Source: Nitrospirota bacterium
GTDB lineage: Bacteria > Nitrospirota > Thermodesulfovibrionia > Thermodesulfovibrionales > UBA1546
Reading direction: 5' to 3'
DNA length: 64,000 nt
NCBI GenBank assembly: GCA_009773185.1
Contig: WPIF01000011.1
Span: forward strand, 1 to 64,000
This document shows, one piece after another, positions 1 to 64,000 of this stretch. How positions within the stretch are numbered: position 1 is the stretch's first letter; the number at the start of each line of letters is the position of its first letter. The notes beneath the pieces are model-generated. The model made no database searches. It was given only the letters and a program-made list of their open reading frames with translations, and was not told the DNA's origin. The position numbers were made by a program, and so were the translations under genes.

Positions 1-36
1 ATAATCAAATACGTGAAATGGCAGGAAAGCCAGGAT

Positions 37-123
37 TCAGGTCAAGCGAAGCTTGTTCTGTGAAAAAGTGCCACGGGCTTGCCCGTGGGTATCTACAATT
101 TCTCTTTCCCTTGCATCAATCAT
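37..123 (-). pseudogene. Truncated 5' end of an unknown gene (28 codons)
   Basis: An ATG at 121-123 is preceded by a strong Shine-Dalgarno (AAGGAGG near 128-134) and opens a frame beginning MIDAREREIV that stops after 28 codons at TGA. The frame runs straight through the GC-rich palindrome at 71-88, so the original gene may have been cut short where that hairpin sequence sits. The ribosome site is better than chance for so short a frame, but the peptide has no recognisable family. It could equally be a very small gene. Confidence 0.3.
71..88. repeat. Perfect GC-rich palindrome (hairpin)
   Basis: CCACGGGC-TT-GCCCGTGG is a perfect 8-bp inverted repeat with a 2-nt loop. No T-run follows on either strand, so it is not an obvious terminator. 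It lies inside the truncated reading frame at 37-123. Confidence 0.6.
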
Positions 124-196
124 CTGGTCCTCCTTATTATGAATTGTCAGTTACACCAACATAAAATTTCATTTCCGGTTTTTGTTAGGGAGCATT

Positions 197-289
197 CTAT
201 TTTAAATATGGATAAAAACCCTGCTCATCCGTAATCTTCAACCTCTCAACTATCCAATCTTCAATGACATCTCTGACTTCTCCAATCAT
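197..289 (-). pseudogene. Broken gene tail, copy 1 (ERLKITDEQ family)
   Basis: Reading the minus strand gives a C-terminal fragment with the core DWIVERLKITDEQ, ending in TAG. The upstream frame is closed by stops within about 12 codons of the first ATG, so only a gene tail survives. A homologous tail, WLVERLKITDEQ, lies at 889-963, also directly upstream of a gene on the same strand. The two tails bracket the DUF7718/DUF5647-like pair, which suggests duplication of a small gene cluster followed by decay. Confidence 0.4.
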
Positions 290-327
290 CTCAATATCCC
301 ATGCAATTTCTCACTTAAAGATGTGTG

Positions 328-585
328 CTACGCATTGACGACTGCAAGATGAGGTTTGGCAATACGTGGTGTTTTAAGCTCAACGATAACAACCTTCTTG
401 CCTGCTTTTTTCATGGACTCTGCTATTTTTTTATTCTCAGCTAATAACGCCGGATCATCTTTTGGAAAGATAATAAGTTCGGCATCTGAAGGTATCTTGT
501 CGAGGATGTCCGGATGGTCAAACGCATATTTCATGAATGTGTCAAGAAGGTCAAGATTCTTTTTAACTGCCATTTCCTTTTTCAT
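328..585 (-). CDS. DUF5647-like small protein (85 aa)
   Basis: The 85-aa product starts MKKEMAVKKNLDLLDTF and carries a conserved-looking core (FDHPDILDKIPSDAELII). I associate this with the DUF5647 family of uncharacterised small proteins; that assignment is from memory and of moderate certainty. ATG at 583-585 has a GGAGT ribosome site. The start overlaps the end of the upstream gene (563-901) by 23 nt, so the two are probably translationally coupled. No catalytic motif is visible. Small overlapping gene pairs of this kind are often toxin-antitoxin-like, but nothing here demonstrates that. Confidence 0.6.
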   Translation of the reverse strand: MKKEMAVKKNLDLLDTFMKYAFDHPDILDKIPSDAELIIFPKDDPALLAENKKIAESMKKAGKKVVIVELKTPRIAKPHLAVVNA

Positions 586-901
586 TGTCTAACTCCTTTT
601 CATAGGCTGCCCTATACCATCTCCATGATATTTTAAGGTCCTGAATTGCGAATGTAAAGGCAGCGCTGAATGTTGGAAAATATAAAGGCTGTTTTTCTTT
701 CAAGCCGGAAGCATGGATTATGTCCTTGTGAGCAAACCCATGCGACGTGTCGTACCTGACAACCGGGTGCCATTTAGTTTTCATTTTAGTTTCGTATTGC
801 ACTGCAAATTTCAAAATCTCCCCTTTGTCTTTAATCGCGGTGATTCTGATTCTGTCCTCTGCTTCTTGGGAAAGTGTGATAAAAAAATTTATTTCTCGCA
901 A
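563..901 (-). CDS. DUF7718-like protein (112 aa)
   Basis: 112 aa with the signature WHPVVRYDTSHGFAHKD followed by LYFPTFSAAFTFAIQDL, which I recognise as the pattern of the DUF7718 family (unknown function). The family has a small alpha/beta fold with conserved Arg-Tyr-Asp and His residues. The start is TTG at 899-901, inside the tail of a degenerate upstream frame. The family N-terminus (ITL.QEA..RI) is present from this start, which supports it. It overlaps the following DUF5647-like gene by 23 nt. Confidence 0.6.
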   Translation of the reverse strand: MREINFFITLSQEAEDRIRITAIKDKGEILKFAVQYETKMKTKWHPVVRYDTSHGFAHKDIIHASGLKEKQPLYFPTFSAAFTFAIQDLKISWRWYRAAYEKELDNEKGNGS

Positions 902-963
902 ATTTTCTCCTGCTCATCCGTAATCTTCAATCTTTCAACCAGCCATTATCTGACAATATCCCG
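889..963 (-). pseudogene. Broken gene tail, copy 2 (ERLKITDEQ family)
   Basis: The minus strand encodes RDIVR-stop-WLVERLKITDEQEKICEK-stop. It is homologous to the tail at 197-289 (RDVIEDWIVERLKITDEQ) but carries an internal TAA, so it is a decayed remnant. It overlaps the TTG start of the DUF7718-like gene. Confidence 0.45.
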
Positions 964-966
964 CCT

Positions 967-1395
967 TTAAAACAACCCCGCATTCGCACTCAGGCCAGGT
1001 GCGCGGCAGGGCGCTGTGGCTTTATCGCTTTCTCCGCTCCATGCCTTTATCTCGTAGTTGAAATGCGAGGCTTCTTTATGGTTATAAAAGCAGATGTTGT
1101 TTTTATGCACGTTGCCGATGAAGTATGCGGCAGAGCCTTTGATGTGAAGGATAAAGTTTCTCTTGTCTATAAATATCTCTATGGGGTGGCCTGTGTTCGG
1201 CTTGTATTCATACATGCGCCCCTTTGTATGACCCGCCTTGTGCTTTTCATCGAATTCCCTGATGAACTCGGCATCAAGAATCTTTTTTACGTCTATCTCC
1301 TTTGCCTCGCCGGTGTCGTAAAGAGATGTTATCTTTTTTCCTGCTATCAAACGGCAGGCAATGTATGCAACGCTCACGAGTATATGCCGGTTCAT
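967..1395 (-). CDS. Hypothetical protein (142 aa)
   Basis: 142 aa starting MNRHILVSVAYIACRLIAGK. Short segments of the form (ITSLYDTGEAKEI), (MYEYKPNTGHPIEIFI) and (ICFYNHKEASHFNYEI) recur. They resemble small beta-rich bacterial proteins built from repeats of an aromatic-D/N-x-G/K-x-x-x-h-x-h pattern, which suggests a small beta-structure. The N-terminus is hydrophobic but short for a membrane anchor. I do not recognise a named family. The gene is the first complete frame upstream of the degenerate tail at 889-963 and may be part of the same small accessory cluster. Confidence 0.55.
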   Translation of the reverse strand: MNRHILVSVAYIACRLIAGKKITSLYDTGEAKEIDVKKILDAEFIREFDEKHKAGHTKGRMYEYKPNTGHPIEIFIDKRNFILHIKGSAAYFIGNVHKNNICFYNHKEASHFNYEIKAWSGESDKATAPCRAPGLSANAGLF

Positions 1396-1439
1396 TCGTT
1401 CTTTTCTGTTATCCCTTCCTGAGCAACCGCATCGCCCAT

Positions 1440-1646
1440 TTACCCTTCTCTCTGCAACCTCTTCTTGGGAGGGACACGTTTGGTTTTTCCTTTTTTGAAT
1501 TCTACATTATCATCGGACTGCATATTGGAGGGTATTGCTGCGAGGTCGTGTTCTTCAGCGCCAACTGTATAGGTAATGGCGTTTTCTATTCCTTCAAATA
1601 ATTTATAGAGCGCTAATAATTCTTCTTTCTCTTTATGGCTTGCCAC
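1440..1646 (-). CDS. Small hypothetical protein (68 aa)
   Basis: 68 aa from a GTG start (1644-1646): an acidic N-terminal helix (EKEELLALYKLFEGIENA) and a basic tail (KKGKTKRVPPKKRLQ). No motif is recognised. It sits between nrdJ (stop at 1704) and the hypothetical gene ending upstream at 1395, all on the minus strand. Coding is plausible from its composition but unproven. Confidence 0.35.
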   Translation of the reverse strand: MASHKEKEELLALYKLFEGIENAITYTVGAEEHDLAAIPSNMQSDDNVEFKKGKTKRVPPKKRLQREG

Positions 1647-1703
1647 CTGTCAGTATTCTCCCTGTATTTTTTGAACGGCTCCTTGCCGCAAAGGCTTTTT
1701 ATC

Positions 1704-3938
1704 TTACCCGCATTTTGTAAAGCCGCAGTTATGGCAGACTGCACATCCGCCTTCGTGCTCAACAGCGCCTCCGCATTCAGGGCATGCGCCTATAAGCATG
1801 ATGGCTGAACCGTCCTTGTGCCCGTTGCCGTTTCCTTTTTTCCCGTCTGTCTTGTAGTTGTCTATTGCCTTTGCAATTGCATCAGAGCATGAAAGTATCC
1901 GCCCTCCGTCAGCCCATGAAGGCTGGTGGCACGATATCCCCTTGAGCTGGTTAACTATTTCTTCGGGCTCTATGTTTGAACGGAATGCAAGCGACACAAG
2001 CCTCCCTATTGCCTCTGACTGGCTCGCAGCGCATCCTCCTGCCTTGCCCATTGACGTGAACAGCTCAAACAGGTGGCCTTTTTCATCTTCATTTACTGTT
2101 ATATATAAATGCCCGCAGCCTGTCTTCATAAGGCGTGTGGCGCCCTTAATCATCTCAGGCCTTTTTCTCGGAACTATCTTTTGAACTATTTGGCCTTCCT
2201 GAACTTTTGAACTGTCTTTTGTTGATTTTCCTGTTGAGAGCACCTGCTCTTCTCTTGAACCGTCTCTGTAGACTGTAACTCCCTTGCACCCGGTTTTGTA
2301 TGCCAGGCGGTATACTTCCTCAACATCCTTTGTTGTTGCATCATGAGGGAAGTTCACTGTCTTTGAAACTGCATTATCAACATATTTCTGGAAGGCTGCC
2401 TGCATGGCTATATGTTCTTCCGGTTTTATATCGTGTGCAGTGACAAATACGGCCTTTACATCATCAGGGATTTCCTTGAATTCTTTTATGCTTCCCTTTT
2501 CTGCGATCTTCTCCATGAGTTCCCTGTTCCAGAACCCGCGTTCTTTAGCAACCATTTCAAATTCAGGGTTTACCTCTATGAGTTTTGTGCCTTCCATGAC
2601 AGTCCTGACATAGGAGACTGCAAAGAGCGGCTCTATTCCTGATGAACAGCCTGCGATTATTGAGAGTGTGCCTGTCGGCGCAATTGTTGTTACTGTTGCA
2701 TTCCTTACCTTTAGTTTTCCGTCATAGATGCTTCCTTCATAATGCTGGAATACCCCGCGCTCTTCAGCCAGCGATGAGGTTGCCTTTTTGCCCTCGGCCT
2801 GTATGAATCCCATTACCTCTTCCGCAAGCTCTACGGCCCTGTCGGAATTGTAAGGGATATGCATCTGTATGAGCATGTCTGCCCAGCCCATTACACCCAG
2901 GCCTATTTTCCTGTTTGCCTTTGTCATCTCGTCAATTTTTTTAATGGGATATTTGTTTGCGTCTATGACATTGTCGAGAAAGTGGACTCCCTTCCATGTA
3001 GTTTCCCTGAGCCTTTCCCAGTCTACCTCATTGCCTTTTACCATCTTTGCAAGGTTTATTGAACCGAGATTGCATGATTCATATGGGAGCAGGGGCTGTT
3101 CGCCGCATGGATTTGTAGACTCTATCTCGCCGAGTTTCGGGGTCGGATTGGAAGCGTTTATCCTGTCTAAAAATACAATGCCGGGCTCGCCGTTTTTCCA
3201 TGCGTGGCTGACTATGAGGTCAAAGACATCCCTTGCCTTAAGCCTTTGAGAAACTTTTTTGGTCCTTGGATTCAGGAGGTCGTACTGCCTGTCTTCTTCA
3301 AGCGCGTTCATGAACTCCTCAGTTAATCCTACGGAGATATTAAAGTTGTTAAGCTTTGTATTCTCGTCCTTGCATGTTATGAAGCTCAGTATGTCAGGAT
3401 GGTCCACTCTCAAAAGCCCCATGTTGGCGCCTCTTCTTGTGCCGCCCTGTTTTACTGCCTCTGTCGCTGTATCAAATACTGTCATGAAGGATATCGGCCC
3501 TGATGAGATGCCTTTTGTAGAGCCTACGACATCGCCGTTCGGCCTGAGCCTTGAAAAACTGAATCCTGTGCCGCCGCCTGATTTATGTATTATTGCAGCA
3601 TTTTTTACAGCGTCAAAGATTGACTCCATGGAGTCATCAACAGGGAGGACAAAACATGCGGAGAGCTGTCCGAGCCTTCTCCCTGCATTCATCAATGTCG
3701 GGCTGTTGGGGAGAAAATTAAGGGCTGTCATCATGTCATAGAAAGATACCCCTAATGCCTCTGCATCCGCCTCTGAGCCTCCATAGTGGAGGTCTGCAGA
3801 TGCTATGCTTCTGGCAACCCTCTTAAAAAGTTCATGAGGTGTCTCAACAATTTTCCCTTCCTCATTTTTTTTCAGGTAGCGCTTTTCAAGAACCTTTAGT
3901 GCATTTGGAGTAAAACTGAGACCATTCACTGCCTTCAT
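1704..3938 (-). CDS. nrdJ: Adenosylcobalamin-dependent (class II) ribonucleoside-diphosphate reductase
   Basis: 744 aa. It reduces ribonucleotides to deoxyribonucleotides using adenosylcobalamin as radical generator, needing neither oxygen nor a separate radical subunit. The catalytic set is visible: NSPTLMNAG at about 78-86, a redox Cys in SACFVLP (C95), and NPCGEQPLLPYESCNLGS with the thiyl-radical Cys278, Glu280 and redox partner Cys289. A C-terminal TSCPD-type region (about 600-690) and a zinc-ribbon-like tail with CPECG and CHNCG follow; the tail probably re-reduces the active site. Start ATG at 3938 has an AAGGGAGG ribosome site. The linker near residues 575-595 (STKDSSKVQEGQIVQKI) is encoded by a low-complexity stretch of GAACTnT-like units at about 2170-2220. 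A small Cys-rich gene lies 80 nt upstream under the same likely promoter. Confidence 0.97.
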   Translation of the reverse strand: MKAVNGLSFTPNALKVLEKRYLKKNEEGKIVETPHELFKRVARSIASADLHYGGSEADAEALGVSFYDMMTALNFLPNSPTLMNAGRRLGQLSACFVLPVDDSMESIFDAVKNAAIIHKSGGGTGFSFSRLRPNGDVVGSTKGISSGPISFMTVFDTATEAVKQGGTRRGANMGLLRVDHPDILSFITCKDENTKLNNFNISVGLTEEFMNALEEDRQYDLLNPRTKKVSQRLKARDVFDLIVSHAWKNGEPGIVFLDRINASNPTPKLGEIESTNPCGEQPLLPYESCNLGSINLAKMVKGNEVDWERLRETTWKGVHFLDNVIDANKYPIKKIDEMTKANRKIGLGVMGWADMLIQMHIPYNSDRAVELAEEVMGFIQAEGKKATSSLAEERGVFQHYEGSIYDGKLKVRNATVTTIAPTGTLSIIAGCSSGIEPLFAVSYVRTVMEGTKLIEVNPEFEMVAKERGFWNRELMEKIAEKGSIKEFKEIPDDVKAVFVTAHDIKPEEHIAMQAAFQKYVDNAVSKTVNFPHDATTKDVEEVYRLAYKTGCKGVTVYRDGSREEQVLSTGKSTKDSSKVQEGQIVQKIVPRKRPEMIKGATRLMKTGCGHLYITVNEDEKGHLFELFTSMGKAGGCAASQSEAIGRLVSLAFRSNIEPEEIVNQLKGISCHQPSWADGGRILSCSDAIAKAIDNYKTDGKKGNGNGHKDGSAIMLIGACPECGGAVEHEGGCAVCHNCGFTKCG

Positions 3939-4018
3939 AATTCCTCCCTTAAAATTTATCTGTTATTTATTTAATTAATGTCTGCTAAAAAAACCTTTTA
4001 ATTATTGCACCTGAGCCC

Positions 4019-4213
4019 TTACTCTGTTCTGAGAAAAACACCAGTTTGTTCGACAGAGCCCTCAGGCAGGTCGGTACGACCCGCAACCGAGCTGATTCTC
4101 TGCCTTAGCTCTTCCATTGCATTTTCTTTTTCAATAGGACACATCTTTGTGCAGATATTAGGGCATTTCAGGCAGGCAAGCCAATTCCCAAAACCCTTAC
4201 AAGCCTCTATCAA
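4019..4213 (-). CDS. Cys-rich mini-protein upstream of nrdJ (64 aa)
   Basis: 64 aa from a TTG start with a GGGAGG ribosome site 6 nt upstream. Five cysteines cluster at positions 5, 14, 17, 21 and 25 in the pattern C-x8-CLKCPNICTKMC, spacing compatible with a metal or Fe-S site. A helical segment (KENAMEELRQRIS) follows. It is the first frame after the TTGACA/TTTAAT promoter at 4265-4293 and is followed by nrdJ on the same strand. A role as accessory or redox partner is inference from position only. I do not recognise a family. Confidence 0.55.
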   Translation of the reverse strand: MIEACKGFGNWLACLKCPNICTKMCPIEKENAMEELRQRISSVAGRTDLPEGSVEQTGVFLRTE

Positions 4214-4264
4214 TCAGCGCCTCCCACATATCAAGAGTTTGTGTTATTAAATAAAGTTTTAGTA

Positions 4265-4293
4265 ATTAAACCACAATATCTTGTATATGTCAA
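4265..4293 (-). promoter_or_regulatory. Sigma-70 promoter for the Cys-rich protein and nrdJ
   Basis: On the minus strand: TTGACA (4288-4293), 17-nt spacer, TTTAAT (4265-4270). Perfect -35, good -10, ideal spacing; about 45 nt upstream of the ribosome site at 4219-4226. Confidence 0.65.
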
Positions 4294-4422
4294 GGGAAAA
4301 GTGGAATTTTTGTAACTAGCTGATTTACATGAATTTTCTCTGTGAAATCAGTGTTGGGAGTTTGTTAGGGATTTTATCTCATTTTTCAGGAAATTAATTA
4401 TTAAAATGGGTTAAAATTAGCA

Positions 4423-5463
4423 ATGTCTGTTTCAGGCACTTTTGACAAGGCAAGGCATTTGCTGCTGCTGGTTTCGATGGTCTTTATCTGGCTTGTGCTG
4501 GGTATGGTTTATTTTGACCGGTTCATCCCGCCTTTTGGCCGCCTCGCTCCATGGCTGATGCCGTGGAAAGGGCTTTATGAAATTTCCGCATCAGCCGGCA
4601 CAGAGGAGCGCCTTTTTATTATGCAGGGACTGCTTGATGCATCCACCAGGGTATCGGATATTGCCTTTTTGATGATGATAATTTCCTTTACCATGTTTAG
4701 CGGCTATCTGACTTTTGTTTATCAGCAGAAACAGGGGAGGGCGCATGAGAACGCCTTGCTACTGATGAAGAACCAGGAGATTGCGCGGCGCAATGAATTT
4801 ATCCGCTATATATCTGCTACCATCGGGCATGAATTTAAAAACAATCTCGGAAGAATAAAAAGAAGGATAGACCTGCTTCCTGATCTCCAGCCTGATGTGA
4901 GGGCGCGCCTTGATGACAATCTGGCCAAGCTGTTTTCAGATATCGAGATATTCAAGAAAATCTCAGATGAGCGGGAATCAGTGATTGTAGATTTTAAAAA
5001 GATTGACTTAAAAGAAATGCTCGAGGGCATTGCAAGGCAATACGGCGATCTGGCTGAGGTTACTTTCCAGAGTGATATATACACGCACACCATTTTTGCC
5101 TCACAAACTTTGTTGAAGACTGTATTTGAGAATATTATGGACAATGCAGTCAGGTATAAAAAACGTGAACAGGCCCGTGCACAGGTTTTAATAGCATTTA
5201 CTATAGACATTGACGGAAGGCGCCGCTATGTTTCTCTGTCTTTCAGGGATAAGGGAATCGGAATGGATGAGCAGCAGGCTGAGCAGTGTTTTTATAAAGG
5301 CAAGAGCACTCACGAGGGTTGGGGAGAGGGGCTTTATTTTGCCAAATATGTTGTCGGGCTTCATGCCGGCAAGATAAGGGTTGGCAAGGAATATACTGTA
5401 TCAGGGGCTGGCACAGAGATAATAATCAATCTTCCATTTGTTGAAGAGGCCCTTGATGTTTAG
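4423..5463 (+). CDS. Membrane histidine kinase (first gene of the REC-HEPN operon)
   Basis: 346 aa. Two transmembrane segments (about 12-31 and 79-100) frame a short loop of about 45 residues, then a cytoplasmic kinase core. The phospho-acceptor region is TIGHEFKNNLGRI with His136. The ATP-binding part shows an N box (ENIMDNAVRYKK, about 233), a G1 box (RDKGIGMD, about 275) and a G2-like GWGEGLYFAKYV. The E-F-K-N-N after His departs from the usual E-L/I-R/N-T/N-P, placing it outside the commonest HisKA group. It overlaps the following receiver gene by 8 nt. With such a short loop it may sense through the membrane or through the third gene, an OmpA-like protein. ATG start at 4423 has only a weak ribosome site. 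Confidence 0.85.
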   Translation: MSVSGTFDKARHLLLLVSMVFIWLVLGMVYFDRFIPPFGRLAPWLMPWKGLYEISASAGTEERLFIMQGLLDASTRVSDIAFLMMIISFTMFSGYLTFVYQQKQGRAHENALLLMKNQEIARRNEFIRYISATIGHEFKNNLGRIKRRIDLLPDLQPDVRARLDDNLAKLFSDIEIFKKISDERESVIVDFKKIDLKEMLEGIARQYGDLAEVTFQSDIYTHTIFASQTLLKTVFENIMDNAVRYKKREQARAQVLIAFTIDIDGRRRYVSLSFRDKGIGMDEQQAEQCFYKGKSTHEGWGEGLYFAKYVVGLHAGKIRVGKEYTVSGAGTEIIINLPFVEEALDV

Positions 5464-6343
5464 AGTGCTCCTTGCCGATGATAATTACGAGGACAGGGAA
5501 CTCCTGAAGCTGGAGATTCAGCGGGCCTTAGGCCGGGAAGAAGCGGATTTGAGATTTTATGAGGCTGCCAGCATAAAACAGGCCGGGGAATTTCTGGAGG
5601 CCCAGTCTTTTGACCTCATGACGCTGGATATCGAGTTTGACCGTATGAATGAAGGCATTGATGCCCTGCCAGGAATATTCGAAAACTATCCAACCCTGAA
5701 TATTATTATTATAAGCGGCAAGCTTAATAAGTCCGAGGTCTCTGAGCAGTTGTTCCGTTTTACAAAGGATAATATCTTAAAGGGGAAGCGCTGGGCAAGA
5801 CACTTTGATGTTCTTGACAAGAAGGACAATAAAACAGAGGCCTTGCAGCGCGCTTATTCCTTTGCTTTCAAACAAAAGGAGGCTTCCGGCAATTTGCGGG
5901 ACCTTTTCCTTCTTGCCGAGTCATACCTTGAGAAGGATGAGCTGGATAAATGCCTGGAGGTCTATCAAAAGATACAGAGCCTTGCTCCAGGAGAACTTGA
6001 GTCCAATGAAAATATAAATTTATTTAAAAGAGGCGTATCCCTTGAGCAGGCAATTGATTATTTTAGGAAGGGAGAGAAGGTTATTGCCTCCCTGCTTCTC
6101 GGCCACCATCTTGAAACACGGCTGAAGATATTTACCCGGAAGATGCTCGGCCGTTCTTTCCCCGGGCTTCATGACTGCCTGAAGGAACTGGAGCGTTCGC
6201 ACCGTTTCAGCCCGTTTAAGAGGAGCCTTTTTCAGCAGGTGCTGAGGACAAGAAACAAGGCCATACACAGCCCGACAACTATTTCAGAAGAGGATTTTGA
6301 TATGGCGGTAAAGGACCTGAAATTGCTTGAGGCTAAAATTTAA
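5456..6343 (+). CDS. Receiver domain fused to a HEPN-like C-terminal domain
   Basis: 295 aa. I start it at ATG 5456 (MFRVLLADDN), which gives a standard receiver N-terminus; an upstream TTG (5438) only adds six residues inside the kinase gene. Receiver: acidic pair D8/D9, phospho-acceptor D58 in LMTLDIEFD, Ser87 in IIISGK. The middle (about 145-190, LLAESYLEKDELDKCLEVYQ) is TPR-like. The C-terminus (about 205-295) is helical and contains RNKAIH (R266 to H271) followed by SPTTISEEDFDMAVKDL, the R-x4-H arrangement typical of HEPN ribonuclease domains. No DNA-binding domain is present, so the output is probably not transcriptional. The HEPN call rests on the motif and helical pattern; RNase activity is inference. 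It couples by TAATG to the next gene. Confidence 0.8.
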   Translation: MFRVLLADDNYEDRELLKLEIQRALGREEADLRFYEAASIKQAGEFLEAQSFDLMTLDIEFDRMNEGIDALPGIFENYPTLNIIIISGKLNKSEVSEQLFRFTKDNILKGKRWARHFDVLDKKDNKTEALQRAYSFAFKQKEASGNLRDLFLLAESYLEKDELDKCLEVYQKIQSLAPGELESNENINLFKRGVSLEQAIDYFRKGEKVIASLLLGHHLETRLKIFTRKMLGRSFPGLHDCLKELERSHRFSPFKRSLFQQVLRTRNKAIHSPTTISEEDFDMAVKDLKLLEAKI

Positions 6344-6990
6344 TGAAGAGCGATTTTATAAAAAAATTCATCCTGCCGCCCGGGCCGACACTTGGACTGA
6401 TGCTTGCCGGCATGCTTCTCCTGAGTGCGGTCCTTTATTACCGTGCCGTCAAGATACAGAGATTCCTTGAACCTGCGCTTGCTATTTCCCAGCCCAGGAA
6501 CGAATTTGCCAGGAGTATTAACAGACTGCTCTTAAAAGAGTTTGGAACAGAGGAAGTCAGGGGCATAAAATTTAAGACAGGGTCTATTTTTGTTGAAGAG
6601 TCTTTACTGTTTGACAACGGCAACAGCATGAAGGAATCTGAATATACAATCCTGAAAAAGCTGGGGCATGTTTTTATGTCGGCCCTGAATGACAGTAATA
6701 CAAGGTCTCATATTGATCTCATACTTGTCACCGCCAGATTCCCGGTTAATCCTGACACTAAACTTAACAATAAGATGAGGATTGATATGCAGCGCAAGGC
6801 TGAGTTAATCCTGTATTCCATGTATAAGTCAGAGCCTGAACTTGAGAAGAACTATGGGACATACCTTGCAGCCACTGCCATGCCTGTCAACGCTTCAGCC
6901 GAAGAAGCAAGTTGGGTGGAATTCCGTATCATTCCTACCGAACTGGTGCATATAGAAATGTTACTGAGATTAGGGAAATATACGCACTGA
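6343..6990 (+). CDS. OmpA/MotB-like membrane-anchored protein (third gene of the REC-HEPN operon)
   Basis: 215 aa. One N-terminal transmembrane helix (about 15-33) with short cytoplasmic N-terminus, then a periplasmic region. It has an OmpA-like pattern: FVEESLLFDNGNSMKESEY (about 89-107), LGHVF, HIDLILVTARFPVN, a MRIDMQRKAELIL helix and a final WVEFRIIP strand. The peptidoglycan-binding Asp and Arg of classical OmpA domains are not clearly conserved, so this is a divergent member. Its start overlaps the stop of the HEPN-fusion gene (TAATG). It is the last gene before a convergent gene at 7064. It could give the kinase an envelope input; that is inference. Confidence 0.7.
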   Translation: MKSDFIKKFILPPGPTLGLMLAGMLLLSAVLYYRAVKIQRFLEPALAISQPRNEFARSINRLLLKEFGTEEVRGIKFKTGSIFVEESLLFDNGNSMKESEYTILKKLGHVFMSALNDSNTRSHIDLILVTARFPVNPDTKLNNKMRIDMQRKAELILYSMYKSEPELEKNYGTYLAATAMPVNASAEEASWVEFRIIPTELVHIEMLLRLGKYTH

Positions 6991-7063
6991 TGAAGAGTGC
7001 TCAGGGATAGTGAACAGGGTCAGAAAAAATTCATAAGCTGACACTCACACTAACCACTTGCAC

Positions 7064-8497
7064 TTATTTTATTATCTCGGCGGTAAAGCTGAACAGTTCC
7101 GCATCCTTCCAGGCATCTTTTGACAGCCCGGCCTTAAGGGATAGTTGTTCAAGAAATGTTTCTGTGTCCCATCCGAATTCCGTAGGAACCTGTGGCAGGA
7201 GCAACCCGCTGTTCTGCCCCTTTATAAGAAAGAGCCCGTGTTTCCCTATCTCTATCCCGCTTATACCCTTTAATGGCTCGAATGGTGAGAGTATGGAAAT
7301 CTCAACTTCCATATCTTTCAGCTCTCCCTTGTCCATCTGCGGGAACCTCGGGTCTCTGGAAGATGCAGAAACAGCATTCATGATTACAGACCTGTACAAA
7401 GGCATCACAGGCTGCAGATTGCCGATGCAGCCCCGCAGGTTGTTGTTTCTTTTTATTGTGACAAAGGTAGCGCCATTTGCTGCAAGTTTTGGATTCTTTA
7501 TTTCAACTTCAGGGGTTTTGCCATTAGTTACATAATTAATAATCGTATCCTTTGCCAGTGAAAGGAGTTGCTCTTTTTCCTCTTTTGTAAGCACGCTTTT
7601 GTAAAGCCCTATTGCTGCATATCCAACGACACGGCCCTTGTCACCGGTAACATCTCCTGAATTTGCGTATTTAAAAAGCAGGCCGTTTGTAGCGCCCAGG
7701 CCTTTTGCAACAGCCATTGCGAACAATACCGGATAGCCTCCGCACATCTCACCTTCCCCTGTCATGAGATATCTTTCGGTATCTTCGAGAGACATCCTTT
7801 CTATTGCATCTGTTATCTTTTTATCCTTCAACAGGGCAGTATTATAGTCGTGATAATGAGAAAGGTCAGTGCTTGCAATTATGATTGTCTTTTCGTCTTT
7901 CCTGAGCAACTCTGTTAGTTTCTCTTTAAGGAATTCAAAAGACTCTCGTGTCGGAGAACCGACAAGTATGGGCACTATTTTAAAGTCCTTCAAGGCCTGC
8001 TGCAGGAATGGCAACTGCACCTCAAGAGAATGCTCTTTTGCAAAGGCATCAGGATAAAAACTTACATTTGCCTTTTCATTTATCAGGGACCTGGCAATTC
8101 TTTTGTTAATCTTTATATTCCCGAGAGGTGTTTTCATTCTTCCCTTTGTATAAACAGATACGCCGGTAAATGAAGCATAATGGCTTGGACCTATAAGAAT
8201 TATTGTCTTAATATCCCTGCCTGCAAGATGTTTGTATGCGTATGCTGCAACCTGGCCTGAAAACTGGTAGCCTGCATGCGGGGATATCAGGGCAATGAGT
8301 TTTCCGTCAACCGGCTGCTTTTCCGCATTTGCAAGAAAACTGCTGACCATCTCTTTCAGGGTTTTGCCGTCAGCAGGATAAAATGTTCCGGCAACTGAAG
8401 GCTCTTTTATGTCTTCTTTGCAGCCTGCACAAACAGCAAACAGCAGGGAAAAAATAGTGAACAGTGAACAGTAAATAGTGAACAGCCTAAGCCTCAT
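7064..8497 (-). CDS. amrB-amrA: AmmeMemoRadiSam system proteins B and A, fused (Memo-AMMECR1)
   Basis: 477 aa from ATG 8497, preceded by GGAGAAAAG. A further-upstream ATG (8548) only yields a basic stretch in a frame overlapped by the 43-aa Tat ORF, so I reject it. N-terminus: hydrophobic signal ending AVCAGC, lipobox-like, suggesting an exported lipoprotein. Memo domain (about 32-290) shows SVAGTFYPADG, ISPHAGYQFSG, GPSHY, EHSLEVQLPFL and STDLSHY, the metal-site histidines and aspartate of this family. AMMECR1 domain (about 300-475) shows RGCIGNLQP and SRDPRFP. The family always accompanies a radical SAM enzyme, here upstream at 8662-9636; the reaction of the system is not settled. The signal-peptide core is encoded by TTCACTATTTACTG-type heptamer repeats. 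Confidence 0.92.
   Translation of the reverse strand: MRLRLFTIYCSLFTIFSLLFAVCAGCKEDIKEPSVAGTFYPADGKTLKEMVSSFLANAEKQPVDGKLIALISPHAGYQFSGQVAAYAYKHLAGRDIKTIILIGPSHYASFTGVSVYTKGRMKTPLGNIKINKRIARSLINEKANVSFYPDAFAKEHSLEVQLPFLQQALKDFKIVPILVGSPTRESFEFLKEKLTELLRKDEKTIIIASTDLSHYHDYNTALLKDKKITDAIERMSLEDTERYLMTGEGEMCGGYPVLFAMAVAKGLGATNGLLFKYANSGDVTGDKGRVVGYAAIGLYKSVLTKEEKEQLLSLAKDTIINYVTNGKTPEVEIKNPKLAANGATFVTIKRNNNLRGCIGNLQPVMPLYRSVIMNAVSASSRDPRFPQMDKGELKDMEVEISILSPFEPLKGISGIEIGKHGLFLIKGQNSGLLLPQVPTEFGWDTETFLEQLSLKAGLSKDAWKDAELFSFTAEIIK
8455..8485. repeat. TGAACAG/TAGTGAA heptamer-type low-complexity repeat
   Basis: Plus strand reads a chain of TAGTGAACAG-type units. On the coding (minus) strand the units are read as the hydrophobic core FTIYCSLFTIF of the Memo-AMMECR1 signal peptide. 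Related stretches lie at 39711-39734 and 40857-40887. Confidence 0.6.
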
Positions 8498-8618
8498 CAG
8501 CTTTTCTCCAGAACATTGCCTCTTTTTCTTTTTGTTCTTTTCCGGCATTAATTTTTTTACCTAAAAGACCCAGAAGCCCTCCAAGAAGAAAAAATCCGAG
8601 AAAATCTCTTCTTGTCAT
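8487..8618 (-). CDS. Tat-signal micro-protein between the radical SAM and Memo genes (43 aa)
   Basis: The minus strand from ATG 8616-8618 encodes MTRRDFLGFFLLGGLLGLLG, then KKINAGKEQKEKEAMFWRKADEA and TAG. The first part is a textbook twin-arginine (RRDFLG) signal with a Gly/Leu-rich hydrophobic core. Its last codons overlap the ATG of the Memo-AMMECR1 gene (8497), so the two are likely coupled. From memory, KEAMFWRK resembles the KEA(M/L)FY-K segment that precedes the first Cys cluster in Tat-exported AmmeMemoRadiSam radical SAM proteins, whereas the radical SAM gene here begins directly at that Cys cluster. This looks like the detached leader module of that enzyme or a dedicated partner peptide. 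The ribosome site is weak. Confidence 0.6.
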   Translation of the reverse strand: MTRRDFLGFFLLGGLLGLLGKKINAGKEQKEKEAMFWRKADEA

Positions 8619-8661
8619 ATTAAATACTATGTCCTGTCTTTGAATATCATATTTCAATCTA

Positions 8662-9636
8662 TTAGCTCCATCTGCCGGGAATATTTATACCGCAGAATCT
8701 GCACTTCCCGCCCGATATATTGTTTTGTTTGACAAAGTAGCCTGTTCTCTCAATAAGAAGGCTTTTACACTTATGGCAGTATGTATTTTCAGCTTCACTC
8801 CTTATATTGCCACTATACACATATTTTAGTCCAACCTCCATGGCTGTATCCCTTGCATCCCTTATTGTCTCAGGAGGAGTCGGGGGCAGGTCCTTCAATT
8901 TATAATATGGGAAAAATCTTGAGAAATGCAGAGGCACATCAGGCCCGAGATTTTTTACGATCCACCTGCACATCTCTCTTATCTTTTTCATGTCGTCATT
9001 GAGGGTCGGGATAATGAGGTTTGTTATCTCAAGCCATACGCCTTCATCCTTAAGCACGGCTAATGAATCCAGGACAGGCTTAAGCCTGCCGCCGCATATC
9101 CTGCTGTAGAAATCCTCTGTAAATGCCTTTAGGTCCACATCAGCAGCATCCATATATTTTGAAAGTTCCCTTAATGGTTTTTCTTTTATGTATCCGCATG
9201 AATGCATGGTATTTTTAATATTGAACCTCTTTGCAATCTGCGCTGTGTCATACATATATTCATAGAAAACTGTCGGCTCCGTATATGTGTATGTTACTGT
9301 TCTGCAGCCGTAAAACATTGCCTGTCTGACAACGTCGTCAGGAGATAAGTTGATATAATCTGTTTCTTCGGGTTTTGCCTGAGAGATCTGCCAGTTCTGG
9401 CAGAATTTACATCCCAGTACGCAGCCCGCAGTTGCTATTGAAAATGCAGTTGTTGCAGGAAGGAAATGGAAAAATGGTTTTTTTTCGATAGGGTCTATTG
9501 CCACTGAACAGGGCTTCCCGTAGACAAGGCTGTAGAGAACTCCTTCTTTATTTATCCTTGTCCTGCACCCCCCGACCTGATACTCATCAAGAACGCATTC
9601 GGTTGGGCAGAGATCGCACTGAACCTTCTTGCCCAT
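8662..9636 (-). CDS. amrS: AmmeMemoRadiSam system radical SAM enzyme
   Basis: 324 aa. The radical SAM cluster motif C-x3-C-x2-C is visible as GCVLGCKFCQNWQIS (C72, C76, C79). An N-terminal Cys set (CDLCPTEC at 7-14, C24) and a C-terminal CHKC...CRFCG pair are characteristic of the AmmeMemoRadiSam radical SAM branch, related to pyruvate-formate-lyase activases. It is first in the operon with the Tat micro-protein and the Memo-AMMECR1 fusion. The chemistry of this system is not established. ATG 9636 starts immediately at MGKKVQCDLCP without an export signal, unlike Tat-carrying relatives. Upstream lies structured repeat copy A. Confidence 0.92.
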   Translation of the reverse strand: MGKKVQCDLCPTECVLDEYQVGGCRTRINKEGVLYSLVYGKPCSVAIDPIEKKPFFHFLPATTAFSIATAGCVLGCKFCQNWQISQAKPEETDYINLSPDDVVRQAMFYGCRTVTYTYTEPTVFYEYMYDTAQIAKRFNIKNTMHSCGYIKEKPLRELSKYMDAADVDLKAFTEDFYSRICGGRLKPVLDSLAVLKDEGVWLEITNLIIPTLNDDMKKIREMCRWIVKNLGPDVPLHFSRFFPYYKLKDLPPTPPETIRDARDTAMEVGLKYVYSGNIRSEAENTYCHKCKSLLIERTGYFVKQNNISGGKCRFCGINIPGRWS

Positions 9637-9687
9637 GCCTTATTATAAAACAAAATTGGACGCCGGGGCTGAATTTTATGAGCTTAA

Positions 9688-9815
9688 AGGCAGGGCAAAG
9701 TATTCGAGCGGTTTTATTTTGCCGATAGTCCTTAAGTAGTGTTTAAGGAAAGTAAAGAGGCAAAATACCTCGCAGGCCGAAGGCCGAGAATGAGCGAGGG
9801 TACTATGCCCTGCCT
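9688..9815 (+). repeat. Structured repeat family, copy A (about 128 bp)
   Basis: Outer stem AGGCAGGGCA (9688-9697) pairs with TGCCCTGCCT (9806-9815), and AGTA with TACT just inside. Conserved core: GAGCGGTTTTATTTTGCC then GGCAAAATACCTCG (inner stem TATTTTGCC/GGCAAAATA), a loop hairpin CCTTAA/TTAAGG, a hairpin GGCC-GAA-GGCC, then GAATGAGCGA. Three other full copies occur (20511-20649, 54647-54776, 63474-63599) with different outer-stem sequences that remain complementary within each copy. Confidence 0.8.
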
Positions 9816-9856
9816 CATCACGGGAAAGCGAAACCGGGAATGCCTTCATCTCTCTC

Positions 9857-10057
9857 TTACTCCTTTTCCTTCCAATGCATCCCTTTATGAAGGCTTAACC
9901 CCTTTTTTGAGATTACCTTTTCATAATAAATACGGCGTTCCAGATAACCCTCAATCTCAGGCATAAAATACTCTGAGATTACATTGTATGAAAGGATGAA
10001 CACAGTTAATAGTGTGGCCAGTATTGCCAGAGTCTTAAATTTTTTCTTATCAGTCAT
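9857..10057 (-). CDS. Small membrane protein (66 aa)
   Basis: 66 aa with one transmembrane helix (about 9-29, FKTLAILATLLTVFILSY) and a basic/aromatic soluble tail. It follows the FMN/Fe-S membrane protein gene (10092-11312) on the same strand with a 34-nt gap, so it is probably its operon partner. I do not recognise a family; an accessory role in the electron-transfer complex is inference from position. Confidence 0.55.
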   Translation of the reverse strand: MTDKKKFKTLAILATLLTVFILSYNVISEYFMPEIEGYLERRIYYEKVISKKGLSLHKGMHWKEKE

Positions 10058-10091
10058 AAGTATCCTTTAACCAACCCCTAATCGCTAACCA

Positions 10092-11312
10092 CTATCCCCT
10101 GCCTTTATAGCACCTGTTGCACCTGATGCACTCGGATATCAGAGGCATTGGCTTGTTACCCATCGGGCAGTCATTCCTGCTTGGATAAGCGGTGTCTTTC
10201 CTTGATAGCATTCCGGTTAATGCCGCAACAGGGCAGAGATACCTGCACCAGAACCTTTCAACCTTCAGATTTGCAAGGAGCGTTATCACAACCAGAGACC
10301 ACGCCAGATAATTTCCGTGAAAAGAAAAGAGCGTGACATAGGCCTCGTAGTTCCCGAATTCCACTCTTTTGCTTATGAAGACTACAAATGCTGCTGCTCC
10401 CAATAAGATATATTTTAAGTCTCTCCATCTGTCATCTGTTTCAACAGGAATAAGCCATTTTTTGAATGGCAGTCTCCCGATAAGTTCAGACAGCGCTCCG
10501 AACGGGCAAAGCCAGCCGCAGTAGAGCCTTCCGGCAATGATTATTGAGATAATGGTGCTTGCAAGGATGCTAAGCCAGAGCCTTGAAGATGACGGCCTTA
10601 GAAGAACGAGATTGAACACATGCAGTATAGAAAAAGGGCTTGAAAGATATAAACCAATGACAGGGATGCTCAGGATAAGGCTTATGTCTCTTGCCCTGAG
10701 AAATTTCTTTGATTTCCTTGTGACAAAATAAAATACGATAACCAGAGAAAAAAGCAGAAGGTACGTAATCCAGCCTGTGCCGTGTGCTTTCTTTGCCTCT
10801 TCGGATTTCACAGGTATTTTAAGTACGTCTGCTGCAACTATTCTTGAAGACTCCTTTATTGTCTTTGCCATTGCCTCAACACTGACAGTTGCCCTGCTTA
10901 TGGCATCTACGTCTTTGTCTGCTTCAAAGGGGTCGTTGACGCTCTTGCCGAGAAACTTCTGCAAATATCCGGCGCTCTCCATATAATGCACATAATTTTT
11001 TGTCTCTTTATGCTCAAGGATCTTTATCCCTGTAATCTTTCCATCAGGGCTTAATGCAAGGAGGATTTTTATCGGGCCTGCATATCCCCTGACCGAGGGG
11101 ACAATATCGTATGTATTAAAGGCTGCAATGCCTTCGCCTGATTGATAATGCGGAGGATTGGTTTTTTTCTCCGGGAACCCTATGCCAGGGGCAACTTCTT
11201 TGAGATATATCCTCTCGTCAGCCTTTTTTTCAGGCAGGAATACCTGCATGCTGTATCCGGCAATGGCTGATGCAATCACTGTTATCAATAAAATTATTTT
11301 AAGGTTTTTCAT
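10092..11312 (-). CDS. FMN-binding and 4Fe-4S polyferredoxin-like membrane protein (NosR/RnfG-NapH-like)
   Basis: 406 aa. N-terminal signal/anchor (about 4-22), then an extracytoplasmic FMN-binding domain with DVDAISRATVS. Thr142 is the expected covalent flavin attachment residue; the usual S-G-A-T is S-R-A-T here. Several transmembrane helices follow (about 183-200, 212-233, 245-265, 300-315, 340-360) with CGWLCPFG, CRYLCPVAA and a C-terminal ECIRCNRCYK, cysteine sets for Fe-S clusters as in NosR and NapH. The family passes electrons across or along the membrane. Start ATG 11312 overlaps the end of the upstream spermidine-synthase-like gene by 14 nt. Confidence 0.85.
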   Translation of the reverse strand: MKNLKIILLITVIASAIAGYSMQVFLPEKKADERIYLKEVAPGIGFPEKKTNPPHYQSGEGIAAFNTYDIVPSVRGYAGPIKILLALSPDGKITGIKILEHKETKNYVHYMESAGYLQKFLGKSVNDPFEADKDVDAISRATVSVEAMAKTIKESSRIVAADVLKIPVKSEEAKKAHGTGWITYLLLFSLVIVFYFVTRKSKKFLRARDISLILSIPVIGLYLSSPFSILHVFNLVLLRPSSSRLWLSILASTIISIIIAGRLYCGWLCPFGALSELIGRLPFKKWLIPVETDDRWRDLKYILLGAAAFVVFISKRVEFGNYEAYVTLFSFHGNYLAWSLVVITLLANLKVERFWCRYLCPVAALTGMLSRKDTAYPSRNDCPMGNKPMPLISECIRCNRCYKGRG

Positions 11313-13401
11313 GGCTTATTGATAAAAGCAGAATAAAAGATATCCCCTTTATTAATACCAGAAACAGGAGGGTATTTTGAACCCCTGCTAAAGGCATCAT
11401 AAATATAGCTGTCAGAAATGCGCCGAGGAAAGAGCCTGTAAGGTCTGTTGCGTAAAGCCTTCCTGCAACTCCGGTTGCGCCCTGTTTTTTTATGCAGAGA
11501 TTTGCCGCTGCAAACTGCATGCCGCCAAGCATGCCGCATAAAAAGCTTAACACATAAAAAAGAATCTCCTGCTTAAAAAGTGCAGGGGCAGAAATAAAAA
11601 GAATGATTGCTGCAACCTCGAGGAGGCGAAGCCATCCCAGAGGCCTCTGAATGCCTTTTGTGATATGGGCTCCGAAGGCCATCCCCAGCATGAAGACTGC
11701 TGTGAGAAGGCCTATCATCTCATAAACGTATCCAAATGACGCCTGATATGCAAGGAGTATCAGCATGGAAAATGCCATTACTGAATATCCTGTTGTAAAC
11801 ATTGAGTAATAGACAGCCTGTTTTTTCTTCCAGAGGACGGCCGCAATAATGATAAATGCTGCCATAAGCACGGGGATTATCTGTTGGTTTTCCATATTGA
11901 GCAGCAGGTTCAGTATGCCTCCTCCATAAACCTCGGACCAGAGCATAAGGTTATAAAGATAGGCAATTGGTTCCATGTCTGTATTTATTGCATGGATTTT
12001 TTCAAGCCTTTCCCTGACAAGGCTCACCTTTAAGGGGGAAAAGGCGTCAGCAAGAATATAAGGCTGAAAATAGCGGGCCTCAATGGCCCTTTTATAAAAC
12101 CTTTCACTGAGTGCCTGCGGGTTTGTATCAAAGGGCCTGCCTGAGGCAAAGATATACCCGTACTCTTCTGAAGAAAGTTTTACGCAGCTGAAGACATTTT
12201 TAAGTGAATTGTATACAGAACCGTTTGCCATCTGCATTTTCCTGCCTATGTAGCCGTATGATGCCGGAAGGTTAAGACAAAGCATGCCGTTCTCCTTAAG
12301 CGCTGTTTTTGCCTCTTTAAAAAAGCCGGTTGTATAGAATCTGTTTATGTTTGCTGTGGCAGGCTCAGGCAGGTTCAGGATAACAAGGTCATAGACAGGA
12401 GTTCCCGCTGCCCTTATGAATTTCCTTGCATCCTCTGTTATTATCCTGACTGGTTTATTGTTCAGCAGTTCCCTGTCTTTTTCGCTTAAAAGCCTGAAAG
12501 AGACATCAATAATCTTCGGGTCCATCTCCACGAAGTCTATTCCTGAGACAGGATATTTCAGGAGTTCCCTTATTATTGAAGGCGAGCCTCCGACAACCAG
12601 TGTGCGGGAAGGGGAGGGATGGACAGCCATTGGCAGGTGGGCCCTGAGTTCTTCTGTCTGGGTGTCAGGATATGAGAACTGGAATTTTCCTGAGGCATAG
12701 ACATTTGCCTGCCCCCTTATTTTTAAGACCGTAATCTCGCCGTATCTTGACTCAACCCTTTCAATCAGTTCTGCGCCTTTCCATTGCAGTGTTGAATAAG
12801 CCTTGCTGCTGCCAAAATAGAAAATAATTGGAATAAGAAGCAATACAGCAAGTGCCCTTTTCCTTATAAGCAGGAGGGCTGTTATAAAATTCATGATGCT
12901 TATTGCCATTGAGAGCATAAATACCTCTACCCTTCCTGAGAGCAGCAATGTAAATAATATGCCGCCTGTAAAAGCCCCGGTTGCCTCAAGGCTGTATGTC
13001 TTTGCGGCATCTTCGTCTGAGTGAGAAACAGCAAGCGGGAACTGCAATCCTATAACAAAGCACAGGGGCAAAAGGGAAATGACAGTGGCGATTATCGTAG
13101 TTGTCAGAGGTATTGTTTCTCCAAACTCAAAGGGAAGAGAGGGCCTTATCAGATTTATCAAAAGGATTGCAGGCTGTGACAGGAGGCCAACAACAAGAAA
13201 TGAAACTGCAAAGGCATGCTTATATTTTATCCTATGCCCTGCATAGCTTCCCATGCCCACAGCAGTAAGCCAGACGGAAAGTGTTATGCCGATATCAAGT
13301 TCATTTCCGGAAAAAACAGCGAGGAGCTGACGCAGGCTTATTATCTGCAGAAGTATGGAACTTAGTCCCATTGTGATTATGGGAAGTCCGCGTGTGTTCA
13401 T
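11299..13401 (-). CDS. Membrane protein with spermidine-synthase-like domain (fused transporter-like/methyltransferase fold)
   Basis: 700 aa. N-terminal block of hydrophobic helices (about 1-200), a soluble Rossmann-type domain (about 215-440) and a second membrane block (about 490-695). The soluble domain shows the spermidine-synthase-like signature TLVVGGSPSIIRELLKYP, VEMDPKII and YDLVILNLPEP. Such MFS/spermidine-synthase fusions are common in bacteria but their substrate is mostly unknown; polyamine synthesis is not proven. It heads the operon with the FMN/Fe-S membrane protein, so a link to membrane redox chemistry is possible (inference). Confidence 0.8.
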   Translation of the reverse strand: MNTRGLPIITMGLSSILLQIISLRQLLAVFSGNELDIGITLSVWLTAVGMGSYAGHRIKYKHAFAVSFLVVGLLSQPAILLINLIRPSLPFEFGETIPLTTTIIATVISLLPLCFVIGLQFPLAVSHSDEDAAKTYSLEATGAFTGGILFTLLLSGRVEVFMLSMAISIMNFITALLLIRKRALAVLLLIPIIFYFGSSKAYSTLQWKGAELIERVESRYGEITVLKIRGQANVYASGKFQFSYPDTQTEELRAHLPMAVHPSPSRTLVVGGSPSIIRELLKYPVSGIDFVEMDPKIIDVSFRLLSEKDRELLNNKPVRIITEDARKFIRAAGTPVYDLVILNLPEPATANINRFYTTGFFKEAKTALKENGMLCLNLPASYGYIGRKMQMANGSVYNSLKNVFSCVKLSSEEYGYIFASGRPFDTNPQALSERFYKRAIEARYFQPYILADAFSPLKVSLVRERLEKIHAINTDMEPIAYLYNLMLWSEVYGGGILNLLLNMENQQIIPVLMAAFIIIAAVLWKKKQAVYYSMFTTGYSVMAFSMLILLAYQASFGYVYEMIGLLTAVFMLGMAFGAHITKGIQRPLGWLRLLEVAAIILFISAPALFKQEILFYVLSFLCGMLGGMQFAAANLCIKKQGATGVAGRLYATDLTGSFLGAFLTAIFMMPLAGVQNTLLFLVLIKGISFILLLSISHEKP

Positions 13402-13495
13402 GAGGTTATTGTTTAATCTTTAGGATTTTTTTGCAAGTCTTTTAAAATATGTTCTGCACTATTTAGGGCGGGCGGCGAGGGAGCAAATAGCTGAT

Positions 13496-13903
13496 TTAAA
13501 ACTTTATGCCTCCCTTTTCAAGAATTTCCTTCACCGCATGGGCTACCTTACCGGCAGCTTCCTGCATTTTCTGTGTCTTCTCCTTTGAATAGTCGGTAGG
13601 CCAATGCACAGGATAGCGGGTATCAATATATGCCGTATTGAGCAGTTCGCATTGCTCCATGAGTGAAAGTAAGGATGCATCTTTCTTACCGCAGATTTTT
13701 AGCAGGGCGATGAGATTGTGTATCTTCTCGAATTCGAGGTCATAGGCTGCAACGTATGCCTTGAGATATTTTTCAACTGCTTGTTGAAAGTGGAAACAGA
13801 TTTGAGAGTAGAACTTGCTATCTTCTTCGAGGTTTATCTTTGCGAAATTGAAGTCTTCATCCGCCTTGGATAGCCATTCTCTGACAATACTGGGATCAGC
13901 CAT
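13496..13903 (-). CDS. HEPN-domain protein of a HEPN/MNT toxin-antitoxin pair
   Basis: 135 aa, all-helical HEPN fold with FHFQQAVEKYLKAY in the middle and AYIDTRYPVHWP near 95-106, which contains the R-x3-H arrangement used by this group. HEPN proteins of these pairs are usually ribonuclease toxins. The start (ATG 13903) overlaps the upstream nucleotidyltransferase gene by 8 nt, the standard MNT-then-HEPN order. Confidence 0.88.
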   Translation of the reverse strand: MADPSIVREWLSKADEDFNFAKINLEEDSKFYSQICFHFQQAVEKYLKAYVAAYDLEFEKIHNLIALLKICGKKDASLLSLMEQCELLNTAYIDTRYPVHWPTDYSKEKTQKMQEAAGKVAHAVKEILEKGGIKF

Positions 13904-14219
13904 AGAGAACCTTGCCCTCTTTGTATATTTTTTTAATGAACGGATCGCCGAGGGAAAGTCTCTCCTCTGCTTCTTCAGGTTTGTAAACGATATAGTCTAC
14001 AGCAGCGTCAACATCCATCATGCGGTAAATCTCTACGATCCGGTCTGCGCCGTAATAAGGAACGTCTCTTTTGATAATGAAAAAATCTATGTCGTTGATA
14101 TCTTCTTTTCCCCATGCAGACGAACCGAACAGGATTATCTTCTCAGGCTTATATTTTTTGATAAGCTGATTCTTGATGTCGTCAATTTTTTCTAATGCTA
14201 AAGCCCTATTCATTGGCAT
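13896..14219 (-). CDS. MNT-type minimal nucleotidyltransferase (antitoxin of the HEPN pair)
   Basis: 107 aa. The nucleotidyltransferase core is LFGSSAWGKEDINDIDFFII: G-S-x8-10-D-x-D with Asp residues that bind metal. In characterised HEPN/MNT systems this enzyme nucleotidylates (AMPylates) the HEPN toxin to silence it. ATG 14219 (or the second ATG two codons later) is plausible. The pair sits with another toxin-antitoxin pair (15340-15935) in the same accessory stretch. Confidence 0.88.
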   Translation of the reverse strand: MPMNRALALEKIDDIKNQLIKKYKPEKIILFGSSAWGKEDINDIDFFIIKRDVPYYGADRIVEIYRMMDVDAAVDYIVYKPEEAEERLSLGDPFIKKIYKEGKVLYG

Positions 14220-14314
14220 ATTGTATCAAATAATCAAGAACTTTACATAATGGTTTTGTCTCATATCTATCTGAACTTATTCAGACCGCCTCAGATTCAA
14301 GGCATCATCTTTTT

Positions 14315-15169
14315 CTATGAATGCTCAGCCAGCCACTCTATCGCTCCAGAAGTTGCCTCCCATACCGCCTTATTATCGTCCGCATAGATGACAGCCTCGT
14401 CCGTGTTGCCGAAACCATAATGAGGCGGAAGGCCGCGAGGCATTCTTCGGCGACCGAGAAGATAATCCGGCACATGTTTGTTTACCTTTAAAGCTGCCTT
14501 CAATGACCTGCCTGCCTCCGGTGAATCTCCTTGTTTTCGAAAATCCAGGAGCGCCCTCGAATACATCCAGAAAGCCGAACCGTCATTAGAATATTGAGCA
14601 AAAAGTTCCTCGGCTTTTTCATCAAGGCCGAGTTCTATCAGTCGAGGCATAAGTAGATAGCGTATCCCCTGATTATCATTCGGGTTTAGACGCAGCATTT
14701 CATGATAGTGCCCGACAGCTTCTTCTCTCTGTCCGGCTTTCCAAATGCACTCCGCAAGGCTGGCGCGTGCGCGCATGTATGGTCGCGTCTCAAGGAGTCC
14801 CCAGAAATATCCAACATCCTCTGTAAATGCCTCTTTGCCGAGAGCCCTCTCTCCTGCTGCCACACCCTGTCTGTAGAACTCTATTTCATCGCTGAGCGAT
14901 TTCGCTGTCTCCTGCGCAAGAAGTACATATGCGTCAGCGCAATCCGGAGATATCTCAAGAGCTTTCCTGGCTAAGACAACAGCTTGTTCTCTCGTTGGGG
15001 CATCCCATGCGTCATACATTATGTTCTGCGCCTCATTAATTGCACGATCTTTGTCCCCTCCAAAGATATTTGCCAACGTGCCTTCCATAGCCTCGCGCCG
15101 AGGCAAGGGGATAATGTCAGCGGTTTCTTTTTTCTTTGACGATTTTATCTTTTTTATCTTTTTAGGCAT
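14315..15169 (-). CDS. TPR-containing ST7-like protein (284 aa)
   Basis: 284 aa with a strongly basic N-terminus (KKIKKIKSSKKK) and tetratricopeptide-like helices (about 60-210: AVVLARKALEISPDCADAY, EEAVGHYHEMLRLNPNDNQG). The C-terminus (PHYGFGNTDEAVIYADDN, AIEWLAEHS) matches a pattern I associate with ST7-like/SEC-C-associated tetratricopeptide proteins. No catalytic residues; probably a protein-interaction module. It lies alone between two toxin-antitoxin pairs. Confidence 0.7.
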   Translation of the reverse strand: MPKKIKKIKSSKKKETADIIPLPRREAMEGTLANIFGGDKDRAINEAQNIMYDAWDAPTREQAVVLARKALEISPDCADAYVLLAQETAKSLSDEIEFYRQGVAAGERALGKEAFTEDVGYFWGLLETRPYMRARASLAECIWKAGQREEAVGHYHEMLRLNPNDNQGIRYLLMPRLIELGLDEKAEELFAQYSNDGSAFWMYSRALLDFRKQGDSPEAGRSLKAALKVNKHVPDYLLGRRRMPRGLPPHYGFGNTDEAVIYADDNKAVWEATSGAIEWLAEHS

Positions 15170-15339
15170 ATCCCTGCTTTTAATTTCACACCTTCTGTCC
15201 GGATTTCATATATGAGAGGAACCCACGTATCGTTTTTGTAAGAAAAAATTCCCATCCCTCACCCGCTTCCTTCAAAATCCTATTCTTCAACCGCCTTCTT
15301 CTGCTCCACAAAAAATCTTCACCGCGTAACGAGTAGACA

Positions 15340-15606
15340 TTACGCCCTGCATATTTGGGCAGTCAGGCCGTGTTTATGTTGCTTTTCTGCCTGTGCAAGT
15401 CTGAAGAGAGAGTTTGCCGCCTCAGCTACCTTGTCAGCCCCACCCGGCTGAAAGTATATTTCCCGGCATTTCGAGCATACAAGTGCAGCAATCCCTGACA
15501 ATTTTACCTTTAATCCTTCTCTCTCGAATTCCTGAGAGATGTATTTTTTTTCAAGCTGGCCGCCGCATTCAGAACACGGTGCTGTTTCGATATCTGATTT
15601 TTTCAT
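15340..15606 (-). CDS. YgiT-type zinc-finger antitoxin (MqsA-like N-domain)
   Basis: 88 aa from ATG 15606 (MKKSDIETAPCSECGG), which overlaps the stop of the upstream DUF4258 gene as ATGA; an earlier in-frame start (15642) would overlap it by 40 nt. Zinc-binding pairs CSEC and CSKC frame a GLKVKLSGIAALVC strand segment, and EIYFQPGGAD matches the end of YgiT-type fingers. The family provides antitoxins to RelE-fold toxins. No helix-turn-helix domain is attached. Confidence 0.8.
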   Translation of the reverse strand: MKKSDIETAPCSECGGQLEKKYISQEFEREGLKVKLSGIAALVCSKCREIYFQPGGADKVAEAANSLFRLAQAEKQHKHGLTAQICRA

Positions 15607-15935
15607 ATCTTTTTCCCTCTCTTTGTCGGTGATATCCACCATGGCATCTGGGGGACATATACCGTAACAATATCAATAATATTTTGGTTTGCATAATCAC
15701 AAACCACATGAAGCGGTGATTTCCTGCTTTTATTCCAGAGAAAATGTCCGAGTATCAAGCAGCGTTTCTCTTCTTCATATGCTTCAATAATCTTGCTATC
15801 TTCAAGAATCGCCTTTATCACGTCCTGCTCTGAAAATCCCTCTTCTATCATGTGCCGGACTGCATGAATTCTCACTCGATACCGTCCGCCAAGAACCAGT
15901 TTTTTAATTATACTCAACAAATTCTCGGAAGTCAT
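15603..15935 (-). CDS. DUF4258 family protein (probable toxin partner)
   Basis: 110 aa: IKKLVLGGRYRVRIHAVRHMIEEG at the start, followed by EQDVIKAILEDSKIIEAY and PLHVVCDYANQNIIDIVTVY. The R-x-H-A-x-R-H-M pattern and the closing beta-strands are typical of DUF4258, a RelE/BrnT-like fold found with YgiT-type antitoxins. The overlap with the zinc-finger gene (ATGA) supports a toxin-antitoxin operon; toxicity is inference. Confidence 0.8.
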   Translation of the reverse strand: MTSENLLSIIKKLVLGGRYRVRIHAVRHMIEEGFSEQDVIKAILEDSKIIEAYEEEKRCLILGHFLWNKSRKSPLHVVCDYANQNIIDIVTVYVPQMPWWISPTKRGKKI

Positions 15936-16200
15936 TGACTATTTGACTACCTCTATGTGCATCGAATCAGAGGCAAGGTGCTGTTTTTGCCTTTATCTTT
16001 TAGATACATTTCACAACTCCCCCAATCCCTTTACTCCGTTTCCTTCAAAATCTTATCCTTCCACAGCCCCGCAAAATAAAAATGCAACAGCCAGCATATT
16101 TTATAGCAGAATTATATATTTTTTCACTATAGTTATTCAACAAGGAAATTATAGGAGAAACAGCCTGAAAAATAAAGAGAAATTTGGGGGCAAAACAATT

Positions 16201-16815
16201 TTAAAATTTTTTCTGTCTTAGCTTTTTTATTGCCTCTGCTCCCAGTTTTTTCAAAAACCTCTCCCTCTTTTTTTTATCCTTAATCTCAGTCATGGCTTTT
16301 GCGCGTATTTTTTTGAGGGAGGCAAGGCGCTTTCCAAATTCAGCGCCATAAAGTTTTTCCAGTTCCTTCCTGATGGCCTTTGCTATTGAAGGGCTGACTC
16401 CTGATGTTGAGATAGCTATAGTCAAAGGGCCCCGTTTAACTACGGACGGCACGATAAAATTGCACATTGAAGGCACGTCAACCACATTTACAAGACAAGG
16501 GGCATCTTCTGAAACTCTGCTGTTTATCTTATTTGAATCAGTGGCGGCAATAACAAGAAATGCATTCCGAAGGTCGCCTTTTTTATATTCCCGTGAGATA
16601 TGCCTTAAATTCCCGCCTGAACCTCTTGCCCTGTTTAACCTGTTTGTGCTTTCTTCCCTGAGCCTTTTTGTGGCCTCAGGGCTTATTAGAGTTATATCAG
16701 CGCCTGATTCAAGCAATGAGAGGGTTTTTCTTTCAGCGACCCTGCCACCGCCAACTACGATACATTTTTTTCCTTTCAGGTTTAAGAAAACAGGATAGTA
16801 GGAAGGTAAGGTCAT
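16201..16815 (-). CDS. Precorrin-2 dehydrogenase / sirohydrochlorin ferrochelatase (siroheme synthase N-domain)
   Basis: 204 aa. It oxidises precorrin-2 with NAD and inserts iron to make siroheme. N-terminal Rossmann motif VVGGGRVAERKTLSLLESGA follows YYPVFLNLKGKKCI, and the central NVVDVPSMCNFIVPS and GPLTIAISTSGVSPSIAKAIR are diagnostic of the CysG-N/Met8 family. A stretch near 55-70 (ESTNRLNRARGSGGN) looks like an insertion. The methyltransferase part of CysG is absent, as in many anaerobes. It overlaps the bamD stop/start by one base. Confidence 0.92.
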   Translation of the reverse strand: MTLPSYYPVFLNLKGKKCIVVGGGRVAERKTLSLLESGADITLISPEATKRLREESTNRLNRARGSGGNLRHISREYKKGDLRNAFLVIAATDSNKINSRVSEDAPCLVNVVDVPSMCNFIVPSVVKRGPLTIAISTSGVSPSIAKAIRKELEKLYGAEFGKRLASLKKIRAKAMTEIKDKKKRERFLKKLGAEAIKKLRQKKF

Positions 16816-17576
16816 TACTTCTTCTTAACGGGAGCCGGTGACAATTCTTTCTTTGCTTCAGGGGCAAGATTGTTATTCGGATATTTTTCTATCAGGAGCC
16901 TGAAATATTCTGCTGCCTTATCTTTCTCCCCGTGTTTTTTATATGCCATCGCAAGGCTGTACAGCACATCAGGCTCTTTTTTAAATCCCGGGAATTTTTC
17001 CAGCAGCACCCGGAACCTTTTAATGGCTGCATCATAAGAACCCTTGTTGTAATAGAACGTCCCTACAACAAATTCATAATCAGCCAGGATATCTTTGCAT
17101 TTCTCTATCCTGACTTCCAGTACATCCCTGTAAGGATTTCTTGGGAACATCTGTTTGAGCTTTTCAAATTCCTCGAGGGCCTTTGATGCTGCTCCATATC
17201 CCCTTTCCGAGCTTTCTATCTGATTAAAGTATATCATCGCTACCTGATACTGGGCGTAAGACGCATATTTGTGCTCGGGATAGATCTCCAGGAATCTTTT
17301 GTATTCGTCAACAGCGCGGTCGGGTTCTTCTTCCTGAATGTATGTATCTGCAATCCTCAGTTGGGCCAGGGGGGCATATTTCTTTGTCAGGTCCCTGCTC
17401 TTGATCTCAAGGAATGAGGTCCTTGCCTCTTCATATTCTTTTCTCCCCATGTGTTCGTTCGCCGTTGCAAATACCTTCTCGGCATCAAATGCCTCCTCAG
17501 GCTTTGTGGCCTTCTTCGAACATGAAAAGACAAGCAACAGGGACAAAAGCAGGAATACTATTTTATTTTTTTGCAT
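16815..17576 (-). CDS. bamD: BamD outer-membrane assembly lipoprotein
   Basis: 253 aa. Signal peptide with lipobox LLVFSC (mature Cys at about 19) and TPR-like helical repeats (EYEEARTSFLEI, AVDEYKRFLEIYPEH, AIKRFRVLLEKFPG, AAEYFRLLIEKYPNN) typical of BamD/YfiO. BamD is an essential scaffold of the beta-barrel assembly complex on the inner face of the outer membrane, showing this is a diderm. It lies between mnmG and the siroheme gene on one strand, likely an operon. Confidence 0.88.
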   Translation of the reverse strand: MQKNKIVFLLLSLLLVFSCSKKATKPEEAFDAEKVFATANEHMGRKEYEEARTSFLEIKSRDLTKKYAPLAQLRIADTYIQEEEPDRAVDEYKRFLEIYPEHKYASYAQYQVAMIYFNQIESSERGYGAASKALEEFEKLKQMFPRNPYRDVLEVRIEKCKDILADYEFVVGTFYYNKGSYDAAIKRFRVLLEKFPGFKKEPDVLYSLAMAYKKHGEKDKAAEYFRLLIEKYPNNNLAPEAKKELSPAPVKKK

Positions 17577-17608
17577 ATTGTTATTTAAACTTTAAAGGGT
17601 ATCTTTAG

Positions 17609-19498
17609 TCAACCCTGTTTTTTCTTTTGGGCCTGCATCTTTTTCTTCTCTATGTTTATCAGTAAAAGCGATAGCGCTGCCGGCGTAATGCCGGGGATTC
17701 TGCCTGCCTGTCCCATGTTTGCCGGCATAACCTTCTGCAGTTTTTCAAGGATTTCTGTTGACAGGCCGTTAACAGATTTATAATCAAACCCCTCAGGTAT
17801 TCCTTTCTTCTCGATTTTTTTTAGTTTTTCCGCCAGTTCCATCTGCCTGATGATGTAGCCGTTATATTTTGTCTGTATCTCAACCTGTTCCTCTATGCCG
17901 GGCGCTAAAGATTTTTCCGAAGGAGAAAACTTTTTTATGAAAGCATATTTGACCTCAGGCCTCTTCAGGAGATTTTCAAGGCTTGTGTCTTCCGATACAG
18001 GAGAGGCATTGAGCGCTGCAAGCTCCCCGTTAATCTGTGGGGGCTTGAGCCTTGTCTTTTTAAGCCTTTTTATTTCTTCATCTATGAGCCTTCTTTTTTC
18101 TTCGAATTTTTTGAATGTCTCATTGTTTATTAACCCCATATTGAAGCCCTTTTCCATCAATCTCAAGTCAGCATTGTCATGCCTAAGGAGCAGCCTGTAT
18201 TCTGCTCTTGAGGTGAACATCCTGTACGGCTCTGATGTGCCTTTTGTGACAAGGTCGTCAATCAAAACCCCGATGTAGGCCTCGGGCCTTTGGAGGATTA
18301 AAGGCTTTTTGCCTTTGAGTCTTAAGCCTGCATTTATCCCTGCCATCAGGCCCTGCGCAGCAGCCTCTTCGTATCCTGATGTGCCGTTAATCTGGCCTGC
18401 AAGAAAAAGCCCGCTGATTAATTTTGTCTCGAGGCTGTGTTTAATCTGGGTTGGATACACAAAATCATATTCGATGGCGTAACCCGGCCTCATTATCTCT
18501 GTTTTTTTAAGCCCGGGGATGGTCCTTACGAGCCTCACCTGTACATCATACGGAAGGCTTGTTGATATGCCGTTTGCATAATATTCTTTTGTTTCTAACC
18601 CCTCGGGTTCTAAAAATACCTGGTGCCTTGGTTTTTCAGAGAATCTTACAACCTTATCTTCGATAGAAGGGCAGTATCTTGGCCCGATTCCCTGAATCTT
18701 TCCGCTGTACAAAGGTGAGCGGTCAAGATTTTCGCGGATTATCCTGTGGGTCTCAGAGTTTGTATATGTTATGAAGCACGGGAGTTGAGGACTTGTGATT
18801 TTCTCTGTGCTGTGTGAGAACGGCACAGGCGGGTCGTCTCCGTATTGCGGCTCTGTTTTTGAAAAGTCAATTGTCTTTGCATCAAGCCTTGGGGGGGTGC
18901 CTGTCTTGAGTCGTCCCATCTCCAGCCTGAGCTCTTTCAGAGATGCAGAAAGCCCGACAGACGGGAACTCTCCGGCCCTCCCGGCCTGAAAATTATCAAG
19001 CCCTATATGAATCAGCCCCTTCAGGAATGTGCCTGTAGTTACTATGACTGCAGAAGCGCCATAGAAAATACCAAGGGACGTGAGTACCCCGTTTACTTTT
19101 CCATCTTCAGCAATAATCTTTTCCACGGATGCCTGTTTGATATCAAGGTTTTGCTGTGACTCAAGGACTTTTCGCATTTCAAGTTTATACAAGACCCTGT
19201 CAGCCTGCGCCCGCAAAGACCACACAGCAGGCCCCTTTGATTTATTCAATACCCTGAATTGGATGCCTGCCTTATCTGTTATCTTTGCCATCTCTCCGCC
19301 AAGGGCGTCTATCTCGCGCACAATATGCCCTTTAGCAAGCCCTCCGATGGCCGGGTTGCATGACATCTGTGCGATTGTATCGAGGTTCATTGTGAAAAGG
19401 CATGTGGGAAAACCCATACGCGATGCAGCAAGCGCTGCCTCGCAGCCTGCGTGCCCGGCGCCGATAACAATTACGTCATAATCACGGTCTTTAATCAT
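17609..19498 (-). CDS. mnmG: tRNA uridine-34 carboxymethylaminomethyl-modifying enzyme MnmG
   Basis: 629 aa from ATG 19498 (MIKDRDYDVIVIGAGHAG), which has AGGAG upstream and gives the normal family length; the longer frame to 19555 adds a non-homologous 19-residue leader. FAD-binding GAGHAGCEAALAASRMG, MSCNPAIGGLAKGHIVREID, TGTFLKG and the C-terminal PANMGQAGRIPGITPAAL are all family signatures. MnmG with MnmE modifies the wobble uridine of several tRNAs. mnmG is followed by bamD and the siroheme gene. Confidence 0.97.
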   Translation of the reverse strand: MIKDRDYDVIVIGAGHAGCEAALAASRMGFPTCLFTMNLDTIAQMSCNPAIGGLAKGHIVREIDALGGEMAKITDKAGIQFRVLNKSKGPAVWSLRAQADRVLYKLEMRKVLESQQNLDIKQASVEKIIAEDGKVNGVLTSLGIFYGASAVIVTTGTFLKGLIHIGLDNFQAGRAGEFPSVGLSASLKELRLEMGRLKTGTPPRLDAKTIDFSKTEPQYGDDPPVPFSHSTEKITSPQLPCFITYTNSETHRIIRENLDRSPLYSGKIQGIGPRYCPSIEDKVVRFSEKPRHQVFLEPEGLETKEYYANGISTSLPYDVQVRLVRTIPGLKKTEIMRPGYAIEYDFVYPTQIKHSLETKLISGLFLAGQINGTSGYEEAAAQGLMAGINAGLRLKGKKPLILQRPEAYIGVLIDDLVTKGTSEPYRMFTSRAEYRLLLRHDNADLRLMEKGFNMGLINNETFKKFEEKRRLIDEEIKRLKKTRLKPPQINGELAALNASPVSEDTSLENLLKRPEVKYAFIKKFSPSEKSLAPGIEEQVEIQTKYNGYIIRQMELAEKLKKIEKKGIPEGFDYKSVNGLSTEILEKLQKVMPANMGQAGRIPGITPAALSLLLINIEKKKMQAQKKKQG

Positions 19499-19539
19499 AG
19501 AGTATGAATCTCCTGCCGAACATCCTTTTCGCTTTTTGC

Positions 19540-19658
19540 AGAGAATTTTTGACAAATCTATGGCTCGTTGAAGGCAATTTCAAAACTCGCCCTCCGGGCT
19601 CAAACAGTTGAAATTGCTTATCTTCCACTTCGCCGAGTTTTGTTACCAGAAATTCTCT
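19540..19658. repeat. Inverted-repeat region with interleaved (pseudoknot-like) arms upstream of mnmG
   Basis: Outer arms AGAGAATTT (19540-19548) and AAATTCTCT (19650-19658) are perfect complements. Inside, GCAATTTCAA pairs with TTGAAATTGC and AAAACTCG with CGAGTTTT, but in the order a-b-a'-b', so the two inner helices can only coexist as a pseudoknot or alternate. The motif CTCTGATATCGCTCAA just outside recurs as CTCTAATATCGCTCAA near 19903. The region is in the 5' leader of mnmG on the minus strand. Confidence 0.5.
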
Positions 19659-19782
19659 GATATCGCTCAAAGGGTTCGGTAATAGATTCATATATTATAC
19701 CTTATTGGACTTGTCAGATTTGCTGAATTGTTAGACAGGCCATAGCACCTTAGCTCATTCTTGCTTGCTGCGACATCCTATT

Positions 19783-19861
19783 TGTCATTCCGCATTTGAT
19801 GCGGAATCCATGGATTTGTTCAAGGGTTTGCTCCTGGATTCCCGCTTTCGCGGGAATGACA
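19783..19861. repeat. Bipartite TGTCA-hairpin repeat, copy 1
   Basis: Two back-to-back hairpins, ATTCCGCA-TTTGA-TGCGGAAT and ATTCCCGC-TTTC-GCGGGAAT, bounded by TGTCA and TGACA. The same arms occur in reverse order at 39766-39834. This is a widespread type of short palindromic intergenic repeat. Confidence 0.75.
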
Positions 19862-19981
19862 CAAAAGGAGCAGGAATGAGCTTTAGAACGTCAACGAAAA
19901 ATCTCTAATATCGCTCAAGCCAACCATTCCCGTTATTTAAAAGCATAGTTCGTGAGGCTGCACCCGATTTCCCCTCTCTGC

Positions 19982-19987
19982 TATAAT
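19982..19987 (+). promoter_or_regulatory. -10 box TATAAT for the yacP-like gene
   Basis: Perfect TATAAT at 19982-19987, about 12 nt before the GGAGG ribosome site at 19998-20002. No strong -35 is seen. It implies a very short 5' leader. Confidence 0.45.
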
Positions 19988-20008
19988 ATCCACGAGTGGA
20001 GGTGAGTT

Positions 20009-20500
20009 ATTTCTTCGATAATAATTGACGGTTACAACCTGATTGGAATATATCACAAAGACCTTGAGAAAGAGAGGCAGCGGATTATAGATGCCCTTGC
20101 AGAGTATCGGAAAAACAAGGGGCATGAAATCACTGTAGTCTTTGACGGTTGGAAAAACGGCAGCGGAGAAGAAAATCAATCAGTAGTAAACGGAGTAAAC
20201 GTAATTTATTCAAGGCTCGGTGAAAAGGCGGATTCTGTTATCAAGAGGATGATATCTTCTGATAAACGGCAATGGATTGTTGTCACGTCAGACAGGGATA
20301 TAGCTGACCATGCGTGGAGATGCGGCTCTGTTGCCGTATCTTCAGAAGAATTCCAGAATATTTTTGAGAGGCCAGAAAGGATTAATTCAGGTGATTTTGA
20401 GTTTTTAGAGGAAGAGGATTATGAGTCAGAAAAAAAGGGAAGCCCGAGAAAGCTTTCTAAAAAAGAAAAGGCAAAAAGAAGGGCGATAAGTAAGCTTTAA
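20009..20500 (+). CDS. YacP-like NYN-domain nuclease with apparent ATT start
   Basis: 163 aa. The frame reads M/I-S-S-IIIDGYNLIGIYHKDLEK, the standard N-terminus of YacP-like NYN-domain (PIN-fold) RNases, with catalytic acidic residues in IIIDGYN, VVFDGW and TSDRDIAD. No ATG, GTG or TTG precedes IIDGYN in frame: a TGA closes the frame just upstream. A strong GGAGG ends 6 nt before the codon ATT at 20009-20011, so ATT is the most likely initiator. A start at the internal ATG (20249) would delete the catalytic first half. The C-terminus is Lys-rich (RKLSKKEKAKRRAISKL). YacP-type proteins act in RNA decay. Confidence 0.82.
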   Translation: MSSIIIDGYNLIGIYHKDLEKERQRIIDALAEYRKNKGHEITVVFDGWKNGSGEENQSVVNGVNVIYSRLGEKADSVIKRMISSDKRQWIVVTSDRDIADHAWRCGSVAVSSEEFQNIFERPERINSGDFEFLEEEDYESEKKGSPRKLSKKEKAKRRAISKL

Positions 20501-20510
20501 ACTATGACTG

Positions 20511-20649
20511 CTCAAAAGGGGACAATCTTTTCGCTCATTCTCGCCCTGACAAGTCAGGGCTCCGAGGTATTTTGCCTCTTTATCACTTACATGTTTTACT
20601 GTTGGAATATCGGCAAAATAAAACCGCTCAAAGACAATCCCCTTCTGAG
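20511..20649 (-). repeat. Structured repeat family, copy B (about 139 bp)
   Basis: Same core as copy A in the opposite orientation: GAGCGGTTTTATTTTGCCGATA, GGCAAAATACCTCGG and GAATGAGCGA. Outer stem is CTCA-AAGGGGA versus TCCCCTT-TGAG with G-U-type wobbles further in. The P4 hairpin is GCCCTGAC-TT-GTCAGGGC, unlike the other copies in sequence but fully paired. Confidence 0.8.
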
Positions 20650-20666
20650 CTTATGAGGAAATATAA

Positions 20667-21551
20667 ATGAATTTTAAATTCAGACCGGCAGACATTATAA
20701 CAATAATCTTTATCAGCCTTTTGATTGTCATCATAATAGTTTTTAATTCAGCGATACCTAATAGATTTCTCTTAATCCCGATTTATTCTGCCCTTCTCAT
20801 CGTCCAATTCATCCTTGTTAAGGTTAAAGATAAGACCAGGCTCTTGCGGATCATGTATGACCTGATATTCCCGGTAATAAGTGTGCTTGTGCTTTTTGAC
20901 AGCCTTGGCTGGGTTATACATTATATAAATCCTGTTGATATAGACCCTGTGCTCATAAAACTTGATTATGCGCTCTTTGGAAATCATCCGACTGTTATGC
21001 TTGAGGCAGTGATGAACCCTGTTTTAACCGACATTCTCCAGCTTGCATATTCTTCTTATTATTTTCTTCCCGTGACCTTGGGCATTGCACTTCTGAAAAA
21101 TGGCCAGCGGGAAGAGTTTAACAGGTCCTTGTTTTTGATTTTATTCTGTTTTTATCTCTCTTATATCGGCTATATAATCTGGCCTGCGCTTGGCCCAAGA
21201 TTTACCCTCGACCATTTGCAAATGCAAAAATTGCAGGGATTTTTTATTGCAGAACCGATTCAGCAGCTCCTTAACAGGCTCGAAGGCATAAAGCGTGATG
21301 CGTTCCCAAGCGGGCACACAGGCATTGCCCTTACAGTGCTTTATTTAGCATATAAATTTAAAAAAAGGCTTTTTCTGATCTTCTTTCCAATTATTTCTGC
21401 TCTCATATTTTCTGCAGTCTACTGCAGGTATCATTATGTTGTTGATATAATTGCCGGCTTTGGCCTTACAGGTGTGACAATTTTTTTTGGGGAGAGATAT
21501 TATTCATGGTGGGAAAAGAGAAACACTAATGCCTTAAACAAATCCTTATAA
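20667..21551 (+). CDS. PAP2-superfamily membrane phosphatase
   Basis: 294 aa, mostly transmembrane helices. The PAP2 catalytic signature is present as FPSGHTGIA (about 213-221) and CRYHYVVDIIAG (about 252-263), giving the conserved Ser-Gly-His and Arg-x5-His-x3-Asp. The upstream KxxxxxxRP element is not clear. The family removes phosphate from lipid phosphates such as undecaprenyl or phosphatidyl phosphates; substrate unknown here. ATG 20667 has a GAGGAAAT ribosome site. Confidence 0.85.
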   Translation: MNFKFRPADIITIIFISLLIVIIIVFNSAIPNRFLLIPIYSALLIVQFILVKVKDKTRLLRIMYDLIFPVISVLVLFDSLGWVIHYINPVDIDPVLIKLDYALFGNHPTVMLEAVMNPVLTDILQLAYSSYYFLPVTLGIALLKNGQREEFNRSLFLILFCFYLSYIGYIIWPALGPRFTLDHLQMQKLQGFFIAEPIQQLLNRLEGIKRDAFPSGHTGIALTVLYLAYKFKKRLFLIFFPIISALIFSAVYCRYHYVVDIIAGFGLTGVTIFFGERYYSWWEKRNTNALNKSL

Positions 21552-21580
21552 ACTCATAAAAATTAAATATCGCCTTTCCC

Positions 21581-21610
21581 TTGACCCTTTTATGGCTTCG
21601 GAGTTAAAAT
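21581..21610 (+). promoter_or_regulatory. Sigma-70-like promoter for the TauE-usp operon
   Basis: TTGACC (21581-21586), 18-nt spacer, TAAAAT (21605-21610). Lies 71 nt before the TTG start of the TauE gene at 21681. Confidence 0.45.
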
Positions 21611-21680
21611 ATACCGTTTCAATAAGTAAACATGGCATTGCTAAATGAAACAATATTGAGCTGGCAAGGAGGAAAATAGA

Positions 21681-22682
21681 TTGTTCAATTCAAAAAAACT
21701 TCTCAAGTCTTTAATAATTATTTTTTCGGTAGTTTTTTTATTCTGTGCTGTATCAGCGTTTGCATCAGAAGGTCAGGAGGCTGCAAAGGAAATTGTCTCA
21801 GAGGCTATTCCTGCGGCAGCTGCTTCGGCATCAGCCACTCCATGGTGGGTCTGGCCATTGGTTTTATTCGTAGTTACATTTATTCTTGGTATCCTGGCTG
21901 TTTTGGGCGGCGTAGGCGGCGGAGTTTTATTTGTGCCGATTGTCGGCGGATTCTTTCCTTTTAATATTGATTTCGTGAGAGGCGCAGGGCTTCTTGTTGC
22001 TCTCGCAGGCGCGCTTGCAGCCGGGCCCGGGCTTTTAAAAAGAAACCTGGCAAGCCTTCGGTTGGCGATTCCCGTGGCGCTTATTGCATCGGCAGCCGCA
22101 ATCGTGGGCGCGATGATAGGGCTTGCCCTCAAGCCAAACGTAGTCAACATCCTCCTCGGCGCAACAATCCTGTTCATTGTTCTGATAATGGCTATAGCAA
22201 AAAAATCAGATTTCCCAAAGGTTCCTCATCCTGACAAACTTTCACAGGCATTGGAAATAACAGGAATATATCGTGAGGAATCCCTCGGCAAGGATGTTGA
22301 ATGGAATGTACACAGGACTCCTCAGGGGCTGGCGCTGTTTATAATAATAGGTGTCATGGCAGGAATGTTTGGGCTTGGCGCCGGATGGGCGAATGTGCCT
22401 GTTTTAAATCTTTTGATGGGCGCGCCCCTGAAGATATCTGTTGCAACAAGTAAATTCCTGCTTTCAATAACAGATACATCCGCTGCATGGGTTTATCTAA
22501 ACCAGGGCGCAGTATTGCCTATGATAGTTGTCCCGTCAATTGTCGGAATAATGCTTGGCTCTATGGTAGGCGTTAAGATACTTGCAAAGGCAAAACCTAA
22601 GGCCATCAAATGGATGGTTATCGGACTGCTGCTCTTTGCAGGGACCAGGGCGCTTCTTAAAGGCCTTGAGATTTGGAAATAA
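21681..22682 (+). CDS. TauE/SafE-family anion exporter or permease
   Basis: 333 aa. N-terminal signal-like helix (about 8-30), then two homologous membrane halves carrying LAVLGGVGGGVLFVPIVGG and AGMFGLGAGWANVPVLNL, the Gly-rich repeats of the TauE/SafE (sulfite/organosulfonate exporter) family. Start TTG 21681 has a perfect AAGGAGG site. It is followed by a small membrane protein and two Usp genes on the same strand, a combination that repeats twice later in the window (27-29 kb, 52-55 kb). The transported anion cannot be read from the sequence. Confidence 0.9.
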   Translation: MFNSKKLLKSLIIIFSVVFLFCAVSAFASEGQEAAKEIVSEAIPAAAASASATPWWVWPLVLFVVTFILGILAVLGGVGGGVLFVPIVGGFFPFNIDFVRGAGLLVALAGALAAGPGLLKRNLASLRLAIPVALIASAAAIVGAMIGLALKPNVVNILLGATILFIVLIMAIAKKSDFPKVPHPDKLSQALEITGIYREESLGKDVEWNVHRTPQGLALFIIIGVMAGMFGLGAGWANVPVLNLLMGAPLKISVATSKFLLSITDTSAAWVYLNQGAVLPMIVVPSIVGIMLGSMVGVKILAKAKPKAIKWMVIGLLLFAGTRALLKGLEIWK

Positions 22683-22734
22683 TATAGCTGTTAGCTGACA
22701 GGTGATGGCTGAAGGCTAAATACAGGAGGAATAA

Positions 22735-23178
22735 ATGACAGAAGACAGAAAAAAAGCATCAGAAGAGCAGCTTGCATATGCAGGCGTTTTAAATATCGGG
22801 ATGTGGGTAGGGCTTGCCCTGCTTGTGGTTACTTTTGTCTTATACATATCAGGGGTAGTGCCAAGTTATGTGCCGATAGAAAAACTTTCGGAAATTCCCC
22901 AGGGTTCAAGTGTGCCGTACTGGGGCATGAGAGCCCATGAGTTCAATCAGGTCTTTAACGTACCGATGGGCTGGGGTTGGCTAAACCTGGTTGGCAAAGG
23001 GGATTATCTGAATTTTGTAGGCATAGCGATACTCGGAGGTCTGAGCATTTTATGCTATCTTGTAATACTTCCCATTTTGATAAGGAAGAAGGATACGGCT
23101 TACGTAGCCATCGCAATCCTTGAAGTGCTTGTACTGGCGCTGGCAGCAAGCGGTATACTTAAAGCAGGAGGTCATTAA
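22735..23178 (+). CDS. Small membrane protein, DUF1634-like (147 aa)
   Basis: 147 aa, three predicted transmembrane helices (about 23-42, 93-115, 122-142) with a hydrophilic loop containing PYWGMRAHEFNQ. It directly follows a TauE gene, the usual place of DUF1634 membrane proteins, and its length and topology fit, but I cannot confirm the family by eye. Stop overlaps the next ATG (TAATG), so it is coupled to the Usp gene. Confidence 0.6.
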   Translation: MTEDRKKASEEQLAYAGVLNIGMWVGLALLVVTFVLYISGVVPSYVPIEKLSEIPQGSSVPYWGMRAHEFNQVFNVPMGWGWLNLVGKGDYLNFVGIAILGGLSILCYLVILPILIRKKDTAYVAIAILEVLVLALAASGILKAGGH

Positions 23179-23636
23179 TGGCAAAGCATGTATGCCCGAC
23201 ACCCGGATTTGAAAAACTCCTTGTAGCTACAGACGGTTCTGAGTTCAGCAAGACAGCCATTAATGAGGCAATTGATATAGCAAAGTCGTGTTCAAGTAAA
23301 TTATTTGTACTTTCAGTTGTTGAGATGAATCCTGAGTATGAGGCCATAGCCCCAAAACTTATAGAAAAGGCTGAAAAGGAAATGAGACAACACCTCGAAT
23401 CAGTAAAGGCAAAGGCATTAAAGGAAGGTGTACAGTGTGAGGCCATCATGCATCAGGGAGAAGACCCTTATCAATATATAATTTCTGAAGCACAAAAAAG
23501 GAAAGTGAATATAATAATTATGGGAAGCCATGGCCGCACAGGGCTTAAGAGGCTTATGATGGGAAGCACTGCTTCAAGGGTAATAGGGCATGCTCCATGC
23601 CAGGTGCTTGTAGTCCCGATAAAGGCGAAAAAATAA
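23178..23636 (+). CDS. Universal stress protein (single domain)
   Basis: 152 aa. Rossmann-like Usp domain with KLLVATDGSEFS at the start and the ATP-binding signature G-2x-G-9x-G-S as GSHGRTGLKRLMMGST, so it belongs to the ATP-binding class. A seven-residue N-terminal lead (HVCPTPG) precedes the domain, as in the next gene (QICPASR). Coupled to the small membrane protein upstream; likely senses or responds to energy status of the transporter operon (inference). Confidence 0.93.
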   Translation: MAKHVCPTPGFEKLLVATDGSEFSKTAINEAIDIAKSCSSKLFVLSVVEMNPEYEAIAPKLIEKAEKEMRQHLESVKAKALKEGVQCEAIMHQGEDPYQYIISEAQKRKVNIIIMGSHGRTGLKRLMMGSTASRVIGHAPCQVLVVPIKAKK

Positions 23637-23669
23637 TTTAACCCATCCTTTCTCCAGAGGAGGCTCAAT

Positions 23670-24554
23670 ATGGCACAGATATGTCCTGCATCAAGGCCTG
23701 AAAAACTTCTCCTTCCTACAGACGGTTCTGAGTTCAGCGAAGGTGCTATAAGAGAAGCGATAGGCCTTGCAAAGTCATGCTCAAGCAAACTGATAGTCGT
23801 CTCTGTAATTGAAACAAACCCTGAGTATGAGACGCTTGCGCCCCAGCTTGTTGAAAAGGCAGAAAAAGAGGCCAGGCAGCACCTTGAATCAGTAAAGGCA
23901 CAGGCAGAAAAAGAGGGTGTCCGGTGCGAGATAATAGCCCGCCAGGGAGATGAGCCATATAAATATATTGTCGAAGAGGCAGGAAAAAATAAGGTCAGCA
24001 TGATAATCATGGGAAGGCGCGGCAGGACAGGACTGAAGAGGCTCATGATGGGAAGCGTTACCGCAAGGGTCATAGGCCATGCTCCATGCAATGTAGTTGT
24101 TGTGCCGAGGGCAGCAAGGCTTGACTTCAGCAGTGTCCTTGTTGCAACTGACGGCTCTAAATTCAGTGACGCAGCCAGCGCTGAGGCGATTAATATCGCA
24201 AAACTCTGCGCCGCCGCACTTACTGTTATATCTGTTGTGCCTTCTGAAGATGCAGCTATTATTCATTCCGAGATGCATAAGGGAACTATTGTTGAGAAGG
24301 AGCTTCATGAAGGGGAAAAGAATGTCAAAAAGGTAAAAGACCTTGCTGAAAAAGAGGGCATAAAAACCACAGGGTTTGTTTATGCAGGGAAACCTTATGA
24401 GGCGATATTAGAGGCAGCGAAAGAGAAAAAGGCAGACCTCATTGTTGTCGGAAGCCACGGCAGGACAGGGCTTGACAGGCTCCTCATGGGAAGCGTAGCA
24501 GAGAGGGTGATAGTCCTTTCTTCATGCGCGGTGCTTATTGTGAAGGCGAAGTAG
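23670..24554 (+). CDS. Tandem universal stress protein (two Usp domains)
   Basis: 294 aa with two Usp domains (about 10-148 and 150-294). Both carry ATP-type signatures: GRRGRTGLKRLMMGSV and GSHGRTGLDRLLMGSV. Domain 1 closely resembles the single-domain Usp at 23178-23636, indicating duplication. The last 7 codons (CAVLIVK) lie in a 21-bp sequence that is repeated exactly at 26660-26680, on the far side of two toxin-antitoxin modules. Confidence 0.92.
   Translation: MAQICPASRPEKLLLPTDGSEFSEGAIREAIGLAKSCSSKLIVVSVIETNPEYETLAPQLVEKAEKEARQHLESVKAQAEKEGVRCEIIARQGDEPYKYIVEEAGKNKVSMIIMGRRGRTGLKRLMMGSVTARVIGHAPCNVVVVPRAARLDFSSVLVATDGSKFSDAASAEAINIAKLCAAALTVISVVPSEDAAIIHSEMHKGTIVEKELHEGEKNVKKVKDLAEKEGIKTTGFVYAGKPYEAILEAAKEKKADLIVVGSHGRTGLDRLLMGSVAERVIVLSSCAVLIVKAK
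24525..24545. repeat. 21-bp direct repeat, left (usp 3' end)
   Basis: TGCGCGGTGCTTATTGTGAA(G) at 24525-24545 is repeated without mismatch at 26660-26680. The left copy encodes the C-terminus of the tandem Usp protein. The two copies bracket the two toxin-antitoxin modules. Confidence 0.85.
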
Positions 24555-24592
24555 TTTATTGAACTATGTAGTAGACATTTGCTATTATCTGC

Positions 24593-24598
24593 TATAAT
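24593..24598 (+). promoter_or_regulatory. -10 box TATAAT for the Panacea module
   Basis: Perfect TATAAT about 24 nt before the Panacea ATG (24622); the preceding -35 region is weak. It gives the module its own transcription start. Confidence 0.4.
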
Positions 24599-24621
24599 CT
24601 AACCGAGGGCTCAAGACAGAA

Positions 24622-25188
24622 ATGATAGAATCAACGATAATAGAATCGCTTTATTACATCCTCACAAAAATCAAAAAAGCAGACAAAATCAAGCTCGTAA
24701 AACTTGTCTATCTTGCCGACAAATACCATCTCATCCGCTATGGGAGAACGATAACAGATGATGATTACTATGCTATGAAGTATGGGCCTGTAGGCACGAC
24801 TGTAAAAGACATCCTCAGTCTTGACTCCTTCAGCATGACTGAAAAAGGATTCAAATATGCTTCAAGGCTTTTGGAAAAAATTGACGGGAATACTTTTCAG
24901 GCAAATCCTGGTGCGCGGGTTAATTTTGAGATGCTTTCTGAAACAGACGAGGAGGCGCTCGATTTTGTTATTGAGCGTTTCGGTAAAATGTCGTCCTGGA
25001 AATTAAAGGACTATACCCATAAGTATCCGGAGTGGTATAAATATGAAAACCTGTTTAAGGATGGGCTAACAAGGCGGGAACGCATTGAAACATCTGAACT
25101 CCTGTCCACGCTGAAAGGCGATCCTATTTCAATGCCCTCAAAACATATTAAAGAATCAAAAAAAATACTCACGGGAACCTTTGGGTAG
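24622..25188 (+). CDS. Panacea (DUF4065/SocA-like) antitoxin
   Basis: 188 aa. Begins with IIESLYYILTKIKKADKIKLVKLVYLAD, followed by YHLIRYGRTITDDDYYAMKYGPVG, the pattern of the Panacea (DUF4065) domain. Near the end is the RFGKMSSWKLKDYTHKYPEW element. Panacea proteins neutralise a wide variety of toxins encoded next door. The stop codon is immediately followed by the TTG start of the partner gene. Confidence 0.88.
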   Translation: MIESTIIESLYYILTKIKKADKIKLVKLVYLADKYHLIRYGRTITDDDYYAMKYGPVGTTVKDILSLDSFSMTEKGFKYASRLLEKIDGNTFQANPGARVNFEMLSETDEEALDFVIERFGKMSSWKLKDYTHKYPEWYKYENLFKDGLTRRERIETSELLSTLKGDPISMPSKHIKESKKILTGTFG

Positions 25189-25641
25189 TTGATTGATATC
25201 CATCCGAATTATGTTGCAAAGACATTAACCGGCTTCTGTGTTGTATATTTTAAAAATCGAAGACACGCCCCTGATGTACCGCCTCATTATCATATAACAA
25301 TCCCTGTCAATGATGATTCCAGCCTATTGTTAGGTTATATAACTGATGAAATAGAGAACAGACTCTGGTATTATCGCAAGGCTAACAAGGAAGACGCCAT
25401 AACAAGTCTCGTCCGAGTAGATAAAAACATTCTCCCATTTTTGAAGCACGAAAGCATTATAGAATGCAATCAGGCACTGCTTGTAAGCAAACAGGAGTTT
25501 GATAAGATAGTTGACCCCAAGGTCAAGCTTGATATAAAGATGAGGGATATACCGAAGGAACTGAAAGAAAAGATTATTGAGGCAATAAAGAAAAGCCCGG
25601 TTGTAAAGCCATTCATTAAAAAACTCATCAAAGACTTGTAA
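25189..25641 (+). CDS. Unrecognised partner of the Panacea antitoxin (putative toxin)
   Basis: 150 aa from TTG 25189, abutting the Panacea stop. N-terminal half: THE segment YHITIPVNDDSSLLLGYITD and ENRLWYYRKANKE, suggesting beta structure; C-terminal half is Lys-rich (KELKEKIIEAIKKSPVVKPF). I do not recognise the domain. By the known arrangement of Panacea modules this is the toxin. Its target is unknown. Confidence 0.7.
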   Translation: MIDIHPNYVAKTLTGFCVVYFKNRRHAPDVPPHYHITIPVNDDSSLLLGYITDEIENRLWYYRKANKEDAITSLVRVDKNILPFLKHESIIECNQALLVSKQEFDKIVDPKVKLDIKMRDIPKELKEKIIEAIKKSPVVKPFIKKLIKDL

Positions 25642-25674
25642 TCAGCACTTCTGGCTATGGAACTATTGCACTAT

Positions 25675-25735
25675 TGAACTTCCGCACTTTCAGGCTTGCG
25701 GGCTTTTAAACTTCAAGGGTTGAGAGGATAGTGTG
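25675..25735. repeat. Imperfect direct repeat flanking the RelE-like module, left
   Basis: About 60 bp, with core GCTTTTAAACTTCAAGGGTT shared exactly with 26528-26590; the rest differs at scattered positions. A second shared element, CCCCGATTCCG, follows at 25804 and twice at about 26624 and 26645. Confidence 0.7.
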
Positions 25736-25817
25736 ATTTTTTCTTGCTTAAATCTAGAACACTTAATGTTGTGTTGCTGTTAATTCACTTAATTAGAACC
25801 GTTCCCCGATTCCGCTG

Positions 25818-26144
25818 TTAAGACCAATATGATTTTTTCTTGTATGCGTAATCATGAGACCCCATATCCACAAACTTTATGGTTTCATCTTTACACTTAT
25901 GACAATCATGACAAAGAACTACTTTATCATCCCTCTTTGATCTGCAGGCCCTGCAATAGAGGTAGATTATAAGAAAGTTCTTTTTTACCGGGCAACTGTA
26001 AAAGCCCCTGAAATTACCCTTCAGCGGTTCGCCGAAGGCAACAGGGTTTTCTATTATCATGTCCACCTTTTTTTGAATGTCCTTCTTTATGGAAGCGTAC
26101 TTTTTCAGGGATTTCACAAAGACATCGCTGAATAATATTTCCAT
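25818..26144 (-). CDS. RelE/ParE-like toxin with a Cys-rich insertion
   Basis: 108 aa. The N-terminal part (SDVFVKSLKKYASIKKDIQKK, then EPLKGNFRGFYSCPVKKNFLIIY) follows RelE/YafQ-type ribosome-dependent RNases, and DETIKFVDMGSHDYAY closes the fold. Between them is an insertion with CRAC and CHDC pairs (CRACRSKRDDKVVLCHDC), a likely zinc knuckle that ordinary RelE proteins lack. Start overlaps the antitoxin stop by one base. Confidence 0.8.
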   Translation of the reverse strand: MEILFSDVFVKSLKKYASIKKDIQKKVDMIIENPVAFGEPLKGNFRGFYSCPVKKNFLIIYLYCRACRSKRDDKVVLCHDCHKCKDETIKFVDMGSHDYAYKKKSYWS

Positions 26145-26395
26145 CAGAAAACCTCATCGTATTTATGCCATTTCATTTTGCCGCTTCTTATCTTTGAAAT
26201 GGTATCCAAAAGGCTTTCCCTGAAGGCAGGATCAGCGAGGATTATTTCCATAGGCTCCTTCTCGGCAGTTCTTTTCAGGTTTAGAATGAACTGTGTGAAA
26301 ATCTCTGAAATCGAAGTCCGCTGTCCTTCAGCATAATGTTTGATATACTCTATCAAATCTTTATCAAGGGTTATATTTACTTTTCCCTTATACAT
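26144..26395 (-). CDS. DUF6364/ribbon-helix-helix-type antitoxin
   Basis: 83 aa. KVNITLDKDLIEYIKHYAE followed by TSISEIFTQFILNLK is a ribbon-helix-helix pattern as in DUF6364 antitoxins, with a C-terminal tail (LLDTISKIRSGKMKW) that would cover the toxin. It precedes the RelE-like gene with one-base overlap. A hexamer GGAGGTG ribosome site is present upstream. Confidence 0.85.
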   Translation of the reverse strand: MYKGKVNITLDKDLIEYIKHYAEGQRTSISEIFTQFILNLKRTAEKEPMEIILADPAFRESLLDTISKIRSGKMKWHKYDEVF

Positions 26396-26527
26396 AATTG
26401 AACACCTCCTGTCATTAACCTTCTATACGCCTATTATACGCCTAAGCGGTTTTTATAACAAGTCCCCTCACAATCTCAATCTCTTCTCGCAGCGACAGCA
26501 TAGACTCGCCGAGGCGAGCCGCACTTT

Positions 26528-26590
26528 CGAATTTCCGCACTTCCATGCTTGCGTGCTTTTAAACTTCAAGGGTTGAGTGGCTAGAGTGTA
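26528..26590. repeat. Imperfect direct repeat flanking the RelE-like module, right
   Basis: Partner of 25675-25735; the stretch TTTTAAACTTCAAGGGTTGA is identical. The two copies bracket the RelE/DUF6364 pair like the ends of a cassette. Confidence 0.7.
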
Positions 26591-26659
26591 GGAAGAAAGA
26601 TTTCTGCACTAAAAGCAAACCGTCCTCGATTCCGTTATTTCGTCCCCGATTCCGTTATT

Positions 26660-26680
26660 TGCGCGGTGCTTATTGTGAAG
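26660..26680. repeat. 21-bp direct repeat, right
   Basis: Exact repeat of 24525-24545. Here it has no reading-frame context; TAG follows two codons later, recreating a usp-like gene end. Confidence 0.85.
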
Positions 26681-26775
26681 CTGTAGATTCCAGATGTTAA
26701 TGCCGGGCATACTGCTACTCATGGTAAATACTAATTTACCTGTTCTGAAATCTTCAATTTTACCAGCCAGGACGA

Positions 26776-27267
26776 CTACTCTGCAGGCATCATGGCCTGT
26801 CTGGCCATTGTCACTATGGGCCTTGATGCTGTTTTAACAAGTTTCTGCAGCTCCTTTGCAGTAATATTTCCGTTATTGGTTACGCTTGGACTCAACAGAA
26901 CCATGTCTATAGATGTTTTCTTGCGAAGAAAATCTTTTACAGATGAAACTATATCTTTTGCCGCGGTCTGCACTCTCACATCAACGCCGGACTTCTGACA
27001 TTTCCTGGCAAGGACGTTAATTTTCCCGTCTGAACTGTCAGTCCTTACATCGCTGCCCGAATATATTCTATTTGCAGTTTCATGTTCTCCGGCCTCTGCA
27101 AATGTAATAGATATCATCACATCCTCAAATCTTTTCATCAGGTTATCTTTGTAAACCAGCAGGATGGTTATCCCTTTGTTCATAATCTTTGCTAGGTCAA
27201 TGGCATAAGAAAGGCCTTCCCCGCAATTTTCATCGTGATACGTCACAAACAAAATATTTTCCCTCAT
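26776..27267 (-). CDS. Usp-fold protein with inserted FAEAGEHE motif
   Basis: 163 aa from ATG 27267, which has GGAGG upstream (the TTG at 27279 lies in the ribosome site itself). Usp-like beginning (RENILFVTYHDENCGEGL) and C-terminal Usp strand SRPIVTM, but no ATP-binding glycine signature. After the second strand is the insert KRFEDVMISITFAEAGEHET, which is shared with proteins at 50071, 52016 and 55690. It is the last gene of the GntR-TauE-usp operon running leftward from 30205. Confidence 0.75.
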   Translation of the reverse strand: MRENILFVTYHDENCGEGLSYAIDLAKIMNKGITILLVYKDNLMKRFEDVMISITFAEAGEHETANRIYSGSDVRTDSSDGKINVLARKCQKSGVDVRVQTAAKDIVSSVKDFLRKKTSIDMVLLSPSVTNNGNITAKELQKLVKTASRPIVTMARQAMMPAE

Positions 27268-27296
27268 TTTTACCTCCAAATCTCCTGATTTTATAA

Positions 27297-27326
27297 GTCA
27301 TAGAGGCCTTAAAAGGTCTCTATGAC
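27297..27326. terminator. Intercistronic hairpin between two usp genes
   Basis: GTCATAGAGGCCTT-AA-AAGGTCTCTATGAC: 14-bp stem with a single G-U-type mismatch. No U-run follows, so it may act as an mRNA-stabilising or attenuating hairpin rather than a true terminator. Confidence 0.5.
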
Positions 27327-27342
27327 TTATATCTCAACCGGC

Positions 27343-27801
27343 CTAAGTGGCCAGCACAGATACAACAGGGCATCGAAGTTCATGCTCAAGCATGTTATGT
27401 GCAAACTGCCTGATTGTATCAATAAACTCTGCATGGTGGTCATGCTTTGTAGGGGCAGGCACTACGATAAGTCTTGTGGTTGTATTTTTAGCCATCTGTT
27501 TTATGACGTCTTCTACCCCTCCTCTTACAACCTGAGTATCAACAGTAACTCCGTTGTCCAAACAAAACTGGACAGCCCTTTCAAGAAATGTAACAACATC
27601 CTTTTCAATATTGTTAGAGACAGTTTCGTAGGAAGCTAATTCATGCATGGCCAGCGCTACTCTTTCGGGTTCATCAAATTCAGGGAAAACAGTGAGCAAT
27701 AAGAGCTTTGCTCCTATTTCTCTGGCCCTCTCGCTGGCGTATTTGATTGTTTTCCTGTACGGCAGCCCCGGATGGACTAAAACAACTATTTTTTTATTCA
27801 T
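27343..27801 (-). CDS. Universal stress protein-like (152 aa)
   Basis: Start at ATG 27801 (MNKKIVVLVHPGLPYRKTI) with AAGGAGG upstream; the longer frame to 27915 is unsupported. Usp-like alternating fold: VVLVHPG, KLLLLTVFPE, DTQVVRGGVEDVI, RLIVVPAPT and a final CPVVSVLAT strand. The glycine-rich ATP loop is absent, so it belongs to the non-ATP-binding type. Two genes downstream of the TauE transporter gene. Confidence 0.8.
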   Translation of the reverse strand: MNKKIVVLVHPGLPYRKTIKYASERAREIGAKLLLLTVFPEFDEPERVALAMHELASYETVSNNIEKDVVTFLERAVQFCLDNGVTVDTQVVRGGVEDVIKQMAKNTTTRLIVVPAPTKHDHHAEFIDTIRQFAHNMLEHELRCPVVSVLAT

Positions 27802-27859
27802 TATGTCCTCCTTTTTAAGCCTACCAATTTTAAGTTTATGCAAATTTGCTCCATAGAAA

Positions 27860-29113
27860 TTATTCACCTGCTGTAGCCTTGGCCTGAACTGTAATCCTTT
27901 TTTCCAACCTGACACCTTGTATCATTTTTGAGATAATCAGGATGCTGAGACCAACGGACGCTCCGAGCATGAGATAGCCTGAATAATTATTCCACATTGT
28001 CTCCATAGCCTTTGCCTGCTGGAACACATCAGACTGCTGGGCAAACCAGCCTTTCACTGCATCTTTATTCATCAATAACCAGTCCCTGAGCTGCACCTTG
28101 GCAGAGCCGAGTTTAACGCCTTCTCCCTGTGTCCATTGAATGAAATCAGGGTTTGCCTTTACCCATGCATTGAGGTCTGAGGAATAAACTCCCTTGTAAG
28201 TTCCCGCGATATGCTTAAATATAACCGAGACTCCTGCCAGCAGCATAGTCGAAGCAAAATACAGACGAATTTTCAGGCCTTTCACATATTGAGTGGCAAG
28301 TGTGCCAAACTGGGCTCCGACCGCAGCTCCGATGAGCATTACAGCTGCTGCAATAATCTCGACCCTTCCTTTCATCGCATAACTGAAAGCGCCATAAGCC
28401 CCGGTAATAACAATTTCGAAGAGATCTGTGCCGACTGCCACTCTTGTCGGGCAGCCGATAACATACATAAGAGCAGGCATTCTTATAAATCCGCCGCCGA
28501 CCCCCAAAAAGCCTGCGAGAAATCCTGTAAAGGCTGAAACACCCAGGATGACCCATACGGACATATGAAACCCTGAGGTCTTAAGGTGTATCATCGGAGG
28601 TATTTTCAATTTCTGCATCTTTAACGCAAGTCCTGAAGTGCCTGCGTCTGATACAGGTTTTGACTTCTCTGTGGAGGTTCCTTTTGTAAGCTTGAAATAC
28701 TCATAAAGCATATAACCACTCAGACCGAAAAGCAGAACCATATATGTATATCTTACCGTAACATCTACCCGTCCTACCTTTTCCAGCCACATGATAAAGT
28801 TGGCTCCGAACTCTATACCTACTGCAGTACCAAATATCATCAACAGGCCCAACCGCATGTCCACATTGCCGTATTTTCTGTGCTTTGCTGTTGCTACTAT
28901 TGATTTTCCCGCGATATGCGCCATGTCTGTTCCTATAGCATATGCCATCGGGAATCCGAATACATTAAGCGCTGGCGTAACCATAAAGGCCCCGCCGACT
29001 CCAAAGAAACCGCCTATAACTCCAACGCAAAAACCGAGAAGGATGAGCTTCCATGCCATTATCTCAACGCCTGAGATCGGCAAATATATCATCCCTAAAA
29101 GTGGTATGTCCAT
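27860..29113 (-). CDS. TauE/SafE-family transporter (417 aa)
   Basis: 417 aa, two halves with the Gly-rich repeats GVIGGFFGVGGAFMVTPAL (about 31-49) and TGFLAGFLGVGGGFIRMPAL (about 196-215), plus VGTDLFEIVITGAYG. A hydrophilic loop of about 60 residues precedes the last helix (about 300-370). Belongs to the sub-branch of TauE-like permeases that pairs with Usp proteins in sulfur-metabolising anaerobes, by my recollection. Two tiny membrane proteins and a GntR gene lie immediately upstream. Confidence 0.9.
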   Translation of the reverse strand: MDIPLLGMIYLPISGVEIMAWKLILLGFCVGVIGGFFGVGGAFMVTPALNVFGFPMAYAIGTDMAHIAGKSIVATAKHRKYGNVDMRLGLLMIFGTAVGIEFGANFIMWLEKVGRVDVTVRYTYMVLLFGLSGYMLYEYFKLTKGTSTEKSKPVSDAGTSGLALKMQKLKIPPMIHLKTSGFHMSVWVILGVSAFTGFLAGFLGVGGGFIRMPALMYVIGCPTRVAVGTDLFEIVITGAYGAFSYAMKGRVEIIAAAVMLIGAAVGAQFGTLATQYVKGLKIRLYFASTMLLAGVSVIFKHIAGTYKGVYSSDLNAWVKANPDFIQWTQGEGVKLGSAKVQLRDWLLMNKDAVKGWFAQQSDVFQQAKAMETMWNNYSGYLMLGASVGLSILIISKMIQGVRLEKRITVQAKATAGE

Positions 29114-29114
29114 C

Positions 29115-29252
29115 TTATTTTCCTCCTATACCGAATATTTTTCTGATGATCTTTCCTGATGCCCAACCGACTCCCATCATAAGCACCATCATTACAGCAA
29201 GCATAACGACAGTAAATAAGATGGGCATAATTTTTGAAACAATAGCTGCCAT
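29115..29252 (-). CDS. Single-span membrane micro-protein (45 aa), TauE-linked
   Basis: ATG 29252 with GGGAGG upstream opens a 45-aa frame: MAAIVSKIMPILFTVVMLAV then a Met/Gly-rich helix and a basic amphipathic tail (SGKIIRKIFGIGGK). One transmembrane helix, N-out/C-in by positive charge. Its stop is 2 nt before the TauE gene's ATG, so it is surely in the same message. Confidence 0.7.
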   Translation of the reverse strand: MAAIVSKIMPILFTVVMLAVMMVLMMGVGWASGKIIRKIFGIGGK

Positions 29253-29269
29253 TTAGCCTCCCTTGATTT

Positions 29270-29440
29270 TTAGTGGTGAATCTCGATCCTTTCTCCTTTT
29301 ACTCCCAGGAACTTAAATAAAATCTCTATGGTAGCCGCAATCAATACTCCCAGACCTGACATGGTTATAACTGTGACTGCCCCAAACCATAGATGGCTGT
29401 TTTTATTAAGTTCCACAAGCCACTGATTAACTTCTTCCAT
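29270..29440 (-). CDS. Single-span membrane micro-protein (56 aa), TauE-linked
   Basis: ATG 29440, 16 nt after the GntR stop, with GGGTGAG upstream. 56 aa: acidic/polar N-terminus (MEEVNQWLVELNKNSHLW), one helix (FGAVTVITMSGLGVLIAAT) and a basic end (KFLGVKGERIEIHH). Together with the 45-aa protein it lies between the regulator and the TauE transporter. Such tandem micro-proteins may be accessory subunits; function unknown. Confidence 0.7.
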   Translation of the reverse strand: MEEVNQWLVELNKNSHLWFGAVTVITMSGLGVLIAATIEILFKFLGVKGERIEIHH

Positions 29441-29455
29441 TGTCTCACCCCCTCT

Positions 29456-30205
29456 CTATATCCGTAGTCGTTCAAGCTCTAATGTCCTTGCATATAAATC
29501 TGTCCGGTAGAATGATTCAGAAAAACTTACCGGCGTATCACCCTGTGTGTAACAGATATGTCTTACCCTGAGTACATCTGGATTGGATGCCAGTTCCAGA
29601 AGGCCTGCATCTTTTTCACTGATACGGGATACATCCATAATCTCTTTTACTCTCTGTATCTTTAGTCCGCATTTGTTTTCAAGAAATTCGTAAGAGGAGA
29701 TGTCTGCTATCTCTTTATTGTTAATTGAACCGGGCATAAGGTTATAAGAGATGTAAAATTTCTGGAGGAACAAGGGTGCGCCATCAACAATTGTGAGTCT
29801 TGAGAAAAAGAAACAGTGGTCTTCGTCAGAGAGGTTAAGACAATTGATTACATCCTTGTCTGGCTGGAGGGTTTTATTTTCTATTATCCGTGTAATACAT
29901 GAGGGATTGTAGTAGATATCGCTCTTATCGAGATTCACCAGCATTGCGATACTGCTGTCGGGTTTTCTCCTTCTGACAAAGGTTCCTTTACCCTGGAACT
30001 TTTTCAGATAACCTGTTGAGACAAGCTCTTCAACCGCTAACCTGACAGTTGCCCTGCTTACATTGTATTGGCCGGATAATTGCTCCTCTGTTGGTATCTG
30101 TGTGCCGACTCTCCATTTACCTTTTTCTATATGCTCCTTCAGTATCTCAAGTATCTGGTAATAGAGTTTTTGTGGTTTTGCCCTGTCAACACCGCTCAGA
30201 TACAT
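29456..30205 (-). CDS. GntR/HutC-family regulator with UTRA domain
   Basis: 249 aa. Winged-helix GntR domain (about 10-78) with YYQILEILKEHIEKGKW and TEEQLSGQYNVSRATVRLAV, then a UTRA effector domain (about 90-245: ITRIIENKTLQP, GAPLFLQKFYIS, SRISEKDAGLL, VRHICYTQG). HutC-type regulators respond to small metabolites. It heads the operon with two micro-proteins, TauE and two Usp genes, and is preceded by a sigma-54-like promoter and a 20-bp palindrome. Confidence 0.92.
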   Translation of the reverse strand: MYLSGVDRAKPQKLYYQILEILKEHIEKGKWRVGTQIPTEEQLSGQYNVSRATVRLAVEELVSTGYLKKFQGKGTFVRRRKPDSSIAMLVNLDKSDIYYNPSCITRIIENKTLQPDKDVINCLNLSDEDHCFFFSRLTIVDGAPLFLQKFYISYNLMPGSINNKEIADISSYEFLENKCGLKIQRVKEIMDVSRISEKDAGLLELASNPDVLRVRHICYTQGDTPVSFSESFYRTDLYARTLELERLRI

Positions 30206-30254
30206 TTGGGCTGCCCATTCCCAGTGAAGTTACATTCATACATACATCAGGACA

Positions 30255-30271
30255 ATTCAATATCCGTGCCC
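30255..30271 (-). promoter_or_regulatory. Candidate sigma-54 promoter for the GntR-TauE operon
   Basis: Minus strand: GGGCAC-GGATA-TTGAAT, with the -24 GG and -12 region correctly spaced; the -12 has TTGA instead of TTGC. The 16-mer GGCA(C/T)GGATATTGAATT is shared with 51892-51908 upstream of another Usp-TauE operon, which strengthens both. Confidence 0.45.
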
Positions 30272-30324
30272 CTACAAAAAAATATTATTAATCGAGGAGT
30301 TAGCCGATAAGAAGGGAAATCATG

Positions 30325-30344
30325 GTGCAGTATAATTACTGCAC
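30325..30344. promoter_or_regulatory. 20-bp palindrome GTGCAGTA-TAAT-TACTGCAC
   Basis: Perfect 8+4+8 dyad, about 55 nt upstream of the sigma-54-like element and 120 nt upstream of the GntR start. Could be a GntR operator or the enhancer for an NtrC-type activator; the TGCA half-sites match those at 37316, 51713 and 51802. Confidence 0.55.
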
Positions 30345-30457
30345 TTCTCCAGCAGCGGGAATAGGGATATGAAGCATAAAAGTATTTAAAATTAAGAAGT
30401 TAAGGAGCTAATTTATGAAGCGGGGAAGCTATACGCGATATGCTTGCATGCAAGAAT

Positions 30458-31333
30458 TTATTGCACAAAGATTGTATTTGTTGTTTGTAAATTAAAAAGT
30501 TTATTGGCTATTCTGCTTAATTTTTCATGAGCAGGCTTTTGCTTGGCCCCCACAATCAGAAGGTCATAATAACCTGCCTCGGCAATAATCTCTTCAGACG
30601 GGTTGCCTTTTTTAATCATAGTTGCTGCATCTATCCCGATAGAATTCAGCGTGACAGTTGCATTGGATATTGCGCGCTCTGCTATCTCATTAAGGTCTTT
30701 TTCCGATTCCTTTATATGCCTTTCAATATTGGGGACCTCGGCAATCTGCCTGTACTCGCTTATCATGGCCTCAGCATCAGGGACTACTGATATAATGCTG
30801 AGTTCCGCTCCCAGTAATTTTGCAAAATTTCCGCCAAATGAAGCCACTCTTCCCGAAACCTCAGAATTGTCAACAGCAATGAGAATTTTCCTGATATCAA
30901 TCTCGGAGCTTGTTACAAACACAGGGGCCCTTGACCCGGCGGCAATAATCCTTGTTGTGCTTTCTACAAATTCCTGCGTGCCTTTTCCCTTGCTGCTGTG
31001 CCCCATGGCTATCAGCTTTATGATGCCGTGCGCATCAGTGTATTTTAACAGTTCATTTGCAGGGATTCCGTATGAAATAATCCCTTCGATGGGTATCCCG
31101 AAACTTTTTCCGATTTCATAAGCCTTATTTATCACTTTATGCCCAAGGGTTTCGAGTTCGGCTGATATTTTTTCCGTAAGGGAAACCCAGCCTGTTTCTT
31201 CGGCCGTGTATTCCTGCCCTTTATTTACATGGAATGCTGTAATCTGCGAATATGTTTTCTGAGCAATATGGCAGGCTGTTCTTAAAGCATTAAATGCTGC
31301 ATCGAAACCATCGAGGGCAACGAGTATCTTCAT
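30458..31333 (-). CDS. Tandem universal stress protein (291 aa)
   Basis: Two Usp domains (about 1-143 and 144-291): KILVALDGFDAAFNALRT and KILIAVDNSEVSGRVASF begin each. Domain 1 has GHSSKGKGTQEFVESTT and domain 2 GAKQKPAHEKLSRIAN; both glycine loops are altered, so ATP binding is doubtful. It is the last gene behind two histidine kinase/sigma-54 activator pairs (stop of the activator 3 nt upstream), so it is probably co-expressed with them. Confidence 0.85.
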   Translation of the reverse strand: MKILVALDGFDAAFNALRTACHIAQKTYSQITAFHVNKGQEYTAEETGWVSLTEKISAELETLGHKVINKAYEIGKSFGIPIEGIISYGIPANELLKYTDAHGIIKLIAMGHSSKGKGTQEFVESTTRIIAAGSRAPVFVTSSEIDIRKILIAVDNSEVSGRVASFGGNFAKLLGAELSIISVVPDAEAMISEYRQIAEVPNIERHIKESEKDLNEIAERAISNATVTLNSIGIDAATMIKKGNPSEEIIAEAGYYDLLIVGAKQKPAHEKLSRIANKLFNLQTTNTIFVQ

Positions 31334-31336
31334 GCC

Positions 31337-32710
31337 TCACTCATCCTTTAATTTATCAAACTTTATCTCGAGTTCTTTTATCTTCTGCTGCAGGCTCTGC
31401 CTGTGAATGTCGAGCAGCCTTGCAGCCTTTGATATATTGCCATCGCATTCTTTGAGTGCAGCCACCACAAAGCTGCGTTCAAATTCACATCTTGCAGCTT
31501 TTAACGGTTTTAGGCGTATTTTGTATGATGCCCCTTTGTTGCCCCTGATAGATGACGGGAGTTCGTCCGGCGTTATTTTATCACCGTGCGAAAATGCTAC
31601 CGCATATTCAATAGCATTTTCAAGCTCTCTCACATTACCCGGATAATCATGGTTTATTAATGCCTCGACAGCGGAGGAGCTGATTTCCTTAGCCCTGTTG
31701 TCCATGCGCTTTTTTGAGTATTTTTCAAGGAAATGGAGGATAAGCATTGGGATATCTTCACGCCTTTGCCTGAGAGGGGGTATATGGATTGAGATAACAT
31801 TCAGCCTGTAGAAAAGGTCCTCCCTGAACCCTCCTTCTGATATAGCCTTTTTTAGATCGCGATTTGATGCGGCTATAGCCCTGATATTTGTATGGGTAGG
31901 GTAAGGGGTGCCTACTTTATTAAATTCACCCTCCTGTATAACCCTGAGGAGCTTTACCTGAAAGGCCGGAGTTGTCTCTCCTATCTCATCAAGGAATAAT
32001 GTTCCCCCTGACGCAAGCTCAAGGAAGCCGGTCTTATCCCTTACAGCTCCGGTAAAAGCGCCCTTTACATAGCCGAAGAGCTCGGCCTCGATCAATTCTC
32101 TTGAAATTGCGCCGCAATTCACAGGCACGAAACGGCCGTTTTTCCGCTGTGAGTTATAATGGATGGCCCTGGCAACAAGTTCTTTCCCTGTTCCTGAATC
32201 CCCTGTTATCAGGACATTGCTGTCGCTTCCCGCGGTCTGTCTTATTATCTTGAAGACCTCCTGCATCTTTGGGCTTTTGCCTATCAGATTTTCAAAACCA
32301 AAACATTGGGTAAGTTCCTGTCTCAGATGGTATATCTCTTCTGTAAGTGCAATCTTTTCCAATGCCCTTTTTACAATAATCCGCACGCTGTCCGGAGAAA
32401 GGGGTTTTGTCAGATAGTCATAAGCGCCTTTTTTTATCGCGGTTACAGCAGTTTCAATTGTTGCAAACCCGGTAATAACGACAACCTGCGTGGAGGATTT
32501 TCTGTTCTTTGCATGTGTCAGAATATCAAGGCCGCTCATATCAGGAAGCCTCAAATCAGTGAAGATAATATCGAAATCTTTTTCGGATATGAGAGCCATG
32601 GCAGCGTCTCCCCTGCTTGCAGTGGTGACCTCATACCCATCTTTTGAAAGGAGCATTTCGAGTGATTTGCATACACCTATTTCATCATCGATTACAAGTG
32701 TCTTTATCAT
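31337..32710 (-). CDS. NtrC-family sigma-54 response regulator (pair 2)
   Basis: 457 aa. Receiver (about 3-118; phosphosite in DIIFTDLRLPD), AAA+ sigma-54 activation domain (about 142-370) with Walker A GDSGTGKE, the sigma-54 contacting loop GAFTGA and Walker B GTLFLDEIGE. A FIS-type helix-turn-helix ends the protein (CDGNISKAARLLDIHRQSLQQKI). It activates sigma-54 promoters when phosphorylated by the adjacent kinase (32713-34419), whose stop is 2 nt upstream. Confidence 0.96.
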   Translation of the reverse strand: MIKTLVIDDEIGVCKSLEMLLSKDGYEVTTASRGDAAMALISEKDFDIIFTDLRLPDMSGLDILTHAKNRKSSTQVVVITGFATIETAVTAIKKGAYDYLTKPLSPDSVRIIVKRALEKIALTEEIYHLRQELTQCFGFENLIGKSPKMQEVFKIIRQTAGSDSNVLITGDSGTGKELVARAIHYNSQRKNGRFVPVNCGAISRELIEAELFGYVKGAFTGAVRDKTGFLELASGGTLFLDEIGETTPAFQVKLLRVIQEGEFNKVGTPYPTHTNIRAIAASNRDLKKAISEGGFREDLFYRLNVISIHIPPLRQRREDIPMLILHFLEKYSKKRMDNRAKEISSSAVEALINHDYPGNVRELENAIEYAVAFSHGDKITPDELPSSIRGNKGASYKIRLKPLKAARCEFERSFVVAALKECDGNISKAARLLDIHRQSLQQKIKELEIKFDKLKDE

Positions 32711-32712
32711 TT

Positions 32713-34419
32713 TTATATTTGCTCAACAGGCAGTTTAATTTTAAAAACCGTCTCTTTATCTAATTTGCTTTCGACCTGAATACTGCCGTTATGCCTTTCT
32801 ATTATCTTTTTTGTAATCGCAAGGCCAAGCCCGCTGCCCCCTATTTCCTTCCTGGTTGAGAAAAACGGCTCGAAGATGTAAGGAAGGTTTTTTTCATTGA
32901 TGCCTGTTCCTGTATCCCTTATAAGAATAGTCATGGTATTGCCTTCTGTATACCCTTCAATATCAATGCGGCCATCGCAAGGTGTAAACTGGTAGGCGTT
33001 TATAAGGATATTGACCAATGCCTGATATATAAGCACCGGGTCAAGCATTGCCTTTTCAGGCAGAGAATTAAGGGAATAATCCAGATTTATATTGCAGTCT
33101 CTGTTTTGTTCCCTTACAATGCCGGCAGCCTCTCTTATAAGCTCTGCAGGGTTTATTTCTTTAAACTTCATGGGCTCTTTTTTTGCGAAATCCGCAAGTT
33201 CCCTTATGAGGGACTGACAGCGGCTGACCTCGTTTAACATAAGTTCAAGCGCCTCTTTCTTTGCATCGTCTGTCTTCATATCCTCATAAAACATGCGGAG
33301 GAATATGGTTAAGGATGATAATGGGTTGTTTATTTCATGCGCTATCTCAGATGCCAGCAACCGCATTGCCGTAAGCTTTTTTGCCTCAACAAGCTCATCC
33401 TGTTTTTCGACAAGCTCTTTATTGGCATCTTCGAGTTTCTTAAGTGTGTGTTCCAGCTCCGCCCTTGATGCGCCCAGTTTATCAATAGTTTGATTATATG
33501 TTTTTACAAAAGAGGTTATTTCTTCGGGCGCCCTGTAAGTATTTAAGTCAATGCCCTGGGTAAAATCACCATCCTTCAGCCTGCCAAAAGATTTTTCTAC
33601 AGTATTTAGTGTCTTTACCACATTTGTGGATAGCAGACATCCAACGATGCAGGTTGAAACTATAAGAAATATAAAAGAACCGACAAGTAATTTTTTTGAT
33701 GTAGAGATAGTTTTATCTATCGCGCCTCGTTTTTTACGTGAAAACTCTTTCGTGGCCTTTTCAATCGCCCTGCCTGAATGGCGTATTTTTTCGACAGAGT
33801 TTTCTTTCAGAAATTCGATCCCGACGAGGGAATCAAATGCCTTCATATAATTTCGGACCGGGACACTTAGTTCGGGTTGTGTCCTGACAAGCTCTTTTGC
33901 TATTTGATGAAGTTTGTCTACAGCTTTTTGCTCTCTGTAGATTATATAGTTCTTTTCATATCTCCTGAGATCAAGCGCTGTTGCTTTACTTGCTGCCTTG
34001 TTCTCTATAATCCTTCCTAACGGCCTTATGTCTTCTTCCAGTTTTTGTTCTGTCTTTACGCTTGAGATAAGAGAATCTACCGACTCTTTGTATGTTTTTA
34101 TATCGGACAGTAAAGGCTTATACTCCAGCTTGTTTATTTCTTCCCGGATTTCATTTTCTGCAGCGTGAACCTTAAGCTCAAGCTCTTGCAGGTATTCATA
34201 AAATTTTTTAATGTTTTCTTCTTCCTTAAACAGTATGATATTTTTTTCATATCTTCTTAATTCAAGGAGGATAATGTTTATATCATCAGCTATTTCGATG
34301 AAATTTATCCTGTTAGAAATTGTGCTGAGGTTATAAACAGCGTATAGGATGATAGCCGATGCTATAAAGGTAGGTAAGAGCAGGCTCAGGAGTACTTGCT
34401 TCCAAAGCTTTAAACGCAT
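32713..34419 (-). CDS. Sensor histidine kinase with two helical sensor modules (pair 2)
   Basis: 568 aa. TM1 (about 9-29), a long extracytoplasmic helical region (about 30-245), TM2 (about 248-268), HAMP (about 270-325), coiled coil, HisKA with ASEIAHEINNPLSSL and an HATPase domain (DTGTGINEKNLPYIF, GGSGLGLAITKKI). The sensor region contains the motif LRRYEKNIILFKEE and again LRRYEKNYIIYREQ, typical of helical bimodular (HBM)-type sensors; presence of two copies suggests a two-bundle sensor. Such domains bind small carboxylates in characterised receptors; the ligand here is unknown. Confidence 0.93.
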   Translation of the reverse strand: MRLKLWKQVLLSLLLPTFIASAIILYAVYNLSTISNRINFIEIADDINIILLELRRYEKNIILFKEEENIKKFYEYLQELELKVHAAENEIREEINKLEYKPLLSDIKTYKESVDSLISSVKTEQKLEEDIRPLGRIIENKAASKATALDLRRYEKNYIIYREQKAVDKLHQIAKELVRTQPELSVPVRNYMKAFDSLVGIEFLKENSVEKIRHSGRAIEKATKEFSRKKRGAIDKTISTSKKLLVGSFIFLIVSTCIVGCLLSTNVVKTLNTVEKSFGRLKDGDFTQGIDLNTYRAPEEITSFVKTYNQTIDKLGASRAELEHTLKKLEDANKELVEKQDELVEAKKLTAMRLLASEIAHEINNPLSSLTIFLRMFYEDMKTDDAKKEALELMLNEVSRCQSLIRELADFAKKEPMKFKEINPAELIREAAGIVREQNRDCNINLDYSLNSLPEKAMLDPVLIYQALVNILINAYQFTPCDGRIDIEGYTEGNTMTILIRDTGTGINEKNLPYIFEPFFSTRKEIGGSGLGLAITKKIIERHNGSIQVESKLDKETVFKIKLPVEQI

Positions 34420-34450
34420 GGCATAATATTAGAATAGGCAAGAGACAATT

Positions 34451-34477
34451 TGCAACAGTCAATATTAAAATGTTGCA
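34451..34477. promoter_or_regulatory. Inverted repeat TGCAACA/TGTTGCA upstream of kinase 2
   Basis: TGCAACA (34451-34457) and TGTTGCA (34471-34477) are perfect complements, 13 nt apart, in the 88-nt gap upstream of the kinase start. Looks like a dimeric regulator site, perhaps for the NtrC-type proteins encoded on either side. Confidence 0.5.
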
Positions 34478-34507
34478 CTATGCAGCGGTTGGGCGCTGAG
34501 GCTTTAG

Positions 34508-35869
34508 TTACTCCTCTTCCAACCCCAGCTTCTTGAGTTTTCTCCACAGCGATACCCTGTCTATTCCGAGTATCTGCGAGGCAAGGGTTTTATTGCCGCC
34601 CACTTCTTTTAATACCCAGTTGATGTAAGCAGTTTCCTGCTCTTCAAGCGAAGGGATCTTCCCCTCTTTTTTCCTGAATGTCATTATGCTCAGTTCTTTC
34701 AGGTCTTCCGGAAGGTGTGCTATCTCTATTGTATTGCTGTTTGAAAGCGCAACGCCCCTTTCGATGATGTTTTCAAGCTCCCTTACATTGCCGGGAAAAT
34801 CATAGTTCATTAAAATGGCTATTACATCCTGTGATATCTCTGAGGTCTCTTTTTTCATCATGGCTGCATATTTTTTCAAAAAATAATAACTTAACAACGG
34901 TATGTCGTCCCTTCTCTCTGACAGGGGGGGGATATGCAGGGAAACCACATTCAGCCTGAAATAAAGGTCCTGCCTGAAATTCCCGTTCTTTATCGCATCA
35001 TGGATATCCCTGTTTGTCGCTGCTATAAACCTTACATCCACTGTTACAGGCTCTGTTGCGCCAACCCTTAATACCTCTTTTTCCTGAATGACTCTCAGGA
35101 GCTTTACCTGCATGGAAGAAGGCATCTCTGTTATCTCATCGAGAAAAAGCGTGCCTTTCGATGCCATCTCTATCAGCCCTTTTTTCCCTGCAGTTGCTCC
35201 TGTGAATGCGCCTTTTTCATGCCCGAAGAGTTCGTTGGAGAGGAGTTCTTCTGTAAATGCGCCGCAGTTGATTGCAAAGAAAGGCCCCTCTGCACGCAAA
35301 CTGTGAAGGTGTATATACCTTGAAAAGAGCTCTTTCCCTGTGCCGCTCTCTCCCGAAAGAACGATATTGCAGTCTGTAGGAGCTACCTGCCTTGCTGTTT
35401 CAAGCAGTTTTTGCATTGAGGGGTCCTGTGTCATAATCTTCACCTTGCCCTCAAATTTTTCTATCTGCTCTCTAAGCTGGGCATTCTCTTTTTTGAGCCT
35501 TACCTTTTCTATTGCTTCTTTTACTACTTTTCTTACTTCATCGAGCTTGAATGGTTTTGATATATAATCATAGGCCCCTTTTTTAATAGCATTGATTGCC
35601 GATTGAATGCTTGCATATCCTGTTATCATTATTACCTCTGTGTCGGGATAAAGGTCTTTGCATTTTTTCAATATCTGCATGCCGTCAACCTTTTCCATTT
35701 TCAGGTCCGTAAGCACTACATCAAACCACTGCTCTTCAATAAGTTTCAGGGCATTCGGGCCCCTGTGGGTTCCCACAACGGTGTACCCCTCTTTCTGCAT
35801 AACATGTTCCAGGTTTCTTAAAGCAATCTGTTCGTCATCAACAATCAGTATTTTTGCCTTCTGTTCCAT
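34508..35869 (-). CDS. NtrC-family sigma-54 response regulator (pair 1)
   Basis: 453 aa. Receiver (about 6-120, phosphosite in DVVLTDLKMEK), AAA+ domain with GESGTGKE, GAFTGATAGK and GTLFLDEITE, and a C-terminal FIS-type helix (GGNKTLASQILGIDRVSLWRKL). It pairs with the upstream kinase, whose stop overlaps this ATG (35869) by one base. The receiver and AAA+ signatures are complete, so it should be an active sigma-54 activator. Confidence 0.96.
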   Translation of the reverse strand: MEQKAKILIVDDEQIALRNLEHVMQKEGYTVVGTHRGPNALKLIEEQWFDVVLTDLKMEKVDGMQILKKCKDLYPDTEVIMITGYASIQSAINAIKKGAYDYISKPFKLDEVRKVVKEAIEKVRLKKENAQLREQIEKFEGKVKIMTQDPSMQKLLETARQVAPTDCNIVLSGESGTGKELFSRYIHLHSLRAEGPFFAINCGAFTEELLSNELFGHEKGAFTGATAGKKGLIEMASKGTLFLDEITEMPSSMQVKLLRVIQEKEVLRVGATEPVTVDVRFIAATNRDIHDAIKNGNFRQDLYFRLNVVSLHIPPLSERRDDIPLLSYYFLKKYAAMMKKETSEISQDVIAILMNYDFPGNVRELENIIERGVALSNSNTIEIAHLPEDLKELSIMTFRKKEGKIPSLEEQETAYINWVLKEVGGNKTLASQILGIDRVSLWRKLKKLGLEEE

Positions 35870-37293
35870 TAAGTCTCCTTTAAAGGTAGTTTTATCGAGA
35901 AGGTCGTTCCTCTGTTTGGCGCGCTGCTTACCTCTATTACGCCACTGTGTTCTTCGATGATCTCACGTGCGACAAATAATCCGAGCCCTGAGCCTTTCTC
36001 CTCCCCTTTGGTTGTAAAAAAAGGCTCAAATATCGTTGCGATATGTTCAGGTTCTATCCCTGTGCCGGTATCCTGAATCTTTATTTCTACAGTTTTAGTT
36101 TCATTATTTTCTGTTGCAGAAATAAAGATTTGCCCTTCATCAGGTATAGCGTCAATACTATTTTTAATAATATTTAAAAGCGCCTGCTGTATCCTCTGCT
36201 TATCGGCAATTATCCAGACGTCTTCGGGGATGTCTGTTCCTATCTCGACATTAGTGGGGATATCTCCCTGCAAAAGCCTGACAGTATCATCTATTAAGTC
36301 CTTTAGAGGAAGCGGCTTTGCCTTGAATTCTTTCTTCCTTGCAAATTCAAGCAGGGAATGGACCATGGTTTTTGCCCTCTCGACCTGCCCCTCTATCTGT
36401 TCCAGCAGTTCTTTCTTGTACTTTATATCAGCCTCCTCTATCTCCTCGTGTAATATCTGGCAGGAGGTGGATATGTTGGACAATGGGTTATTGAGCTGGT
36501 GGGTAATTCCCGAGACCATTGTCCCGAGGGAAATAAGTTTCTCAGACTGAATAATAACCTTCATCTGCCTTAATTCCAGCTCCTTTATCATCTTGCTGAA
36601 TGCATTGCTGAGGGACACTATTTCCCTGTCCGGCGATTCAATGGAGAGGGTGTCAAATCTTCCCTCGGCAATCCTTTGCATGCTGTTTTCCACCTGCTTT
36701 AAGGGGCGCACTACCATGCGGGACAGATACTGGCCTGTGATTAACCCTACGACTATCAGAAAAATGACCGAGGCAATAAGGACCCTCCTTGAAGATACTA
36801 TCAGGGACTGAATATATTTCCGCTCTGCCACTGATATGGCCTCTGTGGCAGTGACAAGTTTCTTCCCTTTTACCCTTACCCTGCCTTCCATGTCGTAGGC
36901 CTCGATAGGGTTGAGGGTTTTATCCAGCCTGAAATATTTTTGCATCAGCAATTTATATTCCCTGATGTCAGTCTCCATGGCATATACGTCTGCCTTGATC
37001 GAGAGTCCTTTTATTGCTTCCTTGTTCTGCCTGATAATATCCTCTGCCTTCTCTGTAAAGCGCAAATTCTCTGCATAGTCTTCTTTGTCTCTATAAAGGA
37101 AATAGTTCTTTTCAAACCTCCTCATCTCAAGGGTTGTATCAAAAAGGTCGGAGATTATGAGGCTGAAGGCAATCTTTTTATCAATCCTCTTAAGGTCAAG
37201 ATAATTTAAGATAGAGACAACAACTATAAGGGCAAGGCAGATGTAATATCCGGCCCTGACCTTGTTCTGAATGCTTGGCTGCAGTCTAAACAT
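35869..37293 (-). CDS. Sensor histidine kinase (pair 1)
   Basis: 474 aa from ATG 37293 (MFRLQPSIQNKVRAGYY); the longer frame to 37392 starts in promoter sequence. TM1 (about 15-35), helical sensor containing LEMRRFEKNYFLYRDKEDY (HBM/4HB-like), TM2 (about 168-188), HAMP, HisKA with GITHQLNNPLSNIS, and HATPase (DTGTGIEPEHIATIF, GSGLGLFVAREI). The 'H-Q-L-N-N-P' box places it with NtrB/ZraS-type kinases that phosphorylate sigma-54 activators. Upstream lies the 15-mer ATTGCAAAATGCAAT. Confidence 0.93.
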   Translation of the reverse strand: MFRLQPSIQNKVRAGYYICLALIVVVSILNYLDLKRIDKKIAFSLIISDLFDTTLEMRRFEKNYFLYRDKEDYAENLRFTEKAEDIIRQNKEAIKGLSIKADVYAMETDIREYKLLMQKYFRLDKTLNPIEAYDMEGRVRVKGKKLVTATEAISVAERKYIQSLIVSSRRVLIASVIFLIVVGLITGQYLSRMVVRPLKQVENSMQRIAEGRFDTLSIESPDREIVSLSNAFSKMIKELELRQMKVIIQSEKLISLGTMVSGITHQLNNPLSNISTSCQILHEEIEEADIKYKKELLEQIEGQVERAKTMVHSLLEFARKKEFKAKPLPLKDLIDDTVRLLQGDIPTNVEIGTDIPEDVWIIADKQRIQQALLNIIKNSIDAIPDEGQIFISATENNETKTVEIKIQDTGTGIEPEHIATIFEPFFTTKGEEKGSGLGLFVAREIIEEHSGVIEVSSAPNRGTTFSIKLPLKET

Positions 37294-37315
37294 CGGACAA
37301 TTGTAAAACTCTTTT

Positions 37316-37330
37316 ATTGCAAAATGCAAT
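37316..37330. promoter_or_regulatory. TGCA dyad ATTGCAAAATGCAAT, site 1
   Basis: Near-palindromic 15-mer (TGCA-AAA-TGCA) 23 nt upstream of the kinase-1 start and 152 nt upstream of the divergent kinase-3 start. The identical 15-mer occurs at 51713-51727 upstream of a sigma-54-like promoter. Confidence 0.5.
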
Positions 37331-37481
37331 GGTAAATTGCTTTGCTGCAACAACAGGCCGGCCTTTATATTTATAAAACAGGCACAGGGCAATCATAATC
37401 CTGTCAACATCTGTTAAAATAGCAAAAAATTGTAAACCCTGTCAGAAACAGGAAACTTCTAACAGGGCAAGGATTGAAAAA

Positions 37482-39734
37482 TTGGAAGAAAAAAAATTTA
37501 TCTTCCCGGGCATCAGGCGGTTATTTATCTACGTAATGGAGAAATATTGCCCCTTCAATATAAAGACTTTCCAGATATTAGTTGGCATAATTACCGCAAT
37601 ACTCTTGGGAACTGTTTTAGTCCTCGGCTGGACATCCTCTAAAAAGATAAGGGAGGTTGTGACTAAAGACTTTAACCAGCAGCAGTTAGTCCTCGCGCAG
37701 CACGCAGCCAGGCAGATAGAAAGTAATCTGAATATTCTTAAAAAAGAATTATCATTGCTCGGCCTCTCTCCGTCCATACAGTATTTTGAAAAAGTCTGGT
37801 TAGGCAAGAGGATGGAAATCACTTTCTCGCGCATCAAAGAGGAAGGGATATTAGAGATAAGATACATTGAATCCAAAGGTTCAAGGATGCATCTGGTGGA
37901 TAGTCATGGATACCAGACTGCACAGATGTACCCTGAAGATTTGTCTTATCTTGAATGGGCGCGTCAAATAAAAAATAAAAACAATACGTTGATAAGTGAA
38001 GTTTCTCCTGTTATCCATGGGAACGACTACCAAAAGCTTATAATGAAGATGGTGGTGCCTGTCCGGCAGATTTCTGTTGATGAGACCAATCCGGTGGCAA
38101 CCAATAAGTTTTCCGGGGTACTGCTGTTTATTGTTGATGCAACTGGTTTGATAGAGAACATAACAAAAGGAATAAAATCAGGGAAAACCGGTTATGCCTG
38201 GGTTATGGATGAAAAGGGAAGTTTTCTCTATCACCCTGAAATGGAATTTATAGGGAAAAATGCCTTTGAAGCGCGAAAGGCAAAAAAGCCTACCATATCG
38301 TTTGCGCGGATTAATGAGATACAAAAAGAGATGATGCTAACAGGGAAAGAAGGCATGAGCTGGTATATATCCGGATGGCATAGAGGGCAGGAAGGCGAGA
38401 TGAAAAAATTAATTGCCTATACTCCTATTCACCTTACAGTATCAGAAAAGCCGCTATGGTCGGTTGCAGTTGTAGCTCCGGTAAGCGAAGTGGAAGATGC
38501 GATCCATTCAATCCAGATCCGCCAATTTTCACTTCAGGCGATAATCATCGTTGTCATTTTACTCGGGGGGGTAACGATTATCTTTTTGATACTTAACTGG
38601 TCAACTGCAATGGAACAGGAAGTCGAAAGGAAAACAGTAGAACTTAAAAAATCAGAGCAGAGATATAAGTCGCTCGTAGAAAATGCCGAGGACATCATCT
38701 TTGCGGTGGATCAGCATGGGAACTACCTTTCCATAAATAAATTCGGCGCCAGGTTTTTTAATAAGAAACCCGAGAATATCATTGGGAAAAATATGTCAGA
38801 AATACTTTCATGGCCCACTGCAGAAGAACTGGCAATAATGATTCAGGAGGTATTTAATACTAAGGAAAGCAGGCAGATTACACATCCTCTTAAAATCGGA
38901 GAGCATGTATACTGGCTTAATACCAATCTCAGAAGGCTTTGGGATGAAGAGGGCAATATTTATGCAGTATTGGGCATTTCAAGAGATATTACCGAGAGAA
39001 AAAAGATGGAGGAACAGATGTTTCACACAGAAAAACTTGCTTCTGTAGGCACTCTATCTGCAGGTGTGGCGCATGAAATAAACAATCCATTGGCAATAAT
39101 ACTCGGGTTTACAGATTTATTGCTTGAAAAAACACCCCAAAACTCTGAGTCATATGAAACATTGAAGACTATAGAGAAACAGGGGCTTAATGCCAAGAGA
39201 GTTGTGGAAAATCTGTTAAGTTTTACCAGATTTTCAGAGCATAAAGAAGAAAATATGGATATAAATAAGAACATAGAAGCTGTGCTGGCTGTTGTGGGGA
39301 ATACCCTGTCTATTAACAAAATTAAAGTGCAAAAAAAATTATCAGATTTGCCGGTTCAGGTCAAAGGCAATGCCGGAGAATTACAACAGGTTTTCTTCAA
39401 TATAATCAATAATGCCGTATCAGCCATGAAAGGCGGCGGGGATTTGACCATTTCTACAAGGTATGTGGATGAGGGCAGAAATGTTGAAATAAAAATCTCG
39501 GATACAGGCATCGGAATAAAAAAAGAGCATAGCACAAAAATATTTGATCCCTTGTTTACAACAAAGAAGGTCGGCGAAGGAACAGGCCTGGGTCTTTTTG
39601 TTTCTTATGGAATTATAACAAAACATGGTGGTACAATAACCTTCGAAACAAGGACTGCTGAGGAAGCAAAGGAGACCGGAACAAGTTTTATAATAACCTT
39701 GCCGGCAGTAAAGACAGTGAATAGTGAACAGTGA
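37482..39734 (+). CDS. Cache-PAS sensor histidine kinase (kinase 3)
   Basis: 750 aa from TTG 37482. TM1 (about 32-52), extracytoplasmic double-Cache-like sensor (about 55-335; GKTGYAWVMDEKGSFLYHPE and WYISGWHRGQEGEMKKL), TM2 (about 345-368), PAS (about 385-505: YKSLVENAEDIIFAVDQHG), HisKA (SAGVAHEINNPLAIILG) and HATPase (DTGIGIKKEHSTKIF, GEGTGLGLFVSYGI). Its C-terminal end (KTVNSEQ) is read from a TAGTGAACAG-type repeat. No response regulator with output follows directly, only two single-domain receivers; it lies divergent to kinase 1. Confidence 0.93.
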   Translation: MEEKKFIFPGIRRLFIYVMEKYCPFNIKTFQILVGIITAILLGTVLVLGWTSSKKIREVVTKDFNQQQLVLAQHAARQIESNLNILKKELSLLGLSPSIQYFEKVWLGKRMEITFSRIKEEGILEIRYIESKGSRMHLVDSHGYQTAQMYPEDLSYLEWARQIKNKNNTLISEVSPVIHGNDYQKLIMKMVVPVRQISVDETNPVATNKFSGVLLFIVDATGLIENITKGIKSGKTGYAWVMDEKGSFLYHPEMEFIGKNAFEARKAKKPTISFARINEIQKEMMLTGKEGMSWYISGWHRGQEGEMKKLIAYTPIHLTVSEKPLWSVAVVAPVSEVEDAIHSIQIRQFSLQAIIIVVILLGGVTIIFLILNWSTAMEQEVERKTVELKKSEQRYKSLVENAEDIIFAVDQHGNYLSINKFGARFFNKKPENIIGKNMSEILSWPTAEELAIMIQEVFNTKESRQITHPLKIGEHVYWLNTNLRRLWDEEGNIYAVLGISRDITERKKMEEQMFHTEKLASVGTLSAGVAHEINNPLAIILGFTDLLLEKTPQNSESYETLKTIEKQGLNAKRVVENLLSFTRFSEHKEENMDINKNIEAVLAVVGNTLSINKIKVQKKLSDLPVQVKGNAGELQQVFFNIINNAVSAMKGGGDLTISTRYVDEGRNVEIKISDTGIGIKKEHSTKIFDPLFTTKKVGEGTGLGLFVSYGIITKHGGTITFETRTAEEAKETGTSFIITLPAVKTVNSEQ
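39711..39734. repeat. TAGTGAACAG-type repeat forming the end of kinase 3
   Basis: AAGACAGTGAATAGTGAACA(GTGA) supplies the last seven codons and stop of the gene. The antisense end of the PEP-synthase-like gene (40865-40888) has nearly the same sequence. Confidence 0.6.
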
Positions 39735-39765
39735 AATTAAAAGCATTTGGTATAAATTTTAAAGG

Positions 39766-39834
39766 CGTCATTCCCGCGAAAGCGGGAATCCAGAGAGCAA
39801 ATAAATTGGATTCCGCATCAAGTGCGGAATGACA
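39766..39834. repeat. Bipartite TGTCA-hairpin repeat, copy 2
   Basis: Hairpins ATTCCCGC-GAAA-GCGGGAAT and ATTCCGCA-TCAAG-TGCGGAAT, bounded by (C)GTCA and TGACA: the reverse orientation of the repeat at 19783-19861. Confidence 0.75.
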
Positions 39835-39851
39835 GATAAGATGGAGGGGAA

Positions 39852-40274
39852 ATGGCTGAGAAGATATTGATCGTAGATGATGAGCCGGATATGTTAAAGC
39901 TCCTGAACATGATTATTAAAGAAAAGACACCTTATGGAACAATAACAACCAATAATCCTTTAGAAGCGCTTGAGTTGTCAAAACAGGGAGGGTTTGACCT
40001 TGTCATAGCAGATTTAAAAATGCCGGGGCTTGACGGTATGGAACTCCTTGAAGCTATTAAGCGCATGGATAAAGACATCCCGGTAATAATCATAACTGCT
40101 TATGGCACAGTTGAATCTGCTGTTGAGAGCATGCAAAAAGGCGGTTTTGACTTTATCACAAAACCGTTCAGGAAAGAGCAGATACTCTATACCATAGATA
40201 AGGCATTGAAAATGGTAAAGCTCAACAAAGAAAACAAGATGCTGAAGGAACAGTTAAAGGCTAAAGAGAAATAA
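39852..40274 (+). CDS. Stand-alone response-regulator receiver protein 1
   Basis: 140 aa: one receiver domain (LIVDDEPDMLKLLNM at the start, phosphosite D in LVIADLKMPGLDG, T in IIITAYG, K in FITKPFRKEQ) and a short C-terminal helix. No output domain, so it probably relays phosphate. Ribosome site GGAGGGG. About half identical to the next gene, indicating duplication. Confidence 0.93.
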   Translation: MAEKILIVDDEPDMLKLLNMIIKEKTPYGTITTNNPLEALELSKQGGFDLVIADLKMPGLDGMELLEAIKRMDKDIPVIIITAYGTVESAVESMQKGGFDFITKPFRKEQILYTIDKALKMVKLNKENKMLKEQLKAKEK

Positions 40275-40316
40275 AAGTACGCTTCGTCAAATCCTGTGTC
40301 CGGTAAACTGTTCATG

Positions 40317-40337
40317 CCTGTTTACATTTGAAACAGG
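40317..40337. promoter_or_regulatory. Inverted repeat CCTGTTT-N7-AAACAGG
   Basis: Perfect 7-bp dyad about 52 nt upstream of the sigma-54 promoter at 40389, a position expected for an activator-binding enhancer. A shorter related dyad (CCTGT-N5-ACAGG) lies at about 37438-37452. Confidence 0.45.
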
Positions 40338-40388
40338 AACCCCTGCCGCGCATTTAATTTTATCATTTAATTTCAATGAGTTGTAAGT

Positions 40389-40403
40389 TGGCATGTCTCT
40401 TGC
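40389..40403 (+). promoter_or_regulatory. Sigma-54 promoter for receiver protein 2
   Basis: TGGCAT-GTCTC-TTGC matches the -24/-12 consensus (TGGCAC-N5-TTGC) with exact spacing. Transcription would start near 40415, about 34 nt before the ATG at 40449, with a AAGGAGG ribosome site in between. Confidence 0.75.
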
Positions 40404-40448
40404 GCTTATCTATATAAAATTCAAAAAGAACTTTAAAAAGGAGGGGAC

Positions 40449-40871
40449 ATGTCAGAAAAAATATTAATTATAGATAACGACCCTGATATGGTGACGCTTT
40501 TAAGCATGCTCATCAGGGAAAAGACCCCTTATGAAACAGAGGTTACGAATAACCCGCTGGAAGCAATCGAAATGGTCAAACAAGACGGTTTTTCAGTTGT
40601 TATTGCAGAGATGAAAATGCCTGTAATGGATGGGATTGAAATCCTTGAGGCTGTAAAGCATATCGCCGAAGACATCCCTGTTATTATTCTATCTGCATAT
40701 GGTGATGTTGAGTCAGCCCTCGAGGCAATGCATAAGGGAGCTTTTGACTATTTAGCAAAGCCGTTCAGGAAGGAGCAGATACTGTTTGCGATAGAAAACG
40801 CTTTGGATTCCGTAAGGCTTAAAAAAGAAAACGGGAGGCTTAAAAAGCAGTTGCTGACAACTGTTCACTGA
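40449..40871 (+). CDS. Stand-alone response-regulator receiver protein 2
   Basis: 140 aa receiver (LIIDNDPDMVTLLSMLIRE; putative phosphosite region VVIAEMKMPVMDG; S in IILSAYG; K in YLAKPFRKEQ). The canonical phospho-Asp in receiver 1 (IADLKMP) is Glu here (IAEMKMP), and the second acidic position is Asn-Asp. Phosphorylation is therefore doubtful and the protein may be locked active-like. It is transcribed from the sigma-54 promoter at 40389 and its last codons (LTTVH) overlap the end of the convergent gene by 7 nt. Confidence 0.88.
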   Translation: MSEKILIIDNDPDMVTLLSMLIREKTPYETEVTNNPLEAIEMVKQDGFSVVIAEMKMPVMDGIEILEAVKHIAEDIPVIILSAYGDVESALEAMHKGAFDYLAKPFRKEQILFAIENALDSVRLKKENGRLKKQLLTTVH

Positions 40872-40887
40872 CAACTGTTCACTGTCT
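40857..40887. repeat. ACAACTGTTCACTG repeat at convergent gene ends
   Basis: Two direct copies of ACAACTGTTCACTG. One strand provides the last codons and stop of receiver protein 2, the other those of the PEP-synthase-like gene (KTVNSCQ). Confidence 0.65.
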
Positions 40888-43504
40888 TTATATGGTCTCT
40901 GATAAAATCCTCAATAAACATATCGGTAACGTCATCATTATACATGACCATATCGAGCTGTTTTGTGTAAGCTGTCAGCTTTCCCATTATCTCTAATTTC
41001 TCTTCAATGGTTGGCTGTTTATATTTGGTAATTATTGCATTTACTACATCTTCAGTAACATTGACCTTAAAATCCATCTTTTTTAAAATCTCTTTAATCA
41101 GCCTCACCCTTCTTAATTTTCTGTCCCTGACAGCGCCTCCCCCTTTAAAGAAGAATTTTATGTAGTTGTCATTCATGTTTTCTCCTGCATAAGCCTCTAC
41201 CATCGAGAAATGATAGCCAAGCCTTATACTGAAGTTCATATAATTGCCTGACAGGATTGCAAAGCTCTTTTCTCCCATTGCGTAAAGTTGCCCTTCGGGT
41301 ATTGATGCTGATTGCGCAACCATTCCCATAAAACCCTTAACATCAGCAGCTCTTGGTTCAGGCCATTTCATGCGCTTCATGCCTTTAAGAAATGCAGAAA
41401 ATGGTATCGAATATATATCCTCCGGAGCAGCCTTTTTTACATTATCTTTGATGCCATTGCCGTCAATATCTATCATGTTTGCATCTATGGGGATCCCTGC
41501 TCTCAGAGCAATTGGTTGCGGCCATGCTTCCTCGCCTGACTCTGCAAAGGCAACAGCGGACATCAGGTCTTCAAATGAGGTAATATCATGCCCTTTGCTT
41601 GTCCTGAAAATCATGGCCATTGCCATTTCATGAGCAAACCTGGTTATATCATGAAAAGTTTTACAGAGCCCGGGCTTAAAATTCTCAGCATCGGGATCTA
41701 TTAAATTTAAAGGGACAACCCATTTTAATGTCTTTTCCAGCGTCATAAACAGGCGGGTATTTTTAAAGGGCTCTCTTTTCTTTGAAGAATACTCAAGGAG
41801 TTCCCTGACTTTGCCCTCGTAGACATTGCAGTTTATTGCATCCACTGTTATCTCCTGCCCGTCACGGATGACGGATGTTGCTGTTTCCGCATCAAGAATT
41901 GCGGGAATCTGATATTCCCTTGCCAGCGATGCCATGTGGCCTGTTACTCCGCCGACGTCTGTAATAATAGCAGAGGCCTTATTCATGGCAGTTACGAATT
42001 TGGTTGATGTATGTTTTGCAACCAGCACAGCGCCGTCAGGGAAATCTTTTAATCCTTCATCATCTTTAAGCACAAAGGCCCTGCCAAAGCCAATTCCCTT
42101 GCATGCAATCACCCCTTTATCTAAAAGGACATTATAACCCTGCATTCTTCGGGGAAGCTTAAATGCTGCGGGCTGGATATCACACGTTCTCAACGGACGG
42201 GTTTGCAGGATATATATCTGATTATCCCTGTCAACCGCCCATTCAATATCCTGGGGCCTGCCATAGTGGTCTTCCAAAGCAACGGCATGATCGGATAAAA
42301 TATTTATCAGTTCAACGGGCAGGCATGATTTGCTCTTCATGCTGCCGGGGATATCTGTCTGTTTGATATTTCCTTCAGAAGAACATATTACCATCGTATT
42401 TTGTTCGGCCACTCTTCTCTCTATGATGGCCCTGGGTTCTCGTGAGACAATATAGGAATCAGGGGTTATTGACCCGTCAACAACAGACATCCCAAGGCCC
42501 CACACAGCATTGATTATGAGTATATCTTTTCCGGGGTCATTCGGGTCCCTTGTATACATAACCCCGCCTGCCAGGGCATCTACCATTCTTAAAATACCAA
42601 CAGCCATTACCATCTCATCTTCTGAAAATCCTTTTGTCCTGTAGTAAAATATTGCCCGTGGTGTAAATAAACTCGCAATAACTTCTTTGTATTTCTGCGT
42701 GATTAAATCTGCCGGCACATTGAGAAAGGTGGAATATTGCCCTGCAAAGCTGAATTCACCGTCTTCGTGAATAGCGCTGCTCCTCACAGACACCATTAAT
42801 CCTGAAGACCGAGGGCTGAGGGCTGAGGGCTGAGAGCTCAAACTTACAACTGCATTTTTTATGGCATTTTCCAGGTCCTGCGGCATTTCAGCCTTTATTA
42901 TCATATCCTGTATGGCTCTGCTCACCTCATTAAGCTCTTCGATGTTATTTATATCCAGCGGCAATAGTTTTTTATTTATTTTCTCAATCAGCCTGTTATG
43001 CTCCATAAATCTTTTGAATGAATATGTGGTAATAGCAAAGCCGTCAGGGGTTGGAAGATTGAGCCGGTTTTTAATTTCCCCTAAATGTGCGATTTTGCCG
43101 CCTGCTATGTTTGACATCTTGCCTGTAAGATTCAATAATGGTATGGTAAGGCCGCTGGCCGGGACAACTGGCCTGCGGTTTAAGCTCTCTTTTATCTCTT
43201 TATATATATCATCATAGGTTTTGTAAAGTTCTTTGTATCTGCCGTGAGCAAGGGTGTTCAGATCTTCAATAATACTCAGGACGCCATCAGCAATTAATTT
43301 AGTGTTTGTCTCAAGATAATGCCGGTCAAACAGATATTCCCCTGAAAGTTTTTCTTCCATGTCTGCCATAAGTTCAAGGACATTGTTGTTTTTTGTGAGC
43401 AGGTTTTGAAATGTGTCATATTTTTTTTTAATGGCTTCTCTGAATTTGCTGCGCTTAGAGTCTTTTTTAGAGGATTTTTTGAATATTTTTAAAAGGTTAC
43501 GCAT
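40865..43504 (-). CDS. PEP-synthase-like protein with atypical C-terminal half
   Basis: 879 aa. N-terminal helical region (about 1-125), ATP-grasp PPDK-N domain (about 130-450: GGKIAHLGEIKNRLNLPTPDG, VRSSAIHEDGEFSFAGQY, DIEWAVDRDNQIYILQTRPL) and phosphohistidine swivelling domain (about 480-570) with the carrier His in DVGGVTGHMASLARE. The PEP/pyruvate TIM barrel of true PEP synthase is not recognisable. Instead the C-terminal 300 residues are unlike it and contain SFEDLMSAVAFAESGEE (about 640-660), close to the motif in neighbouring Usp-like proteins. A heptamer-repeat insertion lies at about 222-232. It may transfer phosphate to another acceptor, as related dikinase-like proteins do (inference). 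Confidence 0.8.
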   Translation of the reverse strand: MRNLLKIFKKSSKKDSKRSKFREAIKKKYDTFQNLLTKNNNVLELMADMEEKLSGEYLFDRHYLETNTKLIADGVLSIIEDLNTLAHGRYKELYKTYDDIYKEIKESLNRRPVVPASGLTIPLLNLTGKMSNIAGGKIAHLGEIKNRLNLPTPDGFAITTYSFKRFMEHNRLIEKINKKLLPLDINNIEELNEVSRAIQDMIIKAEMPQDLENAIKNAVVSLSSQPSALSPRSSGLMVSVRSSAIHEDGEFSFAGQYSTFLNVPADLITQKYKEVIASLFTPRAIFYYRTKGFSEDEMVMAVGILRMVDALAGGVMYTRDPNDPGKDILIINAVWGLGMSVVDGSITPDSYIVSREPRAIIERRVAEQNTMVICSSEGNIKQTDIPGSMKSKSCLPVELINILSDHAVALEDHYGRPQDIEWAVDRDNQIYILQTRPLRTCDIQPAAFKLPRRMQGYNVLLDKGVIACKGIGFGRAFVLKDDEGLKDFPDGAVLVAKHTSTKFVTAMNKASAIITDVGGVTGHMASLAREYQIPAILDAETATSVIRDGQEITVDAINCNVYEGKVRELLEYSSKKREPFKNTRLFMTLEKTLKWVVPLNLIDPDAENFKPGLCKTFHDITRFAHEMAMAMIFRTSKGHDITSFEDLMSAVAFAESGEEAWPQPIALRAGIPIDANMIDIDGNGIKDNVKKAAPEDIYSIPFSAFLKGMKRMKWPEPRAADVKGFMGMVAQSASIPEGQLYAMGEKSFAILSGNYMNFSIRLGYHFSMVEAYAGENMNDNYIKFFFKGGGAVRDRKLRRVRLIKEILKKMDFKVNVTEDVVNAIITKYKQPTIEEKLEIMGKLTAYTKQLDMVMYNDDVTDMFIEDFIRDHIKTVNSCQ
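42811..42836. repeat. GGGCTGA heptamer array inside the PEP-synthase-like gene
   Basis: Three perfect tandem GGGCTGA units plus partial ends. On the coding strand they give SSQPSALSPRSSG between NAVVSL and LMVSVRSSA, where the family has no insertion of this kind that I recall. Confidence 0.75.
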
Positions 43505-43531
43505 GCCTGATTATAAACTAAAAAAAAACTC

Positions 43532-43560
43532 TTGACAAGTAGATATAATATCATTATAAT
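43532..43560 (+). promoter_or_regulatory. Consensus sigma-70 promoter of the GntR-SLC13 operon
   Basis: TTGACA (43532-43537), 17-nt spacer, TATAAT (43555-43560): perfect match in both boxes and spacing, 34 nt before the GntR ATG. Confidence 0.8.
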
Positions 43561-43586
43561 AATTTCCAAATAAGGTTATAATGATA
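43549..43586. promoter_or_regulatory. Operator dyad TATCATTATAA/TTATAATGATA
   Basis: Perfect 11-bp inverted repeat (43549-43559 and 43576-43586), 16 nt apart. The left arm covers the -10 box and the right arm the transcription start region, an ideal layout for repression by the GntR protein encoded next. Confidence 0.7.
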
Positions 43587-43593
43587 TAAGGAT

Positions 43594-44340
43594 ATGCAAA
43601 TGGATGAAATAATTAACAGAGAAAACCCTCAAAAGTTATATGTACAGCTTGAGGAAATAATCAAAAAGAAAATTGAGGATAAAGAATGGGCCGTTGGTTC
43701 CAAAATACCTACAGAAGAAGAACTCTGCAAGATTTATGGTGTGAGCAAGGCGCCGGTGAGGGCGGCCATTCTGGAGCTCGTGCGGCAGGGTTATTTAATG
43801 AGACAGCAGGGCAAGGGCACCTTTGTATGCAAGCGCATCATATCCGAGGGATTGACGATGCATACAAGTTTCAGGGAACTTATGCTTGAAGCAGGCGTGA
43901 GTTCTTCAACAAAGGTTCTCGCGCAGACAGTGATGATGCCTGTAGATGATATTGATGTTAAGCTTAATGTCCCTGAAGATACGCACCTCATTTACGTAAA
44001 AAGATTAAGGCTGGTTGAAGATGAACCGGTGCTGCTTCAGGAAGCTTACATCCCGCATAATATTTGCCCCCAATTATTAAGAGAAGATATTGAAAATAAT
44101 TCCCTTTTCGAGCTTATTGAGAAAAAATATGGAATCAAGATAACAAAAATCAAAGATTATATTGAAGTTACAACACCCGCTGCTGATGAAGTAAAGCTTC
44201 TGGGCCTTTCAGGCTGCTCAGGAGCGCTTCTTCTTGAACAGCATTTTTATTCAGGAGACACCCAGATAATGTATATGCGTTCCGTTAAAAGGCCGGATAG
44301 ATTCAGATTTTTAATAGAGCTTGAAAGAAGAGCAGCATAA
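43594..44340 (+). CDS. GntR/HutC-family regulator with UTRA domain (second)
   Basis: 248 aa. GntR winged helix (NPQKLYVQLEEIIKKKIEDK, TEEELCKIYGVSKAPVRAAI, GKGTFVCK) and UTRA domain (about 85-245; LVEDEPVLLQEAYI, SGCSGALLLEQHFYSGD). Related to the GntR at 29456-30205 in architecture. ATG 43594 or 43600. Given the overlapping operator it most likely represses its own operon (CBS protein, SLC13 transporter and perhaps the genes beyond) until an effector binds. Confidence 0.92.
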   Translation: MQMDEIINRENPQKLYVQLEEIIKKKIEDKEWAVGSKIPTEEELCKIYGVSKAPVRAAILELVRQGYLMRQQGKGTFVCKRIISEGLTMHTSFRELMLEAGVSSSTKVLAQTVMMPVDDIDVKLNVPEDTHLIYVKRLRLVEDEPVLLQEAYIPHNICPQLLREDIENNSLFELIEKKYGIKITKIKDYIEVTTPAADEVKLLGLSGCSGALLLEQHFYSGDTQIMYMRSVKRPDRFRFLIELERRAA

Positions 44341-44357
44341 TTTAGAAAGGAGGGTTT

Positions 44358-44879
44358 ATGTCAAAAGGTAAAGTTGCAAAGGATGTAATGATTGATGTCT
44401 TTGAGTTCCCGCATATCCCTTACTGGTTCTCAATACGCCAGGCCATAGGGATTGCGAAAAAGTCTTTGTTAAGCAGTGAGAAGTGCCATCACCCGATGGC
44501 AGTGCTGGTTTTTGACGAGAAGTATAACCTTCTCGGCACCTTAAGCCTGAAGGATATCCTGAGGGGCCTTGAGCCAAAGTTTTTAAAGCCGACTACCAAG
44601 GCACAGGTTCCGGCAGAAGATGAGTCTGGGCTTTCATTGCTGTGGGACACTCTCTTTGACAAAGGAGCAAAAGAGGCAGCAGAAAAACCTGTCAGCGAGG
44701 TGATGGTCCCGGCAAAGTTTTTTGTTCAGCCGGATGAGCCTATTACAAAGGCCGCATATCTGATGGTCCACAATGATCTGGCTTTGCTGCCTGTTTTGGA
44801 AAACAAGAAAAAATTTGTTGGGCTTGTAAGGATAAGGGAAGTATTCGATGAACTATCAAGCTCAATTTTGGAAGGATAG
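44358..44879 (+). CDS. CBS-domain-pair protein
   Basis: 173 aa with two CBS motifs (about 20-75: HPMAVLVFDEKYNLLGTLSLKDIL; and 115-170: PITKAAYLMVHNDLALLPVLENKKKFVGLVRIREV). CBS pairs bind adenine nucleotides and regulate channels or enzymes. It sits between the GntR regulator and the SLC13 transporter, with AAAGGAGGG ribosome site, and probably regulates that transporter according to energy state (inference). Confidence 0.9.
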   Translation: MSKGKVAKDVMIDVFEFPHIPYWFSIRQAIGIAKKSLLSSEKCHHPMAVLVFDEKYNLLGTLSLKDILRGLEPKFLKPTTKAQVPAEDESGLSLLWDTLFDKGAKEAAEKPVSEVMVPAKFFVQPDEPITKAAYLMVHNDLALLPVLENKKKFVGLVRIREVFDELSSSILEG

Positions 44880-44891
44880 GAGGATATCACA

Positions 44892-46415
44892 ATGGCAGAT
44901 AAAGATATAAAAACTTCACAGGGCTTGCCTGAACCGCCCCCGGAAATATTAGTTGCAGCGCCATCAAAAATTCCATTTGACTGGAAACGTGTAATGTTTA
45001 TTTTATTGGGATTAGGCATTTTCGTATGGATTTACTTTATGCCTGCTTGGAGTGATGCTGTTGATCCGAGCGGTAAAGCATTTCCTTTATCAAGAGAGGG
45101 AAAAGGTGCCATAGCGCTCTTTATACTGGCAGGGATCTGGTGGGTATTTGAGGTCCTGCCTATAGGCGTAACAGCTATTGCTATAGGTGTTTTCCAGGCA
45201 CTGTTCAGTATCCGTTCTGCAAAGGATGCCTTTAAGGATTTTATGGATCCCTCTGTTATGTTCATTTTTGGTTCTGTTGTTGTGGGGCTTGCCTTCTCAA
45301 CCACAGGCCTGACAAAAAGGCTTGCATATAAAATGCTGGCAGTGGTAGGGGAAAGAACAAGCATGATTCTGCTCGGAGCGCTTGTGGTTACAGCAGGGCT
45401 TGCGCATCTTATGGCGCACACAGCAGCAGCAGCAACTGTTTTTCCAATACTCTTAGCAATTTATGCCCTTTATGGCGAAGGTGACAAGCAGACAAACTTC
45501 GGGAAAGCGCTCTTTATCGGTATGGCCTATGCCGCAGGCGCCGGAAGCATTATCACATTCTTAGGCTCTGCCCGCGCAGCAGCAGGCGCAGGAATGTTTG
45601 CAGAATTCACAGGCAGGAACATTGGTTTCTTTGAACTTACAAAATATATGTTCATTATCGGCTGGGTCATGGTACTTCTAATCTGGGGATACCTGATGAT
45701 ATTCCTGAAACCGGAAAAGAAGGTCATCTCAGGGCTGAAGGAAAAGGTTAAAAAGCTTTCCAAAGAACTTGGCCCGATGACGAGAAACGAAAAGTTCGTC
45801 ATCATTACTGTTTTGGCTGTTGTAGTTCTTATGTCAATGCAGTCTTTCGTGCCTGCCTTAAAGACGATGGACAGGGCAACCTTAATACTCATTTCAACAC
45901 TCATGTTCTTTATTTTCAAGATATTGACCGTAAAAGAGCTTGAAGAGATTCCATGGAATATCATTCTCCTCTTCAGCGGCGCTATGAGTATAGGTTTCTG
46001 TCTCTGGAAAACAGGAGCTGCCCAGTGGATGGCAGTCAACTGGCTTATCATGTTCCAGAACGCACACTGGCTGGTCTTTGTTTTGAGCATAGCAACCTTT
46101 GTTTTAATCATGACAAACTTTATCATGAATGTTGCGGCAATCGCGATTTCGCTGCCTGTGTCCCTGGTTATTGCACAATATCTGGGTGTTGCGCCGGATG
46201 TAATCTTTTATGCATCATTGGTTACAGCCGGAATGCCGTTTGTCCTTCTTATCGGCGCTGCGCCGAATGCAATAGCTTATGAATCAAAACAATTTACATC
46301 AGGGGAGTTTTTCAAACACGGGCTTCTGTTAAGCGTTATCCTGATTGCATTTCTTGGATTGGCGATCAAGACATTCTGGCCGATGTTCGGGATGGCGACA
46401 CTGATTCCTAAGTGA
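44892..46415 (+). CDS. SLC13/DASS-family sodium:anion symporter
   Basis: 507 aa with about 12 transmembrane helices. Family features: ALFILAGIWWVFEVLPIGVTAI, MAHTAAAATVFPILLAIY (substrate/Na+ loop) and NFIMNVAAIAISLPVSLVI (second S-N-T-like loop, here with altered residues). Members transport di/tricarboxylates, sulfate or related anions with Na+. The S-N-T motifs for carboxylate transport are not intact, so the anion could be inorganic. The next gene is an LCIB-type carbonic anhydrase homologue, which raises bicarbonate as a candidate (inference). Confidence 0.9.
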   Translation: MADKDIKTSQGLPEPPPEILVAAPSKIPFDWKRVMFILLGLGIFVWIYFMPAWSDAVDPSGKAFPLSREGKGAIALFILAGIWWVFEVLPIGVTAIAIGVFQALFSIRSAKDAFKDFMDPSVMFIFGSVVVGLAFSTTGLTKRLAYKMLAVVGERTSMILLGALVVTAGLAHLMAHTAAAATVFPILLAIYALYGEGDKQTNFGKALFIGMAYAAGAGSIITFLGSARAAAGAGMFAEFTGRNIGFFELTKYMFIIGWVMVLLIWGYLMIFLKPEKKVISGLKEKVKKLSKELGPMTRNEKFVIITVLAVVVLMSMQSFVPALKTMDRATLILISTLMFFIFKILTVKELEEIPWNIILLFSGAMSIGFCLWKTGAAQWMAVNWLIMFQNAHWLVFVLSIATFVLIMTNFIMNVAAIAISLPVSLVIAQYLGVAPDVIFYASLVTAGMPFVLLIGAAPNAIAYESKQFTSGEFFKHGLLLSVILIAFLGLAIKTFWPMFGMATLIPK

Positions 46416-46447
46416 TAGAGAATAGTAAAAGTTGCCATAAGTTCCGA

Positions 46448-46495
46448 CTCCCCTCCTAAAATAGGCGGGGAGCATGACAAAAAGTAAGACTTTTT
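46448..46495 (+). terminator. Two hairpins downstream of the SLC13 gene
   Basis: CTCCCC/GGGGAG (46448-46472) followed by AAAAAGT-AAG-ACTTTTT (46479-46495), the second ending in a T-run. Possibly a partial terminator between the SLC13 gene and the LCIB-like gene. Confidence 0.45.
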
Positions 46496-46521
46496 GACAC
46501 AGACACTAGTATGGAGGTTTT

Positions 46522-47238
46522 GTGAAATTTGATGATGTCCTGAAAAAGTATTTTGACAGAGTATATACAGAAGTGGATTTTGTCAAAAAAACATATTCCT
46601 CTTTGAAAGATTTAGGCTTTAATGATGACAATACAATTGCCGCTACATGCATCTGCAGGGATGAGATATCACAAACTCTAAGGAGCATAATCAAGCATAT
46701 GTGGGGAGAGGCATTTAACCTATCGAGCCTTGCCGGGATGTTCTTTGCAGGCAAGACAGGGTTGTCTGCTGCAATGCATCATGCGCCTGTTGAAGATGGA
46801 AAAGAAAGATATGTTTTTTACGCCCTGCCTCATATTGCAATCGCCTCTGACGGTAAGCCCGGCGTATGCAGGCGTGAAGGCAGGGAAGGCGCATCTACTG
46901 CCTGCGGCGCGCTTGTTGCATTTCAGAAAGAGATGGCAGGGGGCAGGTTAAATCTTGCGTTAGACAATGAGGATGTTGAGCAGAGCCTTCTTAAAACGAG
47001 GTTGCTCGGAGAAATCCCCTATGGCAAGGTGCCGGATCTCATTGAGCTGACAAAGATAACCCAGACAGCTATTCAGGCAGACCTCGAGCGCACACTTAAT
47101 AAGGTTGTAAATAAGGACAGAAGCAACTATGCAGTAATTACAGGCATTCAGATACACGGCCCGGAAAACAATTATGTCTGGCCTGCAGAATGTTATGCGA
47201 TTGTAAATGGGAAACAAATACAGCTGAAGGTTGAATAG
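46522..47238 (+). CDS. LCIB/LCIC-type (theta-class) carbonic anhydrase homologue
   Basis: 238 aa from GTG 46522 with GGAGG upstream. I recognise the pattern of the limiting-CO2-inducible protein B/C family: TCICRDEISQ (C45, R46, D47), FNLSSLAGMFFAGKTGLSAA, MHHAPVEDGKERYVFYALPH, REGREGASTACGAL (C128), LLKTRLLGEIPYGKVPDLIE and GIQIHGPENNYVWP. In this family two Cys and one His hold zinc and an Asp-Arg pair gates the site; those residues are present. It would interconvert CO2 and bicarbonate. Neighbours are an SLC13 transporter and two NhaD antiporters, suggesting a sodium-linked inorganic-carbon function. Confidence 0.85.
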   Translation: MKFDDVLKKYFDRVYTEVDFVKKTYSSLKDLGFNDDNTIAATCICRDEISQTLRSIIKHMWGEAFNLSSLAGMFFAGKTGLSAAMHHAPVEDGKERYVFYALPHIAIASDGKPGVCRREGREGASTACGALVAFQKEMAGGRLNLALDNEDVEQSLLKTRLLGEIPYGKVPDLIELTKITQTAIQADLERTLNKVVNKDRSNYAVITGIQIHGPENNYVWPAECYAIVNGKQIQLKVE

Positions 47239-47275
47239 TTGAAAATCATTTTTTGAAGGAATAAATGGAGGAATT

Positions 47276-47323
47276 ATGAAAACAAAATATTTAATACATC
47301 AACGAGGAGGACTAAAACAATGA
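47276..47323 (+). CDS. 15-aa leader peptide coupled to nhaD copy 1
   Basis: ATG 47276 with GGAGGAATT upstream encodes MKTKYLIHQRGGLKQ and stops at TGA 47321-47323, overlapping the nhaD ATG (ATGA). Within it is the GAGGAGG ribosome site for nhaD. It may be a translational-coupling leader; chance is not excluded. Confidence 0.4.
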   Translation: MKTKYLIHQRGGLKQ

Positions 47324-48603
47324 TGACCATGGTCGCAGTTGTCTTTGTGCTCGCCTACGCTACTATCGCTCTCGAGCATCCTATTAAAATCAACAAGTCT
47401 GCTACAGCTCTAATCGCCGCAGGCTTGATGTGGACTTTGTACTCTTTCGCAAGCCCGCTCGGCGCGGAAGGCGTAAGCCACCAGCTTACTGAAAAGCTGG
47501 CCGAGACAGCAGCCATTGTATTTTTCCTTATCTGCGCCATGACTATCGTTGAGGTAACAGACTCGCACGGCGGTTTCGAGGTCATCACCTCGCGCATTAA
47601 GGCAACAAAGCTCACGAGCCTGCTCTGGATAATCGGCTTCATCGCCTTTTATCTCTCTGCGATCCTTGACAACATGACAACAACAATCGTGATGGTTGCC
47701 CTGATGAAGCGGTTGCTTAAGGAACATAAACAGCGCTTATTCTTTGCGGGTATTATCGTAATCGCAGCCAATGCAGGCGGCGCATGGACTCCAATCGGTG
47801 ATGTGACAACAACAATGCTCTGGATTGGCGGACAGATCACAACAGGCGCTATCATGAAGGGACTCTGGATCGCATCAATGATAAATTTACTGATCCCTCT
47901 TATCATTGCCTCCTTTATGCTCAAAGGCAATGTTGTGCCACCGGATAAGGTTGAAAACGGCGGGGCCGCCAACACCACCCAGTTTGAAAAGACATTAATG
48001 TTCTTCATGGGGATAGGCGCCTTAATCTTCGTTCCGATATTCAAGGCTGTTACGCATCTGCCCCCGTATCTTGGTATTCTACTGGCGCTCGGAGTGCTTT
48101 GGCTTGCTGGTAATATCCTGCATCGCAAAAAGTCTGCGGAAGAGAAGGAACATCTTACTCTGACCAAGGCCCTCAGACGCATTGAGATGGCATCAGTGGT
48201 TTTCTTTATTGGTATCCTGCTTGCTGTGGCTACACTTTCTGCCAACGGCATGCTTCCATCCTTGGCACAATGGCTCGATGTCAAGATTGGCAACCAGTCT
48301 GTAATCGTTATTATCATCGGCCTTGTTTCTGCAGTAGTTGATAATATTCCTTTGGTAGCGGCTTCAATGGGCATGTACCCGCTGGCCCAGTTCCCTCCGG
48401 ACTCGTTTCTTTGGGAATTCATGGCATACTGCGCTGGCACAGGCGGTTCGATACTTATCATCGGTTCAGCCGCAGGTGTAGCTGCGATGGGACTGGAGAA
48501 GATAGAGTTTTTCTGGTACGCCCGGCGTATTGGGCCGCTTGCCTTTGCCGGGTATTTTGCGGGTGTGGCAGCGTACATAATACAATATAATCTGTTGCAC
48601 TGA
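47320..48603 (+). CDS. nhaD: NhaD-family Na+/H+ antiporter, copy 1
   Basis: 427 aa, about 12 transmembrane helices. NhaD/ArsB-type signatures: FYLSAILDNMTTTIVMVALM, VIAANAGGAWTPIGDVTTTML and SAVVDNIPLVAASMGMY, with the membrane Asp and Asn residues used in cation exchange. NhaD exchanges Na+ (or Li+) for H+. About 94% identical (roughly 26 substitutions by eye) to the next copy. Ribosome site GAGGAGGAC. Confidence 0.95.
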   Translation: MMTMVAVVFVLAYATIALEHPIKINKSATALIAAGLMWTLYSFASPLGAEGVSHQLTEKLAETAAIVFFLICAMTIVEVTDSHGGFEVITSRIKATKLTSLLWIIGFIAFYLSAILDNMTTTIVMVALMKRLLKEHKQRLFFAGIIVIAANAGGAWTPIGDVTTTMLWIGGQITTGAIMKGLWIASMINLLIPLIIASFMLKGNVVPPDKVENGGAANTTQFEKTLMFFMGIGALIFVPIFKAVTHLPPYLGILLALGVLWLAGNILHRKKSAEEKEHLTLTKALRRIEMASVVFFIGILLAVATLSANGMLPSLAQWLDVKIGNQSVIVIIIGLVSAVVDNIPLVAASMGMYPLAQFPPDSFLWEFMAYCAGTGGSILIIGSAAGVAAMGLEKIEFFWYARRIGPLAFAGYFAGVAAYIIQYNLLH

Positions 48604-48638
48604 GGTTTTTGTCTAGTTTAGGTATTATGTATTGAAAG

Positions 48639-48644
48639 TATAAT
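48639..48644 (+). promoter_or_regulatory. -10 box TATAAT before nhaD copy 2
   Basis: TATAAT with a weak -35 (TTTAGG, 16-nt spacer). The surrounding sequence GTATTATG-TTGA--TATAA reappears at 50043-50062 after nhaD copy 2, a trace of the duplication unit. Confidence 0.35.
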
Positions 48645-48661
48645 TTTGTCAGATTATTAAC

Positions 48662-48699
48662 GCTCAGCTTTGCTGAGCAAACCCGATTTTATCGGGTTT
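48662..48699 (+). terminator. Double hairpin between nhaD copies
   Basis: GCTCAGC-TTT-GCTGAGC followed directly by AAACCCGAT-TTT-ATCGGGTTT. Either a terminator for copy 1 or an attenuator in the leader of copy 2; only a short U-run (GTTTATC) follows. Confidence 0.55.
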
Positions 48700-48745
48700 A
48701 TCTTAGGTGGAGACTGTCAGAAAGGAATAAAGGAGGATTCAAATC

Positions 48746-50029
48746 ATGATGACCATGGTCGCAGTTGTTTTCGTGCTCGCCTACGCTACTATCGCTCTCG
48801 AGCACCCGTTTAAAATTAACAAATCTGCCACGGCGCTGTTAGCCGCAGGCATAATGTGGACTCTGTACTCTTTCGCAAGCCCGCTCGGAGCAGAAGGCGT
48901 AACCCACCAACTCACAGAAAAGCTGGCCGAGACAGCGGCAATCGTATTCTTTCTTATCTGCGCCATGACCATTGTCGAGGTAACCGACTCGCACGGCGGT
49001 TTCGAGGTCATCACCTCTCGCATTAAGGCAACAAAGCTAACGAGCCTGCTCTGGATAATCGGTTTTATCGCCTTTTACCTGTCTTCCATTCTCGACAACA
49101 TGACAACAACAATTGTTATGGTCGCTTTGATGAAGCGGTTGCTTAAGGAACATAAACAGAGGCTCTTCTTTGCGGGTATTATTGTAATCGCTGCCAATGC
49201 AGGAGGCGCATGGACCCCTATCGGTGATGTGACAACAACAATGCTCTGGATAGGAGGACAGATCACAACAGGAGCTATCATGAAGGGACTCTGGATTGCT
49301 TCCATGATTAATTTACTGGTCCCTCTTATCATCGCCTCTTTCTTCCTCAAGGGAAATGTCGTACCTCCGGACAAGGTCGAGAACGGCGGACCCACCAACA
49401 CCTCTCAATTCGAAAAGACCCTGATGTTTTTTATGGGCATGGGTTCCTTAATATTCGTTCCGATATTCAAGGCAATTACGCATCTGCCTCCATATCTCGG
49501 TATTCTGCTGGCGCTCGGTGTGCTTTGGCTTGTTGGTAATATACTTCATCGCGAAAAGCCTGCGGAAGTGAAGGAACATCTCACTTTGACCAAGGCCCTC
49601 AAGCGCATTGATATGGCGTCAGTTGTTTTCTTTATCGGTATTTTGCTTGCCGTGGCTACACTTTCTGCCAATGGCATGCTCCCTGCGCTGGCGCAGTGGC
49701 TCGATGTTAAGATCGGCAACCAGTCTATAATCGTTATTATCATCGGACTTTGTTCTGCTGTCATAGATAATATTCCTCTGGTGGCAGCTTCGATGGGCAT
49801 GTACCCGCTTAGCCAGTTTCCTGCGGACTCCTTTCTCTGGGAGTTCATGGCATACTGCGCTGGCACAGGAGGTTCGATACTTATCATTGGTTCAGCCGCA
49901 GGTGTGGCTGCTATGGGACTGGAGAAGATAGAGTTCTTCTGGTATGCCCGGCGCATTGGGCCGCTTGCCTTTGCAGGGTATTTCGCAGGTGTGGCTGCCT
50001 ACATTATCCAATACAGGCTGTTGCACTGA
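48746..50029 (+). CDS. nhaD: NhaD-family Na+/H+ antiporter, copy 2
   Basis: 427 aa, same architecture and motifs as copy 1 (SSILDNMTTTIVM, NAGGAWTPIGDVTTT, SAVIDNIPLVAASMGMY). Substitutions are mostly conservative and spread over loops and helix ends (e.g. NNGGAANTTQ region GGPTNTSQ; HRKKSAEE to HREKPAEV). Separate ribosome site AAAGGAGG. Two nearly identical antiporters in a row imply a dosage need or division of labour in sodium export. Confidence 0.95.
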   Translation: MMTMVAVVFVLAYATIALEHPFKINKSATALLAAGIMWTLYSFASPLGAEGVTHQLTEKLAETAAIVFFLICAMTIVEVTDSHGGFEVITSRIKATKLTSLLWIIGFIAFYLSSILDNMTTTIVMVALMKRLLKEHKQRLFFAGIIVIAANAGGAWTPIGDVTTTMLWIGGQITTGAIMKGLWIASMINLLVPLIIASFFLKGNVVPPDKVENGGPTNTSQFEKTLMFFMGMGSLIFVPIFKAITHLPPYLGILLALGVLWLVGNILHREKPAEVKEHLTLTKALKRIDMASVVFFIGILLAVATLSANGMLPALAQWLDVKIGNQSIIVIIIGLCSAVIDNIPLVAASMGMYPLSQFPADSFLWEFMAYCAGTGGSILIIGSAAGVAAMGLEKIEFFWYARRIGPLAFAGYFAGVAAYIIQYRLLH

Positions 50030-50070
50030 TATATGGCTGAGTATTATGTGTTGAGGATATAACCTGATTC

Positions 50071-50565
50071 ATGAAACAACGCAAGGGTTTTTCTTACGGG
50101 GGCGTATTTGAGAAACTGATGTCGGCGATAACCTTTGCGGAAGAAGGAGAGCACGAAAAGGCAAAAGAGATGCTTAAAGGCAGAAAGACAGTGCTGCTGG
50201 TTATTTCAGACAGGTTTTTTGACAGGGACAGCTTAAAGTATGCGATAAATATAAGCGACAGAATCGAGGCGAACCTGGAAATCCTCTATGTCAGCGAGCC
50301 CGGAAGAGGAAAAGAAAATTTGAATGACTTCAGGGCCGAGGTCGGGAAGGTGGGTTTCCGGTTCAGCCTGGTTCTGAAAGAAGGCTGCATGAAAAAGGCG
50401 ATTCTCGATTATACAAATAAAAGGAATGAAATAGTTTTTGTCGTAGCCGGGTCCGAGACAGAGCTTGAAATCGGATGCGAGGGCGAAAAGGCCTTGCCGG
50501 ATTTATGGAAAGGCCTGAAGTGTCCTCTGGTAATTGTTTCAAAAGGCGAAGCGCCACCCTCATAG
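50071..50565 (+). CDS. Usp-like protein with N-terminal FAEEGEHE motif
   Basis: 164 aa. N-terminal motif FEKLMSAITFAEEGEHEKAK (13-32), then LKGRKTVLLVISDRFFDRDSLKYAINIS and a final CPLVIVSKGE, the first and last strands of a Usp fold. The ATP-binding glycine loop is missing. Close paralogue of 52016-52495 (same LKGRKTVLL.ISD block). Follows the nhaD pair. Confidence 0.8.
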   Translation: MKQRKGFSYGGVFEKLMSAITFAEEGEHEKAKEMLKGRKTVLLVISDRFFDRDSLKYAINISDRIEANLEILYVSEPGRGKENLNDFRAEVGKVGFRFSLVLKEGCMKKAILDYTNKRNEIVFVVAGSETELEIGCEGEKALPDLWKGLKCPLVIVSKGEAPPS

Positions 50566-50607
50566 TTTAACGACGAACCCCATTGCCTCAAGACAAAAAC
50601 AACAGAA

Positions 50608-50636
50608 TAGACTTTCTTAAGTCAATTTAATATAAT
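50608..50636 (+). promoter_or_regulatory. Sigma-70 promoter giving a near-leaderless transcript
   Basis: TAGACT (50608-50613), 17-nt spacer, TATAAT (50631-50636). Start would fall near 50643, 2 nt before the ATG at 50645, and no ribosome site is present, so the exchanger gene may be translated leaderless. Confidence 0.5.
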
Positions 50637-50644
50637 CTGAGAAT

Positions 50645-51643
50645 ATGTTTCTCTGGCTTGGCTTCATAGTCTGCACATCTTTAATCGTTTATTCAGGCAC
50701 TAAGCTTTCCAAATACGGCGACATAATCGCCGAGAAGACGGGGCTCGGAAGGACGTGGATAGGCGTTGTGCTCATGGCATCCGTGACGTCTCTCCCTGAG
50801 CTTGTTACCGGGATTAGCTCTGTTACTTACGCGGATGTGCCTGACATCGCGGCAGGGGATGTGCTTGGAAGTTGTGTATTTAACATGCTCATACTTGCCT
50901 TTCTCGATGCTATTCACCATCCTATGCCGATTTCTGCAAAGGCACATCACGGGCATATCCTGTCTGCCGGTTTCGGAATACTTCTTCTCGGTATGATTGC
51001 CATAAGCCTGTTTTTAGGAAACCAAATCCCTCAGATAGGATGGATTGGGACATACAGTCTCTTCTTTATTTTTATCTATTTTATAGCAATGAAACTGGTC
51101 TACTCTTACGAGAAAAGACAGATCGCCGAATTTGTAAAGGAAATGGCTGTTGACTTGAAATATAAAGACATCTCTACAAAAACCGTTGTCTTAAATTATT
51201 GTATTAATGCATTTGCTGTCATTATAGCTGCCATATTTCTGCCCGGGATTGGTGAAGGCATAGCAGAAATAACAGGACTTGGACAGACCTTTGTAGGCAA
51301 TATCTTTATAGCTATTTCAACGTCGCTGCCGGAGGTCGTGGTCTCTGTTGCCGCCGTAAGGATGGGAGCGATAGATCTGGCAATTGGCAATCTGTTCGGA
51401 AGTAATATCTTCAATACACTCATCCTTGCCCTCGACGATATCTTTTTCATTAAAGGCCCGCTGCTTTCCTTTGTCAATTCGGGTCATATAATCTCTGCGC
51501 TGTCCGCTATTGTAATGACTGCTGTTGCGATTATCGGTTTGACCTACCGTGCTGAAAAGAAAAAACTGTTTCTCGCGTGGGATTCGATAGGCATCCTGTT
51601 TGTGTATATAGTCAACCTGATGCTGCTCTATAGAATCAGGTAG
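50645..51643 (+). CDS. CaCA-family (YrbG-like) Na+/Ca2+ exchanger
   Basis: 332 aa, about 10 transmembrane helices in two halves. The duplicated alpha-repeats are clear: ASVTSLPELVTGI...GDVLGSCVFNMLIL and AISTSLPEVVVSV...GNLFGSNIFNTLIL, with the ion-coordinating Glu of each S-L-P-E. Exchanges Na+ for Ca2+ in homologues. Fits the sodium theme of the neighbourhood (SLC13, NhaD). Confidence 0.95.
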   Translation: MFLWLGFIVCTSLIVYSGTKLSKYGDIIAEKTGLGRTWIGVVLMASVTSLPELVTGISSVTYADVPDIAAGDVLGSCVFNMLILAFLDAIHHPMPISAKAHHGHILSAGFGILLLGMIAISLFLGNQIPQIGWIGTYSLFFIFIYFIAMKLVYSYEKRQIAEFVKEMAVDLKYKDISTKTVVLNYCINAFAVIIAAIFLPGIGEGIAEITGLGQTFVGNIFIAISTSLPEVVVSVAAVRMGAIDLAIGNLFGSNIFNTLILALDDIFFIKGPLLSFVNSGHIISALSAIVMTAVAIIGLTYRAEKKKLFLAWDSIGILFVYIVNLMLLYRIR

Positions 51644-51712
51644 CGATAAAGCTAACCTAAGAGAAGGTCTAAAGGCAAACCCTGAGTTTCAATTTCATCT
51701 AAATTTTCTTCC

Positions 51713-51727
51713 ATTGCAAAATGCAAT
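51713..51727. promoter_or_regulatory. TGCA dyad ATTGCAAAATGCAAT, site 2
   Basis: Identical to 37316-37330. About 170 nt upstream of the sigma-54-like promoter at 51891, a normal enhancer distance. Confidence 0.5.
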
Positions 51728-51801
51728 AAACGATATTTTACTGCAACACTTTTTTCAGCGCTATTCCCATAGTGAGCCAAGGGCAATTTCCAATACTGCG
51801 G

Positions 51802-51812
51802 TGCATAATGCA
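51802..51812. promoter_or_regulatory. TGCA dyad TGCATAATGCA
   Basis: TGCA-TAA-TGCA, same half-sites and spacing as the 51713 dyad, about 80 nt upstream of the sigma-54-like promoter. Confidence 0.45.
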
Positions 51813-51890
51813 ACGTAACTGAATTGTCTGCAACAGAAGTGCTTCTCTAAAAAATCAATCATTTCAATGGGTTATACGAATCCGCAGATT

Positions 51891-51905
51891 TGGCATGGAT
51901 ATTGA
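51891..51905 (+). promoter_or_regulatory. Candidate sigma-54 promoter for the Usp-TauE operon
   Basis: TGGCAT-GGATA-TTGA: exact -24 box and spacing, -12 box TTGA instead of TTGC. Extends a 16-mer shared with the GntR-operon promoter at 30255-30271. Confidence 0.5.
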
Positions 51906-51969
51906 ATTACCTATCGCAGCAAAACAGGCACTGCGGCTTGTAACTTTTTAAATATCAGGAGGTGCAGAA

Positions 51970-52011
51970 ATGAAAAGCGTTGGAAAGAGAAGCAGGCTGG
52001 TGGGAGATTAA
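51970..52011 (+). CDS. 13-aa leader peptide before the Usp-like gene
   Basis: ATG 51970 with AGGAGGTG upstream encodes MKSVGKRSRLVGD and stops at TAA 52009-52011, 4 nt before the next ATG. Its coding sequence contains the GGGAG ribosome site of that gene. Same layout as the leader at 47276. Confidence 0.4.
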   Translation: MKSVGKRSRLVGD

Positions 52012-52015
52012 CCCC

Positions 52016-52495
52016 ATGAAGATGGACCGGTTTGAAGACATAATGGCGGCAATCACATTTGCCGAAGCAGGAGAGCATGAAAAGGCAAAGGAACTCCTGA
52101 AAGGCAGGAAGACAGTGCTGCTTGCAATTTCCGACATGATGTTTGACAGGAATGTCCTTAAATATGCGCTGAGCATAAGCAAGAGGATAGAGGCAGGCAT
52201 AGATATCCTCTATCTGACAAAGGCTGATGCTAAAAACACAGACTTGAAAGAGTTCATGTCAGAAGTTGCAAAAGAAGGGATTGAATGCAGCGTTGTTAAG
52301 AAAGACGGGTGCATGAAAAAAGCAATTCTTGATTATACGGAAAAAAGGAGGGAGATATTATTTGTAATCGTAGGTTCAACGCCTGAGCTTGAGATTGAAT
52401 GCAAGACGTCTGAAAAATCACTTTCGGATGCATGGAAGAGATTGAAATGCCCGTTAGTGGTTGTATCAAAAGGCGAAATGCCTTTGATGGCATAA
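52016..52495 (+). CDS. Usp-like protein with N-terminal FAEAGEHE motif
   Basis: 159 aa from ATG 52016 (MKMDRFEDIMAAITFAEAGE); the frame could be extended to TTG 51980 through the leader but the ATG has a ribosome site. Motif region (6-25), then KGRKTVLLAISDMMFDRNVLK, CMKKAILDYTEKRREILFVIVGS and CPLVVVSKGE. No ATP loop. Paralogue of 50071-50565; both have GCMKKAILDYT in the middle. Confidence 0.82.
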   Translation: MKMDRFEDIMAAITFAEAGEHEKAKELLKGRKTVLLAISDMMFDRNVLKYALSISKRIEAGIDILYLTKADAKNTDLKEFMSEVAKEGIECSVVKKDGCMKKAILDYTEKRREILFVIVGSTPELEIECKTSEKSLSDAWKRLKCPLVVVSKGEMPLMA

Positions 52496-52502
52496 ATAAA
52501 AA

Positions 52503-52561
52503 TGTCACCCTGAACTTGTTTCAGGGTCTAAAAGAGATGCTGAAACGAGTTCAGCATGACA
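52503..52561. repeat. Bipartite TGTCA-hairpin repeat, variant (CCTGAAC/GCTGAAAC)
   Basis: TGTCA-CCCTGAA-CTTG-TTTCAGGG, spacer, GATGCTGAA-ACGAG-TTCAGCAT-GACA. Same bipartite design as 19783 and 39766 but different arms. It runs into the apparent upstream start of the TauE frame, which is therefore spurious. Confidence 0.7.
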
Positions 52562-52600
52562 ATGGAAAAAGTAACAAAAATTAAAAGGAGGATGAATCAA

Positions 52601-53896
52601 ATGGGATTTGGAAGACGTATGTATGAGTTTTTGAAGATGGCGTCCGTTGCTCACGCCAAATGGGACTATGAAGTCTCGATGAGTATCTTAAAGAACCGGA
52701 AAAAGATGCTGATACTTTTGGCTCTGCTTTTGCCGGTTCTTGCAGTAGGCCTGATTGAAGCAGGAGATATGATAGGCGGGAAAACCGCTTATGCCCCTGC
52801 GCATTATTCAAACCTGATATTTGTTGTTTCAATAGCAGTGGGCCTTGCTGCCGGCCTTATAACAGGCTGTATAGGTGCAGGAGGAGGCTTTATTATCACG
52901 CCTGCATTGATGGCAGCCGGTGTTAAGGGAATACTTGCAGTCGGGACAGATGTTTTTCACATTTTTGCCAAGGCAATTATGGGAACCACGGTACATAAAA
53001 AACTCGGCAATGTCTCGGTTAAGCTCGCTGCAGCCTTTCTTGTAGGCTCTGTCGGCGGCACATTCATAGGCGGCGCCATAAACAAAGGGCTATACAATAA
53101 AGACCCTTTGCTGAGCGAGGCATTTATCAGTACAGTTTACGCTGTATTGCTCGGGTTTCTTGGTTTCTATGCATTAGCTGACTTTTTGAAATCCAGGAAG
53201 GCCTCAAGCAGCGCGAGCAGCGGCGGCCATGATGCGCACGGCGGGCCAACAGGCACAACTGAGTTTGCGCTTAAATTACAAAAAGTAAATATTCCGCCTA
53301 TGATAACTTTTGACGAAGATTTTGGCGGAAGAAAGATATCATGGCTTTTTGTGGCAATAGGCGGCCTGATTGTCGGAATGCTGGCTGCAATTATGGGTGT
53401 CGGCGGCGGTTTTGTTACCTTCCCCATGTTTGTTTACATCTTTGGTGTATCAACAGCAACAACAGTCGGAACAGATATTTTTCAGATTATCTTTACGGCA
53501 GGCTTTGCATCCATAGCCCAATATGCTATTTACGGATATGTGTTTTATACGCTTGCTATTGGAATGCTGCTTGGCTCGCTTATCGGCATTCAGGTAGGCG
53601 CGCTTACAACAAAGGTTGTTAAAGGCATTCACATCAGGGGATTTTACGCCATGTCTATTATTGCCGGCTTTATAAACAGGGTTACAACGCTGCCCAAGAA
53701 GATGACCGAGCTTGAGGTCATAAATATGCCCAAGTCTGTTACTACGGCAATAGAGAATGTCGGCAATATCATATTCTGGATTGTTGTAGCTGCTTTTGGT
53801 TTCTGGATTATCAGCAAGTTTATAGCAAATATCGGTACATTAAGGAGCGAGGAAGATTATGTAGCTCCTGTGCTTGTGAAAGAGGAGGCAAAATGA
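52601..53896 (+). CDS. TauE/SafE-family transporter with cytoplasmic N-terminal extension
   Basis: 431 aa from ATG 52601 (AAAAGGAGG upstream). A 45-residue N-terminal segment (YEFLKMASVAHAKWDYEVSM, then SILKNRKKMLIL) precedes TM1. Its spacing (M-x-x...A....E..M.ILK.RK..LL) resembles the motif region of the neighbouring Usp-like proteins (FEDIMAAITFAEAGEHEKAK, LLKGRKTVLL). Membrane halves carry GCIGAGGGFIITPAL and IMGVGGGFVTFPMFVYIFG, with VGTDVFHIFAKAIMG and VGTDIFQIIFTAGFA. Coupled by ATGA to the next gene. Confidence 0.9.
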   Translation: MGFGRRMYEFLKMASVAHAKWDYEVSMSILKNRKKMLILLALLLPVLAVGLIEAGDMIGGKTAYAPAHYSNLIFVVSIAVGLAAGLITGCIGAGGGFIITPALMAAGVKGILAVGTDVFHIFAKAIMGTTVHKKLGNVSVKLAAAFLVGSVGGTFIGGAINKGLYNKDPLLSEAFISTVYAVLLGFLGFYALADFLKSRKASSSASSGGHDAHGGPTGTTEFALKLQKVNIPPMITFDEDFGGRKISWLFVAIGGLIVGMLAAIMGVGGGFVTFPMFVYIFGVSTATTVGTDIFQIIFTAGFASIAQYAIYGYVFYTLAIGMLLGSLIGIQVGALTTKVVKGIHIRGFYAMSIIAGFINRVTTLPKKMTELEVINMPKSVTTAIENVGNIIFWIVVAAFGFWIISKFIANIGTLRSEEDYVAPVLVKEEAK

Positions 53897-54633
53897 TAAT
53901 AAGACATAAAAAACCATTCAGTGTGGGAGTTGTTTTTGCAATATCGTTTTTGGGTATTCTGCTTCTGATATTTTCACCCCTGTTCGGGAATGGCCTGAAC
54001 GGCCTTCAGTATGCAGACGACAGCTTTAATAAGCTTGCAAAGGGCTCCTCTTATTTTATCCCTAAGGTTGCCAAAGGCAATGAGAAGTTCGTGGGAAAGA
54101 CGTTCAGCGTAAGCATCAATATGAGCAAAGAGGGTGATAAGGCAGGAGATGCTGAAAAGAGGGCGGAACTGGCTTCCAGGGTATACACAACTGCAGGAGC
54201 TGTAACAGAGATTAAAGGCGCTGAATTAAAGATCGAAGGAGACCTTGGGAAAGTCCTTGAAGCAGCCTTGCAGGATTCTGATGCCATGTTTAAGAATGAA
54301 GGAGAAAAGATCAAGGCCAAATACGCAACTGACGATGAGAAAAAGATGTTCAGGCAATGGCATAACACTCTGACTAAGATAGACAAGGCATTCAAAAAAG
54401 ATAAGAAGTTTGAAGAGGCAGGCATTGTCTCTGAGGTAACTAAAAAGGCTGTGGAACCTGCCTATAACTTCTATCAGGTTGACGCGAATAAAGTGGCAGA
54501 CCATGCCGGTATGATGTCAGGCCTCCTTATCTTTTACGTTGCTTATACAATGTGGTGGGGATTTGCCATATTTTATATGTTCGAAGGGATAGGCCTTACC
54601 ATGAAAAAGGCAAAGGTCAGGAAAGAGGTATAG
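53893..54633 (+). CDS. TauE-coupled membrane-anchored protein of unknown function
   Basis: 246 aa. TM1 (about 10-31), an extracytoplasmic domain of about 170 residues rich in Lys/Glu/Ala (KTFSVSINMSKEGDKAGD, GAVTEIKGAELKIEGDLGKV, DAMFKNEGEKIKAKY) and TM2 (about 212-235, SGLLIFYVAYTMWWGFAIF). Start overlaps the TauE stop (ATGA). Probably a periplasmic partner of the transporter. I do not recognise the domain. Confidence 0.75.
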   Translation: MIIRHKKPFSVGVVFAISFLGILLLIFSPLFGNGLNGLQYADDSFNKLAKGSSYFIPKVAKGNEKFVGKTFSVSINMSKEGDKAGDAEKRAELASRVYTTAGAVTEIKGAELKIEGDLGKVLEAALQDSDAMFKNEGEKIKAKYATDDEKKMFRQWHNTLTKIDKAFKKDKKFEEAGIVSEVTKKAVEPAYNFYQVDANKVADHAGMMSGLLIFYVAYTMWWGFAIFYMFEGIGLTMKKAKVRKEV

Positions 54634-54646
54634 TGTAAATGTTCAG

Positions 54647-54776
54647 GCAGCAGGATATGGTATTTGAGCGGTTTTATTTTGCCGATATTCTTATAGTGAA
54701 AAATAAGAAAGTCAAGAGGCAAAATTCCTCGGAGGGCAATCGCCCGAGAATGAGCGAAAATGCTATGTCCTGCTGC
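54647..54776 (+). repeat. Structured repeat family, copy C (about 130 bp)
   Basis: Outer stem GCAGCAGGA pairs with TCCTGCTGC and continues inward through ATGG/CTAT with G-U-type pairs. Core GAGCGGTTTTATTTTGCCGATA / GGCAAAATTCCTCGG; hairpins TTCTTA/TAAGAA and GGGC-AATC-GCCC; GAATGAGCGA at the 3' side. Confidence 0.82.
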
Positions 54777-54813
54777 TTTGATTCTGACGGATGAAACAGG
54801 GCAGAGGGCTGAT

Positions 54814-55671
54814 ATGGGGAGATACAGAAAAATACTTGTGGCTGTTGACGGCTCGGATTCAAGCAAGAATGCCTTCAGGCAGGCATGCAGGATTGCCCGC
54901 CAGGATGCGAGCTGGATAACGGTTATTACGACAATCCCGTTTTATCAGGACCTATTTCAAATGCCCAGCATACAGGAAAAAGTGAGCAAGACCCTGAGAG
55001 AAGACGGAGAGAAAGTGATCTCAGAGATTAAAAAAATTGCAGATCAGGAAGATGCCTTCATAAGGCCGGTTATCGAGGAAGGAAGTCCGGTCAACACCAT
55101 TGTGGATACTGCCGGTGAGAACAATTTTGATCTGATAGTTATGGGCCGGCACGGCAAGTCCCAGCTTGAAAGGGCTTTGGTCGGAAGCGTCACAGCCCGT
55201 GTAATAGGCCACAGCCGCGGAGATGTCCTTGTTATCCCGAAGAATGCCTCTATCGGCTGGAACAATATACTTATCTCAACAGACGGTTCGAAATACAGCA
55301 CAGCTGCTACAGAAAAGGCAATTGACCTTGCAGAGTCCTACGGTGGCCAGTTACAGGCATTGTCTGTTGTTGATGTTACAGAGGAATTTCAGACTGAAGC
55401 GCCGGGCGCTGTTGAAGAGCTTGTCAGAAAGGCAAAAGGGTTTGTGGATGATGTCAGGAAAAAAGCAGAGGCACAGGGAATAAAAACAGAGGCCCTTGTC
55501 AGGGAAGGAGAGACCTTTAAGGTTATTACGGACCTCTCAAAAGAACATAAAACCGATGTTATAGTCATGGGAAGCCACGGACGTACAGGGATGAACAGGC
55601 TCCTGATGGGGAGCGTTACTGAAAAGGTTATTGGTTATGCACCGTGTCCGGTGCTTGTTGTTAAGGTATAA
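54814..55671 (+). CDS. Tandem universal stress protein (two ATP-type Usp domains)
   Basis: 285 aa from ATG 54814 (MGRYRKILVAVDGSDSSKN; GAGGG upstream); the earlier ATG lies in repeat copy C. Domain 1: GRHGKSQLERALVGSV; domain 2: GSHGRTGMNRLLMGSV, both ATP-binding type. Final strand CPVLVVKV. Last Usp of the TauE operon, followed by a 56-aa motif protein. Confidence 0.93.
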   Translation: MGRYRKILVAVDGSDSSKNAFRQACRIARQDASWITVITTIPFYQDLFQMPSIQEKVSKTLREDGEKVISEIKKIADQEDAFIRPVIEEGSPVNTIVDTAGENNFDLIVMGRHGKSQLERALVGSVTARVIGHSRGDVLVIPKNASIGWNNILISTDGSKYSTAATEKAIDLAESYGGQLQALSVVDVTEEFQTEAPGAVEELVRKAKGFVDDVRKKAEAQGIKTEALVREGETFKVITDLSKEHKTDVIVMGSHGRTGMNRLLMGSVTEKVIGYAPCPVLVVKV

Positions 55672-55689
55672 ACAATGAAAGGAGGGGTT

Positions 55690-55860
55690 ATGAAGAGACT
55701 GATAAGGAAGGTAGAGACTTTGATGGCGGCTGCAACATTTGCAGAGGCAGGAGAACACGAGACCGCAAGAGAGATTATGAAGGAAGAAGAAAAACGCAGC
55801 GATAAAAGAGATGATGCAAGGCCAACTCAGAGGCCAAGGCCCGGACTCAGGGCATCGTGA
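55690..55860 (+). CDS. Stand-alone FAEAGEHE-motif mini-protein (56 aa)
   Basis: 56 aa from ATG 55690 with AAAGGAGGGG upstream: MKRLIRKVETLMAAATFAEA then GEHETAREIMKEEEKRSDK and a basic/proline tail (ARPTQRPRPGLRAS). Essentially the free-standing version of the motif found inside the Usp-like proteins at 26776, 50071 and 52016. Predicted helical hairpin. A clear terminator follows. Confidence 0.75.
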   Translation: MKRLIRKVETLMAAATFAEAGEHETAREIMKEEEKRSDKRDDARPTQRPRPGLRAS

Positions 55861-55884
55861 ATAAGAAATTGATTTTGTAATGAA

Positions 55885-55914
55885 AAGGCCCCTGTTTTAG
55901 AAAGGGGCTTTTTT
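55885..55914 (+). terminator. Rho-independent terminator of the Usp-TauE operon
   Basis: GGCCCCT-gttttag-AAAGGGGC followed by TTTTTTG, just after the 56-aa gene. Confidence 0.85.
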
Positions 55915-55948
55915 GTTATTCCGGATCTTTCCGTTGCCCGGAGCTGAT

Positions 55949-56338
55949 TTATGCTAAAACATGATTTTGCGCGTATTGTATTGCAACTTCGTAGGCAATA
56001 GCTGAGTGGTCAGCGGAAGGGCTATTGCCTTCACAACTGAGTTCTCCTTTTGTTGCCTCCCTGTGGTTTCTGATCATTGAGGTTATAACCTGAGTCAGAT
56101 CGAATCCGCCGTCGGCGCAATCCTTGCTCAAACAGTCTACCCTGAACAAAGCATAACTGCTGGGAAAGAAATTTACGGTACGCGGTAGAGATTTTTGTAT
56201 CCCTTTCTGATTGTACATCATGCTAATGACAATGCTTGCAACTTCAGGGAACTGTTTAGCCACAAAGCCCGCATCAACCCTTCGTTGCAGCCTTTCGGCC
56301 CTTGCCACATTCTTTCTGCTGTTCATGCTGTTGTTCAT
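55949..56338 (-). CDS. Conserved-looking hypothetical protein next to cspA (129 aa)
   Basis: 129 aa. N-terminus basic and helical (NVARAERLQRRVDAGFVA), then FPEVASIVISMMYNQKGIQ, LPRTVNFFPSSYALFRVDCL, DCADGGFDLTQVITSMIRNH and GELSCEGNSPS. Patterned aromatic/Gly/Cys residues (C107-region CADGGFDL, SCEG) look selected. I do not recognise a family name. It is downstream of cspA on the same strand, behind cspA's terminator. Confidence 0.6.
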   Translation of the reverse strand: MNNSMNSRKNVARAERLQRRVDAGFVAKQFPEVASIVISMMYNQKGIQKSLPRTVNFFPSSYALFRVDCLSKDCADGGFDLTQVITSMIRNHREATKGELSCEGNSPSADHSAIAYEVAIQYAQNHVLA

Positions 56339-56353
56339 GTCCCTCCCAATGAG

Positions 56354-56384
56354 AAGGCCCCCTCACTCAATGCGAGGGGGCCTT
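56354..56384 (-). terminator. Terminator hairpin between cspA and the 129-aa gene
   Basis: AAGGCCCCCTC-actcaatgc-GAGGGGGCCTT: 11-bp GC-rich stem directly after cspA. The U-run is short on either strand (CTTTCC / CTTCTC). Confidence 0.65.
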
Positions 56385-56394
56385 TCCTATCTAA

Positions 56395-56595
56395 TTACAG
56401 TTTAACTACGTTGATTGCCTTGGGTCCTTTTGGGCCCTTTTCAATATCAAAGCTGACCTTGTCACCTTCGGCAAGGGTCTTAAATCCATTGCCCTGGATT
56501 GACGTATGGTGTACAAAAGCTTCGCTTCCGTCATCATTCGTAATAAAACCAAAACCCTTGGATTCGTTGAACCACTTCACTGTTCCATTAGCCAT
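56395..56595 (-). CDS. cspA: Cold-shock protein CspA family
   Basis: 66 aa from ATG 56595 ([21 protein letters not shown]) with AAAGGAGG upstream; a longer frame is not homologous. RNA-binding motifs KGFGFI and AFVHHTSI are intact. Single-stranded nucleic-acid chaperone. A long GC-rich hairpin lies in its 5' leader. Confidence 0.97.
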
Positions 56596-56646
56596 TTTTT
56601 TACCTCCTTTTTTATGAACTGAAATTTCAGAAGGCATCAATAAAAA

Positions 56647-56678
56647 AAGGCCGCAAAGTCAAAAGTCTTTGTGGCCTT
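56647..56678 (-). promoter_or_regulatory. cspA 5'-leader hairpin
   Basis: AAGGCC-g-CAAAG-loop-CTTTG-t-GGCCTT, 11 bp with one bulged pair, about 55 nt upstream of cspA. A leader structure is common in cold-shock mRNAs; alternatively a terminator of an upstream transcript. Confidence 0.5.
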
Positions 56679-56865
56679 GTGCAATCGCAAAAACTTCTAA
56701 AATTCTGGCTTTAGGATAACATGTCCCCGAAGAGTTAGTCAAGGAAAATCCAGAGGTGTCAAACCAACAGTTACCCTTGGTTTTTATTCGTGTATGGTTT
56801 CATTGTAGCGGGGGGAGTTGCGCTTAATCGTTGTTTTTACGTATTGTAAGTTAAGCTAAGGAAAT

Positions 56866-57282
56866 ATGAGAAGGAAGGTGAAACGGCCGCAGGTAACCAG
56901 GGCAGTTTCAGAAGCTGCTGCCATGGGCGACCGTTCTGAAAACGCAGAGTATATTTACGGTAAAAAGCAGTTAAGGGAGATTGATGCCCGCATGCATTTT
57001 CTTAAAAAAAGATTGGGCGAGCTGGTGGTAGTGGATAGGATACCTGATGATACTTCAAAGGTATTTTTTGGAGCATGGGTTGAAATAGAGGATACCGGCG
57101 GGAATGTGCAGCAGTATCGCATTGTCGGCCCTGATGAAAGTGATGCAGGAAAAAATTTTATCAGCATTGATTCACCTGTGGCAAAGGCTTTATTGCGCAG
57201 GACAGAGGGTGATGAAGTTGTTGTGTCCAGGCCAAATGGCAAGGCTTCTTTTGTTATAACATCAATCCATTATCAGTTATAA
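56866..57282 (+). CDS. GreA/GreB-family transcript cleavage factor, N-terminally short
   Basis: 138 aa. Shows RPQVTRAVSEAAAMGDRSENAEYIYGKK in pieces: RAVSEAAAMGD then RSENAEYIYGKKQLREID, the coiled-coil tip with the catalytic D and E of Gre factors, and the FKBP-like C-domain (VFFGAWVEIEDTG, YRIVGPDESDAG, ISIDSPVAKALL). About 25 residues of the first coiled-coil helix of typical GreB are missing; a TAA closes the frame directly upstream of ATG 56866. It may therefore bind RNA polymerase differently or be a decaying copy. Confidence 0.85.
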   Translation: MRRKVKRPQVTRAVSEAAAMGDRSENAEYIYGKKQLREIDARMHFLKKRLGELVVVDRIPDDTSKVFFGAWVEIEDTGGNVQQYRIVGPDESDAGKNFISIDSPVAKALLRRTEGDEVVVSRPNGKASFVITSIHYQL

Positions 57283-57312
57283 GGTTCCTGAGTTTTATAC
57301 CCCTGTAAACCC

Positions 57313-57337
57313 GTTAGAAGACTTTCGTTCTTCTAAC
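57313..57337. terminator. Bidirectional terminator-like hairpin
   Basis: GTTAGAAGA-ctttcgt-TCTTCTAAC, perfect 9-bp stem between the convergent Gre-type and YtxH genes. No long U-run. Confidence 0.55.
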
Positions 57338-57350
57338 AGGTAAAAGCGCC

Positions 57351-57692
57351 TTAAAGCCCGAGGGCCTGCGTCAACCTTTTCCTCTGTTTTTCGATTACCC
57401 TTTGCCCGTGTTCGAGTGCTGTTACAATCTCTTTTTTAGCCTTGTCTGACAGGTCCATCCCCTGTTCAATAACATCTTCAGTCTTTTCCTTCAAATTATC
57501 AGCAAATCCATGCACATCCTCAATGGTCTCCTCGATTAAATCAACCGCGTTATTTTTTATGCGGCGTGCTGTCTTGGAGATATCCTTTCTGGTCTCTCTG
57601 CCTGACCTGGGTGCATATAGAAGAGCAATAGCAGCTCCTATTAGTCCACCCAGCAAAAAAGCTCCGCCAATCTTTGTTGCATTGTCTTTCAT
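57351..57692 (-). CDS. YtxH-domain protein
   Basis: 113 aa from ATG 57692 (MKDNATKIGGAFLLGGLIGA; GGGAGG upstream); the longer frame to 57896 reads through repeat-derived sequence. One Gly-rich membrane helix (about 8-24), LLYAPRSGRETRKDI (the YtxH signature) and a long amphipathic/coiled tail (ENLKEKTEDVIEQGMDL-like). General-stress membrane protein of unknown mechanism. Confidence 0.9.
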   Translation of the reverse strand: MKDNATKIGGAFLLGGLIGAAIALLYAPRSGRETRKDISKTARRIKNNAVDLIEETIEDVHGFADNLKEKTEDVIEQGMDLSDKAKKEIVTALEHGQRVIEKQRKRLTQALGL

Positions 57693-57850
57693 AATGCCCT
57701 CCCTGTTGAAAGAAACATTTCCTCTTAAATTAAGCCTATCACATACAAAGATAATGTCAAGAAAGCCTTGAAGTAAAGCTGCCATAGTTACAAAGTCTAT
57801 GGCAGTCAGGTAAAATAAATTACTTACAGGAGGTAGCCGAATATCTTGCA

Positions 57851-57883
57851 GCCCGGGAATGAGCGAGAATGCCGTATCCTGCA
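57851..57883 (+). repeat. Structured repeat family, truncated 3' end (copy E)
   Basis: CCCGGGAATGAGCGAGAATG then CCGTATCCTGC matches the 3' boundary of the repeat (GAATGAGCGA plus right outer-stem arm), but no left half or inner stem is found upstream. Confidence 0.5.
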
Positions 57884-57954
57884 TCTTACTTGTCAAGGTT
57901 TATAAATAATCAGAATTAAGGATTTTGCAAGCTTTCCTTGAAATCAGTAAATTG

Positions 57955-57960
57955 TGTATA
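57955..57960 (+). promoter_or_regulatory. -10 box TATAAT for the aldolase gene
   Basis: TGTATAAT about 65 nt before the aldolase ATG (58024); extended -10-like (TG) and no clear -35. Confidence 0.35.
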
Positions 57961-58023
57961 ATTCAATATCCCCTTTGTGTGGCGTCACATGAATGGAGTA
58001 ATATTTCCGGAGGTTATTAATAT

Positions 58024-58974
58024 ATGTTTCGCGCCAAGATTAAGGTTTTAGATTGCACTGTACGTGACGGCGGCCTGATAAACAAGTGGCAGTTCAGCGA
58101 TGATTTTGTAAGGAAAATTTTTATGGCCCTGTCACGCGCCGGTGTTGACTATATGGAGATCGGATATAAATCCTCCGAGAAATATTTTTCCAGGGGTGAA
58201 CATGGCGCCTGGAAATTCTGCACAGAAGACGACCTGAAAAAAATCGTCGGGAACTTTGATACGAAGATGAAACTTTCGGCCATGGCTGATATAGGCCGGA
58301 TTGATTTTGAAGATATACCTGCCAAAAAAGACAGCGCGCTTGACATGATACGGGTAGCCTGTTATGCACATGAGGTGGATAAAGGCATAAACCTTGCGCA
58401 TCACTGTATGGAAAAAGGCTACGAGGTAACCATAAACCTTATGGCGGTTTCCAAGGTTCTGGAAAAAGACCTTGACGAAGCGCTTGAGGACCTTGCCAAG
58501 AGCCAGGTGCCGGTTATTTATCTTGTAGACAGTTTCGGTGCCATGTATTCAGAGCAGATTCATTTTCTTGCAAAGAAATACTTTAAGGCGCTGCCCGGGA
58601 AGGAGCTTGGCATGCATGCCCACAATAACCAGCAGCTGGCCTTTGCCAATTCAATAGAGGCGATTATTGCCGGTATAAACCGCATAGATGCAACTCTGTA
58701 CGGCATGGGCAGGGGAGCAGGCAATTGTCCTCTTGAACTGCTGCTTAATTTTCTTAAGAACCCGAAATTCGATATAAGGCCGATACTTGAGATAATACAG
58801 GACTCATTAATCCCTATGAAAGAAGAAGTTGAGTGGGGCTATCACATACCCTATATGATTACCGGCATTCTGAATGAACATCCGAGAAGCGGGATGAAGA
58901 TGATGGCATCAAAAAAGCTGCCCAACCTGAAGCAATTCTATGAAGACCTTCGTGACGGCACGCCGCTGGATTAA
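58024..58974 (+). CDS. HMGL-like/DRE-TIM metallolyase family aldolase
   Basis: 316 aa. LDCTVRDGGLINKWQFSD (metal-binding R-D-G), EIGYKS, VIYLVDSFGAM and MHAHNNQQLAFANSIEAI (H-x-H metal ligands) identify the DRE-TIM metallolyase fold (4-hydroxy-2-oxovalerate aldolase, isopropylmalate synthase and HMG-CoA lyase relatives). It lacks the C-terminal domain of the synthases. Substrate unclear; related stand-alone members are annotated as aldolase catalytic domain proteins. Ribosome site GGAGG. Confidence 0.88.
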   Translation: MFRAKIKVLDCTVRDGGLINKWQFSDDFVRKIFMALSRAGVDYMEIGYKSSEKYFSRGEHGAWKFCTEDDLKKIVGNFDTKMKLSAMADIGRIDFEDIPAKKDSALDMIRVACYAHEVDKGINLAHHCMEKGYEVTINLMAVSKVLEKDLDEALEDLAKSQVPVIYLVDSFGAMYSEQIHFLAKKYFKALPGKELGMHAHNNQQLAFANSIEAIIAGINRIDATLYGMGRGAGNCPLELLLNFLKNPKFDIRPILEIIQDSLIPMKEEVEWGYHIPYMITGILNEHPRSGMKMMASKKLPNLKQFYEDLRDGTPLD

Positions 58975-59009
58975 GAAATCCCGGGGTGTCAAAGGGCAAA
59001 ATGACCCGA

Positions 59010-59309
59010 TTATCGCAGCCTGGTTCCGCACTTTCTGCACATACGCTTGTGGATATCCCTGCCAAGATATTTTTTACATGAAGGGCATCTCCAGTTTAAC
59101 GCGCTAAAACCGATAAACGCAGCGATAATCAGAGCCTGCAATCCAAAGATAGTATCCTTTGAGAATTCTCCGAAACGGTCAGGGCGTTTATAAATTACTG
59201 CAAGAAACAAAACCAGAAACAGTGCTATTGCCACAGCGAGTATCTGACGGCCCTGCCGTACTTCAAAATCCTGCCTTGCCTGCTTGTCGTCTTTTTTCTG
59301 CATCTTCAA
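59010..59309 (-). CDS. Membrane protein with C-terminal zinc ribbon (99 aa)
   Basis: 99 aa. Basic N-terminus, two hydrophobic helices (about 22-41 and 54-70) and a C-terminal zinc ribbon: CPSCKKYLGRD and CRKCGTRL. Function unknown; such ribbons usually bind zinc and contact nucleic acid or protein on the cytoplasmic side. Confidence 0.75.
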   Translation of the reverse strand: MKMQKKDDKQARQDFEVRQGRQILAVAIALFLVLFLAVIYKRPDRFGEFSKDTIFGLQALIIAAFIGFSALNWRCPSCKKYLGRDIHKRMCRKCGTRLR

Positions 59310-59408
59310 AAGTTTCCCTTTGCCTGAAAATAACAGTAGCCAATAATTGATTCAATATTATAACGCCGCAAACTGCAATTTTTCAAAATTTCCGGATTTC
59401 AGTGCAGG

Positions 59409-59603
59409 TTAGGCAGGTATCTTTTTTACACGCCCTACTTCTCCGCTTTCCAGGCGTACTTTAATCCCGTGCGGATGTACGGCTGAATTGGTCAGAATAT
59501 CCTTTACGATTCCCTCTGTCAGCTTCCCTGTCTGCTGGCCCTTCTTCAGTACAACCGAAACGCGCAGCCCTCGTTTTATATCAGAACGTTTTGTTCCATC
59601 CAT
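59409..59603 (-). CDS. YwbE family protein
   Basis: 64 aa. DIKRGLRVSVVLKKGQQTGK, TEGIVKDILTNSAVHPHGIK and RLESGEVGRVKKI are the hallmarks of the small YwbE family (SH3-like beta barrel, function unknown). It lies downstream of the methyltransferase gene, 19 nt apart on the same strand. Confidence 0.93.
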   Translation of the reverse strand: MDGTKRSDIKRGLRVSVVLKKGQQTGKLTEGIVKDILTNSAVHPHGIKVRLESGEVGRVKKIPA

Positions 59604-59622
59604 GAATTTCTTCTCCGCTCAG

Positions 59623-60771
59623 TTATTTTTTTCTGCTGCCCTCGTACAGCTCATACTCAAGGAGCCTGCATTCTATCGCACCGTTAAAAAATTGAGTCCT
59701 TCTTTTAGCCCTTAAACCAACCTTCTTTGTAAGGCCGGGATTTCCTGTGAAGATATATCCTGTATATCCCCTGCACTTCTGCTTAAAAAAATCTCCTATC
59801 CCCTTATAGACATACTCAAGCTCCTTAAGAGTCCCCATCCTTTCTCCATATTCCGGGTTGAGTATTACAATCCCTTTGCCTTCAGGTACCGTTGTTTCAG
59901 CATAATCACACACATCAAATTCTATCAGGTGCTCCACGCCGGCAGTAGCAGCGTTTTTCTTTGCCGCCTCTACTGCCTCCTTGCTGATATCAGTTGCAAT
60001 AATCCTGCAAGTCAGGGCCTTTTTTGCCTCTTTTTTTGCTTTTGTACGCAACTCATCCCAGAGCGATTCATCAAACCCTTTTAAATGCATGAAACCATAA
60101 TTATTCCGAAAAAGGCCCGGCGCCCTGTTGAGCCCGGTTAATGCCGCCTCAATCGCCAGTGTTCCGCTTCCGCACATCGGATTAATGAAATGACTGCTGC
60201 GGTTCCATCCCGTTGCCATGATAACGGCAGCTGCAAGGGTCTCCTGCATGGGCGCTGTCACAGGGAGCTTTCTGTAGCCGCGTTTAGACAGGGGTTCACC
60301 TGAGGTATCAAAATAAACAGAGCAATTCTCGTTTTTCCAGTAGAGATTGACAACAGCCCTGTTTTTATCAGGGCCTGAATCAGGACGCTGTCCGTACTTT
60401 TTATGTATCCTGTCCACAATTGCATCCTTGCTTTTTACATTTGCATAACGTGAGTCCCTGATAGTCGGATTATCAACGCTTGATGTTACACAGACATAAC
60501 CATCTTCAGCAATATAATCCTCCCATGGTATATCTGACAGCGAGAGATAAAGGGCTTCGGCATCGCGCGCAACGAATTCCTTTATGAGAAAGAGTACACG
60601 GTGCCCTGTGCGGAGATGGAGATTAAGCCTCAGGGTATCGTCAATAGTCCCCTCTGTTGCTATGCCTGCAATTGTTTCTGACAGCACAGGGAATCCGAGC
60701 TGAAGGACCTCTTCTTTTAAAAAAGGCGTTATTCCCTTTGCGCAGGTAATCAGTATCCTGCTTTTTTTCAT
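59623..60771 (-). CDS. THUMP-domain RNA methyltransferase (RlmL/YpsC-type)
   Basis: 382 aa. N-terminal THUMP region (about 40-160, VLFLIKEFVARDAEALYLSL) and C-terminal SAM-dependent methyltransferase with NPMCGSGTLAIEAALTGLNR (SAM motif I) and the catalytic ILNPEYGERMG (NPPY-like). This is the N2-guanine 23S rRNA methyltransferase type (RlmL/RlmKL N-half homologues). Preceded by a small ribbon-helix-helix-like gene (60777-60980), 5 nt apart. Confidence 0.92.
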   Translation of the reverse strand: MKKSRILITCAKGITPFLKEEVLQLGFPVLSETIAGIATEGTIDDTLRLNLHLRTGHRVLFLIKEFVARDAEALYLSLSDIPWEDYIAEDGYVCVTSSVDNPTIRDSRYANVKSKDAIVDRIHKKYGQRPDSGPDKNRAVVNLYWKNENCSVYFDTSGEPLSKRGYRKLPVTAPMQETLAAAVIMATGWNRSSHFINPMCGSGTLAIEAALTGLNRAPGLFRNNYGFMHLKGFDESLWDELRTKAKKEAKKALTCRIIATDISKEAVEAAKKNAATAGVEHLIEFDVCDYAETTVPEGKGIVILNPEYGERMGTLKELEYVYKGIGDFFKQKCRGYTGYIFTGNPGLTKKVGLRAKRRTQFFNGAIECRLLEYELYEGSRKK

Positions 60772-60776
60772 AATCC

Positions 60777-60980
60777 TTATCTTCTTTTTTTATCCGATGC
60801 ATCCTTCCGGGCTGAGAGTGTGATGATGAAGTTCTCAGGCTCTAAGTCAGGGTTTTTCTCAAGCTCCTCAACAAAGGCATTGATGGCCTTTCGCATGAAG
60901 GCCGGGAAGTTTATGCCCCTAGGCAATGCATGGATCCTCTGCCGTGTATCCTCGTCAATTGCTGCTGTGTATTTTGCCAT
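60777..60980 (-). CDS. Small ribbon-helix-helix-like protein (67 aa)
   Basis: 67 aa: KYTAAIDEDTRQRIHALPRG then NFPAFMRKAINAFVEELEKN, a beta-strand/helix/helix arrangement like ribbon-helix-helix DNA-binding proteins, with a Lys/Arg-rich tail. No toxin gene follows; the next gene is the RNA methyltransferase. Possibly a small regulator. Confidence 0.6.
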   Translation of the reverse strand: MAKYTAAIDEDTRQRIHALPRGINFPAFMRKAINAFVEELEKNPDLEPENFIITLSARKDASDKKRR

Positions 60981-61032
60981 AACTGCTCCTTATCTTATGA
61001 TGTTGTTTCTGGTGCTGCTGCTGTTCCCGGAA

Positions 61033-62058
61033 TCATCCATTCCCGATAGGCCTGAGAATCATGCTTTCGACCCTGTTTCTCCCGTTGTTTTTGGCCTTAT
61101 ATAAAGCCCTGTCAGCAAGCTCTATCAACTCTTTGTGGCCGGCGTCCTGATCCTCTCCGTCAAAATATCCTACGCCTGCGCTGATAGTAATCCTGATATT
61201 TTCAAAGCTCATGTCTTCTGTTGTTTTCCGCAGCCTTTCAGCCACATTCAGGGCATTTTTATAAGAGATATAGGGCAGCACAACGGCAAATTCCTCTCCC
61301 CCGTATCTGGCTGCTACGTCACTCAATCTGGTGCCGTCTTTCAATATCTGTGCAATCCCGCGCAGTACCATGTCTCCGGCGAGATGGCCGCAGGTATCGT
61401 TCACTTTTTTAAAAAAATCTATATCGAGCATTAACAGCGTCAGTGGATGTTTGTATCTCTTTGAGCGGTCCATTTCCTCTTTTAGCCTCAACTCAAAATA
61501 TTTATGGTGATATAGCCCTGTAAGGCTGTCGGTTACGGATTCCTGATACAACTGTGCATTCTCAAGCGCTATTGCCACCTGGTTTGCAAAGGCATATAAA
61601 AGGACCATATCATCAAATTCAAAACCTCCTTCAATCCTGTTGATAACCTGAAGCACGCCGAGTATCCTTTCCTTTGTTCTTACCGGCACGCATATCATGC
61701 TCTTTGTTATGAAACCGCTGACTTCATCAACCCCTTTGAAAAACCTCGTATCAGAGCCGACATCATTTGAGATAACAGGTTCTCCGTGTTCTGCAACCCA
61801 TCCTGCTATGCCCACCCCTTTTTCAAGAGTGATTGTTGTTAATTTTTCACTCTTCCCGCCTATGGCCACCTCGAAGAACAATTCACCGGTCTTATGGTTT
61901 AAGATCAGGAGACTGCCGGCCTCTGCATTAAGCAGTTTTGTGGCTGCCTCAATTACCTTCTTTCTGATAAGAAAAGGGTCCAGTGTTGAATTTATAAGGG
62001 CGGTCATCTCTATAAGAGCGTTGAGTTGTTGGAGCTTTTTGTCCTGATATTCAATCAT
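61033..62058 (-). CDS. GAF-GGDEF diguanylate cyclase
   Basis: 341 aa. GAF domain (about 22-165: LLNAEAGSLLILNHKTGEL, GWVAEHGEPVIS) and GGDEF domain (about 175-335) with RYGGEEFAVVLPY. The active half-site GGEEF is intact and an RxxD I-site (RLSD) sits at the right distance, so a c-di-GMP-producing enzyme with product inhibition is expected. Confidence 0.95.
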   Translation of the reverse strand: MIEYQDKKLQQLNALIEMTALINSTLDPFLIRKKVIEAATKLLNAEAGSLLILNHKTGELFFEVAIGGKSEKLTTITLEKGVGIAGWVAEHGEPVISNDVGSDTRFFKGVDEVSGFITKSMICVPVRTKERILGVLQVINRIEGGFEFDDMVLLYAFANQVAIALENAQLYQESVTDSLTGLYHHKYFELRLKEEMDRSKRYKHPLTLLMLDIDFFKKVNDTCGHLAGDMVLRGIAQILKDGTRLSDVAARYGGEEFAVVLPYISYKNALNVAERLRKTTEDMSFENIRITISAGVGYFDGEDQDAGHKELIELADRALYKAKNNGRNRVESMILRPIGNG

Positions 62059-62213
62059 TGAAACGCCTTTCCGTGCCGCAATAGCTTATAAAAATATACC
62101 CCTTTGCGAAAATAATTTCGAGCTGCATCGGTGATATTCAGATTATATCAGAAAAGCTCGTCGGTACGTAAAGCAAACAGTACGAAAATTTGAGGCTGAT
62201 AAAGATAGCCCTG

Positions 62214-63428
62214 TTAAAGCCAGCGGCCTGAAGGATATTTGTTTCGGACCAGGCGTATCAAAGACTGGGAAAGGATTTGTCTGCCCCATCCGTATGGAGC
62301 ATATATCTTCATGAACCTGAATATATCGCGTATAACAGCAAGCTGTTCTCTTTTGCTTAGTTTGCGCATACCTGCCTTGAAATCAGCTTCGTGCGGATTG
62401 CCGAAAATTATCCGGAAGGGATTCCACTGGTCAGTGCAGCGCTTTGCCTCAGAAGTTATCAGCCTGCGGTAGACCTCCTGAACCGGCCTGTTCCTCTGAA
62501 TTGCCCCGACCACTGCCTCTCCGGCTATGGCGCCTGAATGAAGCGCGCAGCTCATCCCCTCGGCCAGCATGTTGAAGAACCCTGCGGCCTGCCCTGTGAT
62601 AAGAACATTGCCTTTGCCGAAAACATAACGGTTTATCAAGGAAGGGCCGAAGTTCTGCGCGCAGCCTTCCAGCTCTTCGGCAGGTTCAAGTTTCACCCCG
62701 TGTTTATCGCGCAGGTATGTCTCAACATTACGATGATACTCATGAAGATTTCCGCCTGAAGGGAAGCCCACACCAACGATCTGCCTCCTGTTGCGCGCAT
62801 GGCTCCATGTATAATGCCCCAGAGCAGGATGGAACCAGAAGTGGAAATAATCCTCGTCGAGCGGGCATTCGATTATTCTCTGAAATTTCTGCCCTACCAT
62901 AAACCAGGGAATGCTCTTCATATAATCCGGATAAATAGAATGCCTGACCCGTGATTTCGGGCCGTCGGCCCCGATAACATAACGCGCCGTGTATTTGAGT
63001 TCAATGCCGGCACGCATTGCCCTGACATGCACGACCTTTCCGTCATCTTCAAGGCCCATAAAAGATGTTTCTTCATGTACGTTAAGGCCGCTGCTTTTAA
63101 CAGCCCAGTAATCCGAGAATTTGCGGTTCAGATGCGGTGTCGGCCCGCCTTCAAAATCCATTGAAATGGATATCATGCTCGGGAAGTGGAAGGTGACCCC
63201 TCTGCAGGAAGTAGGTTCGTGCAGGATGTCACGGGGCAGGGGGCCGAAATTTTCTATAAGAAAGCGGTGACCCCTCGGCGAAAGTATTCCGCTGCATACT
63301 TTATTTCTGGGAAGTTTTTTGCGCTCCAGGGCCACAACATCCAGGCCGGCGTCCACCAGCCTTTTTGCCGCTGCAGATGCAGCAAGGCTGGCGCCTACAA
63401 TTAAAACATCATATTTTTCTTCGCTCAT
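62214..63428 (-). CDS. Geranylgeranyl-reductase-family FAD oxidoreductase
   Basis: 404 aa. N-terminal FAD motif DVLIVGASLAASAAAKRLVD, KLPRNKVCSGILSPRGHRFL, middle ARYVIGADGPKSRVRHS and GNVLITGQAAGFFNMLAEGMSCALHSGAIA (second FAD contact), matching the geranylgeranyl reductase/FixC-like family. Substrate may be an isoprenoid or another unsaturated lipid; the sequence does not decide. Copy D of the structured repeat lies just upstream. Confidence 0.88.
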   Translation of the reverse strand: MSEEKYDVLIVGASLAASAAAKRLVDAGLDVVALERKKLPRNKVCSGILSPRGHRFLIENFGPLPRDILHEPTSCRGVTFHFPSMISISMDFEGGPTPHLNRKFSDYWAVKSSGLNVHEETSFMGLEDDGKVVHVRAMRAGIELKYTARYVIGADGPKSRVRHSIYPDYMKSIPWFMVGQKFQRIIECPLDEDYFHFWFHPALGHYTWSHARNRRQIVGVGFPSGGNLHEYHRNVETYLRDKHGVKLEPAEELEGCAQNFGPSLINRYVFGKGNVLITGQAAGFFNMLAEGMSCALHSGAIAGEAVVGAIQRNRPVQEVYRRLITSEAKRCTDQWNPFRIIFGNPHEADFKAGMRKLSKREQLAVIRDIFRFMKIYAPYGWGRQILSQSLIRLVRNKYPSGRWL

Positions 63429-63473
63429 TTTTTTAAACCTATCCCGCTTAATTCATAAATTTTCCAGGATGGC

Positions 63474-63599
63474 GAAAGGATATAGCACTTTCGCTCATTC
63501 TCGGTCTTCGACCTCCGAGGAATTTGCCCTCTTTATTTATCAAAATAAATATTTTTTGAATATCGGGCAAATAAAACCGCTCAAATACTATATCCTTTC
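63474..63599 (-). repeat. Structured repeat family, copy D (about 126 bp)
   Basis: Outer stem GAAAGGATATAG pairs with CTATATCCTTTC. Inner stem is shifted: TTTATTTGCCC pairs with GGGCAAAT (other copies have TTTTGCC/GGCAAAA), a two-sided compensating change. P3 TCAAAA/TTTTGA; P4 GGTC-GAA-GACC; GAATGAGCGA conserved. Confidence 0.82.
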
Positions 63600-63612
63600 C
63601 CTGTATCATAGC

Positions 63613-64000
63613 TTATGAATTGTCTCCGCTAAACTGGCTTATATGTATTACAGGCACATCGGCAACGCGTTGAAAAACATCGAGATCGGCAATATCTTCA
63701 ACCACTATGCGTTTCATGCTGCGGCCTCTTATTATCCACCTAGCCTGTTCCAGACAACCTGCTGCCTCAACGTCTTTCTTTGCCTGAAGGCTCGACGCGC
63801 CTGTCGGGATTGCTATCCGCTGGAGGTCCAGGTTTGTCTGGCATCCGGTTTCTTTCCGCAGGCGGTCATAAAATTTAACCAGCCTCTCATAATCAGAATG
63901 ATAACCCCTGCATTCAATAATATAGAGGTCTTCCGGGCCAAGGGCCTTTCTGATATGCGCTGAGGATAAAAGAGCTTCTCCTATCCCTATAACCTTTTTG
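63613..64000 (-). CDS. Partial hypothetical protein (C-terminal 128 aa)
   Basis: Minus-strand open frame running off the window end, stop TAA at 63613-63615. Readable end: KVIGIGEALLSSAHIRKALG, YIIECRGYHSDYERLVKFYD, IPTGASSLQAKKDVEAAG and VPVIHISQFSGDNS. No domain recognised. The frame is open throughout with normal codon use, so it is coding. Confidence 0.7.
   Translation of the reverse strand, partial: KKVIGIGEALLSSAHIRKALGPEDLYIIECRGYHSDYERLVKFYDRLRKETGCQTNLDLQRIAIPTGASSLQAKKDVEAAGCLEQARWIIRGRSMKRIVVEDIADLDVFQRVADVPVIHISQFSGDNS

Follow-up and report, generated by a model that had tools for sequence, protein, structure and literature searches.

A dispersed three-armed repeat of Nitrospirota as a probable undescribed family of multi-copy structured RNAs

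The window, a stretch of 64,000 nucleotides from a Nitrospirota genome (contig WPIF01000011.1), contains four copies of a dispersed element which looks like a member of an undescribed family of multi-copy structured RNAs and not like an ordinary transposon remnant; bacterial dispersed repeats are usually explained as transposon debris or simple hairpins. The element is ~130-145 nt long and three-armed, with a closing stem (P1), a conserved junction and the hairpin arms P2 and P3. A covariance model gave 115 hits in the 2.79 Mb genome to which the window belongs, ~112 of them near-complete. Among 246 sampled Nitrospirota genomes there are 45 carriers, mainly Thermodesulfovibrionales, a few members of other orders and one of another class, each with 1 to >100 copies. 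Rfam, searched at gathering and at relaxed thresholds, gave no match to the element, and the literature (open-access PMC papers) yielded no description of it. Searches of phages, plasmids and viral contigs found no copies, which is why a viral, phage or plasmid carrier was discarded. With modest confidence, and on the grounds of sequence comparison, we consider it probable that the element is a dispersed structured RNA which would act as a decoy of CsrA where CsrA exists, and whose partner would have been lost in the lineage of the window.

The four copies had been noticed in a sequence-only reading of the window, which placed them correctly, with ends accurate to 1-2 bases (Table 1). Of the core that they were said to share, GAGCGGTTTTATTT and CGAGAATGAGCG occur exactly at the four sites; with up to two mismatches, GAGCGGTTTTATTT was found 5 times, compared with 0.55 expected occurrences. 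The outer arms proved to be copy-specific and self-complementary, as claimed: if G-U is counted, they pair over 17 bp with one mismatch in copy A, 20 bp with one mismatch in copy B, 19 bp in copy C and 17 bp in copy D. Likewise, the change from TTTTGCC/GGCAAAA to TTTGCCC/GGGCAAA, which is found in copy D, is genuine covariation. All four copies exist, but the scale was underestimated, as the genome holds ~112 near-complete copies plus relics; besides copy number, the reading had overlooked that copies lie antisense in operons and that GGA loops track CsrA in relatives. The orientation of the genes flanking the window copies is based on a Pfam check of 6 of the 8 flanking frames, one of them just under the cut-off.

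Table 1. Coordinates of the element, its parts and related features. Plain numbers are positions in the window; L numbers are locus labels.
Feature	Position	Strand	Remarks
Copy A, whole element	9688..9815	+	three-way junction of P1, P2 and P3; both flanking genes are on the opposite strand
Copy A, flanking genes	8662-9636; 10092-11312	-; -	radical SAM protein; Fer4_5/FMN_bind protein
Copy A, P1 5' arm	9688..9705	+	AGGCAGGGCAAAGTATTC
Copy A, conserved junction	9706..9711	+	GAGCGG; GC paired with GC of the 3'-side GAGCGA (helix 2, 96.9% paired)
Copy A, P2 arm	9712..9769	+	UUU bulge, UAUUUUGCC/GGCAAAAUA stem, variable loop
Copy A, P3 hairpin	9770..9788	+	
Copy A, conserved segment	9786..9797	+	GAGAATGAGCGA
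Copy A, P1 3' arm	9798..9815	+	GGGTACTATGCCCTGCCT
Copy B, whole element	20511..20649	-	antisense to both flanking genes
Copy B, flanking genes	20249-20500; 20667-21551	+; +	NYN_YacP fragment, slightly under the Pfam cut-off; PAP2
Copy C, whole element	54647..54776	+	sense; between 53893-54633 (+) and a Usp gene on +
Copy D, whole element	63474..63599	-	downstream gene for an FAD-binding protein (62214-63428) is on the same strand
Right-half relic of a degraded copy	57851..57869	+	3' half; GCCCGGGAATGAGCGAGAA
Nested repeat of CCCCTCTTAAATTCCCCCCTTACCAAGGGGGGAACTAAAGGGGGG type	L008:1477-1626, L010:1477-1644, L013:1477-1641, L096:17389-17553 and others		
Hairpin cassette TGCCTGCCTCTATGCA(G/A)AATGCATGGACAGGCA	L085:4476-4596, L109:2239-2371, L115:16770-16891, L121:2437-2572		
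Pairs with shared interior and unrelated P1	L094:2517/3947; L088:6991/9527; L124:2217 vs L268:2016		

Each window copy folds as one closed unit, with folding z-scores of -5.8 to -7.6 (n = 4). P1 comprises 17-20 bp, whose sequence is particular to each copy, and is followed by the conserved junction GAGCGG ... CCUCGGAG ... CGAGAAUGAGCGA. Directly past P1, 5' UUU-GAGCGG stands opposite 3' GAGCGA-AAA with GC paired to GC, and the sequence makes it likely that tandem G.A pairs flank these GC pairs. P2 is built from GG, a three-base UUU bulge, the UAUUUUGCC/GGCAAAAUA stem and then CC; the size of the bulge is constantly three, as copies which are one U short also miss the matching A. P3 has the form CUC-GGA-G...C-GAG and is followed by unpaired GAAUGA. 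The tips of P2 and P3 are freely variable; in the window's own family, they often carry other palindromic repeats or hairpin cassettes. Among the P3 loops of the own copies, 44 of 89 are cGNAg triloops in which all four bases are present at N (GCGNAGC), a type that we take to be a DNA mini-hairpin motif; the GNNA tetraloops in P3 of the own family have a pyrimidine at the third position (GNYA), unlike the GNRA loops of RNA.

The fold is supported by compensatory changes. In a MAFFT alignment of 11 copies, which was made without structure, 94.2% of the cells are paired and double-sided changes are seen in 18 pairs; covariation scores 0.467, a value reached in 0 of 500 shuffles, compared with 0.196 after shuffling and 0.09-0.12 with slid partners. 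For the 115 genome hits, 94.0% of the cells are paired, 33 of 38 pairs have double changes and the score is 0.466 versus 0.170, a 2.7-fold excess over shuffling. Over four sets, namely the own copies and three sets from other families, 92-94% of the cells are paired and covariation is 2.4-3.9 times the shuffled value; slid structures drop to 0.09-0.15, and 0 of 500 shuffles match the observed score. The sequence-only reading had offered a structured RNA as one of two options and had named beforehand, among the findings that would speak against it, a lack of covariation over many copies and a known Rfam family. As covariation is strong over 115 copies and in the three sets from other families, and as Rfam holds no match, this interpretation survives both. 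A multi-branched RNA fold is thus kept at >100 loci of one genome while its closing stem has diverged nearly freely; the genome itself is thereby a natural experiment on how RNA structure evolves.

The non-Watson-Crick pairs are not symmetrical. In the own P1, 220 cells contain G-U/U-G and 30 contain A-C/C-A; for the outer variable half of P1 alone the ratio is 46:16 (p = 2e-4), and for the three other-family sets it is 55:10, 34:8 and 41:17. As the G-U excess would invert on the complement, selection acts on the element's own strand, whatever the direction of the neighbouring genes. In 25 orthologs from the genomes G001-G003, divergence is 4.5% in P1 and 1.9% (10/524) in the junction, compared with 6.4-7.1% in the flanks. 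The P1 differences between orthologs comprise 18 exchanges of G-U with Watson-Crick pairs and 5 of A-C with Watson-Crick pairs (p = 0.01; a small count). These values suggest that existing copies remain constrained; numbers are small, and gene conversion may add to the low divergence of the junction. The same data bear on the notion that the element is a decaying MITE-like palindrome which has no RNA function and owes its compensatory changes to quasi-palindrome correction by template switching. Such an origin would suit a P1 that is a long near-palindrome, the swapping of modules and the many truncated relics. However, correction restores Watson-Crick pairs without strand preference, whereas G-U outnumbers A-C by 7:1 and does so again in other families; moreover, the unpaired junction is the slowest part of the element, and terminal repeats are not conserved as those of a MITE would be. 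We therefore regard a decaying palindrome as improbable.

The link to CsrA comes from relatives of the window's genome. In copies from other families, the tips of P2 and P3 are NGGAN loops with a C-G closing pair, such as GACAGGATGTC and GGCATGGATGCC; forms are NGGAU, TTGGAU, ATGGAU, ACGGAU and similar. The stem-loops of RsmZ that are bound by RsmE follow the pattern A(N)GGAX, are closed by C-G and span 5-8 nt (PMC4005645). CsrA (PF02599) was found in 27 of 68 genomes checked. It is absent from the own genome and from all 16 genomes of the own family (family f1, G000-G015), so that nothing in the window's genome itself points to CsrA; it is also independently missing from several other families of Thermodesulfovibrionales. 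GGA loops occur in most copies of 17 of 19 genomes with CsrA versus 2 of 25 without (Fisher 4e-8, without phylogenetic correction). Counted by copies, at least one C-G-closed GGA loop is present in 35 of 40 from genomes with CsrA versus 15 of 218 from genomes without, 11 of these 15 belonging to one genome; in the own genome the number is 2 of 112. The reverse complement of the GGA motif was seen in 1 of 258 copies. At the same loci of CsrA-containing genomes, GGA is found in 2 of 54 other hairpins (4%), compared with 36 of 41 inside the element. Contrasts within the families f15, f8, f4 and f3, which mostly comprise one copy per genome, pair a CsrA-containing genome with GGA loops and a CsrA-free one lacking them. 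The two GGA-positive genomes without CsrA are G164, in whose assembly (96% complete) no CsrA was found and GGA is present in 11 of 11 copies, and G237, with a single doubtful loop (a spurious match). Conversely, CsrA is present in G025, where GGA occurs in 1 of 4 copies, and in G118, whose single copy is degenerate and has no C-G-closed GGA loop.

For the decoy, we propose that RNA of the element strand would be the working molecule. In lineages with CsrA, one or two C-G-closed GGA loops would bind this protein, and the element would be a CsrA/Rsm decoy, i.e. a dispersed multi-copy counterpart of RsmZ/CsrB. In the own family, loss of csrA would have released the loops, and the scaffold would have been kept with other stable loops and another partner, its interior being homogenised by exchange between copies. 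A wider formulation is more tentative: a phylum-wide high-copy RNA family may have co-opted CsrA or been co-opted by it, serving as a distributed decoy whose tips follow gain and loss of csrA; after such a loss, the scaffold would persist as an arm-exchanging repeat, each copy of which keeps its own closing stem. Should the GGA loops bind CsrA, the Csr decoy system of Nitrospirota would consist of scattered repeats and not of a few small RNAs dedicated to this task, and the losses of csrA in several families would offer before/after comparisons of the decay of a decoy network.

With the Csr/Rsm decoys (CsrB, CsrC, RsmX/Y/Z), the copies of CsrA-containing relatives have in common GGA in C-G-closed loops of 5-6 nt, as in RsmZ (PMC4005645). 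Those decoys, however, occupy one or a few loci per genome and carry many GGA hairpins each, whereas the element presents one or two GGA loops per copy on a three-way junction with a 17-20 bp stem, in up to >100 dispersed copies. TwoAYGGAY RNA (RF01731) consists of two GGA-loop hairpins with a tandem-GA stem and is predicted to bind CsrA outside Gammaproteobacteria (PMC4333381). The element resembles it in its GGA-loop hairpins and its likely tandem G.A pairs, the loops being close to AYGGAY without following it strictly; in contrast, TwoAYGGAY was reported from Clostridia, and two copies from CsrA-containing genomes, searched singly with cmscan, gave no RF01731 match up to E 10. Because CsrA and the defining GGA loops are both missing from the own genome, as from the lineage of the window, and because there is no Rfam match, we do not file the element as a Csr/Rsm decoy or as a member of TwoAYGGAY.

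Copies are located in intercistronic gaps, typically 10-15 nt past a stop codon and 20-30 nt ahead of the next start. Where the two neighbours are co-directional, the element mostly runs antisense to both of them (74 of 91 contexts, p = 1e-9). Relatives show the trend too (16:3), as do other families, whose count of about 14:5 is not significant by itself. The orientation of the copies alternates along a contig and hence follows the local genes. Due to the predominance of antisense copies, an expressed decoy would require antisense transcription. In the own genome, the flanks show no conservation, no T-run and no promoter or terminator signal. An intrinsic terminator was rejected, since no T-run follows P1. 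The same holds for a promoter in P1 (TATAGT near the junction), as its -35 would fall in the unconserved flank and families such as G205 lack TATAGT.

The repeats bcr, BOX and ERIC are intergenic, dispersed and palindromic. Together with REP/BIME-RAYT they are like the element in these properties, in having about the same size, in modularity and in frequently lying between the genes of an operon; unlike them, the element keeps only the pairing of its outer arms, has a conserved multi-branch junction and shows neither RAYT linkage nor duplications. In E. coli, REPs are found close to stop codons (PMC12306157). MITEs are comparable in being short, non-coding, multi-copy and free of an encoded transposase, but in the element the terminal inverted repeats are not conserved from copy to copy, and target-site duplications are absent. 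Integron attC sites possess variable self-complementary stems, fold from one strand and lie antisense to the neighbouring gene; the element shares all three features, but inspection by eye detected no attC core-site motifs in its conserved parts, and its copies are not arranged in cassette arrays.

High copy number and a presence/absence pattern that differs between close species are also what one would expect of a non-autonomous mobile DNA that moves as folded single-stranded DNA, similar to IS200/IS605 or RAYT elements, with a transposase reading the structure and G.T marking the folding strand. The strand-specific preference of G.T over A.C is compatible with this scenario: G.T in single-stranded DNA gives the same sign, so that the strand bias by itself is no proof of RNA. 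Moreover, Y1 transposase genes are common in Thermodesulfovibrionales, and the P3 loops of the own family, half of which are cGNAg triloops and whose tetraloops are GNYA and not GNRA, are of the kinds that suit stable DNA mini-hairpins according to the DNA-hairpin literature. However, in none of ~30 Y1/RAYT loci examined is the element part of the flanks; the one weak match (24.7 bits, L194) looks like the palindrome of that transposon, and G006 has 10 copies and no Y1 gene. Target-site duplications are absent (flank direct-repeat length 3.36 versus 3.28 after shuffling), as are a flank consensus and a target motif. Orientation switches from copy to copy with the local genes, which may speak against lagging-strand insertion, as this should follow replication; GGA loops that follow CsrA require RNA. 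We thus judge transposition as single-stranded DNA to be unlikely. RAYT/Y1 linkage was rejected, and the palindromes adjoining those genes differ from the element; in G004, a palindromic element (AATGCGGCAGTTGAGCGG...CCGCTCAACTGCCGCATT, L192:1215-1315) whose arms contain TTGAGCGG lies upstream of a RAYT-like gene. An autonomous version with an internal gene was also dismissed, since scanning 563 kb of own sequence for half elements returned truncated relics only. Finally, RNA-level constraint plus dispersal could indicate an RNA-based, SINE-like retroelement mobilised in trans by a reverse transcriptase. This is very improbable: the presence of reverse transcriptase is unrelated to copy number, G001, G003 and G007, which are nearly complete and have at least 55 copies, lack an RVT_1 match, and there is no poly-A, duplication or 5' truncation pattern.

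In sister genomes (mostly 83-97% identical in the region), many slots are empty or contain unrelated palindromes. Of the own genome, the stretches around its copies were examined. Among the 47 elements of G001-G003 whose flanks map to this sequence, 25 correspond to an own copy that has the same P1. Several more share their gap with an own element of unrelated P1 or opposite orientation, which indicates that gaps are refilled independently; the remainder lies opposite an empty site, a relic or another site. Inversion of the interior in place was rejected for the 11 orthologous gaps that hold an element of opposite orientation: their P1 arms are not those of the flipped ortholog (ranks 5-81 of 115), and these cases are consequently independent occupations. 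In 12 of the 25 orthologous slots, the interior was clearly replaced while P1 and flanks are unchanged. In addition, three non-orthologous pairs have P2 loops that are 97-100% identical and P1 stems that are unrelated; the partners at L094 and L088 are 1.4 and 2.5 kb apart. Between own copies, P1 identity has a mean of 56%, a best value of 93% and a nearest-neighbour median of 80%, with the common pattern RRCAGGRNATRGTNTTT; overall identity of any two own copies is at most 90%. We read this to mean that P1 stays with its slot and that the interior is exchanged between copies, P1 being copy-specific because it drifts under a constraint on pairing only. Such swapping of hairpin arms between orthologous loci is an unusual outcome of recombination, which is measurable in closely related strains.

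As a second option, the sequence-only reading had named a mobile element, the ends of which would be templated by the target. The three pairs and the 12 of 25 slots bear it out insofar as the interior moves or converts independently of P1; templating of the ends is not established, because the P1 arms are homologous across copies, target-site duplications are lacking and no hairpin-only orthologous site was seen. A related proposal is that the interior alone (GAGCGG...GAGCGA) is mobile and enters pre-existing palindromes, P1 being part of the target site. Identical interiors with unrelated P1 and replaced interiors with retained P1 agree with this, and so does a P1-only hairpin with TTTGAGCGAAAA at its tip (L096:11449-11502, -), which looks as if its interior had been deleted between two GAGCG direct repeats or had never entered. 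On the other hand, the homology of the P1 arms extends to a common consensus beside the junction, the spacing of the L094 and L088 partners is that expected from ectopic gene conversion, P1-only hairpins can arise by loss, as relics with microhomology deletions (L276/L092) indicate, and no relative was found to have a bare hairpin where the counterpart site is filled. Entry of a mobile interior into pre-existing palindromes therefore appears quite unlikely, and we retain exchange between copies within slots that keep their P1.

Half-element relics comprise the 3' half in the window (Table 1) and four 5' halves (L083:3584; L120:4335; L108:4877; L010:2721). At L151 (around 1990), L225, L231 and L202, sister species have unrelated palindromic or tandem repeats in intercistronic slots that are homologous to filled sites; hairpin repeats in general thus seem to land in these gaps. 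The arms themselves accommodate further sequences. The P2 loop of many copies encloses another palindromic repeat (CCCCTCTTAAATTCCCCCCTTACCAAGGGGGGAACTAAAGGGGGG and variants), one hairpin cassette replaces the P2 loop in many copies with differing P1 (Table 1), and a module CTCTTCGCC.C.GGCGAATCCGC..GCGGAGGAGTC is inserted in P3 at the boundary between CCTC and GGAG (L102:6404-6580, L113:5551-5728, L115:2716-2911). In G199 (L426, L437, L446), G205 (L391-L393) and G032 (L070), the element forms part of a longer conserved repeat, which adds an extra outer pairing and a hairpin, e.g. CATTGGATTCGACCAATAACGCT upstream and GACAATTC.CGG downstream.

Follow-up and report, generated by a model that had tools for sequence, protein, structure and literature searches.

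A conserved cluster of an LCIB-type carbonic anhydrase homolog, a DASS transporter and Na+/H+ antiporters in Nitrospirota: a candidate sulfate-uptake module

Genes at the locus

The window analyzed here is a stretch of 64,000 nucleotides (positions 1 to 64,000 of contig WPIF01000011.1, assembly GCA_009773185.1) from a Nitrospirota bacterium of the order Thermodesulfovibrionales. At 46522..47238 on the plus strand it encodes an LCIB-type (beta-CA-like) carbonic anhydrase (CA) homolog of 238 amino acids, recognized by its PF18599 match, its fold and its invariant residues; the ORF begins with GTG, with GGAGG just upstream of the start. The gene is part of a cluster with the order GntR-CBS-DASS(SLC13)-LCIB-NhaD-NhaD. 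At the head of the cluster, directly upstream and absent from the gene list of the original prediction for this DNA, is a GntR-family regulator (43594..44340, +; NCBIfam GntR matches, syntenic). It is followed by a CBS-domain protein (44358..44879, +; PF00571), which adjoins DASS in most of the loci read and usually accompanies this subfamily of DASS, and by the DASS/SLC13 protein itself (44892..46415, +), a Na+-coupled anion symporter of a distinct subfamily as judged from PF00939, TIGR00785, fold and motifs. Downstream of LCIB lie two NhaD-type Na+/H+ antiporter genes (47320..48603 and 48746..50029, both +), each matching NF038006 with 168 bits (cut-off 80) and TIGR00775 with 387 and 384 bits, respectively, below its cut-off of 577. 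The tandem copies (47320-50029) share 94% identity at the protein level and 87% at the DNA level.

A Na+/Ca2+ exchanger family protein (50645..51643, +; PF01699 Na_Ca_ex, 112 bits) is encoded further on, and the SLC13 transporter, CBS protein, two NhaD antiporters and exchanger that the original prediction placed around LCIB are thus all present by Pfam or NCBIfam matches. Beyond these is a TauE/SafE (TSUP) anion transporter (52556..53896, +; PF01925) that recurs beside DASS, and a conserved protein with no Pfam match (53893-54633) that regularly follows TauE/SafE and has homologs in Thermodesulfobacterium. On the other side of the cluster, a divergent gene (40865..43504, -) for an 879-aa protein with Pfam PPDK_N and PEP-utilizers domains is kept beside the cluster in the synteny maps; the protein has no Pfam match for the PEP-binding domain and is conserved beside DASS in several phyla. 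A dCache-PAS histidine kinase (37482..39734, +; Pfam) and, by synteny, the response-regulator-like ORFs at 39852-40274 and 40449-40871 complete the conserved neighborhood.

The host genome (2.79 Mb, 44 contigs) has one LCIB gene, and its nearest named relatives are groundwater Nitrospirae/Thermodesulfovibrionia MAGs. Profile searches found both AprA and CdhC (CODH/ACS) in this genome, and at the thresholds used neither PF00484 (Pro_CA, the classical beta-CA) nor SulP had a match.

The LCIB homolog

Based on sequence and fold, the protein at 46522-47238 belongs to the LCIB/LCIC (beta-CA-like) family. The PF18599 (LCIB_C_CA) profile search, proposed as a check on the original identification, gave E 6.4e-59 and 199.4 bits, far over the cut-off of 25. 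In phmmer comparisons it matched Chlamydomonas reinhardtii LCIB (5k5w, E 2.4e-41) and LCIC (5b5x, E 6.7e-41), and the match to PtLCIB4 was weaker (E ~1e-16); by sequence, the protein is closer to CrLCIB/CrLCIC than to PtLCIB4. Its AlphaFold model (pLDDT 94.4) has the LCIB fold, aligning to 5k5w with Z 29.8 and rmsd 1.9 over 216 residues, versus Z of about 11-13 for beta-CAs, and this fold is common to LCIB/LCIC of Chlamydomonas and PtLCIB4 of diatoms (5k5w, 5b5x, 5b5y, 6kfs; Z 27.6-29.8).

The zinc and active-site residues of the algal and diatom family (Cys, His, Cys; Arg/Asp; the equivalents of His162 and Arg194) are all found in the window protein, which has 38% aligned identity to CrLCIB. 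Residues C45, R46, D47, E48, H87, H104, R118 and C128 are identical in 32/32 aligned homologs; pairwise alignment and residue numbering equate H87 and R118 with His162 and Arg194 of CrLCIB, and C45, H104 and C128 are presumably the zinc ligands. The original prediction of an LCIB homolog with the zinc Cys/His residues and a CRDE motif therefore holds; its ‘theta-class’ label was loose, and the part that stands is membership of the LCIB/LCIC (beta-CA-like) family. Unlike its algal and diatom relatives, this protein is bacterial, consists of a single short domain and has no pyrenoid setting; its gene adjoins those of ion transporters, in anaerobes that possess CODH/ACS and AprA.

Conservation of the gene neighborhood

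PF18599 matches are present in 59 of 395 Nitrospirota genomes. Members of the close DASS subfamily (47% identity or more, fragments included) occur in 36/395, all of them in the host’s class, with a clear gap below it (the next relatives are at 35% identity or less). DASS and LCIB are adjacent on one contig in 26 of the 28 class genomes that hold both; of the other two, G281 has 14 kb between the genes and in G299 the contigs are broken. Counted by distinct protein pairs, so that close relatives can both count, both genes point the same way in 39/39 non-redundant adjacent pairs from Nitrospirota, Thermodesulfobacteriota and Actinomycetota, with a median of 30 bp between them. An antiporter-type gene, classed from protein clusters with scanned representatives, is found within the next three genes in 32 of the 38 pairs having at least two downstream genes. 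Pairwise distances of DASS and LCIB are correlated (Mantel rho 0.31, a value reached in 4 of 2000 permutations). A chance neighborhood was rejected on the co-orientation of all 39 pairs across three phyla, and the LCIB-DASS-antiporter association, for which neighborhood statistics had been proposed, is not lost in other genomes.

The recurrent order, read from neighborhood maps built with a crude gene caller, is histidine kinase, response regulator, (divergent) PPDK_N protein, GntR, CBS, DASS, LCIB, antiporter. The families that fill the last slot are mutually unrelated: they include an NhaD about 90% identical to that of the window and, by Pfam, a CBS gene with a 456-aa CitMHS-like protein, a 578-aa CitMHS-like protein with a universal stress protein, and an Mrp operon. 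Two cultured bacteria, Thermodesulfobacterium thermophilum DSM 1276 and T. hveragerdense DSM 12571, also carry the DASS-LCIB pair, as do MAGs labeled Desulfobacterales or Thermodesulfobacteriota and others of Actinomycetota/Aquicultor.

Two further arrangements were seen. A RIFOXYD12 Deltaproteobacteria MAG (L104) has LCIB, GntR, CBS, two NhaD and two DASS pieces, rearranged, on one contig. Four loci (L085, L086, L088 and L090, in G096, G230, G205 and G136, respectively) carry parallel GntR-CBS-DASS’ operons that run into Mrp genes, the DASS’ having 26-29% identity to the window DASS.

Within the literature searched, this real and conserved module is undescribed: no description of an LCIB-DASS or LCIB-antiporter cluster was found in the portions of the open-licence PMC literature consulted. 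Excerpts of a paper on a serpentinite actinobacterium do not describe the cluster (PMC7325909), and excerpts of a Lost City paper report that Thermodesulfovibrionales reduce sulfate in alkaline fluids, and discuss beta-CA and SbtA for other MAGs (PMC9469722).

LCIB genes in other contexts

The neighbors of LCIB genes without an adjacent DASS were listed for 43 loci. In six of these loci LCIB is co-directional with, and close to, the last subunit of an Mrp-type operon (L070 by Pfam; L087, L126, L164, L166 and L167 by length or protein cluster), and in four it stands likewise near a Na+/Ca2+ exchanger (L047 by Pfam; L048, L146 and L150 by length or cluster). Other neighbors have no link to transport (acyl-CoA dehydrogenase, SAICAR synthetase, DUF3604, DNA ligase). 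LCIB is thus often, and not always, found beside cation antiporters or anion carriers.

Several loci have possible bicarbonate carriers as neighbors. One genome of the host’s phylum (G110, L032:8052-9868) has a Bestrophin_2 gene followed in the same direction, after 33 bp, by a divergent LCIB gene, a pair that recalls the LCIB-bestrophin partnership of algae. In a Kofleriaceae MAG (L161:5941-8720), 12 bp separate LCIB from a co-directional upstream gene for a SulP protein that has an EIIA domain; at L195:3587-7438, a SulP-STAS gene is followed in the same direction by a cytidylate-kinase-like gene and then by one for a remote LCIB-domain protein; and at L192 and L193 a 707-aa SulP with a cytidylate-kinase-like/response-regulator protein lies downstream of an LCIB-Mrp operon. 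The proximity to bestrophin and SulP favors a role of LCIB in dissolved inorganic carbon (DIC) metabolism and leaves the question of the DASS substrate unaffected.

The idea that LCIB replaces a beta-CA was rejected, since the complementarity with Pro_CA was not significant (9/33 LCIB-positive vs. 16/42 LCIB-negative genomes, p = 0.46).

The DASS transporter and its substrate

Profile and fold place the window transporter in DASS/SLC13. It matches PF00939 with 151 bits and TIGR00785 with 193.7 bits (just below the cut-off of 198.6), and it shares PF00939 and the fold with VcINDY, NaDC3, NaS1 and PHO90 (Z 42.1 vs. NaDC3, 38.8 vs. NaS1). The fold comparison does not discriminate among substrates, with NaDC3, NaS1, PHO90 and ArsB all matching. 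The subfamily differs from known DASS/SLC13 members in having a separate CBS partner gene and in its motifs, MAHT and FIMNV standing where VcINDY has SNT and SNT. The replacement of SNT/SNT by AHT and MNV argues against a dicarboxylate carrier of the VcINDY type, which was rejected, and not against DASS membership.

Within the subfamily, no difference in MAHT/FIMNV is tied to the presence of LCIB, and certain remote members that lack LCIB have a changed FIMNV. In the DASS tree, the proteins encoded next to LCIB are nested within those of LCIB-free loci, with up to 10 label changes, an upper figure because the ‘no LCIB’ label takes in a few loci that are cut at contig ends or have LCIB further off (L080, L081, L104, L079).

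The Thermodesulfobacteriota are informative here. The subfamily is present in 62 of 345 genomes (41-79% identity), and LCIB in only six of these 62, beside DASS in all six; the other 56 lack LCIB, which was found in 1 of 18 DASS-negative genomes. Across the 20 loci read, the typical arrangement is CBS-DASS close to two-component genes, and some loci have an NhaD/CitMHS-type gene directly after DASS. The antiporter and the CBS protein thus go with DASS. Where DASS stands alone (L072, L073, L074, L076-L078), no other CA was recognized in the position of LCIB; in G192, a Pro_CA gene is about 10 kb off on the DASS contig.

The distribution of DASS in the Thermodesulfobacteriota follows APS reductase, the co-occurrence looked for in a dissimilatory sulfate transporter. 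AprA was over the cut-off in 38/40 DASS-positive vs. 11/40 DASS-negative genomes (Fisher p = 2.6e-10), and CdhC, of the Wood-Ljungdahl pathway, was found in 33/40 vs. 29/40 (p = 0.42), p values that overstate the case because related genomes are not independent. This sample comprised 40 of the 62 DASS-positive genomes and 40 DASS-negative ones, of which 20 were the first negatives listed and 20 were taken by handle number. Within the host’s class, AprA does not discriminate (33/36 DASS-positive vs. 118/131 DASS-negative, E 1e-100, p = 1.0), as 151/167 genomes match at E 1e-100. Another 69 genomes of the phylum, outside that class, have an AprA match (E 1e-100, in some of them below the curated cut-off) and no member of the DASS subfamily, which indicates that DASS is not required for sulfur metabolism. 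No sat, apr or dsr gene was recognized beside DASS among the neighbors identified, a minority of the unclustered neighbors having been scanned. DASS as a replacement for SulP was rejected, no complementarity being seen (8/33 vs. 6/33).

A bicarbonate carrier working through LCIB should co-occur with LCIB or with CO2 fixation; subfamily-wide, neither association was found (LCIB in 6/62; CdhC as above). Together, the LCIB-free members, the tie to AprA, the constant motifs and the nested tree favor a single substrate throughout the core subfamily and a link with sulfur-oxyanion metabolism. Our best guess, ahead of bicarbonate, is sulfate, the simplest candidate, and the DASS protein is therefore probably not a new bicarbonate pump.

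The excerpts consulted of a sulfate-transporter survey (Marietou et al. 2018, PMC5840216) bear on this. They report no SulP in thermodesulfobacterial genomes or in the single Nitrospirae genome included, and describe a DASS ‘group Ci’ of putative sulfate-reducer transporters that is highly conserved in Firmicutes, Proteobacteria and Thermodesulfobacteria (PMC5840216). The taxonomic spread of group Ci fits that of the window subfamily, and LCIB or CBS partners are unmentioned in those excerpts; we infer that the two groups are the same.

Interpretation

We favor, at a probability of about one in two, the explanation that a predicted LCIB-type CA has been added to a Na+-coupled sulfate-uptake module of APS-reductase-bearing anaerobes. 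In this scheme, in which CA activity, sulfate as substrate, the direction of fluxes and the functional coupling are predictions, DASS with its CBS companion would use Na+ symport to take up an inorganic anion, for which sulfate is the likeliest candidate, and NhaD (elsewhere a CitMHS-like or Mrp antiporter) would move Na+ out and H+ in. A cytoplasmic LCIB would interconvert CO2 and HCO3-/H+ and thereby could buffer the proton flow of antiport and of sulfate reduction. It may also keep the CO2/HCO3- balance for the Wood-Ljungdahl pathway and carboxylases, meeting this demand where Pro_CA is missing.

The original prediction was of a Na+-driven bicarbonate module, of which the sodium-transport setting and the conserved association stand; bicarbonate transport by the SLC13 protein is not supported. 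Under that reading, DASS would be a Na+:HCO3- symporter, NhaD would renew the Na+ gradient, and LCIB would free CO2 from the HCO3- taken up for use in the Wood-Ljungdahl pathway, making this a module for the CO2 supply of autotrophs that do not use RuBisCO. The tight, operon-like DASS-LCIB pairing in three phyla is in its favor, as are the non-carboxylate site motif, the presence of CdhC in 74/75 class genomes examined (the host included), the lack of a SulP match in the host at the thresholds used, the bestrophin and SulP neighbors of LCIB elsewhere, and the possibility, raised in excerpts of a review of the DIC toolkit (PMC10880623), of undescribed DIC transporters in Wood-Ljungdahl organisms. 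However, LCIB is missing from 56/62 DASS-positive Thermodesulfobacteriota genomes, DASS tracks AprA and not CdhC, and its motifs are unchanged with LCIB; we consider the bicarbonate module unlikely and the weaker reading compared with the sulfate module. A broader version, which we hold as possible though rather unlikely, makes LCIB a modular partner of ion transporters (DASS with NhaD, CitMHS or Mrp; elsewhere bestrophin, SulP, Na+/Ca2+ exchangers or Mrp). In the DASS clade it would form, with a DASS that transports HCO3- (by itself, together with sulfate or in exchange for it), a DIC device that supplies the Wood-Ljungdahl pathway with CO2 where subsurface water is poor in it.

Two other explanations concern LCIB itself. 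That it is a housekeeping CA, co-regulated with the transport cluster and functionally uncoupled from it, would suit a host without Pro_CA and the occurrence of LCIB in other contexts, some unrelated to transport; we find it doubtful, given that LCIB-positive genomes are not significantly poorer in Pro_CA and that an identical gene order recurs in three phyla. That LCIB is a non-catalytic structural or sensing subunit, as proposed for CrLCIB/CrLCIC, draws on its nearest solved relatives: in the portions consulted of the study concerned, recombinant CrLCIB and CrLCIC have no CA activity though they keep the residues (PMC5876011). The invariance of the zinc and active-site residues in all 32 aligned homologs speaks against this option, which we judge quite improbable.

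SbtA/SbtB, BicA (SulP) and DAB are known bicarbonate/CO2 uptake systems. The window cluster resembles them in broad outline, a transporter being paired with a CA-like or regulatory protein; it differs in that the transporter is a DASS protein, the host lacks a SulP match and DIC transport is putative. DIC transporter families are covered in the DIC-toolkit review, where, by term count in the text available, DASS and SLC13 do not occur (PMC10880623).

A type of enzyme known chiefly from the CO2-concentrating mechanism of algae is now found in a conserved, co-directional cluster of anaerobic subsurface bacteria and cultured Thermodesulfobacterium. The cluster makes testable the question, posed in the excerpts of that review, of undescribed DIC transporters in Wood-Ljungdahl organisms (PMC10880623), and it equally offers a candidate sulfate carrier for the thermophilic sulfate reducers in which the survey excerpts report no SulP (PMC5840216).
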